A stretch of DNA of 64,000 bases from Bacteroidetes bacterium OLB10. GTDB taxonomy: Bacteria > Bacteroidota > Bacteroidia > AKYH767-A > OLB10. Below the pieces are notes generated by a model. It saw only the letters and a list, made by a program, of their open reading frames with translations, had not been told where the DNA came from and did not search any database. The DNA lies in assembly GCA_001567275.1 (NCBI GenBank), contig LNBX01000011.1:1-64000 (forward strand), read 5' to 3'. The position numbers and the translations under genes were made by a program. The number at the start of each line of letters is the position of its first letter. Positions within the stretch are counted from its first letter, which is position 1. Below are positions 1-64,000 of the stretch, one piece after another.

Positions 1-69
1 CAACACAAGCGACTTATTCCATTCACAGCGGGTAAACAGTTTATGGCACCTGTGGAATTTGACAAATAA
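1..69 (+). CDS. C-terminal end of an unidentified upstream gene (partial)
   Basis: The frame is open from the first base and ends at a TAA at 67-69, encoding 22 residues that finish APVEFDK. Only the tail is present, so neither family nor function can be named. The stop lies 16 nt before the Argonaute start with no room for a promoter, so the missing gene is probably the first visible member of the same operon. It could therefore be an effector or guide-processing partner. Confidence 0.55.
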   Translation, partial: QHKRLIPFTAGKQFMAPVEFDK

Positions 70-85
70 CGTATGAAAGTTCATC

Positions 86-2140
86 ATGGCCCAATCGCTT
101 CAACTCAATATCATTCCTTTTTCAGCCCCTGTGCAGGAGGCTGAATTTGCTTTTTATACCGAAAGGCAGGAAGGATATTGCCCCATTCATAAAGACGATT
201 TAAACGGAGCCATTGAAGGATTGGTAGATGAAAGCGAATTGCACTATGGCAATTGGCTTTATACTGATTTTGGAGCACCAAAAGAAAACGCCATCATCAT
301 TTCGGTTGACCTTACCGAATGTAAATACTTTGCCCAGCACTATTACAGGCATTTAATCCGCAATCATTTCAAAGGCGTTGCAGACATCATGCGGAAGAAC
401 TTCACCAACGAAATTGAAGTTTGGTTTCACAACCCGAAAGCCAGCAATGCCAAATTCAAAGTGTACAATCAGTTTACACTGAAAGTGCAGCACAACCGTG
501 TTACCGATGGTCCCGAACTGGTAGTTTCATTTGATGGAACAACCAAAGTGCTGAACAAGAGCATTACCGAAATTCACAACTTCAAAACGGAGCTTTACAA
601 CTGGATAAACTGCAATGGAGAACTGAACCGATGGAAATACCTCACCGATGAACAGAAGCTCAACCATGAGCATAACTATCCGGTGGTGAGCAACACATTA
701 AAGCCCCACTTCGATATTGCGTTTGATGTACCGGATTTCAAAAACCGTTACCCAAAGTATTTTACCCTGCTCAACGACTTTTATAATAACTACCTGAATA
801 CAGAGGATTTTAGAGCAATCCTGCCACTTTCAGCAGACGGATTTTTCAAGCCCAACGGGTTGTCGGTACAACGCATTAACGGCACATCTAACGAATTACA
901 GTTTGGCAAAGGCGTAGGCGTTGAGCCTAAAAGAGATTTACGAAAGCTGAAACCATATAAGCCGGTTCCCCAACCAAACAATGTAAAGTTCTTTTTCATT
1001 TACCATAAGCCCGACAGAGAACAGGCAGTTAAAAGCATTTGGCAATACCTGAAAGATGGGTACAATGGGCAGTATCCTTTTCCGAAAATGGAAGAGTATA
1101 TCAGCCAGCCTTTTGAACTGGAAGAAAACGGCAGCATTGCATTTGATAACATAGACGAGGCCGTTTCAGTGGTGCAGAAAGCGATCAAGAATAAAGACCG
1201 CCTACCCGATACCAAATACTTCGCCATCTATGTAAGTCCGGTTCCCAAGTGGGAGAAAGACCCTAAGCGAAACAGTATATACCACCGCATCAAAGAAATA
1301 CTGCTGTATGAAGGCATTACCTCACAAGTAATCTGGAAGGAGAATATTGCCAAGCCTGCTTTCAATTTATTCTTGCCCAATATTGAAACCGCAATATTAG
1401 CCAAGCTGGGTGGTGTGCCCTGGCGACTCAAAAGAGATACCACGAATGAATTGATTGTAGGTGTAGGAGCTTTCTATTCCATCACCAAAAAGTCCAAGTT
1501 TGTAGGTTCTGCATTCTGTTTCAACAATGAAGGCATCTTCAAAGGCTTTGATTGCTTTGGTGCAAATGATACAATCAGCATAGCAGGTTCAATAAGGGAG
1601 GCAGTAGGCAAATTCATTGCATCCAATTACAGAGCCACAAGGCTTATTATCCATTTTTACAAAGACCTGAGCAAGAAGGAGCTGAAACCAATTGTTGACA
1701 CCCTCCATGCCTTAGGCTTGCCAATACCGGTAATTGTAGTAACCATCAATAAGACGGAGAGCAAAGAATTGTTGGCATTTGATACGAGCAGTCAAAAACT
1801 CATGCCATACAGCGGAACGATTGTGAAAGTAGGTGCGAAAGAATACCTGCTCTTCAACAATACCCGGTACGAGGAAACATCTGCACCAACCGACAGAGAA
1901 CACCATTTCCCGGTGAAGATTTCATTTTTTAGCGACAAAGCAGAGTTGTTAGAAGATCCTGAATTGATAAACCAACTCATTGACCAGGTGTATCAGTTCA
2001 GCCGAATGTACTGGAAAAGTGTAAGCCAGCAGAACCTGCCGGTAACAATCAAGTACCCCGAAATGGTGGCTGAGATTTTCCCCCATTTCCAACACGACAA
2101 ATTACCCGACCACGGCAGGGAGAGCCTGTGGTTTTTGTAA
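86..2140 (+). CDS. Long prokaryotic Argonaute (pAgo), predicted catalytically inactive
   Basis: 684 aa, complete. Prokaryotic Argonautes bind a short nucleic-acid guide and use it to find complementary target DNA or RNA. The C-terminal third reads as MID-PIWI. A MID 5'-phosphate pocket motif is visible around Y399, K403, Q414 and K418 (IYHRIKEILLYEGITSQV). The PIWI entry motif AKLGGVPWRL lies at 439-448, and the protein ends in the hydrophobic C-terminus LWFL typical of Argonautes. The first catalytic Asp of the DEDX tetrad should follow the first PIWI strand, but here it reads VGVG (G461). The third Asp is plausibly D527, and the fourth position is E659 in KYPEMVA. Loss of the first Asp predicts no slicing. 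Residues 1-380 hold the N-terminal and any PAZ-like region, without a motif I can name. ATG at 86 follows the previous stop closely. GC is about 45% by eye, higher than the downstream genes. PIWI identity is firm; assignment to the inactive long-B type is inference. Confidence 0.9.
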   Translation: MAQSLQLNIIPFSAPVQEAEFAFYTERQEGYCPIHKDDLNGAIEGLVDESELHYGNWLYTDFGAPKENAIIISVDLTECKYFAQHYYRHLIRNHFKGVADIMRKNFTNEIEVWFHNPKASNAKFKVYNQFTLKVQHNRVTDGPELVVSFDGTTKVLNKSITEIHNFKTELYNWINCNGELNRWKYLTDEQKLNHEHNYPVVSNTLKPHFDIAFDVPDFKNRYPKYFTLLNDFYNNYLNTEDFRAILPLSADGFFKPNGLSVQRINGTSNELQFGKGVGVEPKRDLRKLKPYKPVPQPNNVKFFFIYHKPDREQAVKSIWQYLKDGYNGQYPFPKMEEYISQPFELEENGSIAFDNIDEAVSVVQKAIKNKDRLPDTKYFAIYVSPVPKWEKDPKRNSIYHRIKEILLYEGITSQVIWKENIAKPAFNLFLPNIETAILAKLGGVPWRLKRDTTNELIVGVGAFYSITKKSKFVGSAFCFNNEGIFKGFDCFGANDTISIAGSIREAVGKFIASNYRATRLIIHFYKDLSKKELKPIVDTLHALGLPIPVIVVTINKTESKELLAFDTSSQKLMPYSGTIVKVGAKEYLLFNNTRYEETSAPTDREHHFPVKISFFSDKAELLEDPELINQLIDQVYQFSRMYWKSVSQQNLPVTIKYPEMVAEIFPHFQHDKLPDHGRESLWFL

Positions 2141-2173
2141 ATAAAACTGAATGCACAAATTAAGAAAGATAAA

Positions 2174-5100
2174 ATGATACTGAAACTACACTACGCAAAT
2201 CGTCTTAGAGAAGTGCCCTATGCGGTTCAGTTAATCGAATCAATGAATGGCAATGAGATAGAAACAACTTTTCTAAATTTTGGTATCGAACAGGGAAGGG
2301 AGGCCAACACATATGCAATTCAAATTCCACACCCAGTCAAAGAAAATGTAACAGTTCAGTTTCGTGGAATGCTGACTAATAATAACTCCTTTTCAATTTT
2401 TCTCTTTAAAGAATTAGATAATGCAATACTCTCAATTGATGAGTCAAAACAATTAAAACAAAGGTGTACTATTGAATACCTTCCAAGGCCTGATCAAACA
2501 AGAGATAAAGAATTTATCAGATTTACATTTGAGTTGGAGGAACTGCCTGTAACAAAGGTTGTATCGAAGGTGGAAAGAGAAACTCAGATAAAAATATGGG
2601 AAACTTACATTAGAGCCATCAAAGCACTCTTCAAAAATCAAGAAGATCTCTTTAAGATATTGGATATAAACGAGCCTAATAAAGATATAATTGATGTCAA
2701 AATTGAAAAGGAAGATTGGAAGAAAATACTAATTAGTGAATTAGGTGAACAATTTCCTCAATTCCCTCTTATAAAAGATTCAAAGGGGAAGTTTGAATTT
2801 GCTTTTGATACAGAGGAATTGCAGAATGAAGATGGCCAAAATGAAAACAGCATTCAAACGGATACAAAGGTTGTATTGGAAACAATTTCAGAAACTGTTA
2901 CTGATAATTTTTTCAAGATTAATTCAAAACCACAAATTGTTTCAAGAAGTTTTATAAAGTTAAATTTTCTAAGCCGGGAAGAAAAAATAAAAGTAGCTTC
3001 TGATATATTGGATGAAATAAAATCTTTAGACCCCAACGTAGAAGTTAAAATCACTGAAAACCTGTCAGTAGAGATTCAATTGGAAGACATACAATTGCTT
3101 AATTCTGTTATTTCCAATAATTATCCAAATCTGAGTGTTAGTCCAATAAACGCAGTCTGCGAGTATGAAATTTCTCAACCAAGTATTGACAGTGAATCAT
3201 TTTGCAAAGGGATTATTGAAAAGATAACTTCTCCTGGAAATTCTTACAAAGCAATTCCTTTGGACAATTTTACCACTGTTACCATCACTCCAGACAGGGG
3301 ATTTTTAAACAAAGAAAACTTTCAATTTTTCGAATCAAATAATTTACGGCTTTCGAAAATACAGCAATCACTAACATTTCAATTTGGTAACAACTTGCCT
3401 GAAATTGAAGGCACTATTTTAGCTGGCAAAACTTATAAGTATGAAGGTGATTTAAATTTCATAAGGAATAAGTCAGAGGAGATAAAGAAAAATGTGAATC
3501 AGAAGTTCCAGGCAAACACCAGCTATATATTTACAGTAATGTTGCCTAAGGTTGATACTCATAGGCTAAATCGAGAGGTCACACTAGAACTGTATAATAA
3601 ACTTGGTATTAAACCGTCTCAAGGCAAACCAGAAATAGCATTCAGTTCAAATTTCGATGAGTATGAGAAAAAATTTAGTACCCTTCACGAAATTCTCAAT
3701 AACCATAATGTTCTATTAAGAAATCCCAAAACTTTAAGCCTCTACATAAAACAGAAAATAGATGATGAAAGTGAGCTAAAAGAACTTATTGAACGGAATG
3801 TGAAGAAGCCATTGGTTTCTGAATACTTGAATAATGTCAGAGTATTTTATAATTCCGAAAGGCAGCTTGTAGAAATGGAATGGTCAGAAACTTATTCAAA
3901 TCAACAATTGCTTAAATCCGTACAAGAATTAATAATGGCGGAACATACGAAACAATTTATAAGGCAGGATTCAAAGGCAGAGATAAATCAAATTCTGAGA
4001 TTTGATGCTGAACTCGATTTGGCAAAAGTTGAAGATTTTGAAAGGAATAGGCAAAGAACATTTACTGGTAAGGGTTCTGCCTTTTTACTTGATGGGGAGC
4101 AGGCTGCTGAGTTTGAGGCAAGTCGAAATCTTTTATTAGATGAAGATTATGGGACTCTTGTAGGAAACATAGATGATTGGCAAAGAAACCGCATTTCTAT
4201 AAGCGTACTTCCTCCATTATTGAAAGCCATTAAGCAGGATTTACCTTATTTTAAAAATGATAGGAATCTTGCTGATATTGAGGAGTGGATAGGTAGTTAT
4301 ATCAAGCCGACATTATCTGGCGACCTAACGCAAAATAGACGTTTGCAATATGCAATTGAGAGGGTACTTTATCCTACTCAACCTTTTAAGAGAAGTAGAA
4401 AGAATAAATTAACACTTTTCAATCAAAGGCTTCCTGAGTTTATATTTGATGCTTCTCAAGCAAGACCAATTTCTGATGATGAGATGAGTAAGACAGATGC
4501 GAATCTCAATACTCTAAATAAATTAAATCCTAAACAAAGAGAAGCGGTTGTAAAAGCATTAAATGCTAAAGATTTATTCATTCTGCAAGGTCCTCCCGGA
4601 ACAGGTAAGACTACTGTTATTTCCGAGATTATTTTCCAACTTCTCAAACGTAATCCTAATACTAAAATACTTCTGACATCGCAAACGCATTTGGCGGTCG
4701 ATAATGCATTAGAAAGATTAAGCGGTCAAAGCATAGTTAAGCCGTTACGTTTGGGAACTAACCCAGATAGTTTTGAGGAAGAAGGCTTGAAATATTTTGA
4801 AGGGAATATCGAGCAATGGGTTAAAGCACCAACCAAAAGCAAAGAGGAGAAAGCATCTGAGATGAATCCAGTTTATATGTGGATTCATAATATCATTAAT
4901 TCGTCAGATAAAAATAATCAAGAGCTGCAACCAACTTTAAACAAATGGCGTGATGGCCTTTTGAATCTTAGCATAAGTGATAAGGAATTATTCAAGAATA
5001 AATTTAAATATAATGTGGTAGGTGCCACATGTAGCTTTACAGGCCATGATAAAAAGTTTTTAGAAAAGCTTGAAGTTCAGAAAAACGGATTTGATTATGT

Positions 5101-6058
5101 TATTTTCGATGAAGCCAGTAAAGCAACTCCACCTGAGTTATTAATACCCTTATTAGCAGGTCGCACATTAATTGTTATTGGTGATCATAAACAGTTACCA
5201 CCGATGATAGAGGAGGATAGTTTTGCCGAGAAATTAAAAGAGATCGGTGAAGAGAAACTTGCAGAGGAGATTGCTGATGCTGAAGTGGAAAAATCTCAGT
5301 TTGAGAAGTTGTTCAGAAATGCATTTGAATCCAATAAAAGTATCATTACTACTTTGGATACTCAATTTCGAATGCACGATGATATTATGCAGTTGATAAA
5401 TCAATTCTATTTGGAAGAGGGCGGACTTAAATGTGGTTTGGATAATGAGAGGTTGGATATAAAAGATTTTAATGAAAAGGAATCAAGGCATCATGGTATT
5501 AAGGTTGGGAATTTTCTTGACCATGAAAATCATGTATTATGGATTAATACAACTTCACTTGAACAGAGGAGTGGTAATTCATTCTATAACACGGGGGAAA
5601 TTTCAGCAATAGACAAGCTATTGAGTTTGATTAAAAGATCAGATGGTTATCAAAAATTAGTTAGCCATTTTACAAAAGAGGAAGAGAAGGAAATTGGTCT
5701 AATTACATTTTATGGTGAACAAAAGAAAAAATTGAGAGAGTTGGAAAAGAGGCACAGTGATTTATCTCTAAGAATTAATACAGTCGATAAATTTCAGGGG
5801 ATGGAGAGAAATATTGTTATTATTTCAACTGTTCGTAACAATGAAAAAGGAAGTATAGGTTTTGCAGAAAAACTACAGCGTATTAATGTAGCTTTATCTC
5901 GGGCTAAGAGGCTTTTAATAATAGTTGGAAACCTTGATCATTTTTCCTACAATAAACTTGGAGTGCCTTATTACAAGGAGATCGAACGAGTTTTAAAAAA
6001 TAAGGGTGCAATTCGTGATGAAAAACAACTTTCAGAACTAATGAATGAGATATTATGA
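2174..6058 (+). CDS. Large Upf1/DNA2-like superfamily 1 helicase
   Basis: 1294 aa. The C-terminal 500 residues are a complete SF1 helicase: Q-like motif LNPKQREAV (about 785), Walker A GPPGTGKTT (about 806-814), motif Ia TSQTHLAVDNAL, motif II FDEAS (about 975), motif III GDHKQLPP, an LDTQFRMHD segment, DKFQGMERNIVI (motif V) and NVALSRAKRLLII (motif VI, about 1239). This is the COG1112-like/Upf1 type, which acts on RNA or DNA with 5'-3' polarity in characterised relatives. The first 780 residues show no motif I recognise and may hold a partner-binding module. The gene starts 33 nt after the Argonaute stop, and its TGA overlaps the next ATG (ATGA), so it is translationally coupled to the PLD protein. 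GC is low (about 32-35% in sampled lines). Helicase identity is firm; the defence role is inferred from neighbours. Confidence 0.9.
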   Translation: MILKLHYANRLREVPYAVQLIESMNGNEIETTFLNFGIEQGREANTYAIQIPHPVKENVTVQFRGMLTNNNSFSIFLFKELDNAILSIDESKQLKQRCTIEYLPRPDQTRDKEFIRFTFELEELPVTKVVSKVERETQIKIWETYIRAIKALFKNQEDLFKILDINEPNKDIIDVKIEKEDWKKILISELGEQFPQFPLIKDSKGKFEFAFDTEELQNEDGQNENSIQTDTKVVLETISETVTDNFFKINSKPQIVSRSFIKLNFLSREEKIKVASDILDEIKSLDPNVEVKITENLSVEIQLEDIQLLNSVISNNYPNLSVSPINAVCEYEISQPSIDSESFCKGIIEKITSPGNSYKAIPLDNFTTVTITPDRGFLNKENFQFFESNNLRLSKIQQSLTFQFGNNLPEIEGTILAGKTYKYEGDLNFIRNKSEEIKKNVNQKFQANTSYIFTVMLPKVDTHRLNREVTLELYNKLGIKPSQGKPEIAFSSNFDEYEKKFSTLHEILNNHNVLLRNPKTLSLYIKQKIDDESELKELIERNVKKPLVSEYLNNVRVFYNSERQLVEMEWSETYSNQQLLKSVQELIMAEHTKQFIRQDSKAEINQILRFDAELDLAKVEDFERNRQRTFTGKGSAFLLDGEQAAEFEASRNLLLDEDYGTLVGNIDDWQRNRISISVLPPLLKAIKQDLPYFKNDRNLADIEEWIGSYIKPTLSGDLTQNRRLQYAIERVLYPTQPFKRSRKNKLTLFNQRLPEFIFDASQARPISDDEMSKTDANLNTLNKLNPKQREAVVKALNAKDLFILQGPPGTGKTTVISEIIFQLLKRNPNTKILLTSQTHLAVDNALERLSGQSIVKPLRLGTNPDSFEEEGLKYFEGNIEQWVKAPTKSKEEKASEMNPVYMWIHNIINSSDKNNQELQPTLNKWRDGLLNLSISDKELFKNKFKYNVVGATCSFTGHDKKFLEKLEVQKNGFDYVIFDEASKATPPELLIPLLAGRTLIVIGDHKQLPPMIEEDSFAEKLKEIGEEKLAEEIADAEVEKSQFEKLFRNAFESNKSIITTLDTQFRMHDDIMQLINQFYLEEGGLKCGLDNERLDIKDFNEKESRHHGIKVGNFLDHENHVLWINTTSLEQRSGNSFYNTGEISAIDKLLSLIKRSDGYQKLVSHFTKEEEKEIGLITFYGEQKKKLRELEKRHSDLSLRINTVDKFQGMERNIVIISTVRNNEKGSIGFAEKLQRINVALSRAKRLLIIVGNLDHFSYNKLGVPYYKEIERVLKNKGAIRDEKQLSELMNEIL

Positions 6059-7902
6059 AAAACAAATTCGCAATACAAGAAGTTGCCAAACAATATAATA
6101 TCTCACCTCAGGAGATAATTGATTTTCTCAATGATAAAGGTGTTTCCGTTGATTTTGGTTACCAAAAAATAGTTGATCCAAGAATCATACGAGACCTTGA
6201 AAAGGAGTTGGTGAACAGAAACAAAAAGCTGCCATTGCTTTATATTTCTGAAGCGGATATTGAGAATTTTAAGCCAGTTACGAAGCCAATTGAATTTTGG
6301 CAAGATGCTAATATTCCAAACCTTGAAAAATTAATATACAAAACACTTTCATTTGAAAAACCTAAATCGGAGAAGATTGTAGGCTTAACTCCATTCAATT
6401 GGAAATTTGTTAAGGCAAAATATAATATTAAATACTCAGTAGGTCTGAACTTCACTTTATTTGAAGACACTATTTGTGAAATTGTAAAAATTAAACCAGG
6501 AATAAGTGTTTTGGATATTTGCCAATTGTTGGGCTTTGGTAATGACCAAGAGATTATATCAGAAACTGTAAAAGGGTTAAAAACAGATGATATATTAAAG
6601 GTTGATGACAGTGGTTTTTCTTTGAATTTAACCGAAAAGGGTGCAGTTGATATTCAGAGAAAGCAAAAATCTAAACCGGCTACGAATGCTTTTTTTGACC
6701 TGTTCATAGATTTTTATAACCCCTCTAATGTTCATGCTAAAGAAATATTTAGTCATTCAAAATCACATAAAACCAAACCTGCTGACATCTTAATCACAGA
6801 TTTCGAATTAATTAAGAATTTAGCAGAATTTCAGCAGCCAACTTATCAGTCATCAAAAAGCGGATATATTTTACAAGAGGCTGAGTTGATTAAGGATTCT
6901 GTTACTTTTTTTGAAAGCAGATTCGTTGCGATTGTGACAGAGGATTTGGAGAACAATGTTCAAAATAAGATTTGGATATTTGATCCCTACAAGCGTGAAA
7001 TCTCAAAACAATTAACTAAGACTGCATCTGAGAATACAATTCTATATAGCTTAATTACTGAAAAGCTTTATGGTGAATTAAAAGAAACAGTCTTTGAATC
7101 TGTAGAAAAAGATCAGGAACAAATTGCTTTTGACAATTTACTGGTTACTGCAACTAAAGAAAAGTCATCCAAAAAATCAATTCCCTTACAGTTTCAGCAT
7201 TTTTTGTCACCAGACAGTTTGGATACGGTGCAATTTGAGGATGAAATGGAACGTCTTTTTGATGTTGTACAAAAGCAATTGTGGCTTATTTTCCCTTTTG
7301 CAATGGGATATATTATTGAGAAAAGAATAAGGTTAATTGAGAAGGCAATAAAGAATGATTGCAGTGTTTTTGTGTGTTTTAGTCAAAATGAGAATAAAGA
7401 ATTTGGGGCTAAGGCCGTAATTGATAAAAAGGCACTTGAGATATTCAATAAGCTGGCGAATAATAATGAAAGATTTTATTACGCTGAATTACCAAAGTTT
7501 CATGAAAAAAGGGTTTTTGCATTTCTTGATGATAACCTCAAATGTGAATACTCCGGTAGCCACAATTATTTATCATTCTTCGTTCAAAAGACAGCAAAAG
7601 GTGTTCGTAGAGAAAATATGCAAAGGTTGATATGGTCTGAAAATTCAGCTAAAGAATTAGCAGTGCGTAGGAATGAATTTGCATTCTCATATTGCGAAAG
7701 AATATCTGATGAGTTAGATGCGGATATTCAATTGCTAACAGCGTTTTCAAAAACCGACTTAAAGGGAAGGTCAGAGTATTATAAAAAGCAGTTAAAAAAG
7801 ATTAAGGAATTTTCAACCATTTTGACAGATCAAGAAATGAGTTTTGCAAACGTAATCAGCTTGCTTGAAAAAATGGATCAGTTTATTCAGAAAAATAAGT
7901 AA
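6055..7902 (+). CDS. PLD-family nuclease-like protein with N-terminal IF2_N-like helical domain
   Basis: 615 aa. The N-terminus (about 1-50, VAKQYNISPQEIIDFLNDKG) resembles the short helical domain at the start of initiation factor IF2, which is also used as a nucleic-acid or docking module. The middle has wHTH-like text (about 140-200) but nothing firmly nameable. The C-terminal part carries a single phospholipase-D type motif, HEKRVFAFLDD at about 483-493, followed by the GSHN signature (YSGSHNYLSFF, about 501-511). Canonical HKD is HxKxxxxD; here the Asp is two residues further away, so activity is not certain. One HKD per chain suggests a dimer, as in Nuc and BfiI. The start overlaps the helicase stop by 4 nt. 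A paired Upf1-like helicase and PLD nuclease recalls Mokosh-type defence. PLD assignment is moderate. Confidence 0.7.
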   Translation: MKNKFAIQEVAKQYNISPQEIIDFLNDKGVSVDFGYQKIVDPRIIRDLEKELVNRNKKLPLLYISEADIENFKPVTKPIEFWQDANIPNLEKLIYKTLSFEKPKSEKIVGLTPFNWKFVKAKYNIKYSVGLNFTLFEDTICEIVKIKPGISVLDICQLLGFGNDQEIISETVKGLKTDDILKVDDSGFSLNLTEKGAVDIQRKQKSKPATNAFFDLFIDFYNPSNVHAKEIFSHSKSHKTKPADILITDFELIKNLAEFQQPTYQSSKSGYILQEAELIKDSVTFFESRFVAIVTEDLENNVQNKIWIFDPYKREISKQLTKTASENTILYSLITEKLYGELKETVFESVEKDQEQIAFDNLLVTATKEKSSKKSIPLQFQHFLSPDSLDTVQFEDEMERLFDVVQKQLWLIFPFAMGYIIEKRIRLIEKAIKNDCSVFVCFSQNENKEFGAKAVIDKKALEIFNKLANNNERFYYAELPKFHEKRVFAFLDDNLKCEYSGSHNYLSFFVQKTAKGVRRENMQRLIWSENSAKELAVRRNEFAFSYCERISDELDADIQLLTAFSKTDLKGRSEYYKKQLKKIKEFSTILTDQEMSFANVISLLEKMDQFIQKNK

Positions 7903-7909
7903 ATCTACG

Positions 7910-8524
7910 ATGAGCAAATCACTTCCAATAAAGCACCTATCAGCAAGAGTACCTTGGCATGACAATAAATGGAATGGCAAAACCTGCTGTAGTGTTTTGG
8001 ACAACTCTTTTTGCAGAATATTGCCTCGTGTTGATGCTACAAAGAACCCTGATACGGAATCTTCCGACAAAACGATAACTGAAGAAAACTTTCCACCCTG
8101 CATTTCAGAGAAAGGCACTTTCCTTTCTCCAAATAGCTACACAAGAGAATTAACCCATGCCTGGACTAAAATCAATCCTATGTTTAAGGATTTCAAGCCA
8201 GGCATATACTTTCACAAGCCTTATTCTTTCAATGCAGTTCCGTTTTTATGGATGATGAAGAATAAGGGGGGTGACGATAATCCGCATTTTTCCGAAAAAG
8301 CACATGTTTTTGAATTGGACTATGATGCAGACTTAGAGCAAGAAGTGGATGAAAATTTAGGCTTTGAAGGTAATATTTGGGTGCAGCATCCGGCTAATCA
8401 GAAAATATTGTTAGATGCATTCTTTGGTTGTCTTAAAAAACGACAGTCATTAATATTTTTTTATTGCAAAGACACACCCTTTTCTGAACCTAACGAAAGA
8501 GTAATTGTAGGCGTAGCAAAGTGA
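7910..8524 (+). CDS. N-terminal module of the RecD-like protein (split off by an apparent frameshift)
   Basis: 204 aa from ATG 7910. An in-frame upstream ATG at 7865 lies inside the PLD gene and is rejected. The N-terminus has a distinctive ARVPWHDNKWNG motif and cysteines at 26, 27, 35 and 64 that could bind a metal. The sequence ends RVIVGVAK followed by TGA, and the next gene starts with GTG in an overlapping GTGA. Adding one A to the AAA at 8518-8520 removes the stop and gives a continuous VIVGVAKVKNEPGAILEY. My recollection is that related large AAA/RecD-type proteins carry this module at the N-terminus of one polypeptide. I therefore read 7910-11715 as one gene of about 1268 aa. If the split is real, the two parts would be translationally coupled subunits. 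Confidence 0.65.
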   Translation: MSKSLPIKHLSARVPWHDNKWNGKTCCSVLDNSFCRILPRVDATKNPDTESSDKTITEENFPPCISEKGTFLSPNSYTRELTHAWTKINPMFKDFKPGIYFHKPYSFNAVPFLWMMKNKGGDDNPHFSEKAHVFELDYDADLEQEVDENLGFEGNIWVQHPANQKILLDAFFGCLKKRQSLIFFYCKDTPFSEPNERVIVGVAK

Positions 8525-11500
8525 AGAACGAACCCGGTGCAATACTTGAATACAATTTTGATAAGGGCTACACTGGCCATAAAAGCCACCCTTGGGATAG
8601 ATGCGTTGAACATACATTAACTGCCAATAATCCTGACGGATTTCTGTTGCCTTACCATGATATTCTTGATTTTACAAAGAAGAACAACATTGAAGTTGAT
8701 TTAAAAGAGTACGCTGCTTTTGCATCTGATTATAAGCAATTTTCTTTTGCCTCTGAATTGGTTGAACACGATACGGCTATTGATGCATTGTTGAATATGG
8801 CTGAGAGTTTGAAAAAGTCGGAAGTGTTGCTGGAAAAATCTTTTAGGAAAGAGTTGGATTGGATTGATGCTGAAATTTCAGCTATCTGGGATATGAGAGG
8901 AGCATTCCCGGGAATGGGGCCCGTTTTAAGTGCATTGAATATTGAAGATGGTAACACCATCGCATGGGAGATAGAGAAATATATACTTCAGAAAGATGGA
9001 GACCTTTTGCAAACGAATCCTTGGTCAATATTTGAGGAAAGTATTATAGAACCGGAAAAGTATATTAAGGCCAGAGGTGCAAAATTATTTAACGCTACTG
9101 CACAGCGTATATGGAAAGGGAAACTTGGGAAGAAAAAAGAGTTTTTCAAGCTCATAAGCCGTTGTCAGTTGAATAATGATCAGGCAACTTTTATTATAGA
9201 AAACCATGTTGATTTAATTGGATCAACACAAGAGATTTCCGAAAACCTTTACTTGCTTTATGAAAAGACAAGATTTGAAGCCTTTGGAATTTCTTTTCGT
9301 CAGGTAGATAAAGCACTATTACCACCAGAGAAAATTCAAACAGCGTTTCCCTTACCGGCTGAAACTGCTTTAACAGATAACTTGGATGAGAAAAGAGTAC
9401 GGGCATTTTCAGTATTCATTTTAGAAGAAGCAGCAGCAGAAGGTCATTCATTATTGCCATTTGAGGAAGTGTTGGAACGAATGAAGACGAAAGCAATGGA
9501 TGAGAGTTTTCCTATTGATGAGGATATCCTGACCACTCAATCAGAAGAAGAGTTTTTTATAAAGGAGATTACATCTGTACAGCCAAGCAAATCAAATCCT
9601 ACTCTGTTTCTCAAACTGCAACGTTTGGCAGAATTAAAAACAATTATCAGACAGCGTTTAAATATCGAGCAAATTGTATCAAAGCCATACAACATTGAAA
9701 AGGACTGGCTAAAGCTTATTAATAGCCATAAGAAATTTCCATCATTAGATCCGAATAGTCCTGACTATGCAGATGAAATTGCTGCAAGAAATGAAAAGGC
9801 AGAAGCATTAAATGTTTTGACCAATTACAAATTCTCTGTGTTAATTGGCCCGGCTGGTTCTGGCAAAACATCTTTGCTGGAAATTTTTGAGAGGCAGGAT
9901 GAAATAGTCCGGGGTGGTGTATTGAAATTAGCTCCTACAGGTAAAGCAAGAGTTAAATTAGGGCATGACGCCAAAACAATTGCTCAGTTTCTATATCCTG
10001 ATAGGTATGATGCAATGACTGGCACCTATTTCATTAATGAAGACGCAGGGAAAAGTTCATCTGCAAAGAATATCATTATTGACGAGGCATCAATGCTAAC
10101 CGAGGAACAATTGGCAGCATTGTTTGATGCTTTAGGTCCCGTTGACAGGATCATACTGGTGGGTGATTACAGACAGTTACCACCAATCGGTACAGGAAGA
10201 CCTTTTGTGGATATAGTAAGTGAGATTAAGCCAAGGACATTTGAAAAGGCGAATATTTTTTCAGGTCCTGGATATGCAGAATTGAAGAAGATAAGACGAC
10301 AAAGCAATACAGATGATTTCCGTTGGGATGTTGCATTAAGTCGTTGTTTTAGTGATGAACCCACAAAAGAAGACTTAGAGGCATTTCATGCGATTTCATC
10401 AGGGGCAATTAAATCAGACCATATCCGGTTAGTGAAATGGTATGAGAGTAAAGATTTTAGAGAACTATTTGAGCAGGTTGTAGCTGAAGAATTACCCTTA
10501 GACAAGAATGACATAATTAAATCGTTCAACAGAAAAATTGGTGCAAAGGATGTTGGTAATTATCAATACTTCAATTACGATTTTGCGGAAAGGGAAATAG
10601 AGAAATGGCAGGTCATATCACCTGTAAATGGATACGGATATGGTGTAAAGGAAGTAAATAAGTTCTTTCAAACAACATATCGAAAACCCTTCATTGATTT
10701 GGCACTGAACATTCAGCCTGAAGGTTCCAGTTATTTTCAAAAGAGAAAGGTTGCAAAGCCTAAAGGCAATGACAACATAGTGTATGGTGATAAGGTAATT
10801 AATTTAAGAAATACCCGTTGGGAGAATTGGCAGTGGATTAAACCTTCTGATAAGAAAGCTGAAGCATTGAATTATATTGCCAATGGTGAAATTGGTGTTA
10901 TAACCGGGGAGTTCAGAGCAAAAGATGGAAGTCGAAAAGGAGAACCCAATATTGAAATTGCTTTCTCTACGCAGCCCGGCTATAGCTATGTATTTTGGGC
11001 AGATCAATTGGGGGAAGAAGGGAAATACTCATTAGAATTGGCCTATGCAATAACTGTACACAAATCGCAGGGAAGCGGCTTTGAAAAAGTGTTTTTCGTA
11101 ATGCCCTCTAAGGGTGCAATTCTAAGCCGGGAGTTACTTTATACCGCATTAACAAGACAGGAAAAGAAGATTATTATTTTGCATCAAGGCGATTTCAGAG
11201 ATTTCATCCGATTAGCCTCAACAGATGCTTCGTCAACGGCAAGAAGATTTACAGACCTATTCCATTTACCAGAGGTGAAACAGTTAAAGCAGAAATGGTA
11301 CGATGCAAGGTATGTGAATATAAGTGAGAGAGGAGAACCCATGCTGAGTAAGAATGAGGTTATTATTGCCAATTGTCTGAATAAATACAAAAGGCAAATT
11401 ACTTATGCTTATGAAGACAAATTGAAACTTGACACCTCTGACAGAACAATAAAACCTGATTTTACGATTGATAACCTCTCAACTGGCAAGCGTTTCTATT

Positions 11501-11715
11501 GGGAGCATTTAGGGATGATGACAAAAACGGATTACCGGGAAAAATGGCGGAAAAAGCTGGAGGGCTACTTAAAGGATGGATTTGTTTTGCATACAGAAGC
11601 CAAGCCAGGTGATGAAAGAATTTTGATTCTAACTGAGGAAAATCCTAATGGAGGGATAAATTCTCAGGATATTGATATAACAGTAAGGAAGTACATTTTG
11701 GAAGAGCAAGTTTAG
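8521..11715 (+). CDS. RecD-like SF1 helicase with C-terminal PD-(D/E)XK-type nuclease domain
   Basis: 1064 aa from a GTG start. The helicase core has Walker A GPAGSGKTS (about 443-451), Walker B IIIDEAS (about 519), motif III GDYRQLPPIG (about 548) and the UvrD_C_2 signature AYAITVHKSQGSGFE (about 842), followed by LLYTALTRQEKKIII. This is the RecD/TraI-like organisation. Residues about 940-1060 look like a restriction-endonuclease fold: SKNEVIIANCL, then KPDFTI (Asp about 980) and YWEHLG (Glu about 996), then K-rich helices, which is the layout of a PD-(D/E)XK site. Roles such as unwinding and degrading invader DNA follow from the families. The N-terminal 400 residues are probably continuous with the preceding 204-aa reading frame. 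This is the last gene of the operon. The helicase call is firm; the nuclease call is moderate. Confidence 0.85.
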   Translation: MKNEPGAILEYNFDKGYTGHKSHPWDRCVEHTLTANNPDGFLLPYHDILDFTKKNNIEVDLKEYAAFASDYKQFSFASELVEHDTAIDALLNMAESLKKSEVLLEKSFRKELDWIDAEISAIWDMRGAFPGMGPVLSALNIEDGNTIAWEIEKYILQKDGDLLQTNPWSIFEESIIEPEKYIKARGAKLFNATAQRIWKGKLGKKKEFFKLISRCQLNNDQATFIIENHVDLIGSTQEISENLYLLYEKTRFEAFGISFRQVDKALLPPEKIQTAFPLPAETALTDNLDEKRVRAFSVFILEEAAAEGHSLLPFEEVLERMKTKAMDESFPIDEDILTTQSEEEFFIKEITSVQPSKSNPTLFLKLQRLAELKTIIRQRLNIEQIVSKPYNIEKDWLKLINSHKKFPSLDPNSPDYADEIAARNEKAEALNVLTNYKFSVLIGPAGSGKTSLLEIFERQDEIVRGGVLKLAPTGKARVKLGHDAKTIAQFLYPDRYDAMTGTYFINEDAGKSSSAKNIIIDEASMLTEEQLAALFDALGPVDRIILVGDYRQLPPIGTGRPFVDIVSEIKPRTFEKANIFSGPGYAELKKIRRQSNTDDFRWDVALSRCFSDEPTKEDLEAFHAISSGAIKSDHIRLVKWYESKDFRELFEQVVAEELPLDKNDIIKSFNRKIGAKDVGNYQYFNYDFAEREIEKWQVISPVNGYGYGVKEVNKFFQTTYRKPFIDLALNIQPEGSSYFQKRKVAKPKGNDNIVYGDKVINLRNTRWENWQWIKPSDKKAEALNYIANGEIGVITGEFRAKDGSRKGEPNIEIAFSTQPGYSYVFWADQLGEEGKYSLELAYAITVHKSQGSGFEKVFFVMPSKGAILSRELLYTALTRQEKKIIILHQGDFRDFIRLASTDASSTARRFTDLFHLPEVKQLKQKWYDARYVNISERGEPMLSKNEVIIANCLNKYKRQITYAYEDKLKLDTSDRTIKPDFTIDNLSTGKRFYWEHLGMMTKTDYREKWRKKLEGYLKDGFVLHTEAKPGDERILILTEENPNGGINSQDIDITVRKYILEEQV

Positions 11716-11740
11716 TTCTACATTCAATATTTCACAGAAA

Positions 11741-11820
11741 CCTTTTTAGGGCATTCCCCTTCGGGTCGCGCTTTCCGCTACAATCTTTTACTGATAGCAA
11801 AAGGATTTCCGCTTCAATCC
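11741..11820. repeat. Repeat-like intergenic element with two near-identical 14-mers
   Basis: TTTCCGCTACAATC (11772-11785) and TTTCCGCTTCAATC (11806-11819) differ at one base and lie 34 nt apart. A CCCCTTCGGG hairpin stretch precedes them at 11757-11766. The segment directly follows the operon stop at 11715. I have the impression that similar text recurs between genes in Bacteroidota, which would make it an interspersed palindromic repeat or a 3' structure. No poly-T terminator was found. Confidence 0.45.
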
Positions 11821-11859
11821 CTAATGCAAAGAAAAGCGGTGTTCGTTCCTCACGAATTT

Positions 11860-12800
11860 ATTGAACCCACCCGGCCAACGCACAAGCACGGCTTATGCAG
11901 TGGCTAACCCACAAAGCCAACCCTTCCACTGCATCTATGGTGTTGCCGCCATTTTTAACTGTCATACTTTTTGTGGCTATGCTCCCCACGCTTTTGGCAC
12001 ATTGCCTGTTCCGCTTCGCTACACAGCCAAAGAGCCAAGCCAACCCAAGCATAGCAACAAAAAAGCCGCTACACTCCAACCACCACCACCGTTTCGCTTA
12101 TGCCAGTATAAAAAAATGGCGGAAGCATACTTAAACATAATGCGGTCTTATGTGTTCGCTTCGCACAGCCACCCCCCGCTTATGCAAGCATCCCAACGCA
12201 GTGGCTGTCACATAAGTCGCCATTATGTTAAGTAGCCAACACCATAGCACTTTTTATCAAAAGTGAAGCCGTGCTTCTGCCAACGCACCCCACCCGAGAC
12301 CCACGACACCCCGCCACCCTTTCAGCGGTGCAGTAAAAAAATAAAGCATGATTTGTTTTACGGCTATGTGATTGCGGTAGATTCATTCACTTCATCTCCA
12401 TTCCGTTCAGGCGTTTCGTTCATTCCGCTTTGCTTCATTCACTACACTATCCTTCACTGCATTTCGCCTACGTTCATTTCACCAACCTCAGCACCGCACA
12501 GCAAAAGCAATTCCTTCTCTTCATTCCGCAAAGCCAACACACAGGCTTCCGTGTCATGGCGTTTGCTTAACCCACGCTACAATAGCTTTTGTTTTTTGAA
12601 AAGTTACAAAAGCTGCCAACGCTTCTAAGCAAACTGCTCATGCCACTCCAAGCCACCAACCCGATTTGCTCCATTCCGTTCAGTCATTGCATTTGCTCTT
12701 GCCCCACCGCACGATTGAAAGCGGTATGCTTTATTTTTTCCTGCGAAGTGTTTACCCCAGCCGACCCACGAAAGCCATCATCGGAATACTAATACGGTTG
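11860..12800. other. Gene-free, C-rich/G-poor accessory region
   Basis: About 940 bases without a believable gene. The plus strand is strikingly richer in C than in G, with long pyrimidine stretches and recurrent CATTC/CATTCCG words (12380-12530). The decamer GCCAACGCAC recurs at about 11873, 12279 and 12928. An 11-bp inverted pair, AAGCACGGCTT at 11884-11894 and AAGCCGTGCTT at 12266-12276, brackets a nested hairpin. Several open frames cross the region on both strands, but their translations are low-complexity and unlike any family, so none is annotated. It may be mobile-element debris, a structured RNA, or a transfer or replication origin region. Confidence 0.5.
12135..12228. repeat. Nested inverted repeat (potential long hairpin/cruciform)
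   Basis: The outer arms 12135-12154 and 12209-12228 are complementary over about 16 of 20 positions (ACATAATG...CTTATGTG against CACATAAG...CATTATGT). The inner arms ACAGCCAC (12165-12172) and GTGGCTGT (12201-12208) are perfect. Coordinates were worked out by hand from the sequence. No function is assigned. Confidence 0.6.
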
Positions 12801-12912
12801 AAATGAGATGCTGTGAAAAGACTACAGCGATTGATATTTCTTTCTCTAAATAAGGAATGCAGATAAGGAGGATTTGATTGAAAAAAATAAAAATAAAAAG
12901 TGCAGCAAAGTT

Positions 12913-13060
12913 AGGTGGCTGGCACAGGCCAACGCACTAAAAAAAACCAAAAGACTACGGCATAATGAAAGGCAAATAAGCTGTTTATTTTTATAAGGTA
13001 TTTGCCTTTCACCCTTCGGGACTTATTCCGTTTCCTTTTGGTTTTTTAGCCACGCCACCT
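12913..13060. repeat. Palindromic element copy A (multi-tier inverted repeat)
   Basis: Three nested inverted repeats. The outer pair is AGGTGGC (12913-12919) and GCCACCT (13054-13060). The middle arms of 25 nt lie at 12941-12965 and 13023-13047 (ACCAAAAG..CGGCATAA against TTATTCCG..CTTTTGGT). The inner perfect 12-mers GAAAGGCAAATA (12967-12978) and TATTTGCCTTTC (12999-13010) complete it. Both 25-nt middle arms recur exactly in copy B at 13701-13725 and 13754-13778. The two copies flank the 141-aa gene. Confidence 0.75.
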
Positions 13061-13183
13061 GTGGGATTGCTTTCTTTTTTTTTCTGTTTTTTTTCTTTGT
13101 CAAATTATATATGTGCTGCGGAGCGTAAGCGAAGCAGGACTGAGGCAAAGGCTTAAAACAGGCTCAAAAATTAAGCACTCATT

Positions 13184-13609
13184 ATGCACAGTCCGAAGTT
13201 TCAAACTTACAGCGTAAAGCATCAAAGCACAGGTTTTGAATTTTACATTTTATCGAAAGGGTTAAACAGTGGTAAGCCTCTGGTAACTCCATGCCCCAAC
13301 TCATTTGTTTGCATCTGCAAAAGCCAGGAGCAGAAAGATTTTTATTTCTGGTTGCTGTTTGGCTTGTGGAAGGCAAAACATTTTCATCAGTTTCTTACTG
13401 GTTCCGTTATACCGTTTATTCGTTTATCAGATTTGAAAGATGAGGTTTTCAATCAGGCCGAGAAAGTGAGTAAGCAGGAAAAGGAGTATAAAAGCACAGT
13501 AGATAAAATCAAGCAGCTTGAAGAAAAGGAAAAAGCCATCCGGCAAAATCTTGCTTTAATCAATGATTTGAAAAGGGCAATGATTTACCGGCATCTAAAA
13601 AGCAAATAG
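13184..13609 (+). CDS. DUF6943-like small protein of Bacteroidota accessory elements
   Basis: 141 aa, starting at ATG 13184. The first 85 residues (KHQSTGFEFYILSKGLNSGK, CPNSFVCIC, YFWLLFGLWKAKHFHQFL, GSVIPFI) match the pattern I associate with DUF6943, a family of unknown function that I recall from Bacteroidota integrative elements. The last 50 residues are a charged, probably coiled-coil tail (KQEKEYKSTVDKIKQLEEKEKA). The gene stands alone between the two palindromic elements, 123 nt after copy A and 29 nt before copy B. No enzymatic motif is seen. The family name rests on recollection of the sequence pattern; that it is a real gene is likely. Confidence 0.65.
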   Translation: MHSPKFQTYSVKHQSTGFEFYILSKGLNSGKPLVTPCPNSFVCICKSQEQKDFYFWLLFGLWKAKHFHQFLTGSVIPFIRLSDLKDEVFNQAEKVSKQEKEYKSTVDKIKQLEEKEKAIRQNLALINDLKRAMIYRHLKSK

Positions 13610-13638
13610 TAAGGCTGACCTAAACATGATGCTGCACC

Positions 13639-13824
13639 GTGCATAAATAAATTTTGATGTGCAAAGGTAGCATGGCGGGCAGACGCACAAGCCCGACCTA
13701 AAAAAACCAAAAGACTACGGCATAAACACAGACCCACCGCACAAGGCTATCATTTATTCCGTTTCCTTTTGGTTTTTTTATCCGCCATGCAGAGAGATGC
13801 ACATAAAATTTATTTACTATGCAC
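13639..13824. repeat. Palindromic element copy B (multi-tier inverted repeat)
   Basis: The outer arms are 13639-13663 (GTGCATAAATAAATTTT then GATGTGCA) and 13798-13824 (TGCACAT then AAAATTTATTTACTATGCAC), complementary apart from a two-base insertion. Next are CATGGCGG (13671-13678) and CCGCCATG (13782-13789), then the 25-nt arms 13701-13725 and 13754-13778, identical to those in copy A. The whole 186-bp unit is close to one imperfect palindrome. Confidence 0.75.
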
Positions 13825-14023
13825 AAGCATCCTCGTATCAGTTCCGGCAGCCATTCAGGTATTTGCCCATTTACTCCGCAGGTTCTCCATCAGCACTTGC
13901 CTTTGTCACCCTTTGCGTTTCAGCGTTACATCCGCAGGTCATCCTTAGCCCATCAGCCAGTTTTTGGCATCAAGGTTTATCGGCTTCCTTGTGGCTGCTA
14001 TGTTTGGCGTTATCCTTCGGGTG

Positions 14024-14084
14024 TTCGTGAGCTTTCAGCATTGCCCTTTTAGGGGCTTTGCTGAATTGCGGAAGCAATCACGAA
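14024..14084. repeat. Three-tier hairpin
   Basis: TTCGTGA (14024-14030) pairs with TCACGAA (14078-14084), TTCAGCA (14034-14040) with TGCTGAA (14059-14065), and GCCC with GGGC in the core around TTTTA. The 200 bases before it (13825-14023) hold no believable gene. There is no T-tract on either side, so it is not an ordinary terminator. Confidence 0.55.
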
Positions 14085-14121
14085 TACCATATTTTAGAAA
14101 ATGAGCAGAACCATGAGTAAA

Positions 14122-14150
14122 AGAAAAAGCCCCACCAAACTGGTGAGGCT
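14122..14150 (-). terminator. Rho-independent terminator of the 249-aa gene
   Basis: On the minus strand, AGCCTCACC, loop AGTTT and GGTGGGGCT form a near-perfect stem followed by TTTTTCTTTT. It lies 28 nt after the stop of the gene at 14179-14928. Confidence 0.85.
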
Positions 14151-14178
14151 ATTTCCTAACTGAAAGAAAGAACAGCGT

Positions 14179-14928
14179 TTATGCTACTTCAACAATGTTC
14201 AACACGTTGTAAGCACCGTTTTTGAGAGAGTACTGAACTCCGTTCACTTCCTGGAAGAACTCAATCAGCATCAGGTAGAACTTAGTTCCAGTTCCGGCAG
14301 GTACACCGGCAGGAGTAAGAGTTACAGGTGTGTTGGTTCCGTCAATAGGAAGATTGGTGACCGGGCTGTACTCAATTGCACTGGTTCCGTTGGTGAAGTC
14401 AACAACTGCATACGCAGACTTGAAGCTCACATGAGTTGCACCAGACGGATATGCAATATCATTGATCGGAATGAAGGCCGGAATGTTGATTGCTCCGGAT
14501 ACACCTGTTACGGTGAAGGGAGCAAAAAGAACACCACCCAAAGCTGCACTGTCATTGAAATCAAAATCTTTCAACAGAGCCAATGCCGCAGGGTCAGCAA
14601 TACCAATTGCTACAGTACGTTCACCCCTTGGAGATGTAACGTCATAGTTTTTAATCTGCGTCATGATTTGGGTTAAACGACTGGTAACACGATTGTCAGC
14701 AGCGTTCATCATGAGGTTACGGACAGCGTTGCGAAGCAACTTGCCGGCAGTTGCAGAACTGCCAAACTCAGCTCCGTTTTCACGGGTACGCTGGAAGTTC
14801 GGGTCATTTGCAATACGTTCAGCAGATACGCCACCTTTGGTTTTTACCAAGTGACCATCTTGTGTTTTGTAGAAGGTTAGCTCATCCAGAGTGCCTTCAA
14901 TTTTGAGAATACCTTTAAGTTTTGCCAT
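14179..14928 (-). CDS. Unknown 249-aa protein, monocistronic
   Basis: I do not recognise a function. The N-terminus is strongly patterned (MAKLKGILKIEGTLDELTFY, GHLVKTKGG, DPNFQRTRENGAEFG), and I recall similar starts in uncharacterised Bacteroidota proteins. Residues 60-90 are helical and Arg/Asn-rich. The remainder is Ala/Gly/Thr/Val-rich with a beta-strand look (GVLFAPFTVTGVSGAINIP, NGTSAIEYSPVTNLP), as in structural or carbohydrate-binding proteins. There is no signal peptide or membrane segment. A strong promoter and a terminator bracket it, so it is an independent and probably well-expressed unit. GC is higher than in the defence operon. It could be a surface or phage-like structural protein, but there is no direct evidence. 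Confidence 0.8.
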   Translation of the reverse strand: MAKLKGILKIEGTLDELTFYKTQDGHLVKTKGGVSAERIANDPNFQRTRENGAEFGSSATAGKLLRNAVRNLMMNAADNRVTSRLTQIMTQIKNYDVTSPRGERTVAIGIADPAALALLKDFDFNDSAALGGVLFAPFTVTGVSGAINIPAFIPINDIAYPSGATHVSFKSAYAVVDFTNGTSAIEYSPVTNLPIDGTNTPVTLTPAGVPAGTGTKFYLMLIEFFQEVNGVQYSLKNGAYNVLNIVEVA

Positions 14929-14994
14929 TGCTTTAAACTTTTTATGAGTTAGTAAATTTGTTTCGACTGATACGCTTTAATCAGATTACGAAAA

Positions 14995-15026
14995 CAAAAT
15001 TAGAAGCACTCTAAAGCCTCTGCAAA
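14995..15026 (-). promoter_or_regulatory. Bacteroidota-type promoter for the 249-aa gene
   Basis: On the minus strand, TTTG (15023-15026), a 20-nt spacer and TAATTTTG (14995-15002) match the Bacteroidota -33/-7 pattern TTTG and TAnnTTTG. It lies 66 nt before the ATG. Confidence 0.7.
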
Positions 15027-15099
15027 TGAGCCGTGCCATCTGTGCCGATTGTTCCGCATTATTCCAACAAACACACTTTTACCGCCCTTAAAAAAGATT

Positions 15100-15107
15100 T
15101 ATATTTG
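15100..15107 (+). promoter_or_regulatory. Candidate -7 element for the 62-aa gene
   Basis: TATATTTG matches TAnnTTTG and lies 68 nt before the ATG at 15176. The -33 position carries only TTTT, so support is partial. Confidence 0.4.
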
Positions 15108-15175
15108 CAATGTCACTTTCATATTTGAGGTATATCATCGGTATGGTTAGTGTATGAAGTTGAATAATTGAAATA

Positions 15176-15364
15176 ATGAATAGACTGTGCATTTATCCGA
15201 AAGACATTCAGGTAATCACAGGCAGAAGCGACAGGTATGGTAGAAACCTTATTAAGAAGATCAAGGACCATTTCAACAAGCAGCAGCACCAGGTTGTTAC
15301 TGTTGAAGAGTTCTGCCAGTACATGGGCTTGCAACCGGAAACGGTTGTCAAGCAACTTCGATAG
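15176..15364 (+). CDS. Small 62-aa protein, possible DNA-binding/excisionase-like
   Basis: The sequence MNRLCIYPKDIQVITGRSDR and the ending VTVEEFCQYMGLQPETVVKQL follow a pattern frequent in short Bacteroidota proteins of unknown function. The second half reads as a helix-turn-helix-like EEFCQYMGLQPETV segment, as in excisionase/MerR-type domains, so DNA binding is plausible. It stands alone between the 249-aa gene (divergent) and the polyene operon. The function is not known. Confidence 0.65.
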   Translation: MNRLCIYPKDIQVITGRSDRYGRNLIKKIKDHFNKQQHQVVTVEEFCQYMGLQPETVVKQLR

Positions 15365-15550
15365 GTTGTAACCTTATCTTTGCTTTTGCTTATGATAAGG
15401 CACAGCACACTCTCAACTCAACAACTTTTTTTTCCTTTCTTTGTTGGGTAGTTTCCTTTGATAATACAGCCTTTGTTGGCTATTTGTTGCCCAATTAGCT
15501 GAAAGCCTTGATAATTAAGGGTTCAATATTTTTTGTATCGGAAAATAAAT
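15365..15550. other. Intergenic boundary between accessory and polyene regions
   Basis: 186 bases with no gene. CCTTATC (15371-15377) and GATAAGG (15392-15398) form a short stem without a T-tract. No tRNA or direct-repeat attachment site was found that would mark an island end. Confidence 0.5.
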
Positions 15551-16720
15551 CTATCTGACTTTTCTGAATTTATAAATACTGAATACCACATAGGTAATCA
15601 CAGCGGCTATTGCACCGGCAATTACTGCCAGAATGCATGCACCGGTGGCATACTGAATAAAATTAGCATGAATACTTTCCAATGTAATTTCAGCCAGACT
15701 TTGAAAACGCATTTTCTCCTCTACAAAAAATCCTCCTGTGTAGTAGCTTGCAAAAATGATAAGAGGAATCATTGGGGGAATACTGATGTTGGCAGCGGCA
15801 ATAAACAAAACTTTATTCATGCGCATTAAAACAGCTAAAGGAATTCCTACCAGCAACTGAAAACCCCAGATGGGAACAATGCCCATAAAAACACCAAAGC
15901 CTACAGATGCTGCCTTTTTGAAATTACTTTCGTCACTGCGAAAAATTTCTTCTTTCAGCACAGTGATAATTCCTTTGCGGTAGAGATACTGAATAATACG
16001 TTTTGGAAGAAAATAAATCAGTGTAAGAAAAACCAGACAGGTATTGAGTATGCTGATGCGTGTAAAATCACGAAAGGGTCTGAAATGCGAAACACGTTCA
16101 TCAGGGTCGTACAATACTTTAACAGGAACAGGAACAATCTTTACACCTCTCCATGCAAGCCGAACAATTACTTCAATCTCAGTTTCAAATTTGCGGGTGA
16201 ACAGGCGAATGTGCTTCAGCTCCTCGAGAGGATACAGACGAAATCCTGTTTGCGTATCCGGCAGTTTCTGACCTGTTTCAATCCAAAACCAGAAGTTCGA
16301 AAATTTATTTCCAAAAGAGCTTTTCCCCGGAACATTTTCCTGATTCATATTGCGTGAGCCCATCAGCAATGCACCGGGATGGAGCTGTGCCTGTTCAATC
16401 ATCAACGTGATGTCGTCAGGGTAATGTTGTCCGTCACTGTCAATGGTTATTGCATTTTTAAATCCTCTGCTGATGGCTTCTGCAAATCCCTTTCGCAATG
16501 AAAATCCTTTTCCCTGATTACTCTCATTCTTTAACAAAATAATTCTGTTGCGAAATTTTTCGAGAACAGCATCAGTGTTATCTGTAGAGCCATCGTTTAC
16601 AACAATCACATCATTGCCATTGCTGAATGCAAGAACACCTGTCAGCACTCTTTCCAGTGTCTTGTCATTGTTGTAGGTAGGCACAATGACACAGGCATGA
16701 ATTGCATTCAGTTGAATCAT
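15551..16720 (-). CDS. Family 2 glycosyltransferase fused to a DUF2062 membrane domain
   Basis: 389 aa from ATG 16720. A TTG at 16744 is also in frame, but ATG 16720 overlaps the preceding gene's restored stop as ATGA. The N-terminal 240 residues are a GT-A glycosyltransferase of the DPM1/ALG5-like class: CVIVPTYNN, VNDGSTDNT, GKGFSLRKGF, and the metal site DSDGQHYPDD. The C-terminal 130 residues match DUF2062, with several hydrophobic segments including GFGVFMGIVPIWGFQLLVGI and a final TM helix. It probably glycosylates a lipid product at the inner membrane. It is the last gene of the polyene operon. The family is firm; the substrate is unknown. Confidence 0.9.
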   Translation of the reverse strand: MIQLNAIHACVIVPTYNNDKTLERVLTGVLAFSNGNDVIVVNDGSTDNTDAVLEKFRNRIILLKNESNQGKGFSLRKGFAEAISRGFKNAITIDSDGQHYPDDITLMIEQAQLHPGALLMGSRNMNQENVPGKSSFGNKFSNFWFWIETGQKLPDTQTGFRLYPLEELKHIRLFTRKFETEIEVIVRLAWRGVKIVPVPVKVLYDPDERVSHFRPFRDFTRISILNTCLVFLTLIYFLPKRIIQYLYRKGIITVLKEEIFRSDESNFKKAASVGFGVFMGIVPIWGFQLLVGIPLAVLMRMNKVLFIAAANISIPPMIPLIIFASYYTGGFFVEEKMRFQSLAEITLESIHANFIQYATGACILAVIAGAIAAVITYVVFSIYKFRKVR

Positions 16721-17065
16721 TCGTACATTGCTGATATTTTGCAAAACAGCGTTCCTTCTTCTTCCACCTGTGCATTCACCTGAATGTGATTATCGCTTGG
16801 TGTTGTTTTAATGCTGTAGTTGATAAAAGGATATTCAAAAGGATTCAGGGTTTTAGAAAATTTGCAGGAAGGAATGGAAATCAGTCGCACTTTTTTTTCC
16901 TGTATGTTGTTGCATCAGTTCGGTGAGCATCTGTATCATCACCACACCGGGAGTAACAGGATTGCCCGGAAAATGTCCTTTGTAAATTTCGTGATCAGCA
17001 TTTAGTTGCAGGCGATAAACACCTGTTTCATTTTGTTGAATAAAGAAAAAAGAATTCAGCAGCAT
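16717..17065 (-). pseudogene. Hotdog 3-hydroxyacyl-ACP dehydratase, frameshifted as read
   Basis: The frame opens at ATG 17065 and carries the canonical FabZ-type active site GHFPGNPVTPGVVMI (His in GHFPG). After 70 residues it stops early, just past an A8 run (T8 on the plus strand, 16891-16898). With seven A's the frame continues KVRLISIP...VNAQVEEEGTLFCKISAMYE and ends at TGA 16717-16719, overlapping the glycosyltransferase ATG. That gives about 115 aa, normal for ApeI/FabZ-like dehydratases. It would remove water from 3-hydroxyacyl-ACP to form the polyene double bonds. As read it is broken; sequencing error or A-tract slippage are the likely reasons. Confidence 0.8.
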
Positions 17066-17067
17066 TT

Positions 17068-17697
17068 TCAGAAATTAGTAAATAAGGTATCGGCCAAAGG
17101 AATATTTACACGCTGATTGCTGAACTTCATCACATTTTTGTCACCAGATTTTTCAAAGAAGGATAGTTCATCCAGCAGCATATTTTTTTTGTTAAAGCTG
17201 AGTTGAATATATTCAAAAGAATTACTCATTCGCTTATTTCTTGGTTTTAGTTTTACAATATACGACTGAGCTGTCTGAAAATAACTCGGTTCAAACTGTT
17301 TGCTGTCGTTGAAATTTCCGTTCACGAGCGTCAGCATCAGATCTTTTATTCTGCCGATTACCTGATTAACGGAAGAAACATCTTTAACCTTATCACTCTC
17401 GCGAACCTTTACTTTATTGTCGGCACTGATAAAAATATATGACGAAGGAGCTGTTTTCTCCCAGCGCAACATGTTGTCTTTTTTGTAATAAAATATTCCT
17501 GATGATTTCTGCGGCTCTTTCAGTACAGACATATAACGCTCTTCAGTGAAATCGGCTTTTATGGTTTTATTTTGTTGGCTTTGCTCTTTCAGACGCAAAA
17601 TAAAATCTTTACTGTCTGTCAGCGGTTCGGGGTTTTGCGCAGCTACAGCAGTAGTTATTAAAAGCATTATCCAGAATAACCGGTGCATGTGTTTCAT
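17068..17697 (-). CDS. LolA-like outer-membrane lipoprotein carrier
   Basis: 209 aa with a signal peptide (MKHMHRLFWIMLLITTAVAA, cleavage near residue 20). The body matches the LolA fold: IKADFTEERYMSVLKEPQKSSG, FYYKKDNMLRWEKTAPSSYIF, DNKVKV. LolA proteins ferry lipidated cargo across the periplasm, and a LolA homologue is a regular member of aryl-polyene and flexirubin clusters, where it is thought to help move the lipid product. The gene overlaps the upstream deacetylase gene by 4 nt and is followed directly by the dehydratase. Confidence 0.8.
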   Translation of the reverse strand: MKHMHRLFWIMLLITTAVAAQNPEPLTDSKDFILRLKEQSQQNKTIKADFTEERYMSVLKEPQKSSGIFYYKKDNMLRWEKTAPSSYIFISADNKVKVRESDKVKDVSSVNQVIGRIKDLMLTLVNGNFNDSKQFEPSYFQTAQSYIVKLKPRNKRMSNSFEYIQLSFNKKNMLLDELSFFEKSGDKNVMKFSNQRVNIPLADTLFTNF

Positions 17698-18446
17698 TGT
17701 TCTGTAAGTTCGTTAATCGGTTTAACAGGTAAGTTGTTTTGATTGCAATAGTTGATGAGTGCGGGTAACATTCGTATGGTTGTTGTGCTGGTATCATGTA
17801 AAAGTACGATACTTCCTGCTTTTAATTGTGAAGTTATCCGGTTGTATAGTTTTTTTTCATTTTCAATGGTTGTGTCGTAGCTTCTGATGCTCCATCCAAT
17901 GGATTTTAATCCTGTGGTCTGAAGCAGATAAGCATAACGCGGATTGGTAACGCCAAATGGCGGCCTGAATAAAACAGGTTTCACTCCTGTAACTTTTTCA
18001 ATAGTATCAGTACATTGGTTTACATCATTCACTAATTTCTGCCTGGAGAATAATCCTATTCCTGCAGAATGAGAATAAGAATGATTACCGATGGTATGAC
18101 CGTCAGCTGATATAGCTTTTATCAGTTCAGGATATTTTTCTGCATTTTTTCCAATCACAAAAAAAGTAGCTTTGAGATTGGCAAGTTTTAAAATTTCCAG
18201 TATCTGAGGAGTGGTGGCCGGGTCAGGACCATCATCAAATGTGAGTGCAATGCTGTCGCTGTTGGTTTTGTTCAGAGAAGTGATGTAGTAATTAAGTTTT
18301 ATCTGATACGACCCCAATGCTGTTAATGCAAGATAGATTACAAGAATTATGGTGAGAATAATTATCAGATTTGCATGGTTGTAATACAAAATCCCTGTAA
18401 GAATTAATGCAAGAATAAAAACTATAGTTACGATTTTATGCTTCAT
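17694..18446 (-). CDS. Polysaccharide deacetylase (NodB family), membrane-anchored
   Basis: 250 aa. Two N-terminal hydrophobic segments (about 6-22 and 27-45) anchor a NodB domain. The metal and catalytic motif TFDDGPD lies at 69-75, the second metal motif HSYSH around His122 and His126, the third motif RPPFG in the middle, and LLHD near the end. The family removes acetyl or similar acyl groups from sugars or acts on other amides and esters. In this operon its substrate is more likely the lipid or sugar product than bulk polysaccharide. It overlaps the upstream KS-like gene by 11 nt. Confidence 0.88.
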   Translation of the reverse strand: MKHKIVTIVFILALILTGILYYNHANLIIILTIILVIYLALTALGSYQIKLNYYITSLNKTNSDSIALTFDDGPDPATTPQILEILKLANLKATFFVIGKNAEKYPELIKAISADGHTIGNHSYSHSAGIGLFSRQKLVNDVNQCTDTIEKVTGVKPVLFRPPFGVTNPRYAYLLQTTGLKSIGWSIRSYDTTIENEKKLYNRITSQLKAGSIVLLHDTSTTTIRMLPALINYCNQNNLPVKPINELTEQ

Positions 18447-19395
18447 GGTTTTTTATTAAGATGAGTCCTGTATGCCCGGGCAAAAGTTGATTGATGACAA
18501 GTGCCGTACGATGTTGCTTGATTTCTGATCCTGAAACATGGGTTGTTTTTTCCTGTAGAATATCAATGGCAAGATGCATGGCAAAAGCGGATGATGTAGC
18601 ATAGGTTCCGCAAAGTGGAGTATAAGGAATTACAGGAGTTTCAGAAAAATTTTGCCTGAGCTGCCTGAGGTTGTCATCACGATATCCATCTGTCAGAATT
18701 AAATCAGGAACAGAGAGTTGATTTCTTTGAAGAAAATCTTTACATACGTTTTCATCGCTGTCGTTAATGGCAAGGACATCTGCTAAAACAGCCTGTGTGT
18801 GTGCTGATACCTTATCTGACAAAACAAAAAATCCTGCTCCTGATGTCAGTGGAAAACGGTTTAAACCAAAATGATTTGCAACAGGCTGCAAGGGATCAAT
18901 ATATTCATCGGCAGCACCTGCAAGAATATTTCCCGACTGCTCATCCAGCATCAGCATGGCATCTGACAATGCATACTCAAATGATAAACTGTTTTGTGTA
19001 TGTGTCATATTATAACTGTGGCAGGAGAGTGCCAGCGAAAGCTGCCCGGCAATGGTGTTGTGCGTTGACTGAATGAATGAAGTAGGAGGGAGCATACCTC
19101 CCTGAATAGTGATTACATTATTCAAAAATTTTTCAGTGTCCATGAGGCAACCAAGACCGGTACCTGCAATGATGGCATCGGCTGTGATCACACCTGCATC
19201 TTTCAAAGCAGCACTTCCACAGGCAACTGACATACGCAGCACTTCGCTCATTCTTCGGATGAGAGACGGATTGATAAATTCCTTGTAATCAGGTTTGATT
19301 AATGTAGAAATATTTTCAGAGAGATTTTTTGAGAATCCTTTTTTGCGAAAAGTATCCTGATGTGAAATATATGCAGAGGATTGAATGTAATACAT
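18436..19395 (-). CDS. Ketosynthase-like chain length factor without active-site Cys
   Basis: 319 aa, thiolase fold of the beta-ketoacyl synthase type (VLRMSVACGSAALKDAG, GTGLGCLMDTEKFLNN, PTSFIQSTHNTIAGQLSLAL, GAADEY). Where active ketosynthases have TACSS, this protein reads YNMTHTQNSLSF (about 129-138), so the nucleophilic Cys is absent. The other His motifs are also not evident. This is the signature of a chain length factor that dimerises with a true ketosynthase, as in the ApeC:ApeO pair of aryl polyene clusters. The partner is the gene immediately upstream, 2 nt away. Confidence 0.85.
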   Translation of the reverse strand: MYYIQSSAYISHQDTFRKKGFSKNLSENISTLIKPDYKEFINPSLIRRMSEVLRMSVACGSAALKDAGVITADAIIAGTGLGCLMDTEKFLNNVITIQGGMLPPTSFIQSTHNTIAGQLSLALSCHSYNMTHTQNSLSFEYALSDAMLMLDEQSGNILAGAADEYIDPLQPVANHFGLNRFPLTSGAGFFVLSDKVSAHTQAVLADVLAINDSDENVCKDFLQRNQLSVPDLILTDGYRDDNLRQLRQNFSETPVIPYTPLCGTYATSSAFAMHLAIDILQEKTTHVSGSEIKQHRTALVINQLLPGHTGLILIKNHEA

Positions 19396-19397
19396 CT

Positions 19398-20576
19398 TCA
19401 GATTTTTTTGAAAATTAAAGATGTATTGTTTCCTCCAAAGCCAAATGAGTTGGAAAGAACTGCATTTACATCGCAGTGTTTGTATTCAGTTACCGGAGTC
19501 AATCTTGTTTCAGACATGATGGTTTTGTAATTTAATCCGGGCAACAATACCTGATGTACGATGGACAACACTGAATATACTGCTTCAATTGCACCTGCTG
19601 CTGCAAGTGTATGTCCGGTAAAAGCTTTTGTCGAGCTGAAGGGCGGAATGTTTTTGCCAAAAATATTCTGAAGAGCAGTTGACTCACTCAGGTCGTTGTT
19701 TTTTGTTCCGGTGCCATGTGCATTGATGTACGAAATATCACTTAGTGCAACACCTGATTTTTCAATTGCATTTTTCATGGCAAGTGTAGCTCCTTTTCCC
19801 TCCGGTGACGAAGCTGTCTGATGATAGGCATCTGCTGCATTGCTCCAGCCTTTCAGCAAACAGAGTGGTTTGTTTCCTGTTGCAGAAATACTTTTTTCGT
19901 TTTCAAGAACAAGGTAGGCAGCGCCTTCGCCAAGGTTCAGTCCGTTTCTGTTTTCATCAAATGGTTTGCACCAATCCTCATCATAAATCATCAGCGACTG
20001 AAATCCGCTGATGGTAAATCCCGTCAGAGGGTCGGAGCCTCCTGCCACAATGCGGTCAGCATGGTCATGTTCAAGCATACGTGCAGCAAGCATAAGGGCA
20101 TTAGCAGCAGATGAACACGCAGTTGACAAAGTGTTGATGTAACCTTTTATTCCGAAGTGATGTGCAATTTTTTCGGAGGTGTTGCCACTGTCATGTGTTT
20201 GCACAAGTGAGAAATCAGCAGAATTTCCTTCAAGCACCTGCCGGTAATATTTTTCTGTTTTATCCATACCGCCAACGGAAGTAGATCCGATAAAAGCCGT
20301 ACGCACACCGGGCAGATGTTTATTATGGCCCCAGGCTTCGGCTACTGCGGCAATGCCCAGCAGGGAGGTTCTCGAATGAGGAGTGTTCGACACCTGAAAA
20401 CGATTTCTCAGATCATCGTCAGATAAATTTACAGGCGCTGCAAATATTTCCTGTGGATGACAGGTCAACTTTGTTTTACGGATACCACTTTTTCTCTCCT
20501 GAAGTGAAGAGAGATTTTCAGCTACATTGTTTCCAATGGCCGAAATGATACCCATGCCCGTAACAAACACACTCAT
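19398..20576 (-). CDS. Beta-ketoacyl-ACP synthase (FabF/ApeO-like)
   Basis: 392 aa with a complete Cys-His-His triad: C154 in STACSSAANA, H287 in NAHGTG and H322 in GHTLAAAG. GSTSVGG and NSFGFGGNNTSLIF also match FabF-type condensing enzymes. It would extend the acyl-ACP chain by decarboxylative condensation with malonyl-ACP. It sits directly before the Cys-less partner and 7 nt after the ACP-containing reading frame. Confidence 0.92.
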   Translation of the reverse strand: MSVFVTGMGIISAIGNNVAENLSSLQERKSGIRKTKLTCHPQEIFAAPVNLSDDDLRNRFQVSNTPHSRTSLLGIAAVAEAWGHNKHLPGVRTAFIGSTSVGGMDKTEKYYRQVLEGNSADFSLVQTHDSGNTSEKIAHHFGIKGYINTLSTACSSAANALMLAARMLEHDHADRIVAGGSDPLTGFTISGFQSLMIYDEDWCKPFDENRNGLNLGEGAAYLVLENEKSISATGNKPLCLLKGWSNAADAYHQTASSPEGKGATLAMKNAIEKSGVALSDISYINAHGTGTKNNDLSESTALQNIFGKNIPPFSSTKAFTGHTLAAAGAIEAVYSVLSIVHQVLLPGLNYKTIMSETRLTPVTEYKHCDVNAVLSNSFGFGGNNTSLIFKKI

Positions 20577-20583
20577 TGAGAAT

Positions 20584-20841
20584 TTATTTTTTAGTCTGAT
20601 TGATGTAATCAGCCATGGAGTTAATGGATTGAAAAACTTTTTTCCCTTCCTCCGGATTTGAAAGTTTAATGTGGTAATGTTTGTCTAAGAGAACAATAAG
20701 TTCCAGGGCATCAATGGAATCAAGTCCAATTCCATTGTCGCCAAACAAAGGTGCATCGTCAGCAATATCTGACGGTTTTTTGTCTTCCAGATTTAATTGT
20801 TCAATAATTTGTTTTTTCAGTTCTTCCTTGAGGTTTTCCAT
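20584..20841 (-). CDS. Acyl carrier protein (second ACP of the operon)
   Basis: 85 aa when started at its own ATG 20841. The phosphopantetheine attachment site is GLDSIDALEL with Ser42. Acidic helix-forming text on both sides fits a normal ACP. It would carry the growing polyene. Restoring the upstream frame places a TAA only 2 nt before this ATG, a normal spacing for an independent gene in this operon. Confidence 0.85.
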   Translation of the reverse strand: MENLKEELKKQIIEQLNLEDKKPSDIADDAPLFGDNGIGLDSIDALELIVLLDKHYHIKLSNPEEGKKVFQSINSMADYINQTKK

Positions 20842-21435
20842 CTTTATAATGAATGATATGCTTGTAATATTTTTTTTTGTGCTGAATGACTCTTCAGCTG
20901 TTTTTTCTGCAAAGTAAATAAATGCATCGGTTTCAGGAATCAGTTGCAGCCATCCTGCCATCAATGCTTTGGTATGTGCTTGTAGTATTTCCGCCTGATT
21001 TTCAAAAAATCCTGCATCAAATGCAGGAAGAATGTAAACTGAAGATTCGCCATACCATTTGTTGCGTATGGATATTTCTCCTGTTACAATATTGGGCAGG
21101 GTGTAAACAAAAAGCGCAGGTGATGGAGTTTTATCTTCCAGATAGGAATGTTCAAATTTTACATCGGTCTCGCTGCATGAGTGATTATTGGCAAAAACCA
21201 AAGCTATTTCATCATCAGCATAACGACTTATATCTACCCTGGTTTTAATTATTTCAGTCAACAAAAATCCAGTCTTGCTTAATGAATCCATTTTGTGGAA
21301 CTTTGGATAGTCAATTTTCAGAAAACGGTAAAGTTGCAATGCCATGTCCTCCATATTATTCTTATCGCACTGAAAAAACAGTTCGCCATTCAATAAAACT
21401 TTATCACTTTTCCAGCGGCACCATGTAGTCATCAT
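20584..21435 (-). CDS. KS-like (3-oxoacyl synthase-like) protein read in frame with a C-terminal ACP
   Basis: 283 aa from ATG 21435, which shares a base with the upstream KS stop (TGATG). Residues 1-195 match a short KS-like protein found in flexirubin-type clusters (ALVFANNHSCSETD, PALFVYTLPNIVTGEISIRN). It has no standard Cys-His-His set and is probably structural or regulatory. The frame then runs through an A9 run (T9 at 20870-20878 on plus) into a complete ACP. With one A fewer it ends at a TAA just before the ACP ATG at 20841. I think the two are separate genes and the fusion is an indel artefact, but a true fusion cannot be excluded. Confidence 0.6.
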   Translation of the reverse strand: MMTTWCRWKSDKVLLNGELFFQCDKNNMEDMALQLYRFLKIDYPKFHKMDSLSKTGFLLTEIIKTRVDISRYADDEIALVFANNHSCSETDVKFEHSYLEDKTPSPALFVYTLPNIVTGEISIRNKWYGESSVYILPAFDAGFFENQAEILQAHTKALMAGWLQLIPETDAFIYFAEKTAEESFSTKKNITSISFIIKMENLKEELKKQIIEQLNLEDKKPSDIADDAPLFGDNGIGLDSIDALELIVLLDKHYHIKLSNPEEGKKVFQSINSMADYINQTKK

Positions 21436-22514
21436 CAACTGTTTTTTTGAATAATTAACGAAGCATTGCATCCCCCGAAACCGGATGCAGTTTTTAAAAC
21501 AGTATTAATTTTTTCAGGTGTATTTTTTTCAATGATATGCAGCGGAACAGAGGTGCCACATTCGACATATCCAACACTCCTGAGGAGTACATTCTTTTTC
21601 ATAGACTGAATGCACATAGCTGTTTCAATAATTCCGGCAGCTCCCAGGGTGTGACCAAAAAATCCTTTGAAACTGTTCAGAGGAATGTGTTGCATATTCA
21701 GCCGGTTCATGGCTATTGCCTCCATTTCGTCATTAAACAAAGTGGCAGTGCCATGAGCTGAAACAAAGTCAATATCACTGTTTGTCAATCCTGACTCTTT
21801 TAATGTGGCAATAACACTTCTGTATAATCCTTCACCGGTGCGCGATGGTCCTGAAATATGGTTGGCATCGCCTGCAGTGCAGCCTCCAAGCCAGCGATAA
21901 CATTCATTCTTAAACGCAGACGATTGTGTGCTTACCACAATGGCAGCTGCACCTTCGCCAAGATTTATTCCTTTTCGGTCTTTGTCAAATGGTTTGCTTG
22001 CTTCATTGCTCAAAGCATACAGCGACTGAAAACCATAAAGAATGAAATCAGAAATTAAGTCTATTCCTGCAACAATAATATGTTCATACTTTTTTTTCTG
22101 AAGCAGATGAGCTGCTGCATTGATAGCCATCACACCCGAAGCACATGCATTTGAAATTATCAGAGGAAAATGTTTCAGCTGCAAATCTTTTTGTATTGCT
22201 GTTGCAGGTGCAGTGAGTGCCTGAGCATAACCTTTACTTAAATCGCCTTTTGTAGAGCTGATGATGAGAAGTGTTTTGTCTGAAGTAATTACTTTCTCAT
22301 CAAAACATTTTACCGACTGAAGAATGACATTTTTCAACAACTGCGTGAATGAAAAATTGTGATGCTCAAATGACGATAAACAGAAACTCTCCTTGTTAAA
22401 ACCTCTGCCCGCATAATTTTTTACACCTGCAATGCCGTCTTTAATTTTATCAAAGCACTCTTCAGCATTTCCTGACGGACTGATAATTGATTCTGCTCCC
22501 AAATAAACTTTCAC
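21435..22514 (-). CDS. Beta-ketoacyl synthase (second active ketosynthase)
   Basis: 359 aa, slightly shorter than FabF. The triad is intact: C124 in SNACASGVMA, H254 in SAHGTATLFND and H288 in GHTLGAAG. The N-terminus VYLGAESIISPSGN and the ending ASGFGGCNASLII fit. The ACASG form of the nucleophile region differs from the ACSSA of the other ketosynthase, suggesting a distinct acyl substrate or initiation step. It is flanked by the thioesterase (3 nt upstream) and the KS-like/ACP frame (1-nt overlap). Confidence 0.9.
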   Translation of the reverse strand: MKVYLGAESIISPSGNAEECFDKIKDGIAGVKNYAGRGFNKESFCLSSFEHHNFSFTQLLKNVILQSVKCFDEKVITSDKTLLIISSTKGDLSKGYAQALTAPATAIQKDLQLKHFPLIISNACASGVMAINAAAHLLQKKKYEHIIVAGIDLISDFILYGFQSLYALSNEASKPFDKDRKGINLGEGAAAIVVSTQSSAFKNECYRWLGGCTAGDANHISGPSRTGEGLYRSVIATLKESGLTNSDIDFVSAHGTATLFNDEMEAIAMNRLNMQHIPLNSFKGFFGHTLGAAGIIETAMCIQSMKKNVLLRSVGYVECGTSVPLHIIEKNTPEKINTVLKTASGFGGCNASLIIQKNS

Positions 22515-22517
22515 AAC

Positions 22518-22946
22518 TCAGATTTTTATTCCCAGTTTTTTCTCCCACTCCACATAGAAGGATGGCTTTATCAATTCCATTTCTCTCGATTCTACACCTA
22601 AAAACACCTGAGTGGTATGGCAGGTGGCGCTGAGTTTTCCTGTTGACTTGTTCAGAATTTCGAAATCAAAAAGTATTTTGGCAGATGGTGTAGGATGAAA
22701 CTTGGCAATAGCAGTAACTTCTTCGCCATAGTTGATAGGCGCTTTATGCTCTACTGATGATTTTACAATAGGAGTAAAAAAACCACGCTTGTAAACATCG
22801 AGGTAGGTGAGTCCGTATTTTATACCAAATGCCTCACGTGCATCTTCAAAAAAACGAAGGTAGTTGCCATGCCAAACCACTCCCATAGCATCAGTATCGC
22901 TGAAGCGAATTTTTATTGGTATCTCTGCCTGGAAATAAAGTTTCAT
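22518..22946 (-). CDS. Hotdog acyl-CoA/ACP thioesterase (4HBT family)
   Basis: 142 aa. The N-terminal motif IRFSDTDAMGVVWHGNYLRF is the classic 4-hydroxybenzoyl-CoA thioesterase signature with the catalytic Asp. It could release or edit the acyl product, and thioesterases of this type are regular members of aryl polyene and flexirubin loci. Its start overlaps the upstream hotdog gene by 4 nt. Confidence 0.88.
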   Translation of the reverse strand: MKLYFQAEIPIKIRFSDTDAMGVVWHGNYLRFFEDAREAFGIKYGLTYLDVYKRGFFTPIVKSSVEHKAPINYGEEVTAIAKFHPTPSAKILFDFEILNKSTGKLSATCHTTQVFLGVESREMELIKPSFYVEWEKKLGIKI

Positions 22947-23359
22947 GCAAGTGCTATTTTCATTTCACAACTAATAAGTTTTTTTCCTTCACTCTCGTTT
23001 TCTCCTTTCACCAGAAAAATGGAACCCATCTGATGTAATACTGTAACATGAGTAGATATAGTACTTCCCAATGACGGCAGGTTGTGAACCGTAAGTCGGG
23101 ATATGGCACCAATGTATCCGATTCGTGGTTGTCCTTCAGTCTGACTTCCTAAATACCCAAATCCTGCAGCACAGGTTTGAGCAATATTTTCTATCAAAGC
23201 AGGCTCAGTAAGCCGGTTGTCTTTCATAAAAATATTATCAGCTCTTGCAGTAAACTCACTCTGAAAACCCGTTTCATCAGCTTGTTTCAATGTGTCAATC
23301 ATCACAAAAGGGGCACGCTGAGGGATAATTTTTTCAATTTCGTTTCGCTCTAAAATCAT
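22943..23359 (-). CDS. Hotdog dehydratase-like protein lacking the HFPG motif (ApeP-like)
   Basis: 138 aa. IPQRAPFVMIDTL aligns with the FabZ start (usually PHR.PF), and EPALIENIAQTCAAGFGY aligns with the FabZ helix, but the catalytic HFPG is replaced by text around KDNRLTEPALIE. It therefore looks like the non-catalytic partner of a heteromeric dehydratase, comparable to ApeP beside ApeI. The catalytic partner would be the HFPG-containing gene at 16717-17065. It overlaps both neighbours by 4 nt. Confidence 0.75.
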   Translation of the reverse strand: MILERNEIEKIIPQRAPFVMIDTLKQADETGFQSEFTARADNIFMKDNRLTEPALIENIAQTCAAGFGYLGSQTEGQPRIGYIGAISRLTVHNLPSLGSTISTHVTVLHQMGSIFLVKGENESEGKKLISCEMKIALA

Positions 23360-24225
23360 ACGTTGTAAAAATCGTAATAATTAAACCACTGACCGGGATA
23401 TTTTTTCACTTTTTTTTCAAGCTCGGCAACATAAAGTATGGCGATTTCCTCCGGACTGTGTTTGCCCGTCAATGGTTGGGTAGCACTCAATTCATAGTGA
23501 AAATCACCGTCTTTGAGAGCAAAAACAAAGGTGACAGGAGCATTAAATTTTGATGCAATAAGAAATGGCCCCAGGGGAAACTGCGCCTTTTTTCCGAAAA
23601 ATTCGAGCGAAATTGTTTTTACACCATCTGTATAACGGTCGGCATGCATGGCTATAAGTTCATTTGCTTCCAGTGCATTGTTTATTCTCACAATATGCGA
23701 CAAATCATTTTTGATGGCAATGATGTTAAAGCGTGCACCACCTGTAGTTTCGTCAAGCACTTTTTTTATTTTTTCCTCTTCGGCCTCCAGCATCAGCACA
23801 TTAATTTTTTTGGATATGCGCTTATGAAGTAAATTTCCGGCTGTTTCCCAGTTGCCAATATGCGCACTGATGAGAATTCCTCCGTGATGTTGCTGCTGCA
23901 GTTCAACAAGATATTCTTCGTTTTCAAAATGGTGGGTAAATTTTTCAGTTTTACCGAGTAAAAAAGCATTTCTGTCAATCAGAGTCTGACCCAGATAATA
24001 AAAATTTTTTCTGCAAAGTTTTTTTGCTTCAGCCAAAGGCATGGCTAAAGCTTCGGTATAAAATCGGATGATATTTTTTTTAGGATTTCCGGCAAACAGG
24101 TAGTAATAATACGAAACAAACCACAGCAGGCGGTAAGCGGCTTTTACTCCGAACTTATCAATGAGATAAATAAAAATTCTGTAACCTGTTGCCGTCCCTT
24201 TACTGCGGCCATCCCACCGGCTCAT
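23356..24225 (-). CDS. LPLAT/HtrB-like lysophospholipid acyltransferase
   Basis: 289 aa of the lipid A biosynthesis acyltransferase type. The catalytic HxxxxE is HIGNWE at 122-127, preceded by GGILISA. A basic membrane-associated N-terminus (YRIFIYLIDKFGVKAAYRLL) and the HADRYTD stretch are typical. It would transfer an acyl group onto a lipid or glycolipid, and in this cluster it probably esterifies the polyene. It sits 5 nt after the first ACP gene. Confidence 0.88.
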   Translation of the reverse strand: MSRWDGRSKGTATGYRIFIYLIDKFGVKAAYRLLWFVSYYYYLFAGNPKKNIIRFYTEALAMPLAEAKKLCRKNFYYLGQTLIDRNAFLLGKTEKFTHHFENEEYLVELQQQHHGGILISAHIGNWETAGNLLHKRISKKINVLMLEAEEEKIKKVLDETTGGARFNIIAIKNDLSHIVRINNALEANELIAMHADRYTDGVKTISLEFFGKKAQFPLGPFLIASKFNAPVTFVFALKDGDFHYELSATQPLTGKHSPEEIAILYVAELEKKVKKYPGQWFNYYDFYNV

Positions 24226-24230
24226 TGGTA

Positions 24231-24482
24231 TCAGGCCATAGCACCGAGTTTGCGCTCTACAAAATTGTAAAAGTCTTCAAAAGTGGAAATGGATTTGAAG
24301 TCCTCGGCAGTAGTTTTGAAACCAAAGTTTTCCTCAATTACTACTACCAGATCCACATAGTCCAGGCTATCCAACTCGAGCGTGTCCTTCAGTATTTTAT
24401 TGTCTTGAATGCTATCTTGCTCAACTTCAAATTCTTCAGATAAAAAGCGTTTGGTAATAGCAATTATTTCTTCTCTGCTCAT
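24231..24482 (-). CDS. Acyl carrier protein, first gene of the polyene operon
   Basis: 83 aa. The 4'-phosphopantetheine site is LELDSLDYVDLV with Ser39. An acidic helical protein of normal ACP length. As the promoter-proximal gene it heads a run of 12 genes with 1-11 nt overlaps or gaps down to 15551. It is distinct from the second ACP at 20584-20841, so the pathway uses two carriers. Confidence 0.93.
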   Translation of the reverse strand: MSREEIIAITKRFLSEEFEVEQDSIQDNKILKDTLELDSLDYVDLVVVIEENFGFKTTAEDFKSISTFEDFYNFVERKLGAMA

Positions 24483-24508
24483 TCTTTGATAATGGGGTTT
24501 TACAGTTG

Positions 24509-24538
24509 CAAATATAAATCTTACTTAGCAAAAGTCAA
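24509..24538 (-). promoter_or_regulatory. Promoter of the polyene operon
   Basis: On the minus strand, TTG (24536-24538), a 19-nt spacer and TATATTTG (24509-24516) match the Bacteroidota consensus. It lies 26 nt before the ACP start. Confidence 0.75.
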
Positions 24539-24650
24539 TATTTTACGTCTTGCTGACAACAGTAGTATGAAGCATATTTGAATAGTTATTAACAAGAGAA
24601 GATTTAATTTATTGAACTGCTACATTTGGCCTGCATTTTTCAAACAGGTT

Positions 24651-25559
24651 ATGATAAAAGAGTTAGCCAGAAAGCTTTTACCATCTACAGCACGGCAAAA
24701 AGTGTCGGCTTTGTATCACGAACAAAAACTTTTTAAAGCAGCACGTGTGTTGGCTCAGGCCAAAGGAATGTCTGAGGTTTTGGATGAAAAAACTTTCGAT
24801 ACTCTGATGGCAGCCTACCCTGTGGGTGAGCGCATGAGCTATGATAATGACAGTGTAAAGCACAGAGGAGATGAGCGTGCCAATGAAATGATGGAGGTGA
24901 TGAACCGTTATGGCAAAGGCGGTTTCAGTGATGTGCTTGAGTTAGGTTCCGGAGAAGGTATGGTATGCGCAGCACTGCAACAAAATGGATTTAAAGCTAC
25001 GGCTATTGAATACAGAGAAGATGATTTTGACTCCCGTGCCAAAACAGCAGGCGTGTCGTTGCTGAAAATGGATGCCGCTAACCTGACTTTCGAAGATGAA
25101 TCTTTCGACTTTGTATTTTCATATAACTGCTACGAGCATTTTCCGTCTCCTGAAAAGGTTTTTCAGGAATCGCTGCGGGTGTTACGCAAAGGCGGACTGA
25201 TGTCTGTTCGTTTTGCACCCTTGTATCATTCGCCATTTGGTGCACATGCCTACAACATCATCGGAATTCCTTACTGCCAGTTTTTGTTTGACAAAATGTT
25301 TCTCAATAAATGGATTGCAGAAAACAGCGCTGAGAAGTTGGTCATTGATGATACGCTCAACCGCTGGCACATCAACCAGTTCAGAGAATTATTTAAAAAG
25401 CAGTTCAGCGACAAAGCAGTTGTTCATTCGTATGAAGAATTCAGATTGCCACATTTTGCTGACCTGATTATTCAACATCCACTTTGTTTTAAAAATAAAA
25501 TTACCTCTGTGGATGACCTTGTAGTGAGTGAAATTCATGCAGTGATTGAGAAAAAGTAA
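24651..25559 (+). CDS. Class I SAM-dependent methyltransferase
   Basis: 302 aa from ATG 24651 (MIKELARKLLP). A TTG 39 nt upstream is possible but unlikely. The SAM-binding motif I is VLELGSGEGMVCAAL, followed by the acidic end of strand 2 (ATAIEYRED), and the motif around FDFVFSYNCYEHFPSP is of the Methyltransf_11 type. The substrate is unknown. It is divergent from the polyene operon and shares its upstream region, so tailoring of the polyene is possible but unsupported beyond position. Confidence 0.88.
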   Translation: MIKELARKLLPSTARQKVSALYHEQKLFKAARVLAQAKGMSEVLDEKTFDTLMAAYPVGERMSYDNDSVKHRGDERANEMMEVMNRYGKGGFSDVLELGSGEGMVCAALQQNGFKATAIEYREDDFDSRAKTAGVSLLKMDAANLTFEDESFDFVFSYNCYEHFPSPEKVFQESLRVLRKGGLMSVRFAPLYHSPFGAHAYNIIGIPYCQFLFDKMFLNKWIAENSAEKLVIDDTLNRWHINQFRELFKKQFSDKAVVHSYEEFRLPHFADLIIQHPLCFKNKITSVDDLVVSEIHAVIEKK

Positions 25560-25620
25560 ATTCACTCATTAAAAAATTTTGCAGATTTTCCCTCTGACCG
25601 AGTAATTGAAATTTTTCTTC

Positions 25621-26028
25621 TCAGTATTTTTTTGTCCTGTTAAACGACAACCATTTTCCATCAGCAGAAAATAGTTTCAAAAAAAGAAATGCTCCGGCCA
25701 TTGCTCCCAACGAGTTGGCAAGAAAATCAAACCAACTGCCACTGCGATCGGTGTAACAGTAATTCTGCATCAGTTCCAGCAAACCTCCATAAATCATTCC
25801 TCCTGCAATAACAATAAAATTCTGCAAAACAATAGTTGGTTTGGTGGAAGACAGTGCCCAGGCCTTTTTGATGAGAATTGCCAGGATAAAAAATAAACTA
25901 AAATGAATCAGCTTATCTACAGATAACAAATCGGCCCAACTGTAATGAGGAAGGCTCTTACCGGGGATGGCACATAAAATAAAAATGAATAATGCCCAAA
26001 TCAGGGAGTGGGTCCATGCGCGCGACAT
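25621..26028 (-). CDS. VanZ family membrane protein
   Basis: 135 aa with about four hydrophobic segments and the VanZ pattern (LPHYSWADLLSVDKLIHFSLFF, GGLLELMQNYCYTDRSGSWFDFLANSLGAMAGA). The conserved Asp/Lys of DKLIHF and the Glu of the second half are present. The function of this family is uncertain; it is frequently next to gcvH in Bacteroidota, as here (5 nt downstream). Confidence 0.85.
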   Translation of the reverse strand: MSRAWTHSLIWALFIFILCAIPGKSLPHYSWADLLSVDKLIHFSLFFILAILIKKAWALSSTKPTIVLQNFIVIAGGMIYGGLLELMQNYCYTDRSGSWFDFLANSLGAMAGAFLFLKLFSADGKWLSFNRTKKY

Positions 26029-26033
26029 GATGC

Positions 26034-26414
26034 TTATGCACCAATCATCTGCTTATATGCATCAGCCGACATCAATTCATCCAGCTGGCTTTTATTGGTA
26101 ATTTTAATTTTTACCATCCATCCTTCACCATAAGGATCAGAGTTGACTGCATCGGGTTTGTCCTGAAGAGCACCGTTCACTTCAAGCACTTCACCATCAA
26201 CAGGCATAAACAAATCAGAAACTGTTTTCACAGCTTCAACGGTTCCATAAACAGCATCTTTGGCAACAGACTCACCAACAGTGTTGATGTCAACATATAC
26301 GATATCGCCTAATTCGCCCTGTGCAAAATCGGTAACACCAACAATACCGGTTTCACCCTCTACACGAATCCATTCATGCTCTTTTGTGTACTTCAGATTA
26401 TCAGGAAAATTCAT
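26034..26414 (-). CDS. gcvH: Glycine cleavage system H protein
   Basis: 126 aa, full length. The lipoylation site is K63 within [12 protein letters not shown], in the beta-hairpin expected for the lipoyl domain. [13 protein letters not shown] and [17 protein letters not shown] are standard. It shuttles the aminomethyl group between the P and T proteins of glycine cleavage. It is followed 5 nt later by vanZ, and a promoter lies upstream. Confidence 0.97.
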
Positions 26415-26433
26415 ACGTTTAAATTTTATTGGG

Positions 26434-26462
26434 CAAATATACTTTTATTTTTTATCGGCAAA
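26434..26462 (-). promoter_or_regulatory. Promoter of gcvH
   Basis: On the minus strand, TTTG (26459-26462), a 17-nt spacer and TATATTTG (26434-26441), 19 nt before the ATG. The spacer is slightly shorter than usual. Confidence 0.6.
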
Positions 26463-26489
26463 CATCCCTGTATTTTCACTTCAATAATC

Positions 26490-27515
26490 TCAGCCAATCA
26501 GGTTTACTTCGGGTTCAATAGTTACTCCGAATTTGTCCTGTACCGAGTGACTTATTTTAAGTGCAAGATTATACAATTGTTCACCTGTGGCTTTTCCATA
26601 ATTCACCAGTACCAATGCCTGTTTTGCATGGCATCCTGCATCTCCATCTCTGAAACCTTTCCATCCACACTGTTCAATCATCCATCCTGCAGCTACTTTA
26701 ATTTTTCCGTCAGCACCGGGATAATGCACAATGTCATGATGTTTTTCATGGATGACATCAAACTGCGATTTTTCTATTTCAGGATTCTTAAAGAAACTTC
26801 CTGCATTGCCGATTTCAGCAGGGTCGGGGAGTTTACTTCTTCGGATGGCAATCACTGCATCGCTGATGGCTTTTACACTTAACTCTGTAATCCCGTTTTT
26901 CTCGAGTTCAGACTGAATGGCTCCGTACGAAGTATTGAAAACAGGATTTTTCTTCAACTCGAACATGACAGAAGTGATGATATACTTCCCCTTAAGTTCG
27001 TTTTTAAAAACACTGTTGCGATAACCGAATTTACATTCTTCTTTTGTGAAAGTTTGCACAACCCCTGTGCTGATGTTTAATGCTTCAAGACTGTGAAAAG
27101 AATCTTTCAGCTCCACACCATAAGCTCCTATGTTCTGAATAGGTGCAGCACCAACACTACCGGGTATCAGTGAAAGATTTTCAATACCGCCAAGATTATG
27201 TTCAACTGCCCACAATACAAACTGATGCCATCGCTCACCACCACCTGCTTTTACAATCAGCGTTTTGTCATTCTCGCTGACAACTTCAATTCCTTTTATT
27301 TGGTTTAAAATAACCAAACCCGGAAAATCAGCCATCAGAAGAATATTGCTTCCTCCGCCAAGCACCAGCAAGGGTGTTTTTGAAATATCTGTCTGCAAAA
27401 GAATGTTGCGCAATGATTCAATGCTGTCTGCTTCTGCAAACTGCGATGTCTTTACATCAATACCAAATGTATTGTATGGTTTTAAGGAAACATTGCTCTT
27501 CTGCGACTGAGGCAT
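26490..27515 (-). CDS. murB: UDP-N-acetylmuramate dehydrogenase
   Basis: 341 aa, FAD-linked reductase of peptidoglycan precursor synthesis. Visible are the FAD-binding SLIPGSVGAAPIQNIGAYGVEL, the GYRNSVFK active-site Tyr/Arg region, GNAGSFFKNP with the catalytic Ser, and AGWMIEQCGWKG. It is the E. coli-like type I enzyme. The ATG overlaps the last base of the upstream giant-protein stop (TAATG), so it is expressed as the tail of the lpxK-pnp-giant protein run. Confidence 0.96.
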   Translation of the reverse strand: MPQSQKSNVSLKPYNTFGIDVKTSQFAEADSIESLRNILLQTDISKTPLLVLGGGSNILLMADFPGLVILNQIKGIEVVSENDKTLIVKAGGGERWHQFVLWAVEHNLGGIENLSLIPGSVGAAPIQNIGAYGVELKDSFHSLEALNISTGVVQTFTKEECKFGYRNSVFKNELKGKYIITSVMFELKKNPVFNTSYGAIQSELEKNGITELSVKAISDAVIAIRRSKLPDPAEIGNAGSFFKNPEIEKSQFDVIHEKHHDIVHYPGADGKIKVAAGWMIEQCGWKGFRDGDAGCHAKQALVLVNYGKATGEQLYNLALKISHSVQDKFGVTIEPEVNLIG

Positions 27516-30500
27516 TATTGAATGATAAATTTACCTACACCTATGATTTCATTATCTGAAAATACTCTCACATAATATAAACCCGGTTTCAGATGATGGT
27601 TGTCAATTCGATACAGTTGTTGGCCCTCTGATTTTGAAAGTTGAGTAACCGGCAATCCAATTTCGCGACCTGCCACATCATAGAATTTCAGAGAGGATGA
27701 AAGTGCTTTGTCGCTGCTGATTTTAATGTAAGCAAAATCAGTAAACGGATTAGGATATATTCTGATATCATCAACTGAAGACGAAAGTACATTGATGCCG
27801 GTAGATACGTCAATAAACACACTGTCGCACTGAATACAGTTATGCAAATCCTGAACACATAATTCGTAATAACCTGTAAGCATGTTGGTAGCTGTTGAAT
27901 CAAACACTGAGAGCGAAGTGTACAGATAATCATAAGGAGGTGTTCCTCCGGTAGCTGAAGCCGTAACAGCACCGTCATTGCAACTTGCACAGGATGCATT
28001 GGTTACATTAAACGTAATGGCAATAGGATCGGGATCACCAAGAGTATAGGTGGCCGATGAGGTACACAGGTTGGCATCAGTTACTGTCACTGTATATGTT
28101 CCTGCACAAAGGTTGATAACAGAATCAAAAGTAGTTCCTGTTGACCACAGATAGCTATAAGCCGGTGTTCCGCCTGAAGGTATGGCTCGTATAAATCCGT
28201 CACAGTCGCCTGTACAGGATACAGGCAGAATATTGTTACCGATTGTGATTGGGAACGGTTCAAAAATGAGAACTGAATCAGTAACTGAACAGTTGTTGGT
28301 ATCGGTTATCGTGAAAGATGTAAAACCATAACAAAGTCCTGTTGCTGCTGAATCTGTCTGAACAGGATTGGTACTCCACAAATAATAGAGCGTACCATTA
28401 CCTGATGCAAAAATGGTTGCTTGTCCATCACAAAGTCCGGCACAGGTTGCATCTATGGTTGTAGTACCGTAATTGATTGGCGCAGGGTCAGTGAATACAA
28501 ATGACTGACTGCCTGTACATCCTGATGAGTCGCTGACGTTTACGGAATAAGAGCCTGCACAAAGACCACTAAGGGATAATGAAGTGGTATCACCGGTTGA
28601 CCACATCCACTGGAATGGCGGATTACCAACAGGGTTAATGCCTGCTGTGCCGTCACACAATCCATGACAGGTTGGAGAACTTGAAGTGAAATTTAATATA
28701 ACCGGTTGCACAAGTATGTCGGTTGAACCTGTTGAAATACATCCCAGACTATCGGTAATAGTTACTGTATATGTGCCCGGGCATAAAGAATCCACACCTG
28801 CATTTGTTGCGCCTGTTGACCAGTTAAATGACAATCCTGATAATCCGGCAATGGTAGCAGTTGCTTCTCCTGTACAGGTGCCATTACATGCACTGTATTG
28901 TGTTGTGAATACAACAGGCAATGGTGCATCATCCAATACTGTTGCCGTATCAGTCACCAAACAGCCGATGTTGTCAGTTACCGTTACCAAATAAATTCCT
29001 GCACAAAGTGAATCAATGCTTTCAGTTGTATTGCCATTGTCCCATAAATAAGTAAACGGAGCAGCACCTGTGGAGCTAACAGTTGTTGTGCCATTGCATG
29101 CAACAGCACATCTTGAATTTATGGTTGTAAAAGTTAATTGGTTTTGCGGAGTTTCATCAATGGTAACTGTGTCAGTTACTGCGCATTGATTGAAGTCAGT
29201 TACAGTAACAACATAGGTCCCTGCACACAGTGCTGAAGCTGTTTGAGTATTCTGCACCGGTGTGGTATTCCATGAATAAGTAAATGGTGCCTGACCATTG
29301 GACGTGACTGTGGCAGTTGCATCACACGAACCGAAACAGGTTGCTGCCGTTGTAGAAAATTGTAATGTAGCCTGAGCAGGGTTTACAATTTCAATGGAGT
29401 CGGTACTTGTGCATCCCATACTATCAGTTACAACAACAGTGTAAACACCTGCACATAATCCTGTAGCAGTATCTGCACTCTGAGGCGGAATGGTATTCCA
29501 TGAATAAGTAAATGGTGATGTTCCTGTTGAAACAGCTACTGCCTGACCATCGCAACTGTTATAACAAACAGGGTTGGTGGCGCTTAATGTCACCACATTG
29601 GCTGCGGGTTCAATTAAAGTAACAGAATCAGTTGCCATACATCCCAAGGAGTCTGATGCTACCAGTGTGTAAGTTCCTGCACAAAGATTAATGATCATCA
29701 TCGTAGTCATTGTTGAATCGTTATTCCACAGATAGGAAACGGCTCCCTGTGCATTTGAAACAGTTGCTGTTACAGAGCCATCACAAACACCATGACAAGT
29801 GAGGTTTGTTACACTTAATGTAAAGAATAATGAATCAGGCTGAGTTACGTTGACTGAGTCAGTCACACTACAGCCCAGGCTGTCGGTAACAGTAACTTCA
29901 TATATGCCTGCACAAAGTGACGATGCTGTTTCACCGGTTTGTACAGGAGAGGTATTCCATGAATAGGTAAATGGAGCAACACCGCTTGATGCAACCGTTG
30001 CTGTGGCATTACATGCATTGAAGCAGGTTGCAGCTGTAGTGGTAAATTGCAGAGTTGCCTGTGCAGGATTTACGATTTCTACAGAGTCAGTACTTGTGCA
30101 ACCGAGGCTATCTGTTACAACAACAGTGTAAACACCTGAACATAATCCTGTGGCTGTATCTGTATTTTGAGGTGGAATGGTATTCCATGAATAAGTAAAT
30201 GGTGATGTTCCTGTTGAAACAGCTACTGCACTTCCGTTGCAACCGTTATAGCAGGAGGGAGCAGAAGCAGTAATGGTTACTACATTGGCAACAGGGTCAA
30301 CTATTGTTACAGAATCAATGGCAATACATCCTGCTGAATCTGTAATCTGCACGGTATAGGTTCCGGCACACAATCCCGTAGCCGTTTGTGTATTCTGTAC
30401 AGGTATGGTATTCCAGACATAGGTAACAGCTCCCTGACCGTTATTTGATGCAGTAGCAGTACCGTTACAGGATCCTTCGCAGGACGGGTTTGTAGTTGTA

Positions 30501-31834
30501 AATGTTATAACTAATGAATCAGGTTGGGTTACAGTTACTGAATCTGTTATACTGCAACCGGTATTGTCGGTAATAATTACTGAATAAGTTCCTGCACAAA
30601 GGCCTGTAGCTGTATCGCCTGTCTGCACCGGAGTGGTTGACCATTGATAAGTAAAAGGTGCCAATCCTGATGCACTTACTATTGCTGAACCATTGCACTG
30701 GTTATAACATGAAACAGGAATGGACGACATGGTGCTTGTTGTAAGACATGTGGTATGGTAGCGGGTGATATATGGGATTGCATTGCTTCCTGCCATTGAG
30801 AATGCGCCACCTGCATACATTTCATTTTTGTAGTTCATCAAAGCATCTACCTGATTATTGGCTCCGCCACTCAAATCAGACCAGGTAGTACCATCAAAAG
30901 CGGTAATGTTAAAAACGGGTGCACCATCTGCCGCTGAAAAATTACCTCCCACATAAAGTACATCAAATAAATATCCCAATGATTTTACTTTAGCCTGTCC
31001 GCCTGTAATTCCTCCCGGAATAGCTGTCCACGAAGTTCCATCCCAAATGGCAACACTGTTGGATGCAACACTACTGGCTTGAGTAAATGTTCCACCGCAA
31101 TACAATTCACCATTGATTTCTTTGAACGCTGAAACGCGTGACGAAAGACCTGTTACACCACCAAGCAGATTTGACCATGAAGTTCCATCCCAGCGTGCAA
31201 TTCCAGAGGCAGACATTCCACCTGCAGAACTGAACTGACCTCCTGCAATTAAATCACCATTGTAAAATGTGAGCACTTCAACATAGTTGGAACCTGAACC
31301 AATACCTGCTCCTAAAGCACTCCAAGTGCTGCCATTCCATTTGGCAATACGTTCGGCACTTACACCATCCACACTGGTAAAAAATCCACCTGCATAAATA
31401 TTTCCAACAGAATCGCCTGTGAGTGACAATACCTGATCGTTGCAACCTGTACCTAAAGGAAGCCAGTTGGAGCCATCCCATTTAGCAATATAATTGATGG
31501 GGTTAATTCCCGAAAAATTAAAATTACCTCCTGCATAAAGTGTATTGTTGATATGGTCAAAATAAAGTGCATAAACATCACTGTCGAAACCATCTCCCAA
31601 AGCTGTCCATGTACTGCCATCCCATTTGGCTATACGATAAGCCTGATTTCCTCCTGCATCGGTAAAACGTCCCCCCACATACAGTACATCATTCACTGTG
31701 TCTTTTGTAAAAGCGTAAGCATTGTCATTAACACCGGAACCTACCGGCAACCAAAACTGTGCATCAGCTGCAACCGACATGATCATAAATGCAGTTGCCA
31801 TCAACAAACTGTTGAATGTAATTTTCAATCTCAT
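27515..31834 (-). CDS. Giant T9SS-secreted protein with beta-propeller-like N-terminus and 13 SprB-type repeats
   Basis: 1439 aa. A signal peptide (MRLKITFNSLLMATAFMIMS, cleavage near AADAQF) leads into about seven repeats of the form VLYVGGRFTDAGG...IAKWDGSTW, suggesting a beta-propeller (about 25-345). Next come 13 units of about 70 residues with CxGxCNGxAxV...PFTYxWNT...GLCAGTYTVTVTDxxGC (about 365-1330), matching SprB repeats of Bacteroidota adhesins. The last 85 residues are a type A T9SS sorting domain (IYPNPFTDFAYIKIS...LKPGLYYVRVFSDNEIIGVGKFII). It is exported by the T9SS and probably anchored on the surface for adhesion or gliding. A strong AAGGAG precedes the start, unusual here. 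Confidence 0.93.
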   Translation of the reverse strand: MRLKITFNSLLMATAFMIMSVAADAQFWLPVGSGVNDNAYAFTKDTVNDVLYVGGRFTDAGGNQAYRIAKWDGSTWTALGDGFDSDVYALYFDHINNTLYAGGNFNFSGINPINYIAKWDGSNWLPLGTGCNDQVLSLTGDSVGNIYAGGFFTSVDGVSAERIAKWNGSTWSALGAGIGSGSNYVEVLTFYNGDLIAGGQFSSAGGMSASGIARWDGTSWSNLLGGVTGLSSRVSAFKEINGELYCGGTFTQASSVASNSVAIWDGTSWTAIPGGITGGQAKVKSLGYLFDVLYVGGNFSAADGAPVFNITAFDGTTWSDLSGGANNQVDALMNYKNEMYAGGAFSMAGSNAIPYITRYHTTCLTTSTMSSIPVSCYNQCNGSAIVSASGLAPFTYQWSTTPVQTGDTATGLCAGTYSVIITDNTGCSITDSVTVTQPDSLVITFTTTNPSCEGSCNGTATASNNGQGAVTYVWNTIPVQNTQTATGLCAGTYTVQITDSAGCIAIDSVTIVDPVANVVTITASAPSCYNGCNGSAVAVSTGTSPFTYSWNTIPPQNTDTATGLCSGVYTVVVTDSLGCTSTDSVEIVNPAQATLQFTTTAATCFNACNATATVASSGVAPFTYSWNTSPVQTGETASSLCAGIYEVTVTDSLGCSVTDSVNVTQPDSLFFTLSVTNLTCHGVCDGSVTATVSNAQGAVSYLWNNDSTMTTMMIINLCAGTYTLVASDSLGCMATDSVTLIEPAANVVTLSATNPVCYNSCDGQAVAVSTGTSPFTYSWNTIPPQSADTATGLCAGVYTVVVTDSMGCTSTDSIEIVNPAQATLQFSTTAATCFGSCDATATVTSNGQAPFTYSWNTTPVQNTQTASALCAGTYVVTVTDFNQCAVTDTVTIDETPQNQLTFTTINSRCAVACNGTTTVSSTGAAPFTYLWDNGNTTESIDSLCAGIYLVTVTDNIGCLVTDTATVLDDAPLPVVFTTQYSACNGTCTGEATATIAGLSGLSFNWSTGATNAGVDSLCPGTYTVTITDSLGCISTGSTDILVQPVILNFTSSSPTCHGLCDGTAGINPVGNPPFQWMWSTGDTTSLSLSGLCAGSYSVNVSDSSGCTGSQSFVFTDPAPINYGTTTIDATCAGLCDGQATIFASGNGTLYYLWSTNPVQTDSAATGLCYGFTSFTITDTNNCSVTDSVLIFEPFPITIGNNILPVSCTGDCDGFIRAIPSGGTPAYSYLWSTGTTFDSVINLCAGTYTVTVTDANLCTSSATYTLGDPDPIAITFNVTNASCASCNDGAVTASATGGTPPYDYLYTSLSVFDSTATNMLTGYYELCVQDLHNCIQCDSVFIDVSTGINVLSSSVDDIRIYPNPFTDFAYIKISSDKALSSSLKFYDVAGREIGLPVTQLSKSEGQQLYRIDNHHLKPGLYYVRVFSDNEIIGVGKFIIQ
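27815..30735 (-). repeat. Tandem SprB-type repeat block with a three-unit higher-order duplication
   Basis: Thirteen units of about 210-230 nt. Units 3 and 4 closely match units 6 and 7. A stretch of about 55 nt is identical beginning at 29487 and 30174, an offset of 687 nt or three units, which indicates recent block duplication or gene conversion. Confidence 0.8.
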
Positions 31835-31847
31835 CTCTAACTCCTTT

Positions 31848-32657
31848 TTATTCTTTAATTAATTCCTTTATAATAACTGTCATCTTTTGTTCTGCGGCAT
31901 TAGCTACTTTAAGTACTTCTTCATGAGTTATTACTTCAGGGTGATCACTTCCTCCAAGGTCAGTGATGATAGAAATGGCAAATACAGGCAATCCCATGTG
32001 GCGGGCTGCAATGTTTTCAGGTACTGTTGACATTCCTACACAATCGGCACCAATGTATTTGATGTATTTGTATTCTGCACGCGTTTCGAAGGTAGGACCC
32101 GTAACGGCAGCATATACTCCGGTGTGACATACAAAGCCATGTGCTGTTGCAATTTTTTTAGCTTTTTCAATAAGTGTTTTGTCATAAGGTTCACCCATAT
32201 CAGGAAAACGTGGACCTAATTCATCCTCATTTTTTCCGATAAGCGGATTGGTGCCCATCAGATTGATGTGGTCATCAAGAATCATCAGATCACCCACTTT
32301 GTAAGCCGGATTCACACCACCGCTTGCATTGGAAAGTATAAGCGTTTTAATACCGAGGAATTTCATAACTCTGACAGGAAGAATAACTTCCTGCATGGAA
32401 TATCCTTCGTAGTAATGAAATCGTCCCTGCATGGCAACTACATTCACTCCATTCAGTTTGCCGAAAATCAGTTTGCTGCCATGGCCTTTTACTGTTGAAA
32501 CAGGAAATCCCGGAATATCAGCATAGTTTAATTCTTTGGTTACTTCAATTTCTTTTACAAGGCCACCTAAACCTGAACCTAATATGATTCCAACTTCAGG
32601 ATTGAACGAAACGGTTTTTTTAATGTGTTCAGCAATGGTCTTAACTTTTTCCAACAT
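31848..32657 (-). CDS. Purine nucleoside phosphorylase (trimeric, PNP/MTAP family)
   Basis: 269 aa. The phosphate-binding GIILGSGLGGL, GRFHYYEGYS, LSNASGGVN and the purine-site TGPTFETRAEY...GADCVGMSTVPE are all present. It cleaves purine (2'-deoxy)nucleosides with phosphate in purine salvage. The start overlaps the end of lpxK by 17 nt, and the giant protein gene follows after 13 nt. Confidence 0.95.
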   Translation of the reverse strand: MLEKVKTIAEHIKKTVSFNPEVGIILGSGLGGLVKEIEVTKELNYADIPGFPVSTVKGHGSKLIFGKLNGVNVVAMQGRFHYYEGYSMQEVILPVRVMKFLGIKTLILSNASGGVNPAYKVGDLMILDDHINLMGTNPLIGKNEDELGPRFPDMGEPYDKTLIEKAKKIATAHGFVCHTGVYAAVTGPTFETRAEYKYIKYIGADCVGMSTVPENIAARHMGLPVFAISIITDLGGSDHPEVITHEEVLKVANAAEQKMTVIIKELIKE

Positions 32658-33684
32658 ATTTCTTTAACAATAAATTAAATTCTTCTTTGTCTTCAATTAT
32701 ATTCACAGCAACCGGCAGACAGTAAAAAGGTAAAGTTTTTATATGTGGTTCAAACTTTTCATTTTTCAGTTTCACTGCGTCTTTCTCGGTAACTACAATT
32801 ATCTTTTTTTCAGAGGCGAAGGTATTGAATTTGCTTCTTATAACTGAAAAATCTTTTTCACAATACGAATGATGATCACCAAATTCAAGAGAGAGAAAAT
32901 TCTTACTCTGTGATGAGAGAAAATTCTGAAGTTTTTTTGCTGATGCAATTCCTGTTATCAACAGAATTTCATAATCTTTCAGAGACGAAATTTCAATTTT
33001 GTGATGATCTTCGAGAGAAATCAGAGGCTGATACTCAAGCGTTGAGAAAAACACATGCTTCTTTAAACTGATTTTTATCAGTATTTTTTTCTTCTCTTCT
33101 GAAGTCAGATGCGCAGGGCATTTGGTAACAATGATGATATCTGCTCGATTGGCACCTGAACGAAACTCGCGCAGGTTTCCTGCAGGCAGAACAAAATCGT
33201 CAGTAAATAAATCATCATATTGTGTGAGCAAAACAGATAAACCCGGCTTCACACTGCGGTGCTGAAATGCATCGTCCAATAAAATAACTTCTGTATCAGG
33301 ATATTTTTTTAAAGCATACTCAATTCCTTCTTTTCTTTTTTCGGCAACGATAAAATGTGAATTAGGAAACTTGCGTTTCATCTGCAAAGGTTCATCACCA
33401 ACGTATTCGGCATTTGCGCTGTTGCTTACTTCAATAACACCTTCAGACTTGCGGCCATAGCCTCTTGAAACCACCACCGTTTTTTTGTCCTTTAATAAAT
33501 GCAGCAGCATTTCGGTATGCGGAGTTTTGCCTGTGCCACCCGTATTCAGGTTGCCAATGCTGATGACAGGAACAGGGTAGGAGGCAGATTTAAGAATACC
33601 GCTGTCAAATATAAAATTGCGTATTGCTATTACACAGCCATAAAGCCATGAAAAAGGTAACAACAGCAGCCGCAGATTTTTCAT
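32641..33684 (-). CDS. lpxK: Tetraacyldisaccharide 4'-kinase
   Basis: 347 aa. An N-terminal membrane-associated helix (LLLLPFSWLYGCVIAIRNFIFD) is followed by the P-loop GNLNTGGTGKTP (44-55). VVSRGYGRKS, GDEPLQM and LLDDAFQHR (catalytic Asp region) are LpxK hallmarks. It phosphorylates lipid A disaccharide at the 4' position at the inner membrane. A TACATTTG -7-like element sits at 33689-33696, only 4 nt before the ATG, so the transcript might have almost no leader. Confidence 0.95.
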   Translation of the reverse strand: MKNLRLLLLPFSWLYGCVIAIRNFIFDSGILKSASYPVPVISIGNLNTGGTGKTPHTEMLLHLLKDKKTVVVSRGYGRKSEGVIEVSNSANAEYVGDEPLQMKRKFPNSHFIVAEKRKEGIEYALKKYPDTEVILLDDAFQHRSVKPGLSVLLTQYDDLFTDDFVLPAGNLREFRSGANRADIIIVTKCPAHLTSEEKKKILIKISLKKHVFFSTLEYQPLISLEDHHKIEISSLKDYEILLITGIASAKKLQNFLSSQSKNFLSLEFGDHHSYCEKDFSVIRSKFNTFASEKKIIVVTEKDAVKLKNEKFEPHIKTLPFYCLPVAVNIIEDKEEFNLLLKKYVGKS

Positions 33685-33734
33685 CTCGCAAATGTAACTT
33701 TAATGTATGTGAAACATACTTAACGGTATTTTAA

Positions 33735-33767
33735 AACGAAAAAGGCTGCATCTTTTGGATACAGCCT
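33735..33767 (-). terminator. Rho-independent terminator after rpmA
   Basis: On the minus strand, AGGCTG...CAGCCT with inner pairing (GTATCC/GATGC) is followed by TTTTTCGTTTT. It lies between rpmA and lpxK. Confidence 0.8.
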
Positions 33768-33791
33768 CAGTAAATTTTTCTGAATTGCTGC

Positions 33792-34055
33792 TTATGCTTC
33801 AGCTGCAGGCTGAATGAAAACGTATGATTTGTTATCAGTTTTCTTTTTAAACATTACAGTACCGTCAATCAAAGCAAACAAGGTATGGTCTTTACCCATT
33901 CCTACACCATCACCTGCATTGTGTTTGGTGCCACGCTGACGAACGATAATATTACCGGCAATAGCTTTCTGACCACCATATATTTTTACACCGAGACGTT
34001 TACTGTGCGATTCGCGGTTGTTTTTTACTTTACCTTCACCTTTTTTATGTGCCAT
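33792..34055 (-). CDS. rpmA: Ribosomal protein L27
   Basis: 87 aa. [20 protein letters not shown] and [18 protein letters not shown] are diagnostic. The N-terminus begins directly with MAHKK-type text rather than the cleaved Firmicutes extension. It follows rplU by 20 nt as the usual L21-L27 pair of the large subunit. Confidence 0.98.
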
Positions 34056-34075
34056 TTTCTTTCGATTTTAAATGA

Positions 34076-34387
34076 TTAAGCGTTGATAGCATTAATTTCA
34101 ATTTTGCTGAGATACTGACGGTGGCCATTCATCTTTTTGTAGCCTTTACGTCTTTTCTTCTTAAATACTAAAACTTTGTCGCCTTTCATATGGCTGATGA
34201 TTTTAGCAGAAACACTTGCATTGCTTAATACAGGTGCACCTACTTTTACTTTGCCATCATTATCCACAAGTAATACTTCACTGAATTTTACTTCTTCTCC
34301 TTCAGCACCTTCCAGACGGTGAACGAAAATCTGTTGCTTTTCTTCTACCTTAAATTGCTGACCGGCTATGTTAACTATTGCATACAT
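34076..34387 (-). CDS. rplU: Ribosomal protein L21
   Basis: 103 aa. [16 protein letters not shown], the central [16 protein letters not shown] and the basic [20 protein letters not shown]-binding tail are diagnostic. It is the first gene of the rplU-rpmA operon with its own promoter. Confidence 0.98.
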
Positions 34388-34415
34388 GTTTTTACGTGTT
34401 TTTTCAAACGGACGG

Positions 34416-34446
34416 CAAAAGTAGGATTTTTTTCTTGAATAACAAA
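34416..34446 (-). promoter_or_regulatory. Promoter of rplU-rpmA
   Basis: On the minus strand, TTTG (34443-34446), a 19-nt spacer and TACTTTTG (34416-34423): an exact Bacteroidota consensus 28 nt before the rplU ATG. Confidence 0.85.
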
Positions 34447-34547
34447 TCTATCATTCAAATTTATTAAACGGATTTATTCACAGAACCAAAGCCTTTCGGA
34501 AAGGTTGAATTCGAATTTGCTACAAATCTGATATTTAGCTGGTTATA

Positions 34548-36935
34548 TTAATTTTTTACAACCTTAATACTCTTAACGCATTTGCCTGATTCATTCAACC
34601 TGACAAAATAAACTCCCGAACTAAACTCACTTCCAAGGGTAACAGAACCTGATGCAGGTAAAATTCCGGTTTGTTTAACTATTCGTCCTGCAATATCCGT
34701 AACGGTGATGGTGTTTGAAGTAGCATCTTTCGATTTATAATGTATCTGAATTACATCATTAAACGGATTGGGTGAAGCCGTAAGACTGATGTTATCGGTT
34801 TCGATGGTGTTGATTCCTGTTGCAGCAATAATTTCAAATTTATCAAAGCCTGCCTCTACAACATGACCTGAGTTGAACTGATCAGCCGTATAAACAGTCA
34901 GTGTCATATTTGCTGTAAGAGGGATTAGCCCCGTCAGGAAAAAAGTTTTATCAACCCATGTACCCATTCCCGGAGTGTTGGCTGTTGCTGTTTCAAGTGT
35001 AACAGTGGTTGAACCATTGTTTATTTTTATTATGAGTGAATCATTGGGGTTACCATTGCCACCGTCATTGTAAAACCAACGGGTATAAGTAATCGTAGGA
35101 TTAATAGCTCCTGTTAAATCGAATACCGGAGAAGTCAGTATAGCTGTTCCATTATCCACATCATTGGAGCCGGAGGAACTTGCATTAGGATTGTTATCTG
35201 TTACATAAGCCTGATCAAGACAATCTGTTTGGTCATCTTCATTGGGATTTGCATAGCCCGGACCAAACACAGCGGGGGTGCCATGTGGTACACCACGCTC
35301 CCAAAGGTTGGCACTTGAACCAGAAATTGTCCAGCCAAAGTCGAAAGAAAAATCATCATAGTAACCTTTGTCAAGAGCAATAATTACAGGTGAAGGATTT
35401 GCCTGAATGCCTATGGTTGTACATTGAGTGCGGTATCCCCATTTTCCTGCTGTAACATTATAAGAACCTAATACCATTGAAGGAATGGTAAAATTTCCTG
35501 AAGCATCAGCAGTGGTGCTGTATTCAAGTCCATTTCCTGAAAATGTTACATTGGCATTCGGAATCGGATTACTTGTTGCACTTTCAATTACCTGGCCTGT
35601 TAAAGATGTGCTTGCCATTGGAGCCAATGCCACATCCTGAGTGGTTACAACACCTGAAGAAAGAGAAATTCCGGTAATAACCTTGGTTACATATCCTGCT
35701 GCCGAAACCTGAATATCATACGTGCCGGCATTCACTGTTCCGGTTTTATACTCTCCGTTTGCTTTTGAGTTTTTAGTAATATTAGTATTAAGGATTTGAA
35801 TGGTTGCATTGAAAATAGGAGAGCCTGTAATGCTGTCAGTAACTATGCCCTCGAGGTAGCATGCACGCTGGTAAGTAGGTTCCAGAACGAATAATCCGTT
35901 ATTGATATCTGAAACAACCAAAATACCTGAAGGCAGGTAAGGGAATACTCCCCAGTCACCTTTAAAACCATCACCAGAACCTTGTGTGTAGGTATCGTAC
36001 CAGCCTACGTTCACCATATTATCTGGACGGGTAACATCTGTAATTACCACACCATCTTTGTACCATGATGTCACTGCAAAATCACCTCCGTTTTTCTGAA
36101 TGATATGCGTATTGTGCACAATGGAGCCTGAGCCGGGCGTAATCTGAATCCGATCCAGTTCAGTGATATTGGAAGGATTGGAAACATCATAAGCTGTGAG
36201 GTAAGAATCAGAAACTTCATCGGTAGTAAACAAGTACTGGCTGTTGGTAGAAAGCCATGAGTTGTGAGTGAAATTGCCGGGAGTAACTTTAACGCCTACA
36301 GGGACAGGATTGGCTTTGTTTGAAATATCGTAAATGGTAAAATCGCCATTGTAAATATGACAGGCATAAAAATAATTTCCACGTATATACCCATCATGAA
36401 CATAAGCACCGGGAGTGTGTCCTACATAATTGGGACTAAGTGGATTGGTAGCAATATCAGCAATCACGGTTGCTCCCTGAAAAAGATTGGAGCCATGCAG
36501 ATATACATATCCGTCTTCAATATGCAGAGAGTGGATAGAATTTAACTGACCACTTATTGCTCCATTGCCTGTCCAGTCAATTGCAGGTGCTGCATTGGGC
36601 AGTTGTGATAAATCTACAATCTGCAAACCTCCTCCGCCTTCTGTAGTAACATAGGCATAGTGGTCATAAGTTTTTACCTCGCGCCATTGCGAATTAGGGC
36701 CTGGAACCAATACCACTTCTACAGGGTTTGAAGGATTGCTAACATCTACGATAGAAAGTCCGGAGGTTGTCCCCACAAGAGCATATTCAACTCCTGAAGG
36801 CGATGTCCATCCTCCGATATTTGCCAACTCATCATTCTGATAAGGTAGATTGCTCAGAAAAGAAATATTAAAATTTTGTGCATTCAGGCTAACACTTGCA
36901 AAGAGCATTGCAAGCATAAAAGTAAATCTGTTCAT
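34548..36935 (-). CDS. T9SS-secreted choice-of-anchor B family protein
   Basis: 795 aa with a signal peptide (MNRFTFMLAMLFASVSLNAQ). Residues about 20-350 are LVIVD repeats of the choice-of-anchor B type (LSIVDVSNPSNPVEVVLV, LQIVDLSQLPN, TAYDVSNPSNITEL). Two carboxypeptidase-regulatory-like modules follow (VTDSITGSPIFNATIQI and VIESATSNPIPNANVTFSG), then a jelly-roll-like region and a type A sorting domain (LTASPNPFNDVIQIHYKS...SGVYFVRLNESGKCVKSIKV). It is a surface or secreted protein of unknown ligand. A promoter lies just upstream. Confidence 0.9.
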   Translation of the reverse strand: MNRFTFMLAMLFASVSLNAQNFNISFLSNLPYQNDELANIGGWTSPSGVEYALVGTTSGLSIVDVSNPSNPVEVVLVPGPNSQWREVKTYDHYAYVTTEGGGGLQIVDLSQLPNAAPAIDWTGNGAISGQLNSIHSLHIEDGYVYLHGSNLFQGATVIADIATNPLSPNYVGHTPGAYVHDGYIRGNYFYACHIYNGDFTIYDISNKANPVPVGVKVTPGNFTHNSWLSTNSQYLFTTDEVSDSYLTAYDVSNPSNITELDRIQITPGSGSIVHNTHIIQKNGGDFAVTSWYKDGVVITDVTRPDNMVNVGWYDTYTQGSGDGFKGDWGVFPYLPSGILVVSDINNGLFVLEPTYQRACYLEGIVTDSITGSPIFNATIQILNTNITKNSKANGEYKTGTVNAGTYDIQVSAAGYVTKVITGISLSSGVVTTQDVALAPMASTSLTGQVIESATSNPIPNANVTFSGNGLEYSTTADASGNFTIPSMVLGSYNVTAGKWGYRTQCTTIGIQANPSPVIIALDKGYYDDFSFDFGWTISGSSANLWERGVPHGTPAVFGPGYANPNEDDQTDCLDQAYVTDNNPNASSSGSNDVDNGTAILTSPVFDLTGAINPTITYTRWFYNDGGNGNPNDSLIIKINNGSTTVTLETATANTPGMGTWVDKTFFLTGLIPLTANMTLTVYTADQFNSGHVVEAGFDKFEIIAATGINTIETDNISLTASPNPFNDVIQIHYKSKDATSNTITVTDIAGRIVKQTGILPASGSVTLGSEFSSGVYFVRLNESGKCVKSIKVVKN

Positions 36936-36960
36936 TTGTTTGATTTTATATAAAGGATGA

Positions 36961-36990
36961 CAAAAGTATTAATTGTCAGATTACATCAAA
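36961..36990 (-). promoter_or_regulatory. Promoter of the choice-of-anchor B gene
   Basis: On the minus strand, TTTG (36987-36990), an 18-nt spacer and TACTTTTG (36961-36968), 25 nt before the ATG. Confidence 0.75.
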
Positions 36991-37101
36991 TTATTTTAAC
37001 AGATAATCGCTGTGTATGTAGCAATCAGTGTAATGGTATGACAAATGAGCATTAGCAGGAATGGGTGACACAGAAGATGAAAAATGAATTTTTACGTCTT
37101 G

Positions 37102-38259
37102 TTATTGATTTTTTCTGAACAGGCAGCCAAACATAGTGTCGGCATGATGGCTGTATCCATGAAAAACTTTTTGCTGTATGAGAGTAAGATTGCAATCAGA
37201 TGAGAGCAACTTAGCATTAAGTTCATTTTCTTTGGCAAAGGCGGAACAGGTGATGTAAAGCAACAACCCGTCAACTTTCAAAAAAGGAATTACCTTCTTG
37301 ATAATATTTAACTGAAGTTTGGCAAAGTCATCAATTTTCGACTCATCAAAATTCCACATATTTTCAGGGGAACGACTCCATGTGCCGGAACCCGAACAAG
37401 GTACATCTGCTACAATACCATCAAAGATATTGTTGAAGGAAGGTGTTTTTTTCAGGTCAAGTTGCTGAATTTTATAATTCTTTACCTGCGCTTTTCGCAG
37501 GCGGATTTGCGCATTTTCCAAAACAGAAACTCTGTTGTCTGTAAGTAAAAAATTTACTTCAGGAAAACGATTGGCAATCATCAGCGTTTTGCCTCCCGAA
37601 CCACTGCAACAATCCCACCAGTTGCCCATGATTTTTTCGGGTAACAATGTCAATGTTTCCTGTGATGAAAAATCCTGAATTTCAAAATATCCTTCCAGAT
37701 AGGAGGAAAGAGAGGTGAGTGAAGTAATTGGCAGAAATCCTGATGCATTTTTGTGAGTAACTACAGGTGTAATTTCCGAGTCCAGTAATTCATCTGCAAC
37801 TCTTTTTTCATAGCCATGTCGAATTCTTATCCATACATAAGGTTGCTGAAAGAGCGACTCGGCAAATGCATTTGCATCAATTCCTTCAGAAAGATGCCGG
37901 ATAAATGGAAACGCGTCATCAAACGACAGCACAGATGTTGATTTTTGTAATGCTATTAATCGTTCATTGATAAGCAACTTTTCAGTAAGTGAATACTTGT
38001 TGAAAAGATATTCGCTTAACAAATTTTTTTCGCCTGTTAAGTAAAAACTGTAAGCCAATCTTTCTTCTTCACTGCACCGGTTGAAGAGTTTGGCACAACG
38101 GTAATATGAGAAACATCCTGAAGAAATAATTTTTCTGTCGCGACTGCCTAACTGTTTATGCTGCCTGAAATAGTTTTTCAGATAGTGATGCAGGGGTACA
38201 GAAAAATCAAAACCGGCAATAATGCCGGTTATTTGATTCATGATTGTTTGTTCGCGCAT
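37102..38259 (-). CDS. RsmB/NOL1-type RNA (cytosine-5) methyltransferase
   Basis: 385 aa. The SAM-binding and catalytic motifs of the RsmB/NSUN family are visible: WWDCCSGSGGKTLMIA (motif I), VLLTD-like LLTDNRVSVLENAQIRLR, DVPCSGSGTWSRSPE (motif IV with the catalytic PC) and LLYITCS (motif VI, with the second Cys). The N-terminal 150 residues resemble the NusB-like RNA-binding part. It probably methylates 16S rRNA cytosine. It starts 1 nt after the parC stop. Confidence 0.88.
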   Translation of the reverse strand: MREQTIMNQITGIIAGFDFSVPLHHYLKNYFRQHKQLGSRDRKIISSGCFSYYRCAKLFNRCSEEERLAYSFYLTGEKNLLSEYLFNKYSLTEKLLINERLIALQKSTSVLSFDDAFPFIRHLSEGIDANAFAESLFQQPYVWIRIRHGYEKRVADELLDSEITPVVTHKNASGFLPITSLTSLSSYLEGYFEIQDFSSQETLTLLPEKIMGNWWDCCSGSGGKTLMIANRFPEVNFLLTDNRVSVLENAQIRLRKAQVKNYKIQQLDLKKTPSFNNIFDGIVADVPCSGSGTWSRSPENMWNFDESKIDDFAKLQLNIIKKVIPFLKVDGLLLYITCSAFAKENELNAKLLSSDCNLTLIQQKVFHGYSHHADTMFGCLFRKNQ

Positions 38260-38260
38260 G

Positions 38261-40426
38261 CTAAATTTCCATTTTCATCTGCACCCGTTGTGTAGCAGGA
38301 GATTTTTTTGCTTCCGGTTTTTTGGAATGATTTGCGTTGAATTCAAAAATATCAGGCTCACTTTCTTTATCGGTTTTCTTTGATTCCTTTGGTGTTTCAC
38401 TGCTGCCGGAAGATTTAGGCTTTGATACTTCTGTAATTTTATGTACAGGAAACTTGGTGAGGATATTACCGATTGCCGAACGGTTTTTGATTAAAATCTC
38501 ATTGAAATTGACATTGAATGTCGTGTTTTTCAGTTTCGGCCGGGGCTTCAGTATAATCTGAATGGTAGGTGCATCATTTACTCCCGAAACTCCAAGATAA
38601 ACCACTTTAGAATTTTCGGAACCTTTGGTGAGGTCATACACTTTCTCTCTGGTTACTCCTGAAATAACAAACCGTTTGATGTACAAATCACCTCTGGCAC
38701 CATCTCTGTAAACCATGTTGTAAACGGTACCTTCGTCATTCTTTTCAAATATTTTTATAAAGCGAATGTCTTTCCCGTAATAACCTTTGTCGGCAATTTT
38801 GTTTACTACAAATTTTCCGTCACCGGTCAATGCCAGTATATCATCAATATCTGAACATTCACTTACCAGTTCATCCTTCTTCATGCCATAGCCTGCAAAG
38901 CCTTCCTCTCTGTTAACGTATAGTTTCGCATTATTGATGACAACTTTCCTTACTTCAATCTGCTCAAATCCTTCTTCGCTGATGAGGGTTTTACGTTCGC
39001 GGCCTTTGCCATATTTTTTCAGAAGTTCTTTAAAATAAGTAATGGCATAAGTGGTGAGGTTCTTGAGATTTTCTTTTACTCCTTTAATTTTTTCATTCAG
39101 TGCCTTGATATGTTCATCAGCTTTGAAGGAATCAAATTTAGAGATACGCTTGATTTTTATCTCTGTAAGATTTACGATATCTTCCTCGGTAACTTCGCGT
39201 TTCAGCATTTTTTTGAAAGGTGTCAAACCTTTATCAATGGCTTTAATTACGGCTTCCCAAGTTTCGCATTCTTCAATTTTGCGATAGATACGGTTTTCGA
39301 TAAATATTTTTTCGAGAGAAGAGAAATGCCAGTCTTCCATCAATTCGCTGAGTTCAATCTCCAGTTCGCGTTTCAGCAGTTCCACAGTATTGAATGTAGA
39401 TTCTTTAAGAATATCATTCACACTCATAAACTCAGGCTTACCGTCACGTATTACACAAGAATTGGGCGATATGCTCACTTCGCAATTGGTGAAGGCATAC
39501 AATGCTTCAATGGTTTTGTCAATATCTTCAGAGGAATCGGGGTGGAGATAAATGGCAATTTCAACTTCGGCAGCCGTGTTATCTTCCACTTTTTTAATCT
39601 TAATCTTACCCTTATCGTTAGCAGCAAGTATAGATTCAATCAGTGATGATGTTGTGGTGCCGAACGGAATCTGTTTGATCAGTAAAGTTTTACGGTCTTT
39701 CTGTTCAATCACTGCTCTCACCTTAATTCTTCCGCCACGAATACCTTCGTTGTAGTTTCTGAAATCGGCTATTCCTCCGGTAGCAAAATCAGGAAGTATA
39801 TTGGTTTTCTTCTTTCTTAAAACATCAATAGAACCCTGTATGAGTTCACAAAAATTATGAGGGAGAATTTTACAGGCAAGTCCTACGGCAATACCTTCAA
39901 CACCTGAAGCCAGCAACAGCGGAAATTTAACAGGTAGTGAAACAGGTTCTTTATTTCTTCCGTCATAAGACAATTGCCAAACGGTAGTCTTGGGATTATA
40001 CACTACATCGAGAGCAAATTTCGAAAGACGAGCCTCAATATATCGGGGTGCTGCTGCTGCATCACCGGTATAAATATTTCCCCAGTTACCCTGTGTGTCT
40101 ATCAGCAAGTCACGCTGCCCGATTTGTGTCAGTGCATCACCGATGGAAGCATCGCCATGAGGATGATACTTCATGGTGTTACCAATGATGTTTGCCACTT
40201 TGTTGTAGCGTCCGTCTTCCATTTCCCACATGCTGTGAAGTATTCTTCGCTGCACGGGTTTCAGTCCGTCATCAAGATAGGGCACAGCACGCTCCAGAAT
40301 TACATACGATGCATAATCCAGAAACCAGTTCTGATACATGCTGCTAATAGGTCTTGTTGGTTGTTCGGCAATAGAAGGTAATTGCTCTTTGGGGGCTTGT
40401 TTGTTTTTGTCTTTTGCTTTGCTCAT
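38261..40426 (-). CDS. parC: DNA topoisomerase IV subunit A
   Basis: 721 aa. SSMYQNWFLDYASYVILERAVPYLDDGLKPVQRRIL, YHPHGDAS and a Tyr in APRYIEARLS (catalytic tyrosine) identify a type IIA subunit A. The C-terminal half reads as the DNA-wrapping region, ending in a Ser/Lys/Pro-rich tail. Many Bacteroidota ParC proteins are nearer 850-900 aa, so the C-terminal domain is short. It pairs with parE 33 nt upstream; together they decatenate chromosomes. Confidence 0.93.
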   Translation of the reverse strand: MSKAKDKNKQAPKEQLPSIAEQPTRPISSMYQNWFLDYASYVILERAVPYLDDGLKPVQRRILHSMWEMEDGRYNKVANIIGNTMKYHPHGDASIGDALTQIGQRDLLIDTQGNWGNIYTGDAAAAPRYIEARLSKFALDVVYNPKTTVWQLSYDGRNKEPVSLPVKFPLLLASGVEGIAVGLACKILPHNFCELIQGSIDVLRKKKTNILPDFATGGIADFRNYNEGIRGGRIKVRAVIEQKDRKTLLIKQIPFGTTTSSLIESILAANDKGKIKIKKVEDNTAAEVEIAIYLHPDSSEDIDKTIEALYAFTNCEVSISPNSCVIRDGKPEFMSVNDILKESTFNTVELLKRELEIELSELMEDWHFSSLEKIFIENRIYRKIEECETWEAVIKAIDKGLTPFKKMLKREVTEEDIVNLTEIKIKRISKFDSFKADEHIKALNEKIKGVKENLKNLTTYAITYFKELLKKYGKGRERKTLISEEGFEQIEVRKVVINNAKLYVNREEGFAGYGMKKDELVSECSDIDDILALTGDGKFVVNKIADKGYYGKDIRFIKIFEKNDEGTVYNMVYRDGARGDLYIKRFVISGVTREKVYDLTKGSENSKVVYLGVSGVNDAPTIQIILKPRPKLKNTTFNVNFNEILIKNRSAIGNILTKFPVHKITEVSKPKSSGSSETPKESKKTDKESEPDIFEFNANHSKKPEAKKSPATQRVQMKMEI

Positions 40427-40459
40427 TTGCTGATGTTGCTTTGCTGAATTAATAATGTG

Positions 40460-42322
40460 TTATGCTTCGGTTTCTTCAGGCTCCAGTTCTTCTTCCAGTC
40501 GCAGGTTGTTGATGATAAAATCCTGTCTTTCGGGAGTATTTTTTCCCATGTAATAATCCAGCAGATGCTGTACCGACCCTTCACCTTCTATACGCACAGG
40601 TTCTATTCTCATTTTTTTACCGATGAAATTTTTAAATTCATCAGGCGAAATTTCTCCAAGACCTTTGAATCGTGTTATCTCAGGCTTGCTTCCCAGTTTA
40701 GCCACTGCATTGATGCGCTCCTGTTCATTGTAGCAATAAATAGTTTCCTTTTTATTTCTCACTCTGAAAAGAGGTGTCTGAAGGATGAATACATGGTTGT
40801 TCTTTACTAATTCAGGGAAAAACTGCAGGAAGAAAGTAAGCAGAAGCAAACGAATGTGCATACCATCCACATCGGCATCTGTTGCAATCACAATTCTGTT
40901 GTAACGCAACTCGTCCAGTCCGTCTTCAATATTCAATGCATTCTGCAACAGGTTAAATTCTTCGTTTTCGTAAACAATCTTTTTGGTAAGTCCGAAACTG
41001 TTCAGAGGTTTTCCTTTCAGACTGAAAACAGCCTGGGTATTTACATCACGTGATATGGTAATGGATCCGCTTGCAGAATCTCCCTCTGTAATAAATAATG
41101 TTGACTCAAACCTCTCAGGTGCTTTGGAGTTGAGATGAATACGGCAGTCACGTAATTTTTTATTGTGGAGATTTGCTTTCTTGGCACGTTCATTGGCTAA
41201 TTTTTTTATACCTGCGATTTCTTTGCGCTCACGTTCACTCTGCTGAATTTTCTTAAGCCAAGCATCAGCTGTTTCAGGATTTTTATGGAGAAAATTATCA
41301 AGATTTGTTTTTACAAAATCATTTATCCAGTTGCGCAGCGAAGGGCCGTTGGGATAAGTATTTTGCGATCCTAATTTTGTTTTGGTTTGTGATTCAAAAA
41401 CGGGTTCCTGTATGCGTATGCTGATGGCAGCTTCAATGCCTTCGCGAATATCGCTAGGGTCGAAATCTTTCTTGTAAAACTCACGTACTGTTTTAACCAC
41501 AGCTTCCCGGAAAGCAGCAAGATGCGTTCCTCCTTGTGTGGTATGTTGTCCGTTTACGAATGAAAAATACTCTTCACCGTAAGACGGAGTGTGAGTAAAT
41601 GCAATTTCAATGTCTTTATCGCGCAGATGAACTATCGGATATAAAACTTCTTCGCTGAGGTTTGCTTTTAACAAATCCAACAAGCCGTTTTGAGAGTAAA
41701 ATTCTTTGCCGTTGAAATTCAGTTTCAGTCCAACATTCAGAAATGCATAGTTGTTGAGCATTCTCTCAATATATTCGTGATTGAATTTAAAGTCATTGAA
41801 TACTTCATCATCAGGAATGAAACTCACCAGAGTACCATCCTGCAGGTCGCAGGGTTTTTCTTTCAGTTGTTTTTCGAGTTCGCCACGCTTAAACTCAGCA
41901 ATAGTTGTTTTGCCATCGCGCACCGACTGCACTTTGAAAAAGGAGGAAAGGGCATTTACCGCTTTAGTACCAACACCGTTCAGTCCAACTGATTTCTGAA
42001 AAGCCTGTGAGTCGTACTTGCCACCCGTATTTATTTTCGAAACACAGTCAACCACTTTCCCCAACGGAATACCACGGCCATAATCTCTCACGGTAACCTG
42101 TCCGTCTTTTACGGTTACATCTATTTGCTTTCCGTAGCTCATCACATACTCGTCAATGGAGTTGTCAATCACTTCCTTCAGCAACACGTAAATACCGTCA
42201 TCGCGCGATGTGCCATCACCAAGTTTTCCAATATACATTCCCGGACGAAGTCGGATATGCTCCTTCCAGTCGAGGCTCTGAATACTGTCTTCGTTGTAGT
42301 TATGAGTTGATTTTTTAGCCAT
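40460..42322 (-). CDS. parE: DNA topoisomerase IV subunit B
   Basis: 620 aa. The GHKL ATPase has [14 protein letters not shown] (catalytic Glu and Asn), [11 protein letters not shown] and [27 protein letters not shown]. The TOPRIM domain has [12 protein letters not shown] and [23 protein letters not shown]-like [13 protein letters not shown] follows. It is the first gene of parE-parC-rsmB on the minus strand. Confidence 0.96.
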
Positions 42323-42669
42323 GATTTTAAATTTTCTTAATTGATTCTGACAAAGTGCCGGCAGATAAATCTGTGAAGGCTGAAATTATATGTTATTGTA
42401 AAGCTGATGCGATGACTGCGGTTTGCATTTTAAACACAGCTTTGTTAAAAAACAGGCGGCAAAAATAATATTCCCTGCATGAGGAACTCCCACTTAATAC
42501 TGATTGTTAAAAAAATGAAAGTGCTTTTATTTAAACTGCTTAATAATCAACTGAAATAAAATTTTATTTTCATGGCTCAATGGAAAAAAGCTGTATCCTG
42601 TTTCAAAAAAAATCCAATAAAAAAACCGGATGGGCGTTTTAATAGTTTATTTTTAACCGATTTTAATAA
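42323..42669. other. Divergent intergenic region between parE and porX
   Basis: 347 bases without a gene. A minus-strand TATTTTTG (42460-42467) could be the -7 of parE, though no good -33 accompanies it. The plus-strand side is very A/T-rich and shows no clear promoter. No RNA structure stands out. Confidence 0.5.
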
Positions 42670-44225
42670 ATGGAAATGCAACGTATATTATGGGCGGATG
42701 ATGAGATAGATTTGCTGAAGCCGCATATTTTATTTTTAACTGAAAAAGGATACGAAACCGTTACTGCTCACAGCGGTAATGACGCTATTGAATTATTCCG
42801 GAAAGAACCTTTTGATATTGTTTTTCTGGATGAAAATATGCCCGGACTGAGTGGTATTGAAACACTTCTTCGCATTAAAAACATGAATGAAAACATTCCT
42901 GTGGTGATGATTACAAAGAGCGAAGAAGAAACCATCATGGAAGATGCTATCGGATCTAAAATTGCTGATTATCTCATTAAGCCTGTAAATCCTAAACAAA
43001 TTTTGCTTTCGCTGAAGAAAAATCTGGAAACCAAAAGACTGGTAAGTGAAAAAACCAATACACAATATCAGCAGGAATTCAGGCAGATAGGAATGATGCT
43101 TGGCGACCGGCTAACACATCAGGGTTGGGTTGAGTTGTATAAAAAACTAATATACTGGGAACTGCAACTTGAAAATATCAATGACGACAGTATGCACGAA
43201 ATTTTAGTGCAGCAAAAAGAAGAGGCGAACAGACTTTTCTCAAAATTTGTAGAGAGCAACTATATTTCCTGGTTAAAGAATCCGGAGAAAGATGCCCCGC
43301 TGATGTCGCAGCATTTGCTGAAGCGCAGAGTTATTCCCGCTGCCGAAAGTGACGACACTCCGGTGTTTATGCTGTTGATAGACAATTTGCGCTTCGACCA
43401 GTGGAAAATAATTGAACCGGCTATTTCAGAGTTGTTTCGGGTGGTAGAAGAAGATACTTATTACAGCATATTACCTACAGCCACACAGTATGCACGAAAC
43501 AGCATTTTTGCAGGCATACTTCCTTCGGAAATTGAAAAGATGCATCCCAAATGGTGGACTTATGACGATGATGAGGGTGGAAAGAATAATCACGAAGAAG
43601 AACTGTTGCTTGACCAGATACAACGGCTCAGAAAAAATATTAAAACTTCGTACACCAAAATAACCAACCTCGATGCAGGAAAAGATATGGTGGATAATAT
43701 TCCTAATCTTTTCAATAATAAGCTGAATGTGATTGTGTATAATTTTGTGGATATGCTCTCCCATGCTCGTACCGACATGCAGGTAATCCGCGAACTTGCA
43801 GATGATGAGTCAGCTTATCGTTCAATTACAAAATCATGGTTTGAACATTCACCTTTGTTGGAGGCATTAAAACGCATTGCACAAAAAAATGTAAAACTTA
43901 TTATCACTACCGACCATGGAACCATTCGTGTGAAAGAGCCTTCAAAAATTATTGGCGACAGAACAACCAACACCAATCTTCGTTATAAACAGGGGAAAAA
44001 CCTTAATTATGAAAAGCGTGATGTGTTTGAAATTAAAAATCCTGCTGAAGCATTTCTGCCACGTGTAAATGTGAGTACCACATACGTTTTTGCAAAACAG
44101 GATAAATTTTTGCTTATCCCAATAATTACAATCATTACGTGAATCATTACCGTAACACATTTCAGCATGGAGGTGTTTCGCTCGAAGAGATAATTGTGCC
44201 ATACATTACACTCGTGACAAAATAA
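42670..44225 (+). pseudogene. porX: PorX-type response regulator with PglZ/alkaline phosphatase domain, frameshifted as read
   Basis: PorX is the response regulator that controls T9SS gene expression. The receiver domain has DDE (10-12), the phospho-acceptor D54 in FLDENMPG and the switch residues in MITKSEEE. The rest is the PglZ-type phosphatase domain (FMLLIDNLRFDQW, TATQYARNSIFAGILPSEI, YNFVDMLSHA, TTDHGTIRV). As read, the frame stops after 490 aa at 44142. Adding one T to the T5 run at 44107-44111 gives [20 protein letters not shown]...VPYITLVTK, ending at TAA 44223-44225 for 518 aa, the length I recall for characterised PorX. The tail after the run is therefore normal but out of frame. 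Confidence 0.9.
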
Positions 44226-44229
44226 GGTT

Positions 44230-44655
44230 ATGGCAGATGAAAAAACGTTCGTCTGTAAGAATCTTTCAGAACTGAATGTTATTGCAGAACAAATTGCTGA
44301 ACTGCTGAAAAATTCAAACATTGTTTTGTTTAAAGGTGAAATGGGTGCAGGAAAAACCACGCTCATCAGCCTTATTTGCAAGTATTACGGAGTGACAGAC
44401 AACGTCAGCAGTCCAACATTTTCTATTGTAAACGAGTATCACACATCCGAAGGTGAAATAATCTATCATTTCGATTTTTACAGAATCAATAAGCTGAGTG
44501 AGGTGTATGATTTGGGATATGAGGACTATTTTTTCAGTGGAAACAAATGTCTCATAGAATGGCCTGAAAAGATTGAACCACTGATAAATTTTGATTCAGT
44601 TCTTGTTCTTATGGATGTTAAAGACGAAATTCGCACCATAAAAGTAAGACTATGA
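44230..44655 (+). CDS. tsaE: tRNA threonylcarbamoyladenosine biosynthesis ATPase
   Basis: 141 aa. Walker A is GEMGAGKTT (36-44), VSSPTFSIVNEY is the switch I-like region and HFDFYRI follows, all typical of TsaE (YjeE). It is the ATPase of the TsaBDE complex making t6A37 in tRNAs. It starts 4 nt after the restored porX stop, and its own stop overlaps the next ATG by 4 nt. Confidence 0.96.
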   Translation: MADEKTFVCKNLSELNVIAEQIAELLKNSNIVLFKGEMGAGKTTLISLICKYYGVTDNVSSPTFSIVNEYHTSEGEIIYHFDFYRINKLSEVYDLGYEDYFFSGNKCLIEWPEKIEPLINFDSVLVLMDVKDEIRTIKVRL

Positions 44656-45878
44656 CCATGTCATCAGGAGCTGAAACAGCACAATCCTCTCAGTCGGTGT
44701 TAATGCCACAGGAGAGCATGCTTGAAGTAAGGAAAGGCAGAAAAGAAATGCTGATAGGGCTTCCGAAAGAAATCTCATTTGAAGAAAAACGAATTGCATT
44801 ATCTCCTGATTCAGTTGCCGTACTGGTTAACAACGGTCATCAGGTGATGGTTGAAACCGGAGCAGGAAATGCAGCTAACTTTACCGATACAGATTACAGC
44901 GAAGCAGGAGCAAGAATAGTTTACAGTGCCAAAGAAGTTTATACTGCTGATATGATTCTGAAAATTGGTCCGCCAACACTGGATGAAATAGATTTGATGC
45001 AGAATAAACAAACCTTGTTCTCGGTGTTGCAGGTAACTGTTCAGAATAAGGAATTTTTTCAGAAGTTGTCGCGCAAAAAAATTACGGCTTTGGCTTATGA
45101 GTATATGAAAGACGACTCAGCTCTGATGCCCGTAATTCAGGCTATGAGTGAAATTGTAGGAAGAACATCTATACTTATTGCTTCGGAACTTTTGAGCAAT
45201 ACCACCGGAGGAAAAGGCGAATTGTTGGGCGGTGTTGCAGGAGTACCGCCTTCAGAGGTGGTGATTATTGGAGCAGGTACTGTTGGCGAAAATGCAGCAC
45301 GAACTGCCATGGGATTAGGCGCTGATGTAAAAATATTTGATGATAATATGTATAAACTCAGACGTATTATCAAGAACCTTGGTGAGCATGTTTTCACGAG
45401 CACATTAACCCATTCCGTTCTTCTTAAAGCATTGCGCACATGTGATGTGGCCATTGGTGCGCTGCATGCCAAAACAGGACGAACTCCGATAGTAGTTACA
45501 GAAGAAATGGTGAGTGAAATGAAATTCGGTTCTGTGGTTATTGATGTAAGCATTGACCAGGGTGGATGTTTCGAAACATCCAAATCTACGAGTCATTCAA
45601 ACTCCACCTTCAGAGAGTATGGTGTGGTGCATTACTGCGTACCCAATATTGCAAGTCGTGTTGCACGAACTTCTTCTTCGGCATTGAGCAACATTTTCAC
45701 TCCTATACTTCTGAACATTGGTGAGTATGGAGGTTTTGAAAATCTGTTGTGGAAAGATGCTGCCATACGTTCAGGTGTCTATATTTTTCGGGGTACTATT
45801 ACCAATAAATATGTAGGTGATATTTTTAAAATGCCTTACCGCGACCTGAACCTGCTGATGGCAAGTTTTACATTCTGA
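44652..45878 (+). CDS. ald: Alanine dehydrogenase
   Basis: 408 aa. The NAD-dependent enzyme interconverts L-alanine with pyruvate and ammonia. LIGLPKEISFEEKRIALSP and GHQVMVETGAG are the N-terminal domain, and VVIIGAGTVGENAARTAMGLGADVKIFD is the Rossmann nucleotide fold. The His-containing stretch and VIDVSIDQGGCFETS are conserved. A 32-residue extension precedes the usual MLIGLPKE start; because the ATG at 44652 overlaps the tsaE stop (ATGA), I keep the long form. Confidence 0.93.
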   Translation: MTMSSGAETAQSSQSVLMPQESMLEVRKGRKEMLIGLPKEISFEEKRIALSPDSVAVLVNNGHQVMVETGAGNAANFTDTDYSEAGARIVYSAKEVYTADMILKIGPPTLDEIDLMQNKQTLFSVLQVTVQNKEFFQKLSRKKITALAYEYMKDDSALMPVIQAMSEIVGRTSILIASELLSNTTGGKGELLGGVAGVPPSEVVIIGAGTVGENAARTAMGLGADVKIFDDNMYKLRRIIKNLGEHVFTSTLTHSVLLKALRTCDVAIGALHAKTGRTPIVVTEEMVSEMKFGSVVIDVSIDQGGCFETSKSTSHSNSTFREYGVVHYCVPNIASRVARTSSSALSNIFTPILLNIGEYGGFENLLWKDAAIRSGVYIFRGTITNKYVGDIFKMPYRDLNLLMASFTF

Positions 45879-45932
45879 AATGAATGAATGTAGTATTGTG
45901 ATTGGCAATTGTCCTGACGATTTAATCAGAAT

Positions 45933-46823
45933 ATGAACACAAATACTTTTCTGAGAAAGAATAAATTCAGAGAAGAGTCATCATTCACGAATCGGCTTTT
46001 CAAAGGGTTTGGACAAATCATGCTTCAGGAAAATGCTGTTACAGGAATGGTTTTTTTAGCCGGAATTTGTTTTGGCTCTGTAAGTATGGGTGTCGCTGCA
46101 TTACTTGCTGCAACAACAGGAACGCTTACTGCAATAGTTTTAAAATTCCCATCGGAAAATATCAATAAAGGTTTGTATGGATTCAGTGCTGCGCTTACCG
46201 GTGTGGCATTTGTTCTGTTTTTCAACCCCGGAGTAATGTTGTGGATGATGGTTGTGGTTGGAGCTGTTTTATCGGCATGCATTCAACATTTTTTTATCCG
46301 TCAGAATATTCCTGTGTTTACATTGCCATTTGTATTGGTGACCTGGTTTCTGGTCTTTGTCCTTCATTCTTTTTTCCCTGCATCGGAAGTTACTCCATCT
46401 GCTGCAGAGGCTTCTTCATTAAATTATTTTATTTTTCCGGTAAAAGGATTTGGACAGGTTATTTTTCAGAACAATATTATCTCCGGACTTTTATTCATCC
46501 TTGCAGTTGCAATTTGCTCACCGGTAGCAGCAATTTATGGTATGGCAGGTTCGCTTTTGTCAGGACTTATTGCACTGTATTTATTTGATGTTCCTCAGGG
46601 TGCTGTTGCTGATGGTTTATTCAGTTTTAATGCCGTGCTCTGTGCCATAGCATTTTCAGGAAAGCAGTTTAAAAATATACTTCAGGCTGCAGTCGCTGTT
46701 TTGCTGTCGTTGGTTATCAGCATTAAAATGAGTGAATACAATCTGCTGCAACTGACCTTTCCTTTTGTTGCTGCAACGGTACTTGTGATAAGTTTGCAAA
46801 AAATTATCTTCACCAAGAAATAA
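45933..46823 (+). CDS. Urea transporter family protein
   Basis: 296 aa, about ten hydrophobic segments arranged as two homologous halves. Each half starts with GFGQIMLQENAVTGMVFLAG or GFGQVIFQNNIISGLLFI and continues with a GLYGFSAALTGVAF or GLFSFNAVLCAIAF motif, which is the internal duplication of UT channels. FTLPFVLVTW is characteristic. It would let urea diffuse passively. No urease gene is visible in the window. Confidence 0.85.
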   Translation: MNTNTFLRKNKFREESSFTNRLFKGFGQIMLQENAVTGMVFLAGICFGSVSMGVAALLAATTGTLTAIVLKFPSENINKGLYGFSAALTGVAFVLFFNPGVMLWMMVVVGAVLSACIQHFFIRQNIPVFTLPFVLVTWFLVFVLHSFFPASEVTPSAAEASSLNYFIFPVKGFGQVIFQNNIISGLLFILAVAICSPVAAIYGMAGSLLSGLIALYLFDVPQGAVADGLFSFNAVLCAIAFSGKQFKNILQAAVAVLLSLVISIKMSEYNLLQLTFPFVAATVLVISLQKIIFTKK

Positions 46824-46830
46824 CCTTTGT

Positions 46831-46838
46831 TACCTTTG
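46831..46838 (+). promoter_or_regulatory. Candidate -7 element for the lpxD-like gene
   Basis: TACCTTTG matches TAnnTTTG 17 nt before ATG 46856. No convincing -33 element is seen at the right distance. Confidence 0.4.
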
Positions 46839-46855
46839 CGTAATAATTTACACCA

Positions 46856-47797
46856 ATGAAATTTGAGCAACCGCTTACTCTCAGCTATATTGCATCATTG
46901 ATTCATGCTAAATATATCGGCAGCGATGATTTTCCTGTACTTGGAATTAATGAGATTCATAAAGTAGAAAACGGAGATATCACCTTTGTAGATCATCCCA
47001 AGTATTACGACAAGGCACTTCACTCAGCAGCTACCATTGTTATCATCAACAAAGAAGTTGACTGCCCCGAAGGCAAGGCGCTGATAATTTCAGATGATCC
47101 TTTCAGAGATTACAATTTCATAACCCGTCATTACAGACCGTTTGAACCCAGTATGAGTCAGGTGCACCCAACAGCTAAGATAGGTGAGGGCACTGTGCTG
47201 ATGCAGGGATGTGTGGTAGGGGCACATTCTAAGATTGGAAAGAATTGTATTATTCATCCGGGTGTGGTTATTTATGATCACTGCGAAATAGGAAATGATG
47301 TGATATTGCATGCAAATACCGTTATCGGTGCAGATGCATTTTATTTTAAGAGGCGACCTGAAGGATATGATAAAATGCACACCTGCGGGAGAGTAATTAT
47401 TGGCGATAAAGTAGAAATCGGTGCATGCTCCACTATTGACAAAGGAGTGTCGGGTGATACAGTTGTAGGTAGCGGAACCAAACTCGACAATCACATTCAT
47501 ATCGGTCATGATACTGTGGTAGGACGTAATTGTTTGTTTGCTGCACATGTGGGCATTGCCGGAGTGGTAACTATTGAAGATGATGTAATCTTATGGGGGC
47601 AGGTAGGTGTGCAGAAAGATCTTACCATTGGAAAAGGCGCTGTTGTTTTAGGCCAGTCAGGTGTTGGAAAATCCTTAGAGCCCGGAAAAACTTATTTCGG
47701 AAGTCCTACTTCTGATGCACGCGCAAAGATGAAAGAGTTAGCCTTGATGAAACGATTGCCTGAAGTATTTGAATTTTTAGACAAGCAGGATGACTGA
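46856..47797 (+). CDS. LpxD-like UDP-3-O-acylglucosamine N-acyltransferase
   Basis: 313 aa. The N-terminal uridine-binding-like domain (LTLSYIASLIHAKYIG...INEIHKVENGDITFVDHPKYY) is followed by a left-handed beta-helix of hexapeptide repeats (VHPTAKIGEGTVLMQGCVVG, IGKNCIIHPGVVIYD). The catalytic His is probably in NHIHIGHDTVVG. LpxD adds the amide-linked acyl chains of lipid A. It is about 25 residues shorter than E. coli LpxD at the C-terminus. It may be a second acyltransferase copy; I cannot tell from the window. Confidence 0.85.
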   Translation: MKFEQPLTLSYIASLIHAKYIGSDDFPVLGINEIHKVENGDITFVDHPKYYDKALHSAATIVIINKEVDCPEGKALIISDDPFRDYNFITRHYRPFEPSMSQVHPTAKIGEGTVLMQGCVVGAHSKIGKNCIIHPGVVIYDHCEIGNDVILHANTVIGADAFYFKRRPEGYDKMHTCGRVIIGDKVEIGACSTIDKGVSGDTVVGSGTKLDNHIHIGHDTVVGRNCLFAAHVGIAGVVTIEDDVILWGQVGVQKDLTIGKGAVVLGQSGVGKSLEPGKTYFGSPTSDARAKMKELALMKRLPEVFEFLDKQDD

Positions 47798-49031
47798 GAA
47801 AATCATGAGTGAAACCACAGAAAAACTAAACTGGGAACTGCAATCCAAAAAACTACAGCTGCACTGGTTGCTGCAGATTACCAAGGCCATCAACTACAAT
47901 CTTCCCTCTGAACAACTTTATAAAATTTATGAATCGGTAATAAAGGATCACTTACATGCAGGCAAACTTTCGCTATTTGTGAATGAAGGTTCATGGAAAC
48001 AGGTATTGTCGTATGGCATGAAAGAAGAGTTGTCAAAACTTCAGCCTGAGAAATTGCTTGAAGAACTTCAGATGTCATCCACCAAAGAAATTTCTGCGCC
48101 TTCATGGCTCGAAAAAGATGAATCCATCATTCCTGTATATCACAATGAGCAATTGCTTGCCTATAGTATAGTGGGCAACATTAAGAGTACACATGATATT
48201 CCGGTGCGTGAGGTTGTGCCTTTTATACATACCATCACCAATATTATTGTGGTAGCGATCGAAAACAAAAGGCTCAATCTTCAGGCAGTAGAGCAGGCAG
48301 CTTTTCGAAAAGAACTTGAACTTGCTGCCGAAATGCAGGACATGTTATTCCCCGTAGGACTAAAAGGCAATGAATGGTTTGATGTGGACAGTGTTTATCT
48401 GCCACATCAGCAGGTTGGGGGAGACTATTACGATTTTATTTCGCTGAACGATTATGAGCACATTTTCTGTATGGCTGATGTTTCAGGAAAAGGTATGGCA
48501 GCAGCATTGCTCATGTCAAATTTTCAGGCTAATCTGCATGCTTTAATCAAAAATAAATTGCCGCTCAAAGAACTTGTTACAGAGTTAAATGCATGTGTAA
48601 ACAAATCGGCAAAAGGAGAAAAATTTATCACCTTTTTCATAGGAATCATCAATTTTAAATCGCACACTTTGCAATACATAAATGCAGGGCACAACCCTCC
48701 CGTGCTTTGTGAGAAAAAAAGTGTTCGTGTGTTAAATAAAGGCACAACAGGTTTAGGAATGTTTGATGAGCTTCCCTTTCTGAATGATGAAACAGTAACA
48801 TTTGAAAAAGGAGCTTCTGTATTTTGTTACACAGATGGCATTACCGAACTCGAGAATGAATCAGGAGAATTTTTCGGTGCAGAAAATCTGCATCAGTTTA
48901 TCAGTGAAAAAATGGCCTCGGGTACTTTAAAAGAATTTCACGGCTCATTAATCAACCATTTAGATAAGTACCGTCAGGATTCAGATTACAGCGATGATGT
49001 GACTATACTTTCACTGCGTGCGCTCGCTTAG
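47790..49031 (+). CDS. SpoIIE/RsbU-type PP2C serine phosphatase with GAF-like sensor
   Basis: 413 aa from ATG 47790, which overlaps the lpxD-like stop; ATG 47805 (MSETTEKLNWEL) is an equally possible start. Residues about 20-170 read as a GAF-like sensor, and about 185-410 as the PP2C/SpoIIE phosphatase (AAEMQDMLFP, QVGGDYYDFI with metal Asp, MADVSGKGMAAALLMS, INAGHNPP, FCYTDGITELEN, SDDVTILSLR). Such enzymes control anti-anti-sigma switches. No partner kinase is adjacent. The 3' end overlaps the convergent ligase gene by 21 nt. Confidence 0.88.
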   Translation: MTEKIMSETTEKLNWELQSKKLQLHWLLQITKAINYNLPSEQLYKIYESVIKDHLHAGKLSLFVNEGSWKQVLSYGMKEELSKLQPEKLLEELQMSSTKEISAPSWLEKDESIIPVYHNEQLLAYSIVGNIKSTHDIPVREVVPFIHTITNIIVVAIENKRLNLQAVEQAAFRKELELAAEMQDMLFPVGLKGNEWFDVDSVYLPHQQVGGDYYDFISLNDYEHIFCMADVSGKGMAAALLMSNFQANLHALIKNKLPLKELVTELNACVNKSAKGEKFITFFIGIINFKSHTLQYINAGHNPPVLCEKKSVRVLNKGTTGLGMFDELPFLNDETVTFEKGASVFCYTDGITELENESGEFFGAENLHQFISEKMASGTLKEFHGSLINHLDKYRQDSDYSDDVTILSLRALA

Positions 49032-50477
49032 AGATTTAAAATGTTTACGATGATAGTAATCCATTATCGTAATGGCAGCAATATATCCCCAGAAAGGTAT
49101 GGAAGCTTTGTCTTTGTCGAGGAAGTTGTTCAGGAAACCATGAATGAGATAGGTGACTAATCCCAATTGCATTGTAAGTGCAAGGATACGCTGATCGCGA
49201 GAAGGCGATTCAAGAAAAACACGTGATGCACGGTACAAAACGGTTATACATAGAGTTATAAAAATTACAGGGCCTAAAATTCCCTGCTCACTTAAAGGAC
49301 CTAAATATTCGCTGTGGGCATTGCCTTTATCCCCCAGATTGGTGCTGATGTAGGTTTTTTCTTCGTTAAGCTGATACACTGAATAATTAAACTGATACGT
49401 GCCGGGTCCCCAGCCAAATACAGGTTTGTCGAGAAACATACGCCATGCACAACTCCAGCGGTTGAGACGCTCTACATTGGAAGCATCTGTTTTTATATTG
49501 GTGATGGATTTTACGTGATTGCTGTAATCGTTCTGTGAATATTCCTTAGTCTTACTGAATTTATAAAGCACTGTTGACTCAAATATGAAATATCCCACCA
49601 CCATTGATGCAAGTATTGCAATCACCATCCAGGTACGTACGCGAAATACATAAGCCAATGAAGCACCTGCAGCAAATGCAACACCAAGCCATGTGGCTCT
49701 TGTATAGGAAAGAATAATTCCGGTTAATATAAGTACTGTTAACAAAATAGCAAAAAATCTGTACATAAACGATTTCTGATGCATAAACATAAAACCAATA
49801 ACAGGTGGAAGCATCAATCCAAGCACTGCACCATATTCAGTATGATCATTATAAAATGGTGTCATCACCCAGTGTGCCGACATCTGAGTAAATCCATTTA
49901 TACTATGTCGTGTGATAGTATAAATGATGGTGATGGCCATTCCAATGCTATAAAGCCAAATGAAATTACGTATCCGGCTTTCTTTCTTAAAAATTTTTGT
50001 GGCAAGAAAAAATCCTATTACAATAAACCACAACCGTGCGATAAAATGCTTTATGGATACAACAAACATGGAACTGGTAAAAGAAGCAATAAGCATCCAC
50101 GAAAGATGAATAACAATAAGAATTGATATGGGATGAAACATTAACTCTTTGTCAATTCTTCCGTCAATCATCTTTGATAAAAGATAAATCAGCATCATAC
50201 TGAACAGCAACGGTTCAGTGGGCAGGCTGACACCAATACCCAAATCGGTTTTGGAAAGATTGATTGCTAATGGGGTGCAAAAAGCAACGAACAGATAAAG
50301 TTTATCTAAATGATAAAGTGCACTGTAAGCAATAAGAATGGCAGCGGGCAACAGCAATAACCAGTAAAATTCAGTTACCAGGCTGCCAACTGCAATGAGC
50401 ATATACAATGCAGTAAGCAAATAAAGCCATTTAACCTGCTTTTGAGGTAAAGCGTGTATAATGTTATTTTGCTGCAA
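49011..50477 (-). CDS. O-antigen ligase/polymerase family membrane protein
   Basis: 488 aa with about 11-12 hydrophobic segments. The central region has LSYTRATWLGVAFAAGA and a large loop with WSCAWRMFLDKPVFGWGPGTYQF...AHSEYLGPLSEQGILG, the signature of the Wzy_C/WaaL family. It ligates or polymerises surface glycans at the periplasmic face. The gene start overlaps wzz by 14 nt, and the tail overlaps the convergent phosphatase. Confidence 0.88.
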   Translation of the reverse strand: MQQNNIIHALPQKQVKWLYLLTALYMLIAVGSLVTEFYWLLLLPAAILIAYSALYHLDKLYLFVAFCTPLAINLSKTDLGIGVSLPTEPLLFSMMLIYLLSKMIDGRIDKELMFHPISILIVIHLSWMLIASFTSSMFVVSIKHFIARLWFIVIGFFLATKIFKKESRIRNFIWLYSIGMAITIIYTITRHSINGFTQMSAHWVMTPFYNDHTEYGAVLGLMLPPVIGFMFMHQKSFMYRFFAILLTVLILTGIILSYTRATWLGVAFAAGASLAYVFRVRTWMVIAILASMVVGYFIFESTVLYKFSKTKEYSQNDYSNHVKSITNIKTDASNVERLNRWSCAWRMFLDKPVFGWGPGTYQFNYSVYQLNEEKTYISTNLGDKGNAHSEYLGPLSEQGILGPVIFITLCITVLYRASRVFLESPSRDQRILALTMQLGLVTYLIHGFLNNFLDKDKASIPFWGYIAAITIMDYYHRKHFKSLSERTQ

Positions 50478-51435
50478 CTTTTTTCTCCTGAGAGTTTTCG
50501 TAAATCACAATAACTACAAATGAGAGGAAAACAACTGATGCAGTAAACATCAGCATAATGAGGCTGCGAACAGGATATGATTTTTTGTCGGCAACCTCAG
50601 GTTGTGTTACCACATTGGAATAAGTAAGCACTTTTGTTAAGTCCTTGGTAGCATTTTCAACATACTGCCTGTAATTATTGATGGTGGCACGGGCATAATT
50701 TATTTTCTCATTCAGCGTCACATATTCCGATCCGTATTGCTGCATTTTACTGAATAAGGTATCGAGTTTTGCATTAGGGTTTTTATTGAGGATGGAGGTA
50801 TAATAGGCTCTGCTTATTTCGCGGGTTTGTTGCGAAAATTCTATGATTCCTGATTTCATCCGCAGCTTTGTCATTTCTTTATCAAGTGAATCAATCATTA
50901 TACTTTTTTCTTCAAACTGCCTTTGTGCTACTACCAGGGCTTCCTGGGTGAGGTCTCTGTATAATTTTCTTGTCACCCGGTCTGCTTTTTCTATAATGGA
51001 ATCCACCATCTGTTTTGCAATTACAGGGTCTGAGTCCATCACTTCAAGTTTCACCGATTCGAAGTCAGTTTTATTGATGCTGATATTGCCTGACAGTTGT
51101 TTTAATATTGCTGACCGTGCTGATTTTTTGGTGGAATCAATCTCGTAATGATTGTATAAATCAAAATCACGTATAAGTTCCATTTTAATTTCTTCGGCAT
51201 CATATAACTGAAGTAATTGTTCAGTAGTACTTTCAGTTGAGTAAGCACTTAAATTTACAGGATAGGCTATAGCTACTGACTTATACATAGGTGGAATAAA
51301 AAATGGTAACGTGAAAATAAATGACAACACCATTGAAATTAAAGCAATGATTATAAGCTGCTTTTTCCATTTCTTCACCAGTTGTATAAAGTTAAGCGAT
51401 GCGAAATTTTCTTCGTAAACAGGAGGGGTATTCAT
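50464..51435 (-). CDS. Wzz-type chain length determinant
   Basis: 323 aa. Two transmembrane helices (about 35-58 and 285-310) flank a periplasmic domain with long helices (ALVVAQRQFEEKSIMIDSLDKEMTKL), the Wzz/PCP topology. There is no cytoplasmic kinase domain. It regulates the length of the surface polysaccharide built by the neighbouring ligase/polymerase and flippase. Confidence 0.85.
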   Translation of the reverse strand: MNTPPVYEENFASLNFIQLVKKWKKQLIIIALISMVLSFIFTLPFFIPPMYKSVAIAYPVNLSAYSTESTTEQLLQLYDAEEIKMELIRDFDLYNHYEIDSTKKSARSAILKQLSGNISINKTDFESVKLEVMDSDPVIAKQMVDSIIEKADRVTRKLYRDLTQEALVVAQRQFEEKSIMIDSLDKEMTKLRMKSGIIEFSQQTREISRAYYTSILNKNPNAKLDTLFSKMQQYGSEYVTLNEKINYARATINNYRQYVENATKDLTKVLTYSNVVTQPEVADKKSYPVRSLIMLMFTASVVFLSFVVIVIYENSQEKKVAAK

Positions 51436-51483
51436 TGATAATTATTTGATTAGAGAGCCGCAAATGTAACAAATATTGCCATG

Positions 51484-52932
51484 TCAGGCATTTCTGTCAT
51501 CGAGGATGCTTTTAAGGCCTGAAAAACTGATAATGCGGAGCAGAAATCCAAGAAAAGCACCTGAAATGAGTAAAATCAAAAATCCGTCAACAGATGATTT
51601 ATAGTGTTTAATTTCCGTTCCGGCAAAGTACAAAAGCAGAATAAATATCCCCATACGAATCAAAAGGTTATAATTGATTTTAAAGTTAAAGATTTTCCAT
51701 GCTATGACGACTTGAGAAAGAGTCATTATAGCCTGAGTAGTAAGACCTGCAATAGCTGCTCCATAAGCTTTATATGTTGGTATGAGAATCAGATTCAGAA
51801 TAATATTGAGTAGCATACCACATAAAGCCATTATATTTAACTGTTTCAAACTTCCGTTGGCAGTAAGCAATGTCCCGAAAACATAGGAAGTGGCCATACA
51901 AAAAAAGCTGAACATCAAAAGCGTAAATACTGGAGCTGATAAATCTGTATGTTCATGATAAAGTAATTCCATAATGGAATTACCATAAAATAGTCCTGAA
52001 ACTGCCAGTGTCAGCGAGGGTACTGCAAGTAAAGTGAAAGAAAGTTTTGTAAGATCATGAACCGGTTGATGCTTTTTTATCATGTGTGCAAACATGGGAA
52101 GCAATAATGAGGCAAACAAGAAGCCAAACATATTTACAGCATCCAGCATACGGAAAGCCTGTGCATAAACGCCTGCATAAAACGCACCATCAGGAAGCAG
52201 ACGTTCGAGCATAATGGCATCAATGCGGCTATAAAAAGTCATGAGTAATATTAACAATGCAAACGGTGCCGACTGTTTAAGAATTGAAATGTAAAATGCC
52301 GGATGCCAGGTTAGTTTCTGAAAATTTAATTTCCCCCTGAGCAACATTAAAGCAAAGGCAGCAGTAAGTATGTAAGCAAATGTCTGAACGTAAACGAAAG
52401 ATGTAATCTCCAGATGCTGACCACGGTTGCCCCAGATTAAGAAACTACAGAATATAATCATCAGAAAACGATCTGTCACCGACACCAGAGAGTCGCTTTT
52501 AAAAAGATGCAACCCTGAGAGGTTAGAACGCAGATATAAAATAAAGGAGATGAAAAACTGATTGACCAATAAAAGTATTAATAGAAAAATGTCGTCAATG
52601 GTATATCCTACAAAAAATGCCAGAATCAAAGAGGCTGCCAGATATCCACCTGCAAGCAAAAACCTCAGTACAACAATTCCTGCAAAATGTTTGGAAACCA
52701 GATGCTGATGTTGCGAGATGTTCTTATTGTTGAAATTGGTAATGCCTGCATCGAGGAGAATATTGAGCAGGAAAGAAAAGTTTAATAATGCATAATACTT
52801 ACCATAAACTTCAGCGCCCAGCATATTCTGAACTGTGCGGTCAATGCCGAAAATCCAGAATGGCTTTATCAGCAGATTAAGCAGTAACAGTAATGCAAGA
52901 TTGGTGATGAATTTCCGTTGCATGAGCAGCAA
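51484..52932 (-). CDS. Wzx-type oligosaccharide flippase (polysaccharide biosynthesis protein)
   Basis: 482 aa, about 14 hydrophobic segments of the MOP/PST family (LINLLIKPFWIFGIDRTVQNMLGAE..YGKYYALLNFSFLLNILLDAGITNFNNK; SRIDAIMLERLLPD). It moves lipid-linked repeat units across the inner membrane. It lies 48 nt upstream of wzz in the same direction. Confidence 0.88.
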   Translation of the reverse strand: MLLMQRKFITNLALLLLLNLLIKPFWIFGIDRTVQNMLGAEVYGKYYALLNFSFLLNILLDAGITNFNNKNISQHQHLVSKHFAGIVVLRFLLAGGYLAASLILAFFVGYTIDDIFLLILLLVNQFFISFILYLRSNLSGLHLFKSDSLVSVTDRFLMIIFCSFLIWGNRGQHLEITSFVYVQTFAYILTAAFALMLLRGKLNFQKLTWHPAFYISILKQSAPFALLILLMTFYSRIDAIMLERLLPDGAFYAGVYAQAFRMLDAVNMFGFLFASLLLPMFAHMIKKHQPVHDLTKLSFTLLAVPSLTLAVSGLFYGNSIMELLYHEHTDLSAPVFTLLMFSFFCMATSYVFGTLLTANGSLKQLNIMALCGMLLNIILNLILIPTYKAYGAAIAGLTTQAIMTLSQVVIAWKIFNFKINYNLLIRMGIFILLLYFAGTEIKHYKSSVDGFLILLISGAFLGFLLRIISFSGLKSILDDRNA

Positions 52933-52964
52933 AAGTACTATTTCGCAATTATTGGATGGTTGTT

Positions 52965-54737
52965 TTACCTTTTTGCAAAATGAAATAATGAAACCTGTAA
53001 ATCTTTAATCTCAAACTGACGACCCTGGCTGTTGTCAATAGAAAAAATCAGCTTATCATCAGCAGACTTTAATGCAGGCATCACAAATGTATATTCAAAT
53101 GACTTCCACACATTCAGCTGCTGCCTGGGTATATCATTTATCCGCAGGTTTTCGCGATAATAAAGGTTGCCGTTCTTATCCAGATAATCGAAAAATACAA
53201 AGGCATCGGTACATGCTTTAAATTCCTTTTCGAGCCGCTGCAGCCTGACAACAGCTTTCATTGGTTTTAAAATTCCTGAATTATTCTCAATGGTAATAAT
53301 CATTCTGTTCCGTACAGAATCATTAAAAACTGTAATGTTATTGAGAGAAGAACCTACGGATGAGTAATTAAAAAACGGAGCCTCTTCTGCAGGAAGAAAA
53401 CTTTCCTCATTGCCATTACCCAAACAACCGTAATAAGCTTTGGATGTTTTAAGAAAAACATATTTAAATTTCTCTTTAGTCATTCCGTCAGGGTGAATGA
53501 TGTCACGCAAATATTGCCAGGTGAAAACACCATTGAGGCTGACAGCAAGAAAAAGTATTCCGGAAGAAAGATATTTTAACAGCTTTGACTTTTGACTGAT
53601 AATAACGGCCAATGGCAATGCAAAAAATGCATACCAGTCAATGCAGGAGCGATTGCCCAATGCAGGTTCTGATGACCAGTTCCACCAGGCTGCAATGAAG
53701 TAAAACGACAGAAGAAGAGTAATGAATGTGGCAAGAAAAAACAATTTGTCTCTGAAAAATAATAAAGCAAATCCCGGAATAACTAACCACAATACAGGTG
53801 AATAAATAAACATTCCGTTACGAAAGCTGAAAAGTACTTTCAAATATTCAGGATGACTCCAGTAAAAACCTTCATCGCCATAGCTCCATGGAAATAACTC
53901 TCTGCACTGAATATAATTGAGCAACGGCTGAATGCTGATGACAGCAACAAACAAACTGACAGCAACTATTGTCAGCCGGAAATGATTTTTTAGAAAGCTT
54001 AAAATTTCACGAGTAATCAAAATGAGAGGAAATACAATCAGAACACCGTTAACCGGACGTATAAGAATGATGATTGCAAATAATAAGAACAGCAGCAGCC
54101 ATGCATTCGACTCGGGTTTTTGTTTGAATTTGCAAACAAGATAAATGAAACATGCTATCATGCTGAATGAATACACATGACTCATGGTGGGGTAGAAAAC
54201 TGCATAGGTGAGCAGATTGGTTCCAAGGCATAAACCAAGAGAAGTATGAAATGCAACTTTATCTGAAAAACCAAATGATCTCAGAAGTTTGTGGAGAGCT
54301 AATAAGCCCAAACACAGATAAAATAAAGCACCAAGACAAATAAAAAACTGTACCGTTGGTTCAAAACCTGTGGTATGACCTGCAATAAAATACTGAAAAA
54401 TACAACCGCTTGCAAAAAAAGGAAGCATCAGTAACGCTTCGCCACAATAAGTTTTTATAACGGTTTTATCGCCTAACTGTGTTAAGAAACGCTCATCAAA
54501 ATATCGCCTGATTTCTTTGTTTTCTTCTTTAAAATAAAATCCAAAACTCAAATCATGATAAATGAATATGGCAGGCAGATAAGCATAATAACCTTTGCCA
54601 TCACTGTCAACTATTCTTTCATATTTTTCATCGCCATAGGTAATGTGCTGATACCATACAGATATTAGCAATAACACAACTGCAAGAAATAAATATGACT
54701 TCGTTTGCCTCATCAGAAACGATATTTTATCAGACAA
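52965..54737 (-). CDS. Polytopic membrane protein, probable glycan-assembly enzyme of unknown family
   Basis: 590 aa. About 11-12 hydrophobic segments in the first 420 residues, then a soluble C-terminal region of about 170 residues. An early periplasmic loop carries DSDGKGYYAYLPAIFIYHDL, reminiscent of acidic-residue loops in GT-C membrane glycosyltransferases (D-x-D-like). I cannot name the family with certainty. It overlaps the glycosyltransferase gene by 25 nt and sits between it and wzx, so glycan modification is likely. Confidence 0.7.
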   Translation of the reverse strand: MSDKISFLMRQTKSYLFLAVVLLLISVWYQHITYGDEKYERIVDSDGKGYYAYLPAIFIYHDLSFGFYFKEENKEIRRYFDERFLTQLGDKTVIKTYCGEALLMLPFFASGCIFQYFIAGHTTGFEPTVQFFICLGALFYLCLGLLALHKLLRSFGFSDKVAFHTSLGLCLGTNLLTYAVFYPTMSHVYSFSMIACFIYLVCKFKQKPESNAWLLLFLLFAIIILIRPVNGVLIVFPLILITREILSFLKNHFRLTIVAVSLFVAVISIQPLLNYIQCRELFPWSYGDEGFYWSHPEYLKVLFSFRNGMFIYSPVLWLVIPGFALLFFRDKLFFLATFITLLLSFYFIAAWWNWSSEPALGNRSCIDWYAFFALPLAVIISQKSKLLKYLSSGILFLAVSLNGVFTWQYLRDIIHPDGMTKEKFKYVFLKTSKAYYGCLGNGNEESFLPAEEAPFFNYSSVGSSLNNITVFNDSVRNRMIITIENNSGILKPMKAVVRLQRLEKEFKACTDAFVFFDYLDKNGNLYYRENLRINDIPRQQLNVWKSFEYTFVMPALKSADDKLIFSIDNSQGRQFEIKDLQVSLFHFAKR

Positions 54738-55417
54738 ATTAAAGCTCTTACACCATCTGTCAATTCTATTTTCTTTCCGTCATTTGCACTTCGTGCTTTA
54801 TATGATATTGGAATTTCTCTGTAAATAATATCTTTATTTCGCAATAGTTTCATGGTAATTTCCGGCTCGAAACCAAAACGGTTTTCTTTTAACTGAATAT
54901 TTTTCAACAGAGAACTTCTGATGAGTTTGTAGCAGGTTTCCATATCGGTTATTTTTCGGACTGTCATCAGTGAGGTCATCAACGAAAGAAAGCGATTGGC
55001 TATTTTTGTTTTGAGAGGAACAGGGTAGGGTTGTTTGATTAAAAATCTTGATCCATAAACCACATCAGCTTTATTTGATATAGCAACTTCAATCAGTTTG
55101 TTTATATCCTGTGGATTGAGTTCGAGATCTGCATCCTGAATAATCAGAAAATCACCTGTGGCAACACTCAAACCTGCACGGATGGCACTTCCTTTACCAC
55201 CATTGACTTTTTGTTTTATAAAATGAGTACCGGCATTATTTTCACGGAGTATATTTTCAATTCGTGAGGCACTTTCATCCGTTGAACGGTCATCAACTAT
55301 AATAACCTGCTTTTTGATATCGAAGGATAGTTGCAATGAAAAAATATTCTTTAATACTTCTTCAATGTTTTTTTCCTCGTTAAAAACAGGAATGATAATA
55401 CTGAGTTTTCCTATCAC
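54713..55417 (-). CDS. Family 2 glycosyltransferase (DPM1-like)
   Basis: 234 aa. LSIIIPVFNEEKNIEEVL, VDDRSTDES, GKGSAIRAGL and QDADLELNP (the metal DxD) are the GT2 motifs. KITDMETCYKLIRSSL and RFGFEPEITMKLL are typical of the undecaprenyl/dolichyl-phosphate glycosyltransferase branch. It probably makes a lipid-linked sugar for the adjacent membrane protein. It overlaps the MazG-like gene by 4 nt. Confidence 0.9.
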   Translation of the reverse strand: MIGKLSIIIPVFNEEKNIEEVLKNIFSLQLSFDIKKQVIIVDDRSTDESASRIENILRENNAGTHFIKQKVNGGKGSAIRAGLSVATGDFLIIQDADLELNPQDINKLIEVAISNKADVVYGSRFLIKQPYPVPLKTKIANRFLSLMTSLMTVRKITDMETCYKLIRSSLLKNIQLKENRFGFEPEITMKLLRNKDIIYREIPISYKARSANDGKKIELTDGVRALICLIKYRF

Positions 55418-55809
55418 TGTTCCAGAACAGCTTTGATGTCGGGCAAAAAATAGTTTTTACTTTTCATGATTTTGCCATCTTCGCGATATATAGGTTTTCC
55501 GTTTTCATCCAGTTTGCTCATATTGCTTCGGTGTATTTCATTAAACACTTCAGTGATTTTATGTTGCAAACCATGTGCTATAATAGTTCCGCAAAGGATA
55601 TATAATTTATCACCCAAAGCATCTGCAATCAAAGTTAAATCTTTATTCAGAGCGGCTTCAAGATATTCATCATTTTCCTCCTGCATAAGCCGGTGGCGCA
55701 GTTCTACTGTTTTACGGTCAATATCCGATTGAGGGGTTTCAAAATACCCGAGTCCGAATACTGAATGAAATTCCTTTACCTTGTCAATGGTTTCCTGTAA
55801 TGTTTGCAT
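55414..55809 (-). CDS. MazG-like NTP pyrophosphohydrolase
   Basis: 131 aa. All-alpha NTP-PPase pattern: FHSVFGLGYFETPQ, ELRHRLMQEENDEYLEAAL (metal-binding ExxE) and LIADALGDKLYILCGTI (ExxD-like second half), then EVFNEIHRSNMSKLDENGKP with a DGKIMKSK ending. It hydrolyses (d)NTPs to monophosphates and may clear non-canonical nucleotides. It heads the glycan block, but the linkage to glycan synthesis is not obvious. Confidence 0.88.
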   Translation of the reverse strand: MQTLQETIDKVKEFHSVFGLGYFETPQSDIDRKTVELRHRLMQEENDEYLEAALNKDLTLIADALGDKLYILCGTIIAHGLQHKITEVFNEIHRSNMSKLDENGKPIYREDGKIMKSKNYFLPDIKAVLEQ

Positions 55810-55889
55810 ACGTGGTGTATTTAAACTGCAAATCTGCTAAAAAGTATCAGTGAAAACTATCGTATATCAACAGTTGTTGAAAACTGATT

Positions 55890-56408
55890 TCAGAGTATAT
55901 GCTGATAAAGCATCACATCTTCGGGCTTTTGATTATAAATCAACCAATCCTTTAATACACCCACAGAAGTAAATCCCGATTGCTGAAACAGCTTAATACT
56001 TGCTTTGTTGGAAGCCTGTATGTAACAAAACAACTGATGGAGATTCAGTGTTTGTCTGGCATAGTTCTTAAGACATTCTATACTCTCAGCGGCATATCCT
56101 TTTTTGCGCTCTGTTTCATCGCCAATTAAAATTCCAACACCTGCTCTGCGATGAACAGGGTCATATTGATACAAATCAATAAAGCCGATTGTTTTGAGTG
56201 GCTGAAACAATTGTATGACAAAACGCTGTTGTTTGGTGGTGAAAATATCTGACTGATCCTGTTGTATAAATTCGCCCAGAGTATATTTTGAAAATGGCTT
56301 TACGGTATCACTCAGCAACCAGTTGCTGGTATTGTTTTCCCATTCATACATCAAGGGCAGGTCATCGGGTTCGCAGGCACGCAACAATATATTTTTACTC
56401 CGTAACAT
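55890..56408 (-). CDS. GNAT family N-acetyltransferase (RimJ/SpeG-like)
   Basis: 172 aa. LRACEPDDLPLMYEWENNTSNW is a RimJ/RimL or SpeG-like start, and GVGILIGDETERKKGYAAESI contains the acetyl-CoA-binding Q/RxxGxG/A-type motif. The ending NKASIKLFQQSGFTSVGVLKDW is typical. The substrate could be a polyamine, an antibiotic or a protein N-terminus. Monocistronic between psd and the glycan block. Confidence 0.88.
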   Translation of the reverse strand: MLRSKNILLRACEPDDLPLMYEWENNTSNWLLSDTVKPFSKYTLGEFIQQDQSDIFTTKQQRFVIQLFQPLKTIGFIDLYQYDPVHRRAGVGILIGDETERKKGYAAESIECLKNYARQTLNLHQLFCYIQASNKASIKLFQQSGFTSVGVLKDWLIYNQKPEDVMLYQHIL

Positions 56409-56450
56409 GCTTCAAATATACGAATGTAAAAAATACAAAGAAGAATTTGA

Positions 56451-57110
56451 TTATTGCAGTTCAGCTATTACAGTAACCTTTCCTGTAACTTTCTGGTTCA
56501 TCTGCACATTTACTTTGGCTGTAAGAGGAAGAAAAATATCCACACGCGAGCCAAACTTGATAAAACCCATTTCAGCACCTTGTTTCACCAAATCGTTTTC
56601 GGCTGGATAATAAACTATTCTTTTTGCAAGAGCACCTGCAATCTGACGTAGTAATACTGTTTTGTTCTGATCTTTTTCTACAACAATGGTTGTACGCTCA
56701 TTATCAGTAGAAGCTTTAGGATGCCATGCCACAAGATATTTTCCTTTGTGATAGCGGAGATACGGTATTTTTCCACTGATGGGATACCAGTTGGCATGTA
56801 CATTAAAGGGTGACATGAAAATGGAAACCTGAATACGTTTATCTTTATAATATTCAGTTTCTGTAGTTTGTTCAATAACTACAACTTTGCCGTCAGCAGG
56901 TGCAATCACGTAATTCTCATTACGAGTAGCCGATCTTTTGGGGTAACGGAAAAACTGTACTATAAGAATAAGAAAAATGAAAGTAACTGTAAATACGAGA
57001 AGGCTCAGCCAGTCCTGTTGTTCACGTGTTGTAAGCACCAGAGCATTTATAATTACAAATGCCGAAAGTGTTCCCAGCACCCAATATTTACCTTCGCGAT
57101 GTATAGTCAT
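56451..57110 (-). CDS. psd: Phosphatidylserine decarboxylase (short, archaeal-like PSD-A type)
   Basis: 219 aa. Two N-terminal membrane helices (about 10-26, 33-52) are followed by APADGKVV, SIFMSPFNVHANW and the pyruvoyl processing site FGSRV at about 186-190 (cleavage before S188). The chain self-cleaves to give a pyruvoyl-containing subunit and produces phosphatidylethanolamine. It lies downstream of the gdh terminator. Confidence 0.93.
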   Translation of the reverse strand: MTIHREGKYWVLGTLSAFVIINALVLTTREQQDWLSLLVFTVTFIFLILIVQFFRYPKRSATRNENYVIAPADGKVVVIEQTTETEYYKDKRIQVSIFMSPFNVHANWYPISGKIPYLRYHKGKYLVAWHPKASTDNERTTIVVEKDQNKTVLLRQIAGALAKRIVYYPAENDLVKQGAEMGFIKFGSRVDIFLPLTAKVNVQMNQKVTGKVTVIAELQ

Positions 57111-57123
57111 TCAATATTCAAAT

Positions 57124-57152
57124 AAAAAGCGGCAGTAATTAAAAACTGCCGC
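57124..57152 (-). terminator. Rho-independent terminator overlapping the 3' end of gdh
   Basis: On the minus strand, GCGGCAGT, loop TTTTAATT and ACTGCCGC followed by TTTTTATTTG. The left arm encodes the last codons (Arg-Gly-Ser-Phe) and the stop codon falls in the loop. Confidence 0.88.
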
Positions 57153-58416
57153 GTGATTTAATACCTAATTCAATTTTGCTCAACGCATAAATATAAGCTG
57201 CAATGCGCATGTGAACCTTATACTTTTTGGATACTTCCCAAACATTATTGAATGCCTGTTTCATCCATCTGTCGGCACGTTTGTTGATTTCTTCTTCGCT
57301 GTAATAATATCCTGTGCGGTTTTGAACCCATTCAAAGTATGAAACCGTTACACCACCTCCATTGGCAAGTATATCAGGAATTACCAATATACCCTTTTTC
57401 TCCAGAATATGATCAGCTTCATCAGTAGTAGGGCCATTAGCTCCTTCTACAATCAGCTTTGCTTTAATTTTGGAAGCATTGTCTTCTGTAATCTGATTTT
57501 CCATTGCACATGGAGCAAGTATATCAACATTCAGAGTAAGTAACTCTTCGTTTGAAATTAACTTTCCTCCTTTATAGCCTTTAATAACACCTTTGTTTCC
57601 ATTGCGGTAAGCTATAGCTTTCTCAATGTCAATTCCGTCAGCATTATAAAATGCAGCAGTATGGTCAGATATAGCAACAATTTTTATTCCCTGTGCTGCC
57701 AGATGTTTAGCAGTGATGGAGCCTACATTTCCAAATCCCTGAACTGCAGCTCTGCATTTCTCCGGTTTGAGGCCCAGTTTATCAAGAGCTTCCATAGTTG
57801 CAGTCATCACACCTCTTCCTGTTGCTTCAACTCTTCCGCGTGAACCTCCAAGGTGCAACGGTTTGCCTGTAACTACACCCGGAGTGAAGGAACCTTTCAA
57901 TTTACTGAATTCATCAACAATCCATGCCATCTCTCTTGCACCGGTATTCATATCCGGAGCAGGAATATCTTTATCCACTCCAAATACATCAGCCATTGCC
58001 CCGGTATAAGCGCGTGTAAGACGCTCCAACTCTCCTTCACTCATTTTGGAAGGGTCGCAGGTTATTCCGCCTTTGGCTCCACCATAGGGAATGTCGGCAA
58101 TAGCGCATTTAAAAGTCATCCATGCCGCAAGTGCCATAACTTCACTTTCGTTTACATTTAAACTGTAACGGATACCACCTTTCGATGGGCCTAAGGCTGT
58201 ATTATGAACTACACGGAACCCTTCAAAAACCTGAGTTTTTCCATTGTCCATTTTGATAGGTAAACTACTATAAACGATGCGGCTTGGTTTTTTCATGATT
58301 TCATAAACGTCATCATCCAGTTTCATGATTTTAGCAGCTACATCAAGGCGCTTTATCATTTCTTCAAAAGGGTTATCTTTTTCCTGTTGGTGTTTAACTT
58401 TTTTGGTGTCAGCCAT
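57139..58416 (-). CDS. Glu/Leu/Phe/Val dehydrogenase (glutamate dehydrogenase)
   Basis: 425 aa from ATG 58416; a GTG at 58440 is in frame but overlaps the promoter. MALAAWMTFKCAIADIPYGGAKGGI contains the substrate-binding and catalytic Lys region, PAPDMNTGAREMAWIVDEFS the catalytic Asp, and AAVQGFGNVGSITAKHLA the NAD(P) Rossmann motif. It interconverts glutamate and 2-oxoglutarate with ammonia, linking it to the alanine dehydrogenase elsewhere in the window. Single-gene unit with promoter and terminator. Confidence 0.94.
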   Translation of the reverse strand: MADTKKVKHQQEKDNPFEEMIKRLDVAAKIMKLDDDVYEIMKKPSRIVYSSLPIKMDNGKTQVFEGFRVVHNTALGPSKGGIRYSLNVNESEVMALAAWMTFKCAIADIPYGGAKGGITCDPSKMSEGELERLTRAYTGAMADVFGVDKDIPAPDMNTGAREMAWIVDEFSKLKGSFTPGVVTGKPLHLGGSRGRVEATGRGVMTATMEALDKLGLKPEKCRAAVQGFGNVGSITAKHLAAQGIKIVAISDHTAAFYNADGIDIEKAIAYRNGNKGVIKGYKGGKLISNEELLTLNVDILAPCAMENQITEDNASKIKAKLIVEGANGPTTDEADHILEKKGILVIPDILANGGGVTVSYFEWVQNRTGYYYSEEEINKRADRWMKQAFNNVWEVSKKYKVHMRIAAYIYALSKIELGIKSRGSF

Positions 58417-58439
58417 TGCTTTTTGATTTTTTGTGGGCA

Positions 58440-58470
58440 CGAAATTATGAAAGATTTATATCTAACCAAA
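58440..58470 (-). promoter_or_regulatory. Promoter of gdh
   Basis: On the minus strand, TTTG (58467-58470), a 19-nt spacer and TAATTTCG (58440-58447; one mismatch to TAnnTTTG), 23 nt before the ATG. This supports the ATG 58416 start. Confidence 0.7.
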
Positions 58471-58653
58471 AGCAGCCTGATTAATATGTTTATTAACACC
58501 TTTTATCCTCAGAAACATCATCATTGTCACCTTAGTCTTCGAGAAAGTCGGTGCTGTAATATGTTAACAACTCAAAAGAGATTTTAACGGAGCACACGTT
58601 AAGTTTTAGGCAAGCGTTATTTTTGCAAGAAACCACATTTTTTATTTTTACTG

Positions 58654-59934
58654 ATGAGAAAATTATTTGCATTGTTTTTCCTGATTGGCGTTTCAGGAAA
58701 TGTTTTTGCTCAAACCCTCAAATCTTTTAGTACCGATCCTTCAGGGTTCCTTGTTGACTTAAAGTCATTTTTTGAAGAAACCAATAAAAAAGAAGCAGAG
58801 AAGATCATGGATGAGTTTAAACCGGTTTATCTGGGAAAGCTAAATGCAGACCAGCAACAGACGGTAATTAAAACCTGCAATGCCATGCTTAAAAAAAGGA
58901 TGAAGGCATTCCCTGACTTTGTAGTTTATACAGGAGTGCTCACAGCTTTTACTGCAAGTGGAAAAGATGCCAAAACATTCTCTGATTGGCATTCAACATT
59001 CGAAAAATCCATTGCAAAGTTGAGTGTAAGAAAATTGGGTGATTTTCTTGAAATATCACAATCCTTGTTTTCAGGAAATATATTATACAGTTCAAGTTCG
59101 GTTGAATGGAGCAGCTATTCCAATCAGTATTCTTTTGGTTTTGATTCATTGCCACGCATAGTGTTTGCCACTACAACATTGCGTTGTACCAGTAAAGGCG
59201 ACAGTTCAGTTATTGAAAGCACTCAGGGAGTTTATTATCCCAATAATTTACTCTTTTACGGCAATGGAGGAAAAGTTAATTTTACCCGTGCCGGTCTCTC
59301 ACCCAGTGAAGCCAATGCTAGTGTAAGAAAGTACGTCATCAATATGAAAGGTTCTGAGTATAGTATGGACTCTGTTACATTTTCGTACAAAAAATATTTC
59401 GAGAGTGAATTGAAGGGCCGTTATCACGATAAACTGCTTGCCAATGTGAATGATTCCAATGCCAGCTATCCGCGATTTGTGAGTTACAGCACATCACTTG
59501 ATATTAAAGACCTTGTAAAAGATGCTGATTACAGAGGAGGTTTCTCACTTCAGGGAAGCAAAATGGTAGGCTCAGGAAACCGAAACAGCTATGCTACTTT
59601 ACTTTTTAAACTGAATGGCAAACCACAACTTAAAATGTTGTCGCAGGGATTTATTATCCGGCCCGATCGCATTGTATCTATTAATGCTGCTGCAGTAATT
59701 TACTGGGAGAAAGATTCTATTTATCATCCCGGTGTGGAGTTTAAATATATCTACAAAGACCGTACGGTAACTCTTACCAAAAACGGACAAACAGCCGTGA
59801 ACAGTCCTTATTTCGACAGTTATCATAAAATGGATTTGGATTTTGACCAGCTGATTTGGAAAGTGGACGACCCATTGATGGATCTGAAAATGATTTCAGG
59901 AGGTGGAGAGAGTAACTCCGTTTCGAATCAGTGA
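58654..59934 (+). CDS. N-terminal part of a very large exported Bacteroidota protein (split)
   Basis: 426 aa with a signal peptide (MRKLFALFFLIGVSGNVFAQ). No enzymatic motif was recognised; residues 30-110 are helical and the rest beta-rich (SSVEWSSYSNQYSFGFD, GGKVNFTRAGL). It ends at TGA 59932-59934. Adding one T to the TTT at 59921-59923 continues the frame as SVFESVNLYSRQRFEKIQG into the next gene. I recall related Bacteroidota proteins of roughly 1,480 aa covering both parts, so these are probably one gene. Function unknown; periplasmic or surface location. Confidence 0.75.
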   Translation: MRKLFALFFLIGVSGNVFAQTLKSFSTDPSGFLVDLKSFFEETNKKEAEKIMDEFKPVYLGKLNADQQQTVIKTCNAMLKKRMKAFPDFVVYTGVLTAFTASGKDAKTFSDWHSTFEKSIAKLSVRKLGDFLEISQSLFSGNILYSSSSVEWSSYSNQYSFGFDSLPRIVFATTTLRCTSKGDSSVIESTQGVYYPNNLLFYGNGGKVNFTRAGLSPSEANASVRKYVINMKGSEYSMDSVTFSYKKYFESELKGRYHDKLLANVNDSNASYPRFVSYSTSLDIKDLVKDADYRGGFSLQGSKMVGSGNRNSYATLLFKLNGKPQLKMLSQGFIIRPDRIVSINAAAVIYWEKDSIYHPGVEFKYIYKDRTVTLTKNGQTAVNSPYFDSYHKMDLDFDQLIWKVDDPLMDLKMISGGGESNSVSNQ

Positions 59935-62900
59935 ACCTTTATTCACGTCAGCGTTTTGAAAAAATTCAGGGAATTTCTGAAGCCAATCCACTTTACACTA
60001 TTCAGCAATATGCCGATAAAAACAATACAAAAGTTATTCATGTTAACGACCTTGCTCAATACATGAAACTAACCGACAATACTGTGCGCAATCTGGTTTT
60101 AGGATTGTCATCATTAGGTTTTGTGAGTTACGATTCGGATGCGGATAGATTTATTGTTAAAGATAAAGTATCATATTACCTGAAAGCTCAAACCGGTAAG
60201 GTTGATTATGACGAACTGAAAATTGAGTCTATGATTTCGGGGATGCCCAATGCCACCATCAATCTGTTGAATTTTGATATTAATTTGAGAGGTGTAAGCC
60301 ATGTTTTAATAAGCGATTCGCAGGAAGTTTATATACAACCTTTCGAGCAGGAATTAACCCTTAAGAAAGATCGTGATATGGTGTTTAATGGCAGAGTGCA
60401 TGCAGGAAGACTTGATTTTTATGGTAAAGAATTCGCTTTTAATTATGAGGATTTTAATATTGATTTGAAAAATGTTGATTCCTTGAGATTTAAAGTTCCT
60501 TCTGATGAAGTAGATCAGAATGGCAGAAAGAAACTCATCCCGATAAAAAGTATTTTGCAGCAACTTAACGGGAAACTTTCAATAGACAATCCTTCCAATA
60601 AGTCAGGTTTTGTAGCCAATGACGAATACCCCATTTTTGTGTGTACCAATAAATCATTTATTTATTACGACTACCCTGAAATTTATGGAGGAGTGTATAA
60701 ACGTGATAAGTTCTATTATCATCTCGATCCGTTTACCATTGATAGTTTGAACTCACTTACCAAAGAAGGGTTGATATTTGAAGGAAGTATGGTGTCGGCA
60801 GATATTTTTCCTGAGTGGCGACAACAACTAACCGTACAACCTGATTATTCATTAGGTTTTACTACACAAACTCCTGCTGAAGGTTTTACTGCTTATAACG
60901 GAAAGGGGAAATATCGTGAACAGATTAGCCTGAGCCATAATGGATTCTTAGGAAAAGGAGAGGTGGATTACCTGAGCAGTACGAGCAAGTCTGATAACAT
61001 TGTGTTTTTCCCCGACAGCATGCATGCTGTTACGCAAAGTTTTGTAATGAGACGTGAGCAGATAGGGAATACTAAATTCCCTGATATTAAATCTGAAGAT
61101 GTGTTTGTGAACTGGCGTCCTAAAAATGATAAGATGTATGTGTTTAAACGAAGCCATAATTTCGACCTGTTTAAAGGTGAAGCTATTTTGGACGGCAATC
61201 TGGTGCTGATGCCAACAGGAGTGAAAGCCAACGGTACAATTACTTTCCAGCAATCGCAACTCATATCCGACAATCATTACATACGTGAACACAGTTACGG
61301 ATCAGACTCCGCTGAATTTAAACTGCAGAGTGATATGTCAGATGTGTTGGCATTACAAACCAAAAACGTAAAAGCCAATATTGACCTCGACAAACGAATT
61401 GGTAATTTCAGCAGCAATGGTGGCAGAGCAAAAGTTGATTTTCCGGTTAATCAGTATATCTCTTACATAAGTGATTTCAGATGGTTCATGGATAAATCGG
61501 AACTGGAGTTCGGCAGCTCAGATGCATTGGCTGAAAACAGCAATGAATTTGTATCGGTAAATAAACAGCAGGACTCTTTGAGGTGGACTGCACCACTTGC
61601 CTCATATAACTTAAAATCATATTTGCTCAAAGGATTTAAGGTAAAGGAAATATTAGTGGCCGATGCTTCCATAATTCCTGATTTGGGTAATGTTGTAGTG
61701 GAGCGCGATGCGGTGATGCGACCATTGGTTAACAGCAAAGTGATTGCCAATACAACCAGCCGATATCACACCATGCTCAACACAAATATTACTATAACAA
61801 GCAGCAAGAACTATTCAGGTGATGGTAATTACGAGTATCTGGATCAAACCAAGGTAAAACATAAAATCAGGCTTACGCAGATAGGAGTGGACACATCAAA
61901 GCAGACATTTGCAATTGGAGTTATACCTGACTCGGCTCACTTCTTTATCAGTCCAACCATACAGTATAAAGGCAATCTTCGTATCAATGCAGCAAAGGAA
62001 CATTTATTCTTCAGTGGATATGCAATTGTAAACCATCATTGCAGCATGTTCGACCGCAACTGGTTCGGATTTTCCGGAGAAATCAATCCCAAAGGGGTGA
62101 ACATTCCCATTGAGGCACCTGCCAATGAATCAATGCAAAAACTTTATTCAGGAATTTATTTCGGCAGCGACAGCACCATGATGTATCCTGCATTTCTTTC
62201 TCCCAAAAAAGGAAACAGCGATGCTGAAGTTATTTCAGCCGAAGGGTATCTTACTTATGACAATAATTCGAGACAATATACCATCAGCGGAGCTGTTCCA
62301 GGAGCTGATTCTGCAAAAACATCAGCTATTATTACCAATTCAGTTATACTGGATGATAAAAAATGTGAACTCGCAGCTGAGGGAAGAATCAACCTTACTC
62401 AGGATTTCGGGCAGCTGAAATTAGGCAACTATGGTCGGGTTACATATTCTACTGTGAACGATTCTATCGGATTTGACGAAATTATGGCTGTTGATTTTAT
62501 GTTTAATGATGACGCTTTAAAAGCAATGGCAGAGATGTTTAATTCTATTCCGGCACTGCAACCATTTATGGACGACCGCAAAGTTTATCGCAATGCTCTC
62601 ACCAATATGATTGGGAAAGACAAGACAGAAAAATTACTGAATGAAACCGGCATTTATGGCTCAGCACGTAAGATCCCTTCTGATCTGCAACATACATTGG
62701 TACTAAGCGAACTTAAATTTTATTACAATAAAGAACGTGCATCTTATATTTCTACCGGAAAAATAGGTTTGGGAATTATTGGCAAAACGTATGTTGGACG
62801 TATGGTAAACGGAAAAGTTGAAATCATGCGCAGACGGAGCGGAGATGTGTTGAATATTTATCTTGAAGCTTTGCCGGATATGTGGTATTATTTCAATTAT

Positions 62901-63080
62901 CAGCGTGGTGTGCTGCAGGCAATTTCAAGTGATGTGAAATTTAATAAACCCATTGATGAAATGAAACCTGAAAAACGTGTTGCTAGCGAAAAAGGAGGAC
63001 TTGAACCTTATCAGTTTATGCTCGCTACTGACAGAAAGAAGAACGAGTTCCTGAAAAGAATCAATGATGCCGGTTTGTAA
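59931..63080 (+). CDS. C-terminal part of the same very large exported protein
   Basis: 1049 aa from a GTG that overlaps the previous stop (GTGA). The frame is open from CTCCGTTTCGAATCA before the GTG. Residues about 10-85 look like a wHTH-like segment (YTIQQYADKNNTKVIHVNDL, VRNLVLGLSSLGFVSYD), after which most of the sequence is beta-rich (MISGMPNATINLLNFDINLRGV, VFNGRVHAGRLDFYGKEFAFNY). No signal peptide of its own, supporting continuity with the upstream part. The composition recalls large Bacteroidota outer-membrane or gliding-associated proteins, but I cannot assign a function. Confidence 0.8.
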   Translation: MNLYSRQRFEKIQGISEANPLYTIQQYADKNNTKVIHVNDLAQYMKLTDNTVRNLVLGLSSLGFVSYDSDADRFIVKDKVSYYLKAQTGKVDYDELKIESMISGMPNATINLLNFDINLRGVSHVLISDSQEVYIQPFEQELTLKKDRDMVFNGRVHAGRLDFYGKEFAFNYEDFNIDLKNVDSLRFKVPSDEVDQNGRKKLIPIKSILQQLNGKLSIDNPSNKSGFVANDEYPIFVCTNKSFIYYDYPEIYGGVYKRDKFYYHLDPFTIDSLNSLTKEGLIFEGSMVSADIFPEWRQQLTVQPDYSLGFTTQTPAEGFTAYNGKGKYREQISLSHNGFLGKGEVDYLSSTSKSDNIVFFPDSMHAVTQSFVMRREQIGNTKFPDIKSEDVFVNWRPKNDKMYVFKRSHNFDLFKGEAILDGNLVLMPTGVKANGTITFQQSQLISDNHYIREHSYGSDSAEFKLQSDMSDVLALQTKNVKANIDLDKRIGNFSSNGGRAKVDFPVNQYISYISDFRWFMDKSELEFGSSDALAENSNEFVSVNKQQDSLRWTAPLASYNLKSYLLKGFKVKEILVADASIIPDLGNVVVERDAVMRPLVNSKVIANTTSRYHTMLNTNITITSSKNYSGDGNYEYLDQTKVKHKIRLTQIGVDTSKQTFAIGVIPDSAHFFISPTIQYKGNLRINAAKEHLFFSGYAIVNHHCSMFDRNWFGFSGEINPKGVNIPIEAPANESMQKLYSGIYFGSDSTMMYPAFLSPKKGNSDAEVISAEGYLTYDNNSRQYTISGAVPGADSAKTSAIITNSVILDDKKCELAAEGRINLTQDFGQLKLGNYGRVTYSTVNDSIGFDEIMAVDFMFNDDALKAMAEMFNSIPALQPFMDDRKVYRNALTNMIGKDKTEKLLNETGIYGSARKIPSDLQHTLVLSELKFYYNKERASYISTGKIGLGIIGKTYVGRMVNGKVEIMRRRSGDVLNIYLEALPDMWYYFNYQRGVLQAISSDVKFNKPIDEMKPEKRVASEKGGLEPYQFMLATDRKKNEFLKRINDAGL

Positions 63081-63119
63081 TCAGGAATCAGTCTGATGAT
63101 TTACCGTATTTAATGAGAA

Positions 63120-63153
63120 GGGATGTTTCGGTTATTCTAAATTGAAACATCCC
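63120..63153. terminator. Bidirectional terminator-like hairpin between convergent genes
   Basis: GGGATGTTTC (63120-63129) and GAAACATCCC (63144-63153) form a perfect 10-bp stem 39 nt after the large protein stop and 29 nt after the marR stop. A weak T-tract (ATTTTTTG) follows on the plus strand at 63166-63174. Confidence 0.55.
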
Positions 63154-63182
63154 TGATTCTACAATTATTTTTTGAACCTCAA

Positions 63183-63632
63183 TTATTTTCTCAACTTATC
63201 CAATAATCGGTTGAGGGTTTTTGCTTCCTGCATGGTGATGTTAGACATCAGTTCTTCTGTTTCATGCATTTCCGTATCAATTTTTTCGAGTAGTTTGAGT
63301 CCTTTTGCAGAGATCACTACATCAACCAGGCGCTTGTCTGCCGGATGTTCCTTTTGATTCACAAATCCTGATTTGTGCAGCCTTGCAACAATTCTCGACA
63401 CATCACTCATTTTGTCCAGCATTCGACAACGTACTTCACATGTGCTGATAGGAGTGGGATGCTGTCCTCTTAAAATTCGCATCACATTAAATTGCTGCGG
63501 GCTTAAACCAAAACGCAGTAAAAAAGCTCGAAGGTTGCTTTGCAACCAGTTGCTTGTGTAAATCAGGTTGATGCTAGCCTTCACTTTTTCATTTTTAAAA
63601 AATGGTTGCTGAATAGCTTCTTCAATTTTCAT
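63183..63632 (-). CDS. MarR family transcriptional regulator
   Basis: 149 aa from ATG 63632 (MKIEEAIQQP). A longer in-frame start at 63665 would lie inside the yceI terminator, so it is rejected. The winged-helix core has FGLSPQQFNVMRILRG, STCEVRCRMLDKMSDVSRIVARL (recognition helix) and the wing EHPADKRLVDVVIS with the DKR motif. It is directly downstream of yceI, suggesting that it regulates yceI or is paired with it. Confidence 0.9.
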   Translation of the reverse strand: MKIEEAIQQPFFKNEKVKASINLIYTSNWLQSNLRAFLLRFGLSPQQFNVMRILRGQHPTPISTCEVRCRMLDKMSDVSRIVARLHKSGFVNQKEHPADKRLVDVVISAKGLKLLEKIDTEMHETEELMSNITMQEAKTLNRLLDKLRK

Positions 63633-63647
63633 TATCCTTAAAAATAA

Positions 63648-63674
63648 AAGAGAGTATTTCTTCAATACTCTCTT
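63648..63674 (-). terminator. Rho-independent terminator of the yceI-like gene
   Basis: On the minus strand, AAGAGAGTATT, loop GAAGA and AATACTCTCTT followed by TTTATTTTT. It lies 44 nt after the yceI stop and 15 nt before the marR ATG. Confidence 0.88.
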
Positions 63675-63718
63675 AGTTAAATCAACTCACAAACTTAATA
63701 TTTACATTCAGAAATGAT

Positions 63719-64000
63719 TTATTTTTCCTTAATCATTTCAACATTGCTTTTTATCAATACTTCATTACTTACTACTGATCCACCGTTATCCATTGAAGCA
63801 CTCCAGGAAATACCATAATCTTTTCTGTTCAGTTTACCTTCTATTTTGAAGGCAGCTCTTGTGTGTCCATAAGGATCATTAATTGTTCCCATCAAAGTAA
63901 CATCTAATGTTATCGAGCGGGTAACTCCACGCATGGTAAGATTCCCTACCATTTTGTACTTTTTATCGGCCACTTTTTTGAATGAAACACTCTTAAAAGT
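63719..64000 (-). CDS. YceI family protein (5' part beyond the window)
   Basis: Partial. The frame is open to the window edge, with SVSFKKVADKKYKMVGNLTMRGVT typical of the YceI lipocalin-like fold that binds isoprenoid lipids. A GTG at 63973 is not the start, because the frame continues upstream and the family is about 170-200 aa. The end LIKSNVEMIKEK is normal. It is transcribed toward the MarR gene. Confidence 0.9.
   Translation of the reverse strand, partial: TFKSVSFKKVADKKYKMVGNLTMRGVTRSITLDVTLMGTINDPYGHTRAAFKIEGKLNRKDYGISWSASMDNGGSVVSNEVLIKSNVEMIKEK

Follow-up and report, generated by a model that had tools for sequence, protein, structure and literature searches.

A putatively inactive long-B Argonaute of Bacteroidota among changing restriction and BREX neighbours

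The usual view of inactive long-B Argonautes is that each acts via a single dedicated toxic effector. The window analyzed here (a stretch of 64,000 nucleotides at the start of contig LNBX01000011.1 of Bacteroidetes bacterium OLB10) carries an Argonaute gene at its left end, followed on the same strand, with short gaps, by a helicase gene, a gene with a PLD-type motif and a split gene for a RecD-type helicase (Table 1). Is this Argonaute catalytically inactive, and if so, is its effector encoded next to it? The original prediction, made from the sequence of the window, was that it binds guides without slicing and that the downstream nucleases are the obvious effector candidates.

Catalytic positions and guide pocket of the Argonaute

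The intact 684-aa ORF matches the Pfam Piwi family at residues 394–664 (E = 2.7e-15) and the PADLOC pAgo model PDLC02385 over the whole protein (E = 1.7e-278). It is the sole Piwi match in the host genome. The nearest solved structures by sequence and profile are AfAgo, EcAgo and RsAgo, and AfAgo is the best sequence match among them. An AlphaFold model built from 20 clade members (mean pLDDT 81) was compared with known structures by Foldseek. RsAgo, Siwi, CbAgo and TtAgo were matched over their full length; the highest query TM-score (0.68, over full length) was found for RsAgo, which was compared via solved-structure searches only. The length of 684 aa and the full-length model match to RsAgo, Siwi and CbAgo may point to N, PAZ/PAZ*, L1 and L2 regions ahead of MID-PIWI.

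The protein was aligned with TtAgo (plasmid pTT27), four other DEDD Argonautes, its own clade and other inactive Bacteroidota Argonautes. The five active enzymes show D-E-D-D at the tetrad positions. TtAgo D478, E512, D546 and D660 fall on G461, I497, Y525 and E659 of the window protein, in agreement with the predicted Gly at the first catalytic position and Glu at the fourth. The exact register of I497 is uncertain because a loop deletion adjoins it; as the glutamate finger falls on this residue, the counterpart of TtAgo E512 is also missing. Among 30 clade rows (two loci counted twice), Gly occupies the first position in 29 and Tyr the third in 29, while Glu predominates at the fourth, where some relatives have Q, S, A or K. 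The third Asp had been placed at D527. TtAgo D546 (LLLRDG) pairs instead with Y525 (IIHFYK), which lies in a stretch, H523-F-Y-K526, that all members of the 20-sequence set share. D527, two residues off, pairs with TtAgo R548; this position is D in 18 of the 30 rows and L, S, E, T, Q, R, P or A in the others, which rules it out as a retained catalytic residue. Since the third position is Y525, the window Argonaute keeps no catalytic Asp. All four positions are changed, and changed across the clade, so the inactivity is more complete than first claimed and is inherited within the clade.

In the MID domain, TtAgo R418, K422, Q433 and K457 correspond to Y399, K403, Q414 and K440. The AfAgo alignment agrees and pairs K440 with AfAgo K163. 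This YK-type pocket is invariant in the 20 aligned clade sequences. Three of the guide residues named at the outset (Y399, K403 and Q414) therefore stand. The fourth, K418, has to be replaced by K440; position 418 varies among relatives (K, S, A, F, Y, R or V). With the pocket intact, guide binding is likely. Guide binding without slicing, as predicted, is well supported at the sequence level by the four changed catalytic positions, the intact MID pocket and the nearest solved relatives AfAgo, EcAgo and RsAgo.

Table 1. Features of the Argonaute locus in the OLB10 window
Feature	Position	Strand	Basis
End of HigA-type antitoxin, IrrE-like (Peptidase_M78) domain, last 22 codons and stop	1..69	+	Identity to L043; Pfam
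Predicted catalytically inactive long-B prokaryotic Argonaute, 684 aa	86..2140	+	Pfam, PADLOC, alignments, tree, structure model
MID domain (approximate limits), 5'-guide pocket Y399, K403, Q414, K440 intact	977..1435	+	TtAgo and AfAgo alignments
G461, first catalytic Asp position (TtAgo D478)	1466..1468	+	TtAgo alignment
I497, glutamate-finger position (TtAgo E512), beside loop deletion	1574..1576	+	TtAgo alignment
Y525, third catalytic Asp position (TtAgo D546)	1658..1660	+	Alignment; invariant in 20-sequence clade alignment
D527, third Asp of the original prediction; two residues off, variable	1664..1666	+	Alignment
E659, fourth catalytic position (TtAgo D660)	2060..2062	+	TtAgo alignment
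SF1 helicase (Upf1/IGHMBP2-type, MkoA-like), gene 2	2174..6058	+	Pfam AAA_11/AAA_12; PADLOC MkoA E = 4.7e-119
MkoB-like protein, PLD-type motif H483-x-K...G500-S-x-N, gene 3	6055..7902	+	PADLOC MkoB E = 8e-6; motif search, alignment
N-terminal 204 aa of PDC-S68 protein, split by frame change	7910..8524	+	PADLOC PDC-S68 positions 3-195
Rest of PDC-S68 (1064 aa), RecD-type helicase	8521..11715	+	Pfam AAA_30, UvrD_C_2; PADLOC PDC-S68 positions 201-1219
Right flank, mostly non-coding	11747..15548	.	blastn, 83-95% DNA identity to same side of other Argonaute loci
Flavo-1 RNA in right flank	11760-11832	-	Rfam RF01705, 54.1 bits

Relatives and constraint

Relatives were taken from 28 genome loci and from the loci of a 395-genome phylum search. 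Copies were found at 95%, 93%, 93%, 72% and about 60% identity, with others down to about 35%. The viral contigs searched gave no relative, and the plasmids searched gave only distant partial matches (21–25% identity). In a maximum likelihood MID-PIWI tree with few reference sequences, the window clade is split from the five active Argonautes at 100/99 and groups with other inactive Bacteroidota long-B Argonautes; deeper placements, including the position inside long-B, are unsure because of several long branches. Three long-B features (clade grouping, absence of DEDX and a YK-type MID pocket) were found, and the window protein is, judged by its sequence, an inactive long-B prokaryotic Argonaute.

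NG86 dN/dS is 0.037–0.079 among the closest copies and 0.031–0.038 within the L047–L052 group. Values of 0.03–0.08 indicate strong purifying selection, so the gene is not decaying and a pseudogene is ruled out. The tetrad had been described as degraded: the loss holds, at all four positions, while the implied decay does not, as the loss is clade-wide and the gene is constrained. Broken or truncated copies occur in L055, L069 and L070 (153+456 aa; 127 aa), so the gene has also been lost in some lineages. One further locus (L041:7252-7626) has a stand-alone 124-aa fragment with 53% identity to residues 573–684, the C-terminal PIWI part only. Compared with the Argonaute DNA of L043 (10001-12055), the window gene is 97–100% identical in the first 700 bases; later 100-base blocks are mostly at 79–98%, and one near the 3' end is at 59%. 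This pattern suggests mosaic alleles and recombination inside the gene.

Genes around the Argonaute

The contig begins 85 bases ahead of the Argonaute start. These bases are identical to L043 at 83 of 85 positions, where they form the end of an intact 363-aa gene whose product matches Pfam Peptidase_M78. The higA remnant agrees with that protein in 22 of 22 residues and ends 16 bp before the Argonaute. A search of the host genome for the rest of higA found nothing beyond the 22 final residues at the start of the window, and the contig-start DNA has no second copy in the rest of the assembly. As only the end of higA is present, an assembly gap interrupts the operon upstream. An hsdR gene near the end of contig C44 is 98% identical to that of L043; hsdM and part of hsdS come after it, arranged as they are in L043. 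By comparison with L043, the simplest reconstruction would be hsdR-hsdM-hsdS-higB-higA-ago with a gap of ~1.9 kb.

On the downstream side, the helicase-PLD pair is also found in genomes G218 and G226 with two other genes and no Argonaute match. The two loci, L100 (4523-13066) and L101 (5159-13261), encode an MkoA-like helicase, a PLD-like protein, a 209–212-aa protein and a 533–534-aa protein; they are a candidate four-gene system without Argonaute. The 533–534-aa protein is an AAA ATPase in L100, the one locus tested. The PLD-like protein of L101 has lost the motif and carries additional sequence at its C-terminus. The PDC-S68 homologue of the window lies in two overlapping frames (204 + 1064 aa), split at 8521, which may be a real break, a programmed split or an assembly error. 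The C-terminal segment of the larger product looks nuclease-like by eye. The closest relative of the S68 gene (L102, 76% identity; intact and unlinked to Argonaute in G194) is a single 1269-aa ORF on a contig apart from that genome's Argonaute. The right flank is shared with L044, L047, L051, L052 and L060, from genomes labelled as several families, and may be a shared insertion site or the end of a mobile element.

Across the clade, flanking genes on both sides differ even between Argonautes that are 93–95% identical. Clustering of the immediate neighbours, 22 loci each, sorted the -1 genes into 15 families and the +1 genes into 17, so that one conserved downstream effector, the feature of BPAN, BPAS and BPAM, was not found in these 22 loci. 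The same clustering procedure recovered recurrent +1 partners in sister long-B loci (three 291–295-aa proteins, a 345–431-aa group, and a 375/422-aa pair common to L026 and L037), and a fixed partner of the window clade is therefore unlikely to have been missed; this control tests partner recurrence and does not amount to a full background rate of restriction genes in the vicinity of Argonautes.

Most loci have restriction, BREX or Mcr-like genes upstream of the Argonaute, usually directly before it. L043 and L044 have hsdR-hsdM-hsdS-higB-higA in common upstream and differ downstream (TmtA-like vs AraC-like). The Argonaute of L054 is nearly identical to that of L044, yet it is located behind BREX brxC-pglX-pglZ-brxA and before a 2584-aa gene. 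A type I hsdR precedes the Argonaute directly in L057 and with one gene between in L047 and L050. Type III Mod-Res genes are found upstream in L056 and L031, type IIG-like methylases in L052, and McrB-like AAA genes in L032 and L033. The upstream gene is at most 30 bp from the Argonaute start or overlaps it in 20 of the 22 clustered loci; the genes at this place include HigA/IrrE, RhuM, YhcG/DUF1016, S68, Abi_2, Fic, RES, PP2C, BrxA, HsdR and Res. The distant subgroup L034, L035 and L036 has an upstream 431–460-aa protein with a helix-turn-helix-like C-terminus (those of L034 and L035 cluster together, that of L036 is weakly similar), which is a possible DNA-binding partner. An assembly or binning artefact behind the changing neighbours is unlikely, since loci whose titles name a strain or isolate (L050 Algoriphagus, L054 and L065 Sediminibacterium, L058 Jiulongibacter, L064 Gelidibacter, L067 Polaribacter) are equally variable. 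Part of the context similarity may merely reflect the clustering of defence genes in islands.

Possible roles and comparison with known systems

We favour, at somewhat better than even confidence, the explanation that the dead long-B Argonaute interferes by guided binding to DNA, which it does not cut, and that it belongs to restriction operons as an accessory gene with no fixed effector. Like RsAgo and EcAgo, it would load small guides with a 5' phosphate, and it would bind matching invader DNA. The bound protein would then block replication and transcription of the invader, or alternatively leave its DNA exposed to nucleases of the host operon; no single dedicated effector would be switched on. 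The variable neighbours may also be compatible with each neighbour working with the Argonaute, or with a partner encoded elsewhere in the genome. A more specific proposal, which we hold only tentatively and consider rather improbable, is that of a partner-agnostic targeting subunit of modification-based operons (type I, III and IIG restriction, Mcr-like, BREX). Such a subunit would add guided recognition or memory, with guides loaded, for example, from restricted DNA or invader transcripts, and the resident nucleases would finish the invader.

The view that the Argonaute senses invader DNA and activates the downstream helicase-PLD pair and/or the S68 nuclease, which would make this an abortive system of the BPAN kind with a novel effector, is unlikely. 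The gene order and strand in the window and the PLD-type motif of gene 3 fit it, as do a further Upf1-type helicase, only distantly related, that follows the Argonaute in L047/L065, an S68 homologue ahead of it in L048/L053, and the PLD partners of active haloarchaeal Argonautes (PMC11442185). However, orthologues of 93–95% identity have other flanking genes, with none of the helicase, PLD and S68 genes; the helicase-PLD pair exists without an Argonaute match in two genomes; and S68 is intact away from Argonaute elsewhere and split in the window. A fixed downstream effector would probably have shown up, as the recurrent partners of the sister loci did. The choice of the downstream nucleases as effector was thus not upheld. 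As the Argonaute sits in ever-changing restriction operons with no single partner, the adjoining nucleases probably constitute defence modules of their own, with the Mko-like helicase/PLD pair and the S68 gene stacked in the same island.

It is also doubtful that the effector is the toxin-like gene directly upstream, different by locus (HigBA, RhuM, Fic, RES, Abi_2, YhcG nuclease or S68), with the Argonaute serving as an interchangeable sensor by which that gene's product is released or restrained. That gene is usually within 30 bp of the Argonaute start, many of these genes belong to toxin-antitoxin or Abi-type families, and the YhcG-Ago (L050/L051) and S68-Ago (L048/L053) pairs are kept while the rest of the locus differs. 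Other loci, however, have a core subunit of a restriction or BREX system (HsdR, Res, BrxA) in this place, L067 has no co-directional neighbour, and no shared interaction domain was identified. Slicer activity kept via alternative acidic residues (D527 and E659, for example) is very improbable: the former is acidic in most near relatives and the latter in most of the clade, but D527 is off the tetrad and can be L, S, T, Q, R, P or A, the first Asp is nearly always Gly and the glutamate finger is missing. A decaying, functionless gene that is passively carried would fit the truncated copies in three loci, but it is hardly credible given the low dN/dS between intact copies and the MID pocket invariant in 20 of 20 sequences. 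The Bacteroidota clade is conserved and constrained, yet it has no fixed effector. If there is indeed no dedicated effector, a dead Argonaute would here be used in a different way, in which guided recognition may be coupled to restriction. An Argonaute effector should not be named from one neighbourhood.

Long-B Argonautes without the tetrad have been described, and their associated orthogroups include HsdS, type III restriction and RND-transporter genes (PMC6299218). BPAN, BPAS and BPAM carry fixed effectors, and other long-B Argonautes were labelled 'other' or 'none' (PMC10620215). Like the window protein, these three systems (EcAgo-bAgaN, GbAgo-bAgaS, EaAgo-bAgaM; PMC10620215) have an inactive long-B Argonaute with guide-binding residues, and in them RNA-guided DNA recognition triggers effector toxicity. 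They are two- or three-gene operons with one co-evolving downstream effector, whereas the flanks of the window clade vary by locus. APAP combines an active Argonaute with the PLD partner AgaP and requires an intact DEDX tetrad, which the window Argonaute has lost. The genes downstream of the Argonaute match the models of Mokosh (MkoA/MkoB) and the PADLOC candidate PDC-S68, gene 2 matching MkoA at E = 4.7e-119 and gene 3 MkoB only at E = 8e-6; they are neighbours and not parts of the Argonaute, and related pairs exist without it. AfAgo (AF1318) is inactive and has the same Y-K-Q-K pocket, but, unlike the window Argonaute, it consists of a truncated MID-PIWI chain whose partner is a separate N-L1-L2 protein (PMC10954474). 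RsAgo (Rhodobacter sphaeroides long-B; 5awh, 6d8a) shares the long multi-domain fold (model TM 0.68), an inactive PIWI domain with Gly at the first Asp position, the YK-type MID pocket and the long-B affinity; in the structure alignment the two proteins are about 15% identical. A single predicted nuclease is encoded next to RsAgo (PMC10620215), whereas the window clade has no fixed neighbour. Within the literature searched, the seemingly new point is that members of one conserved clade, although nearly identical, move between restriction and BREX operons that are unrelated to each other.

Follow-up and report, generated by a model that had tools for sequence, protein, structure and literature searches.

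The analysed window is a stretch of 64,000 nt from Bacteroidetes bacterium OLB10 (GCA_001567275.1, contig LNBX01000011.1, positions 1–64,000, forward strand). Two large palindromes, copies A and B, lie in this window on either side of a gene of the DUF6943 family, with defence-type cargo to their left, including a pAgo gene (PADLOC E 1.7e-278), and a gene for a 249-aa protein on the opposite strand to their right (Table 1). The first-pass annotation had described two palindromes with exactly shared arms flanking a DUF6943-like gene, and this description is correct in both respects. Blocks homologous to ~11,867–15,548 are present in L147 and L055, and parts of them in other relatives. Past 15,548, different DNA is found in L147, L055, L073, L098, and L034, while L077 aligns less well. 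Neither a left end of the mobile unit nor an integrase was found. The 249-aa protein, which we take to resemble DUF6266, had no Pfam match at E 0.001. Its homologues follow the hairpin module on the opposite strand in L055, L073, L147, and L098, and more distant ones can be noted by eye in L030, L032, L034, and L040. By eye, L034 and L040 also have fragments similar to pAgo to the left of their hairpins.

Table 1. Features of the palindrome module and its surroundings (positions in the window).
Feature	Position	Strand	Remarks
Defence-type cargo left of the module	86..11715	+	pAgo, Mokosh-like MkoA/MkoB, PDC-S68-like pair
Copy A hairpin	12880..13095	-	approximate extent; minus strand is the putative functional folded strand
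Copy A putative -7 element TAACTTTG	12906..12913	-	four bases unpaired in the predicted fold
Copy A outer tier, AGGTGGC / GCCACCT	12913..12919 / 13054..13060		
Copy A palindrome arms	12941..12965 / 13023..13047		
Copy A putative -33 element TTTTG	12948..12952	-	non-template arm
Copy A core arm A AAAAGACTACGGCATAA	12949..12965	+	near-invariant
Copy A core arm B TTATTCCGTTTCCTTTT	13023..13039	+	near-invariant
Copy A spacer stem, template-arm side	13040..13060	+	21 nt; plus-strand sequence
DUF6943 gene	13184..13609	+	141 aa; first gene after copy A; PF22105, E 5.9e-50
Copy B hairpin	13638..13825	-	approximate extent; minus strand folded (predicted)
Copy B putative -7 element TACCTTTG	13662..13669	-	first six bases unpaired
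Copy B outer tier, GCATGGCGG / CCGCCATGC	13670..13678 / 13782..13790		
Copy B palindrome arms	13699..13726 / 13753..13780		
Copy B putative -33 element TTTTG	13708..13712	-	
Copy B core arm A	13709..13725	+	
Copy B core arm B	13754..13770	+	
249-aa gene	14179..14928	-	conserved neighbour in several island relatives
Conserved right end of the mobile unit	15450..15548	.	unrelated DNA beyond in other genomes

The 25- and 26-nt arms are identical in the two copies. Within each copy the arms are complementary at only 84–86% of positions, and a fixed internal mismatch is conserved. The inner loops differ, as had been noted at first pass, and the distance between the 17-nt cores is 57 nt in copy A versus 28 nt in copy B. 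Both hairpins are larger than the first-pass annotation had them. The predicted DNA folds of the regions 12905–13067 (z −6.95) and 13660–13800 (z −4.50) were not equalled by any of 200 shuffles in either case. No other site for the arm 19-mers was found in the window at up to three mismatches (0.00 and 0.01 expected from shuffles), and a search of the whole genome for the arm-A 19-mer gave just the copies in A and B and no third, at up to two mismatches. Neither the window hairpins nor the elements at ten other loci matched an Rfam family at the gathering score, and a permissive threshold added nothing beyond one chance match.

Outside its own genome, the core recurs across Bacteroidota. The arm-A 19-mer with up to one mismatch occurs in 12/199 genomes, its own included; the one-mismatch prevalence of 30/395 contains chance matches because a reversed control pattern matches too. 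A scan with the exact arm-A 18-mer, one genome per species, returned at least 120 stretches. Among the matches listed, arm B (up to four mismatches) follows arm A within 250 nt in 117/120, and one of the three remaining stretches ends before it could appear; 113/120 are labelled Bacteroidota, the remainder being mostly metagenome bins. Arm B, which was outside the search key and free to vary within four mismatches, is exact in 115/126 elements and in 47/55 non-redundant ones, while the invariance of arm A is partly selected because arm A was the search key. The loops of the elements span 3–99 nt. Among 72,556 plasmids no match was found for three queries (the window region and two other elements). 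The scan of viral_contigs gave 11 stretches: both arms are present in three of them (L024, L025, and L026), seven contain the 17-mer and no second arm, and in L028 the 17-mer is too close to the contig end for a second arm to be judged. A scan of viral_contigs with the DUF6943 protein confirmed none of 15 stretches; it is not a sensitive scan because L025 and L026 do encode relatives. Four further genomes (G243, G322, G434, and G267) have two to four DUF6943 genes each, with no core at up to three mismatches in the short loci fetched; they may hold diverged hairpins.

The first-pass annotation had also proposed that additional outer tiers covary and that the structure is under selection. Comparison of relatives bears this out. 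At the second position outside the core, a Watson–Crick pair is formed in 62 of the 73 non-redundant elements, and all four pair types occur, against a mean of 26.5 pairs and a maximum of 40 when the partners were shuffled. Positions 3–8 also exceed the shuffled mean, while positions 9–13, read without gaps, are not clearly above the shuffles. This covariation across relatives argues for selection on the fold.

The elements are located at gene starts. The first gene on the same strand, starting within 420 nt, belongs to one of five families in 80 of the 130 testable elements: SSB (25), DUF932 (20), DUF6943 (15), RadC (10), and ParB (10). The other 50 elements precede none of these families. 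SSB, DUF932, or ParB thus follows 55/130 elements. In the non-redundant set, 30/73 elements could be classed (SSB 11, DUF932 7, DUF6943 7, RadC 4, and ParB 1). The ParB start lies 65–66 nt from the element in 10/10 cases, and roughly half the DUF932 loci have an SSB gene between the element and DUF932. For DUF932, RadC, ParB, and SSB, the family was confirmed by Pfam in one representative each; ArdA, MobC, and DUF6876 were found at single loci. An ORF of at least 130 aa starting within 350 nt is present on the gene side of 58/97 elements versus 16/97 on the other side. Copy B in the window has no obvious gene behind it, and only the opposite-strand 249-aa gene follows. The genes behind the elements belong most often to a few conjugation-related families, and the arms are not ordinary terminators repeated at the ends of unrelated genes.

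The position of the relaxase gene is informative about the orientation of the elements. The nearest PF03432 relaxase within 70 kb was recorded in 50 genomes, allowing one mismatch in the element and keeping one element per relaxase, the first listed. It is located downstream of the element in 28/34 cases and co-oriented in 32/34, with 6/34 on the wrong side, and these numbers treat elements as independent, though related elements are not. By distance, the relaxase is downstream in 19/24 cases within 30 kb and in 6/9 within 10 kb. Repetition on 36 further genomes with exact core matches, subject to the same reservation, gave 15/18 downstream, 17/18 co-oriented, and 3/18 on the wrong side. Neighbouring elements within 30 kb of each other are always direct, on the same strand (49/49 pairs; 25/25 in the first set and 24/24 in the second). 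Co-orientation alone would fit any upstream element; combined with a promoter on the opposite strand, it fits an element of the leading region. From relaxase position and gene content, the genes behind the elements would belong to such a region. No PF03432 relaxase was found in the genome of OLB10, so the island would be mobilized in trans, use another relaxase, or be a relic; the window copies themselves may be relics or mobilized in trans.

Promoter boxes on the opposite strand are what the elements contain. When the minus strand is read outward from arm A, CTTTTG (−33) is followed by a stem of ~20 bp and by TAnnTTTG (−7). Flavobacterial promoters have a TTG at −33, separated by 17–23 bp from the −7 box. 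The full promoter TTG-N17-23-TAnnTTTG was found on the minus strand of 41/147 elements, compared with 2.9 expected and a range of 0–7 over 60 shuffles. The plus strand has it neither upstream of arm A (0/145; 1.8 expected) nor after arm B (0/149; 1.6 expected). The −7 box TAnnTTTG is present within 80 nt beyond arm A in 69/149 elements versus 1/149 beyond arm B (8.9 and 8.2 in shuffles). Since the −7 box was picked as the best match in a range, the B side was used as a control: among the 73 non-redundant elements there are 32 perfect matches versus one on the control side, and under a loose criterion (score of at least 5) 67/73 versus 43/73, a smaller contrast, with 6/73 elements lacking a box. 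Many other elements carry the forms TAnnTTGC, which is SM5-like, or TAnnTTAG. According to the passages on Flavobacterium in PMC9723704, TAnnTTTG is the sigma-A −7 box and the SM5 motif reads TAnnTTGY. The elements share these −7 motifs with the Flavobacterium promoters and differ from them in that the two promoter strands are the two arms of one strand, with the −7 box mismatched.

The geometry of the boxes is constant along one arm only. Along the putative template arm, CTTTT and the −7 box are 19–22 nt apart in 50/61 measurable elements (12–28 nt in the others, with one of 79 nt). Along the non-template arm the distance is 20–53 nt, varying because of bulges. Many elements have such bulged extra bases in the non-template spacer, unlike ordinary promoters, and this weighs against reading the folded strand as a promoter. 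GC-rich bulged stretches are also seen in the non-template spacers of copies A and B (12914–12947 and 13670–13707). In the predicted folds, mean pairing is 0.39 in the −7 box versus 0.77 in its flanks; with permuted offsets, pairing was 0.62, and the lowest value in 2000 permutations was 0.52. This open bubble is a trend, followed by 60 of the 69 elements with a −7 box, while nine of the 69 show none. The bubble is plain in copy B, where TACCTTTG faces AGAGAGA (13791–13797) with its first six bases open and with paired stems on either side. On the plus strand, TAnnTTTG is absent between the element and the ATG in all 78 loci of the five gene clusters, where 7.8 occurrences were expected.

Several features can be read from the sequence: a predicted fold with covarying stems, promoter boxes in a set geometry, the bubble, no duplex −7 box on the way to the gene, a few recurring gene families, and the usual orientation towards the relaxase. 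Together they make it quite probable that each palindrome is a single-stranded DNA promoter of a conjugative or mobilizable element. We infer that the folded strand is the transferred strand, which would enter the recipient single-stranded and fold into the hairpin. One arm would then serve as the non-template strand, with TTTTG at −33, a stem of ~20 bp, and TAnnTTTG at −7 held open in a mismatch bubble, and the other arm would be the template, running on into the gene. As the folded strand would supply both promoter strands, the leading-region gene, here DUF6943, could be read by host RNA polymerase ahead of second-strand synthesis. Once the DNA became duplex, the arms would part and the promoter would be switched off towards the gene.

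Such promoters have been described as the Frpo sites of the E. coli F plasmid and the ssi sites of ColIb-P9, where a hairpin of the transferred strand rebuilds the promoter boxes upstream of early leading-region genes (PMC11541004 and PMC9849209). In the F plasmid, Frpo1 precedes ygeA-ygeB, Frpo2 precedes ssb and yfjB, and early expression reportedly needs both (PMC9849209). The likeness to Frpo1 and Frpo2 of F, and to the ssi sites of ColIb-P9, is that the folded strand rebuilds both boxes and that its second arm acts as template in the direction of the gene; in the elements this concerns predicted folds and Bacteroidota boxes. In F, genes for anti-restriction, SSB, ParB, and DUF932 proteins lie in the leading region, on the traM strand. 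The oriT of F is located between these genes and traM. SSB, ParB, and DUF932 families are thus common to the F leading region and the element loci; the DUF932 and ParB domains were found by Pfam in F as in the element loci, and from the gene order ygeB would be the DUF932 gene. The regions upstream of ssb and ygeA in F are 89% identical, and the minus strand of each gives a long hairpin on folding. When the 149 elements were compared with the F leading region, four short matches were obtained, none inside Frpo1 or Frpo2. The element would work like Frpo, but it has no similarity at these positions and homology is not claimed. The elements differ from Frpo in their smaller hairpin, in having Bacteroidota −33/−7 boxes where Frpo has −35/−10 boxes, in the near-invariant core beside the loop, and in their location in chromosomal contigs, with no match for the three queries among the plasmids.

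Going by the title of Masai and Arai (1997), Frpo is also a priming site, and the elements could be single-strand initiation sites for second-strand primer synthesis with no role in gene expression. Copy B, with no gene behind it, would suit this explanation. That SSB, ParB, DUF932, RadC, and DUF6943 genes start so close to the elements, with the constant ParB spacing noted above, speaks against it as the sole function, which we consider unlikely. By analogy with this second role of Frpo, copy B possibly primes second-strand synthesis.

About equally improbable is a structured RNA leader, a riboregulator or antiterminator of the downstream genes, for which the plus strand would be transcribed and the RNA would fold. 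The element is located just upstream of a gene on the same strand, covarying stems suit RNA as well as DNA, and the co-orientation with the relaxase is also compatible. However, a plus-strand −7 box is found upstream in only 7/145 elements, with 15.5 expected, and the full plus-strand promoter is missing there, which is weak evidence at the low number expected. No Rfam family was found in the window hairpins or at the ten other elements, and an RNA leader leaves the minus-strand promoter, the constant spacing along the template arm, and the bubble unexplained.

The same boxes read as duplex form a sound outward promoter on the minus strand, directed away from the gene, and this weighs against the single-stranded promoter proposed here; the T-rich arms could likewise suggest a terminator. 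Either function, a terminator or an ordinary duplex promoter with outward activity, is nevertheless very unlikely. Fewer genes start on that side, as the ORF counts given above indicate, the transcript in the window would be antisense to DUF6943 or cover non-coding DNA, and the pairing of the promoter with the far arm would have no explanation.

The first-pass annotation had read the layout as a cassette bounded by folded recombination or transposition sites, attC-like or resembling REP/IS200-like ends. The attC sites of integron cassettes are folded single-stranded imperfect palindromes with a variable tip, and the element too is a folded imperfect palindrome with a variable tip. The link to mobile DNA stands, and two sites do flank DUF6943 here and in several relatives, but as cassette borders the palindromes are least probable of all: single sites are common, the sites are located at gene starts, neighbouring pairs are invariably direct, the attC-type pair GTTRRRY/RYYYAAC is present in the arms of 0/149 elements, homology and the mobile unit run past both copies to a right boundary elsewhere (15,548), and neither the Pfam matches of DUF6943 nor its fold matches include a recombinase. 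For REP/RAYT or IS200/IS605-like ends, which would have an adjacent HUH/Y1 transposase, the scan covered DUF6943 and representatives of the downstream genes and gave no transposase among their matches.

The structural model of the DUF6943 protein has a pLDDT of 91 and a pTM of 0.79. Foldseek matched it to specificity subunits of type I and related restriction–modification systems, with a best E of 0.014 and none below 0.001. In a second fold comparison, the best 14 rows were nearly all specificity subunits or DNA methyltransferases, with Z scores of 8.2–4.8 and then 3.1. The PADLOC profile of type I specificity subunits matched at E 8e-5. The predicted fold therefore resembles half of a type I specificity subunit, at moderate scores. 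Because the protein has a lone domain similar to a target-recognition domain and a long helix, it might act on type I restriction enzymes as a decoy or partner, which we offer as a lead only; DUF6943 is possibly an anti-restriction protein.

A broader proposal can be put forward tentatively, at slightly less than even chances. A separate class of single-stranded DNA promoters may have evolved in the conjugative elements of Bacteroidota, independently of Frpo, and the near-invariant 34-nt core would imply a dedicated partner, such as a surface of host RNA polymerase, SSB, or a primase. The class would be used for SSB, ParB, DUF932, RadC, and DUF6943 at entry, and DUF6943 would weaken the type I restriction of the new host or redirect it. 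The principle is known from the F plasmid of E. coli, for which early expression from the incoming strand has been demonstrated (PMC9849209), and provisionally it appears to be new for Bacteroidota. A 2024 survey lists further Frpo-like candidates, and its main text does not contain the word Bacteroid (PMC11541004). Within the literature covered, no single-stranded DNA promoter or hairpin element of the leading region was found described for Bacteroidota, matches for Frpo together with Bacteroid being judged irrelevant by titles and abstract starts, nor was literature found on DUF6943 or on DUF932 in Bacteroidota conjugative elements; the novelty is provisional because most subscription journals and preprints lay outside this search.

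Early expression from the incoming strand is part of what decides whether a mobile element survives the defences of the recipient. If the elements act as proposed, one easily searched motif would flag the genes that conjugative elements throughout Bacteroidota express early, among them uncharacterised families whose products are candidate anti-defence proteins. The motif would also predict the direction of transfer and provide a ready-made reporter design for early expression in Bacteroidota.

Two minor features of the elements and their surroundings can be added. Sequence resembling CACAAGCCCACGC is similar, by eye, among several loops and arms of the elements. A Flavo-1 RNA (Rfam RF01705) is located at the left edge of the module (11760–11832, minus strand), and a Flavo-1 RNA adjoins the element in L025 as well.
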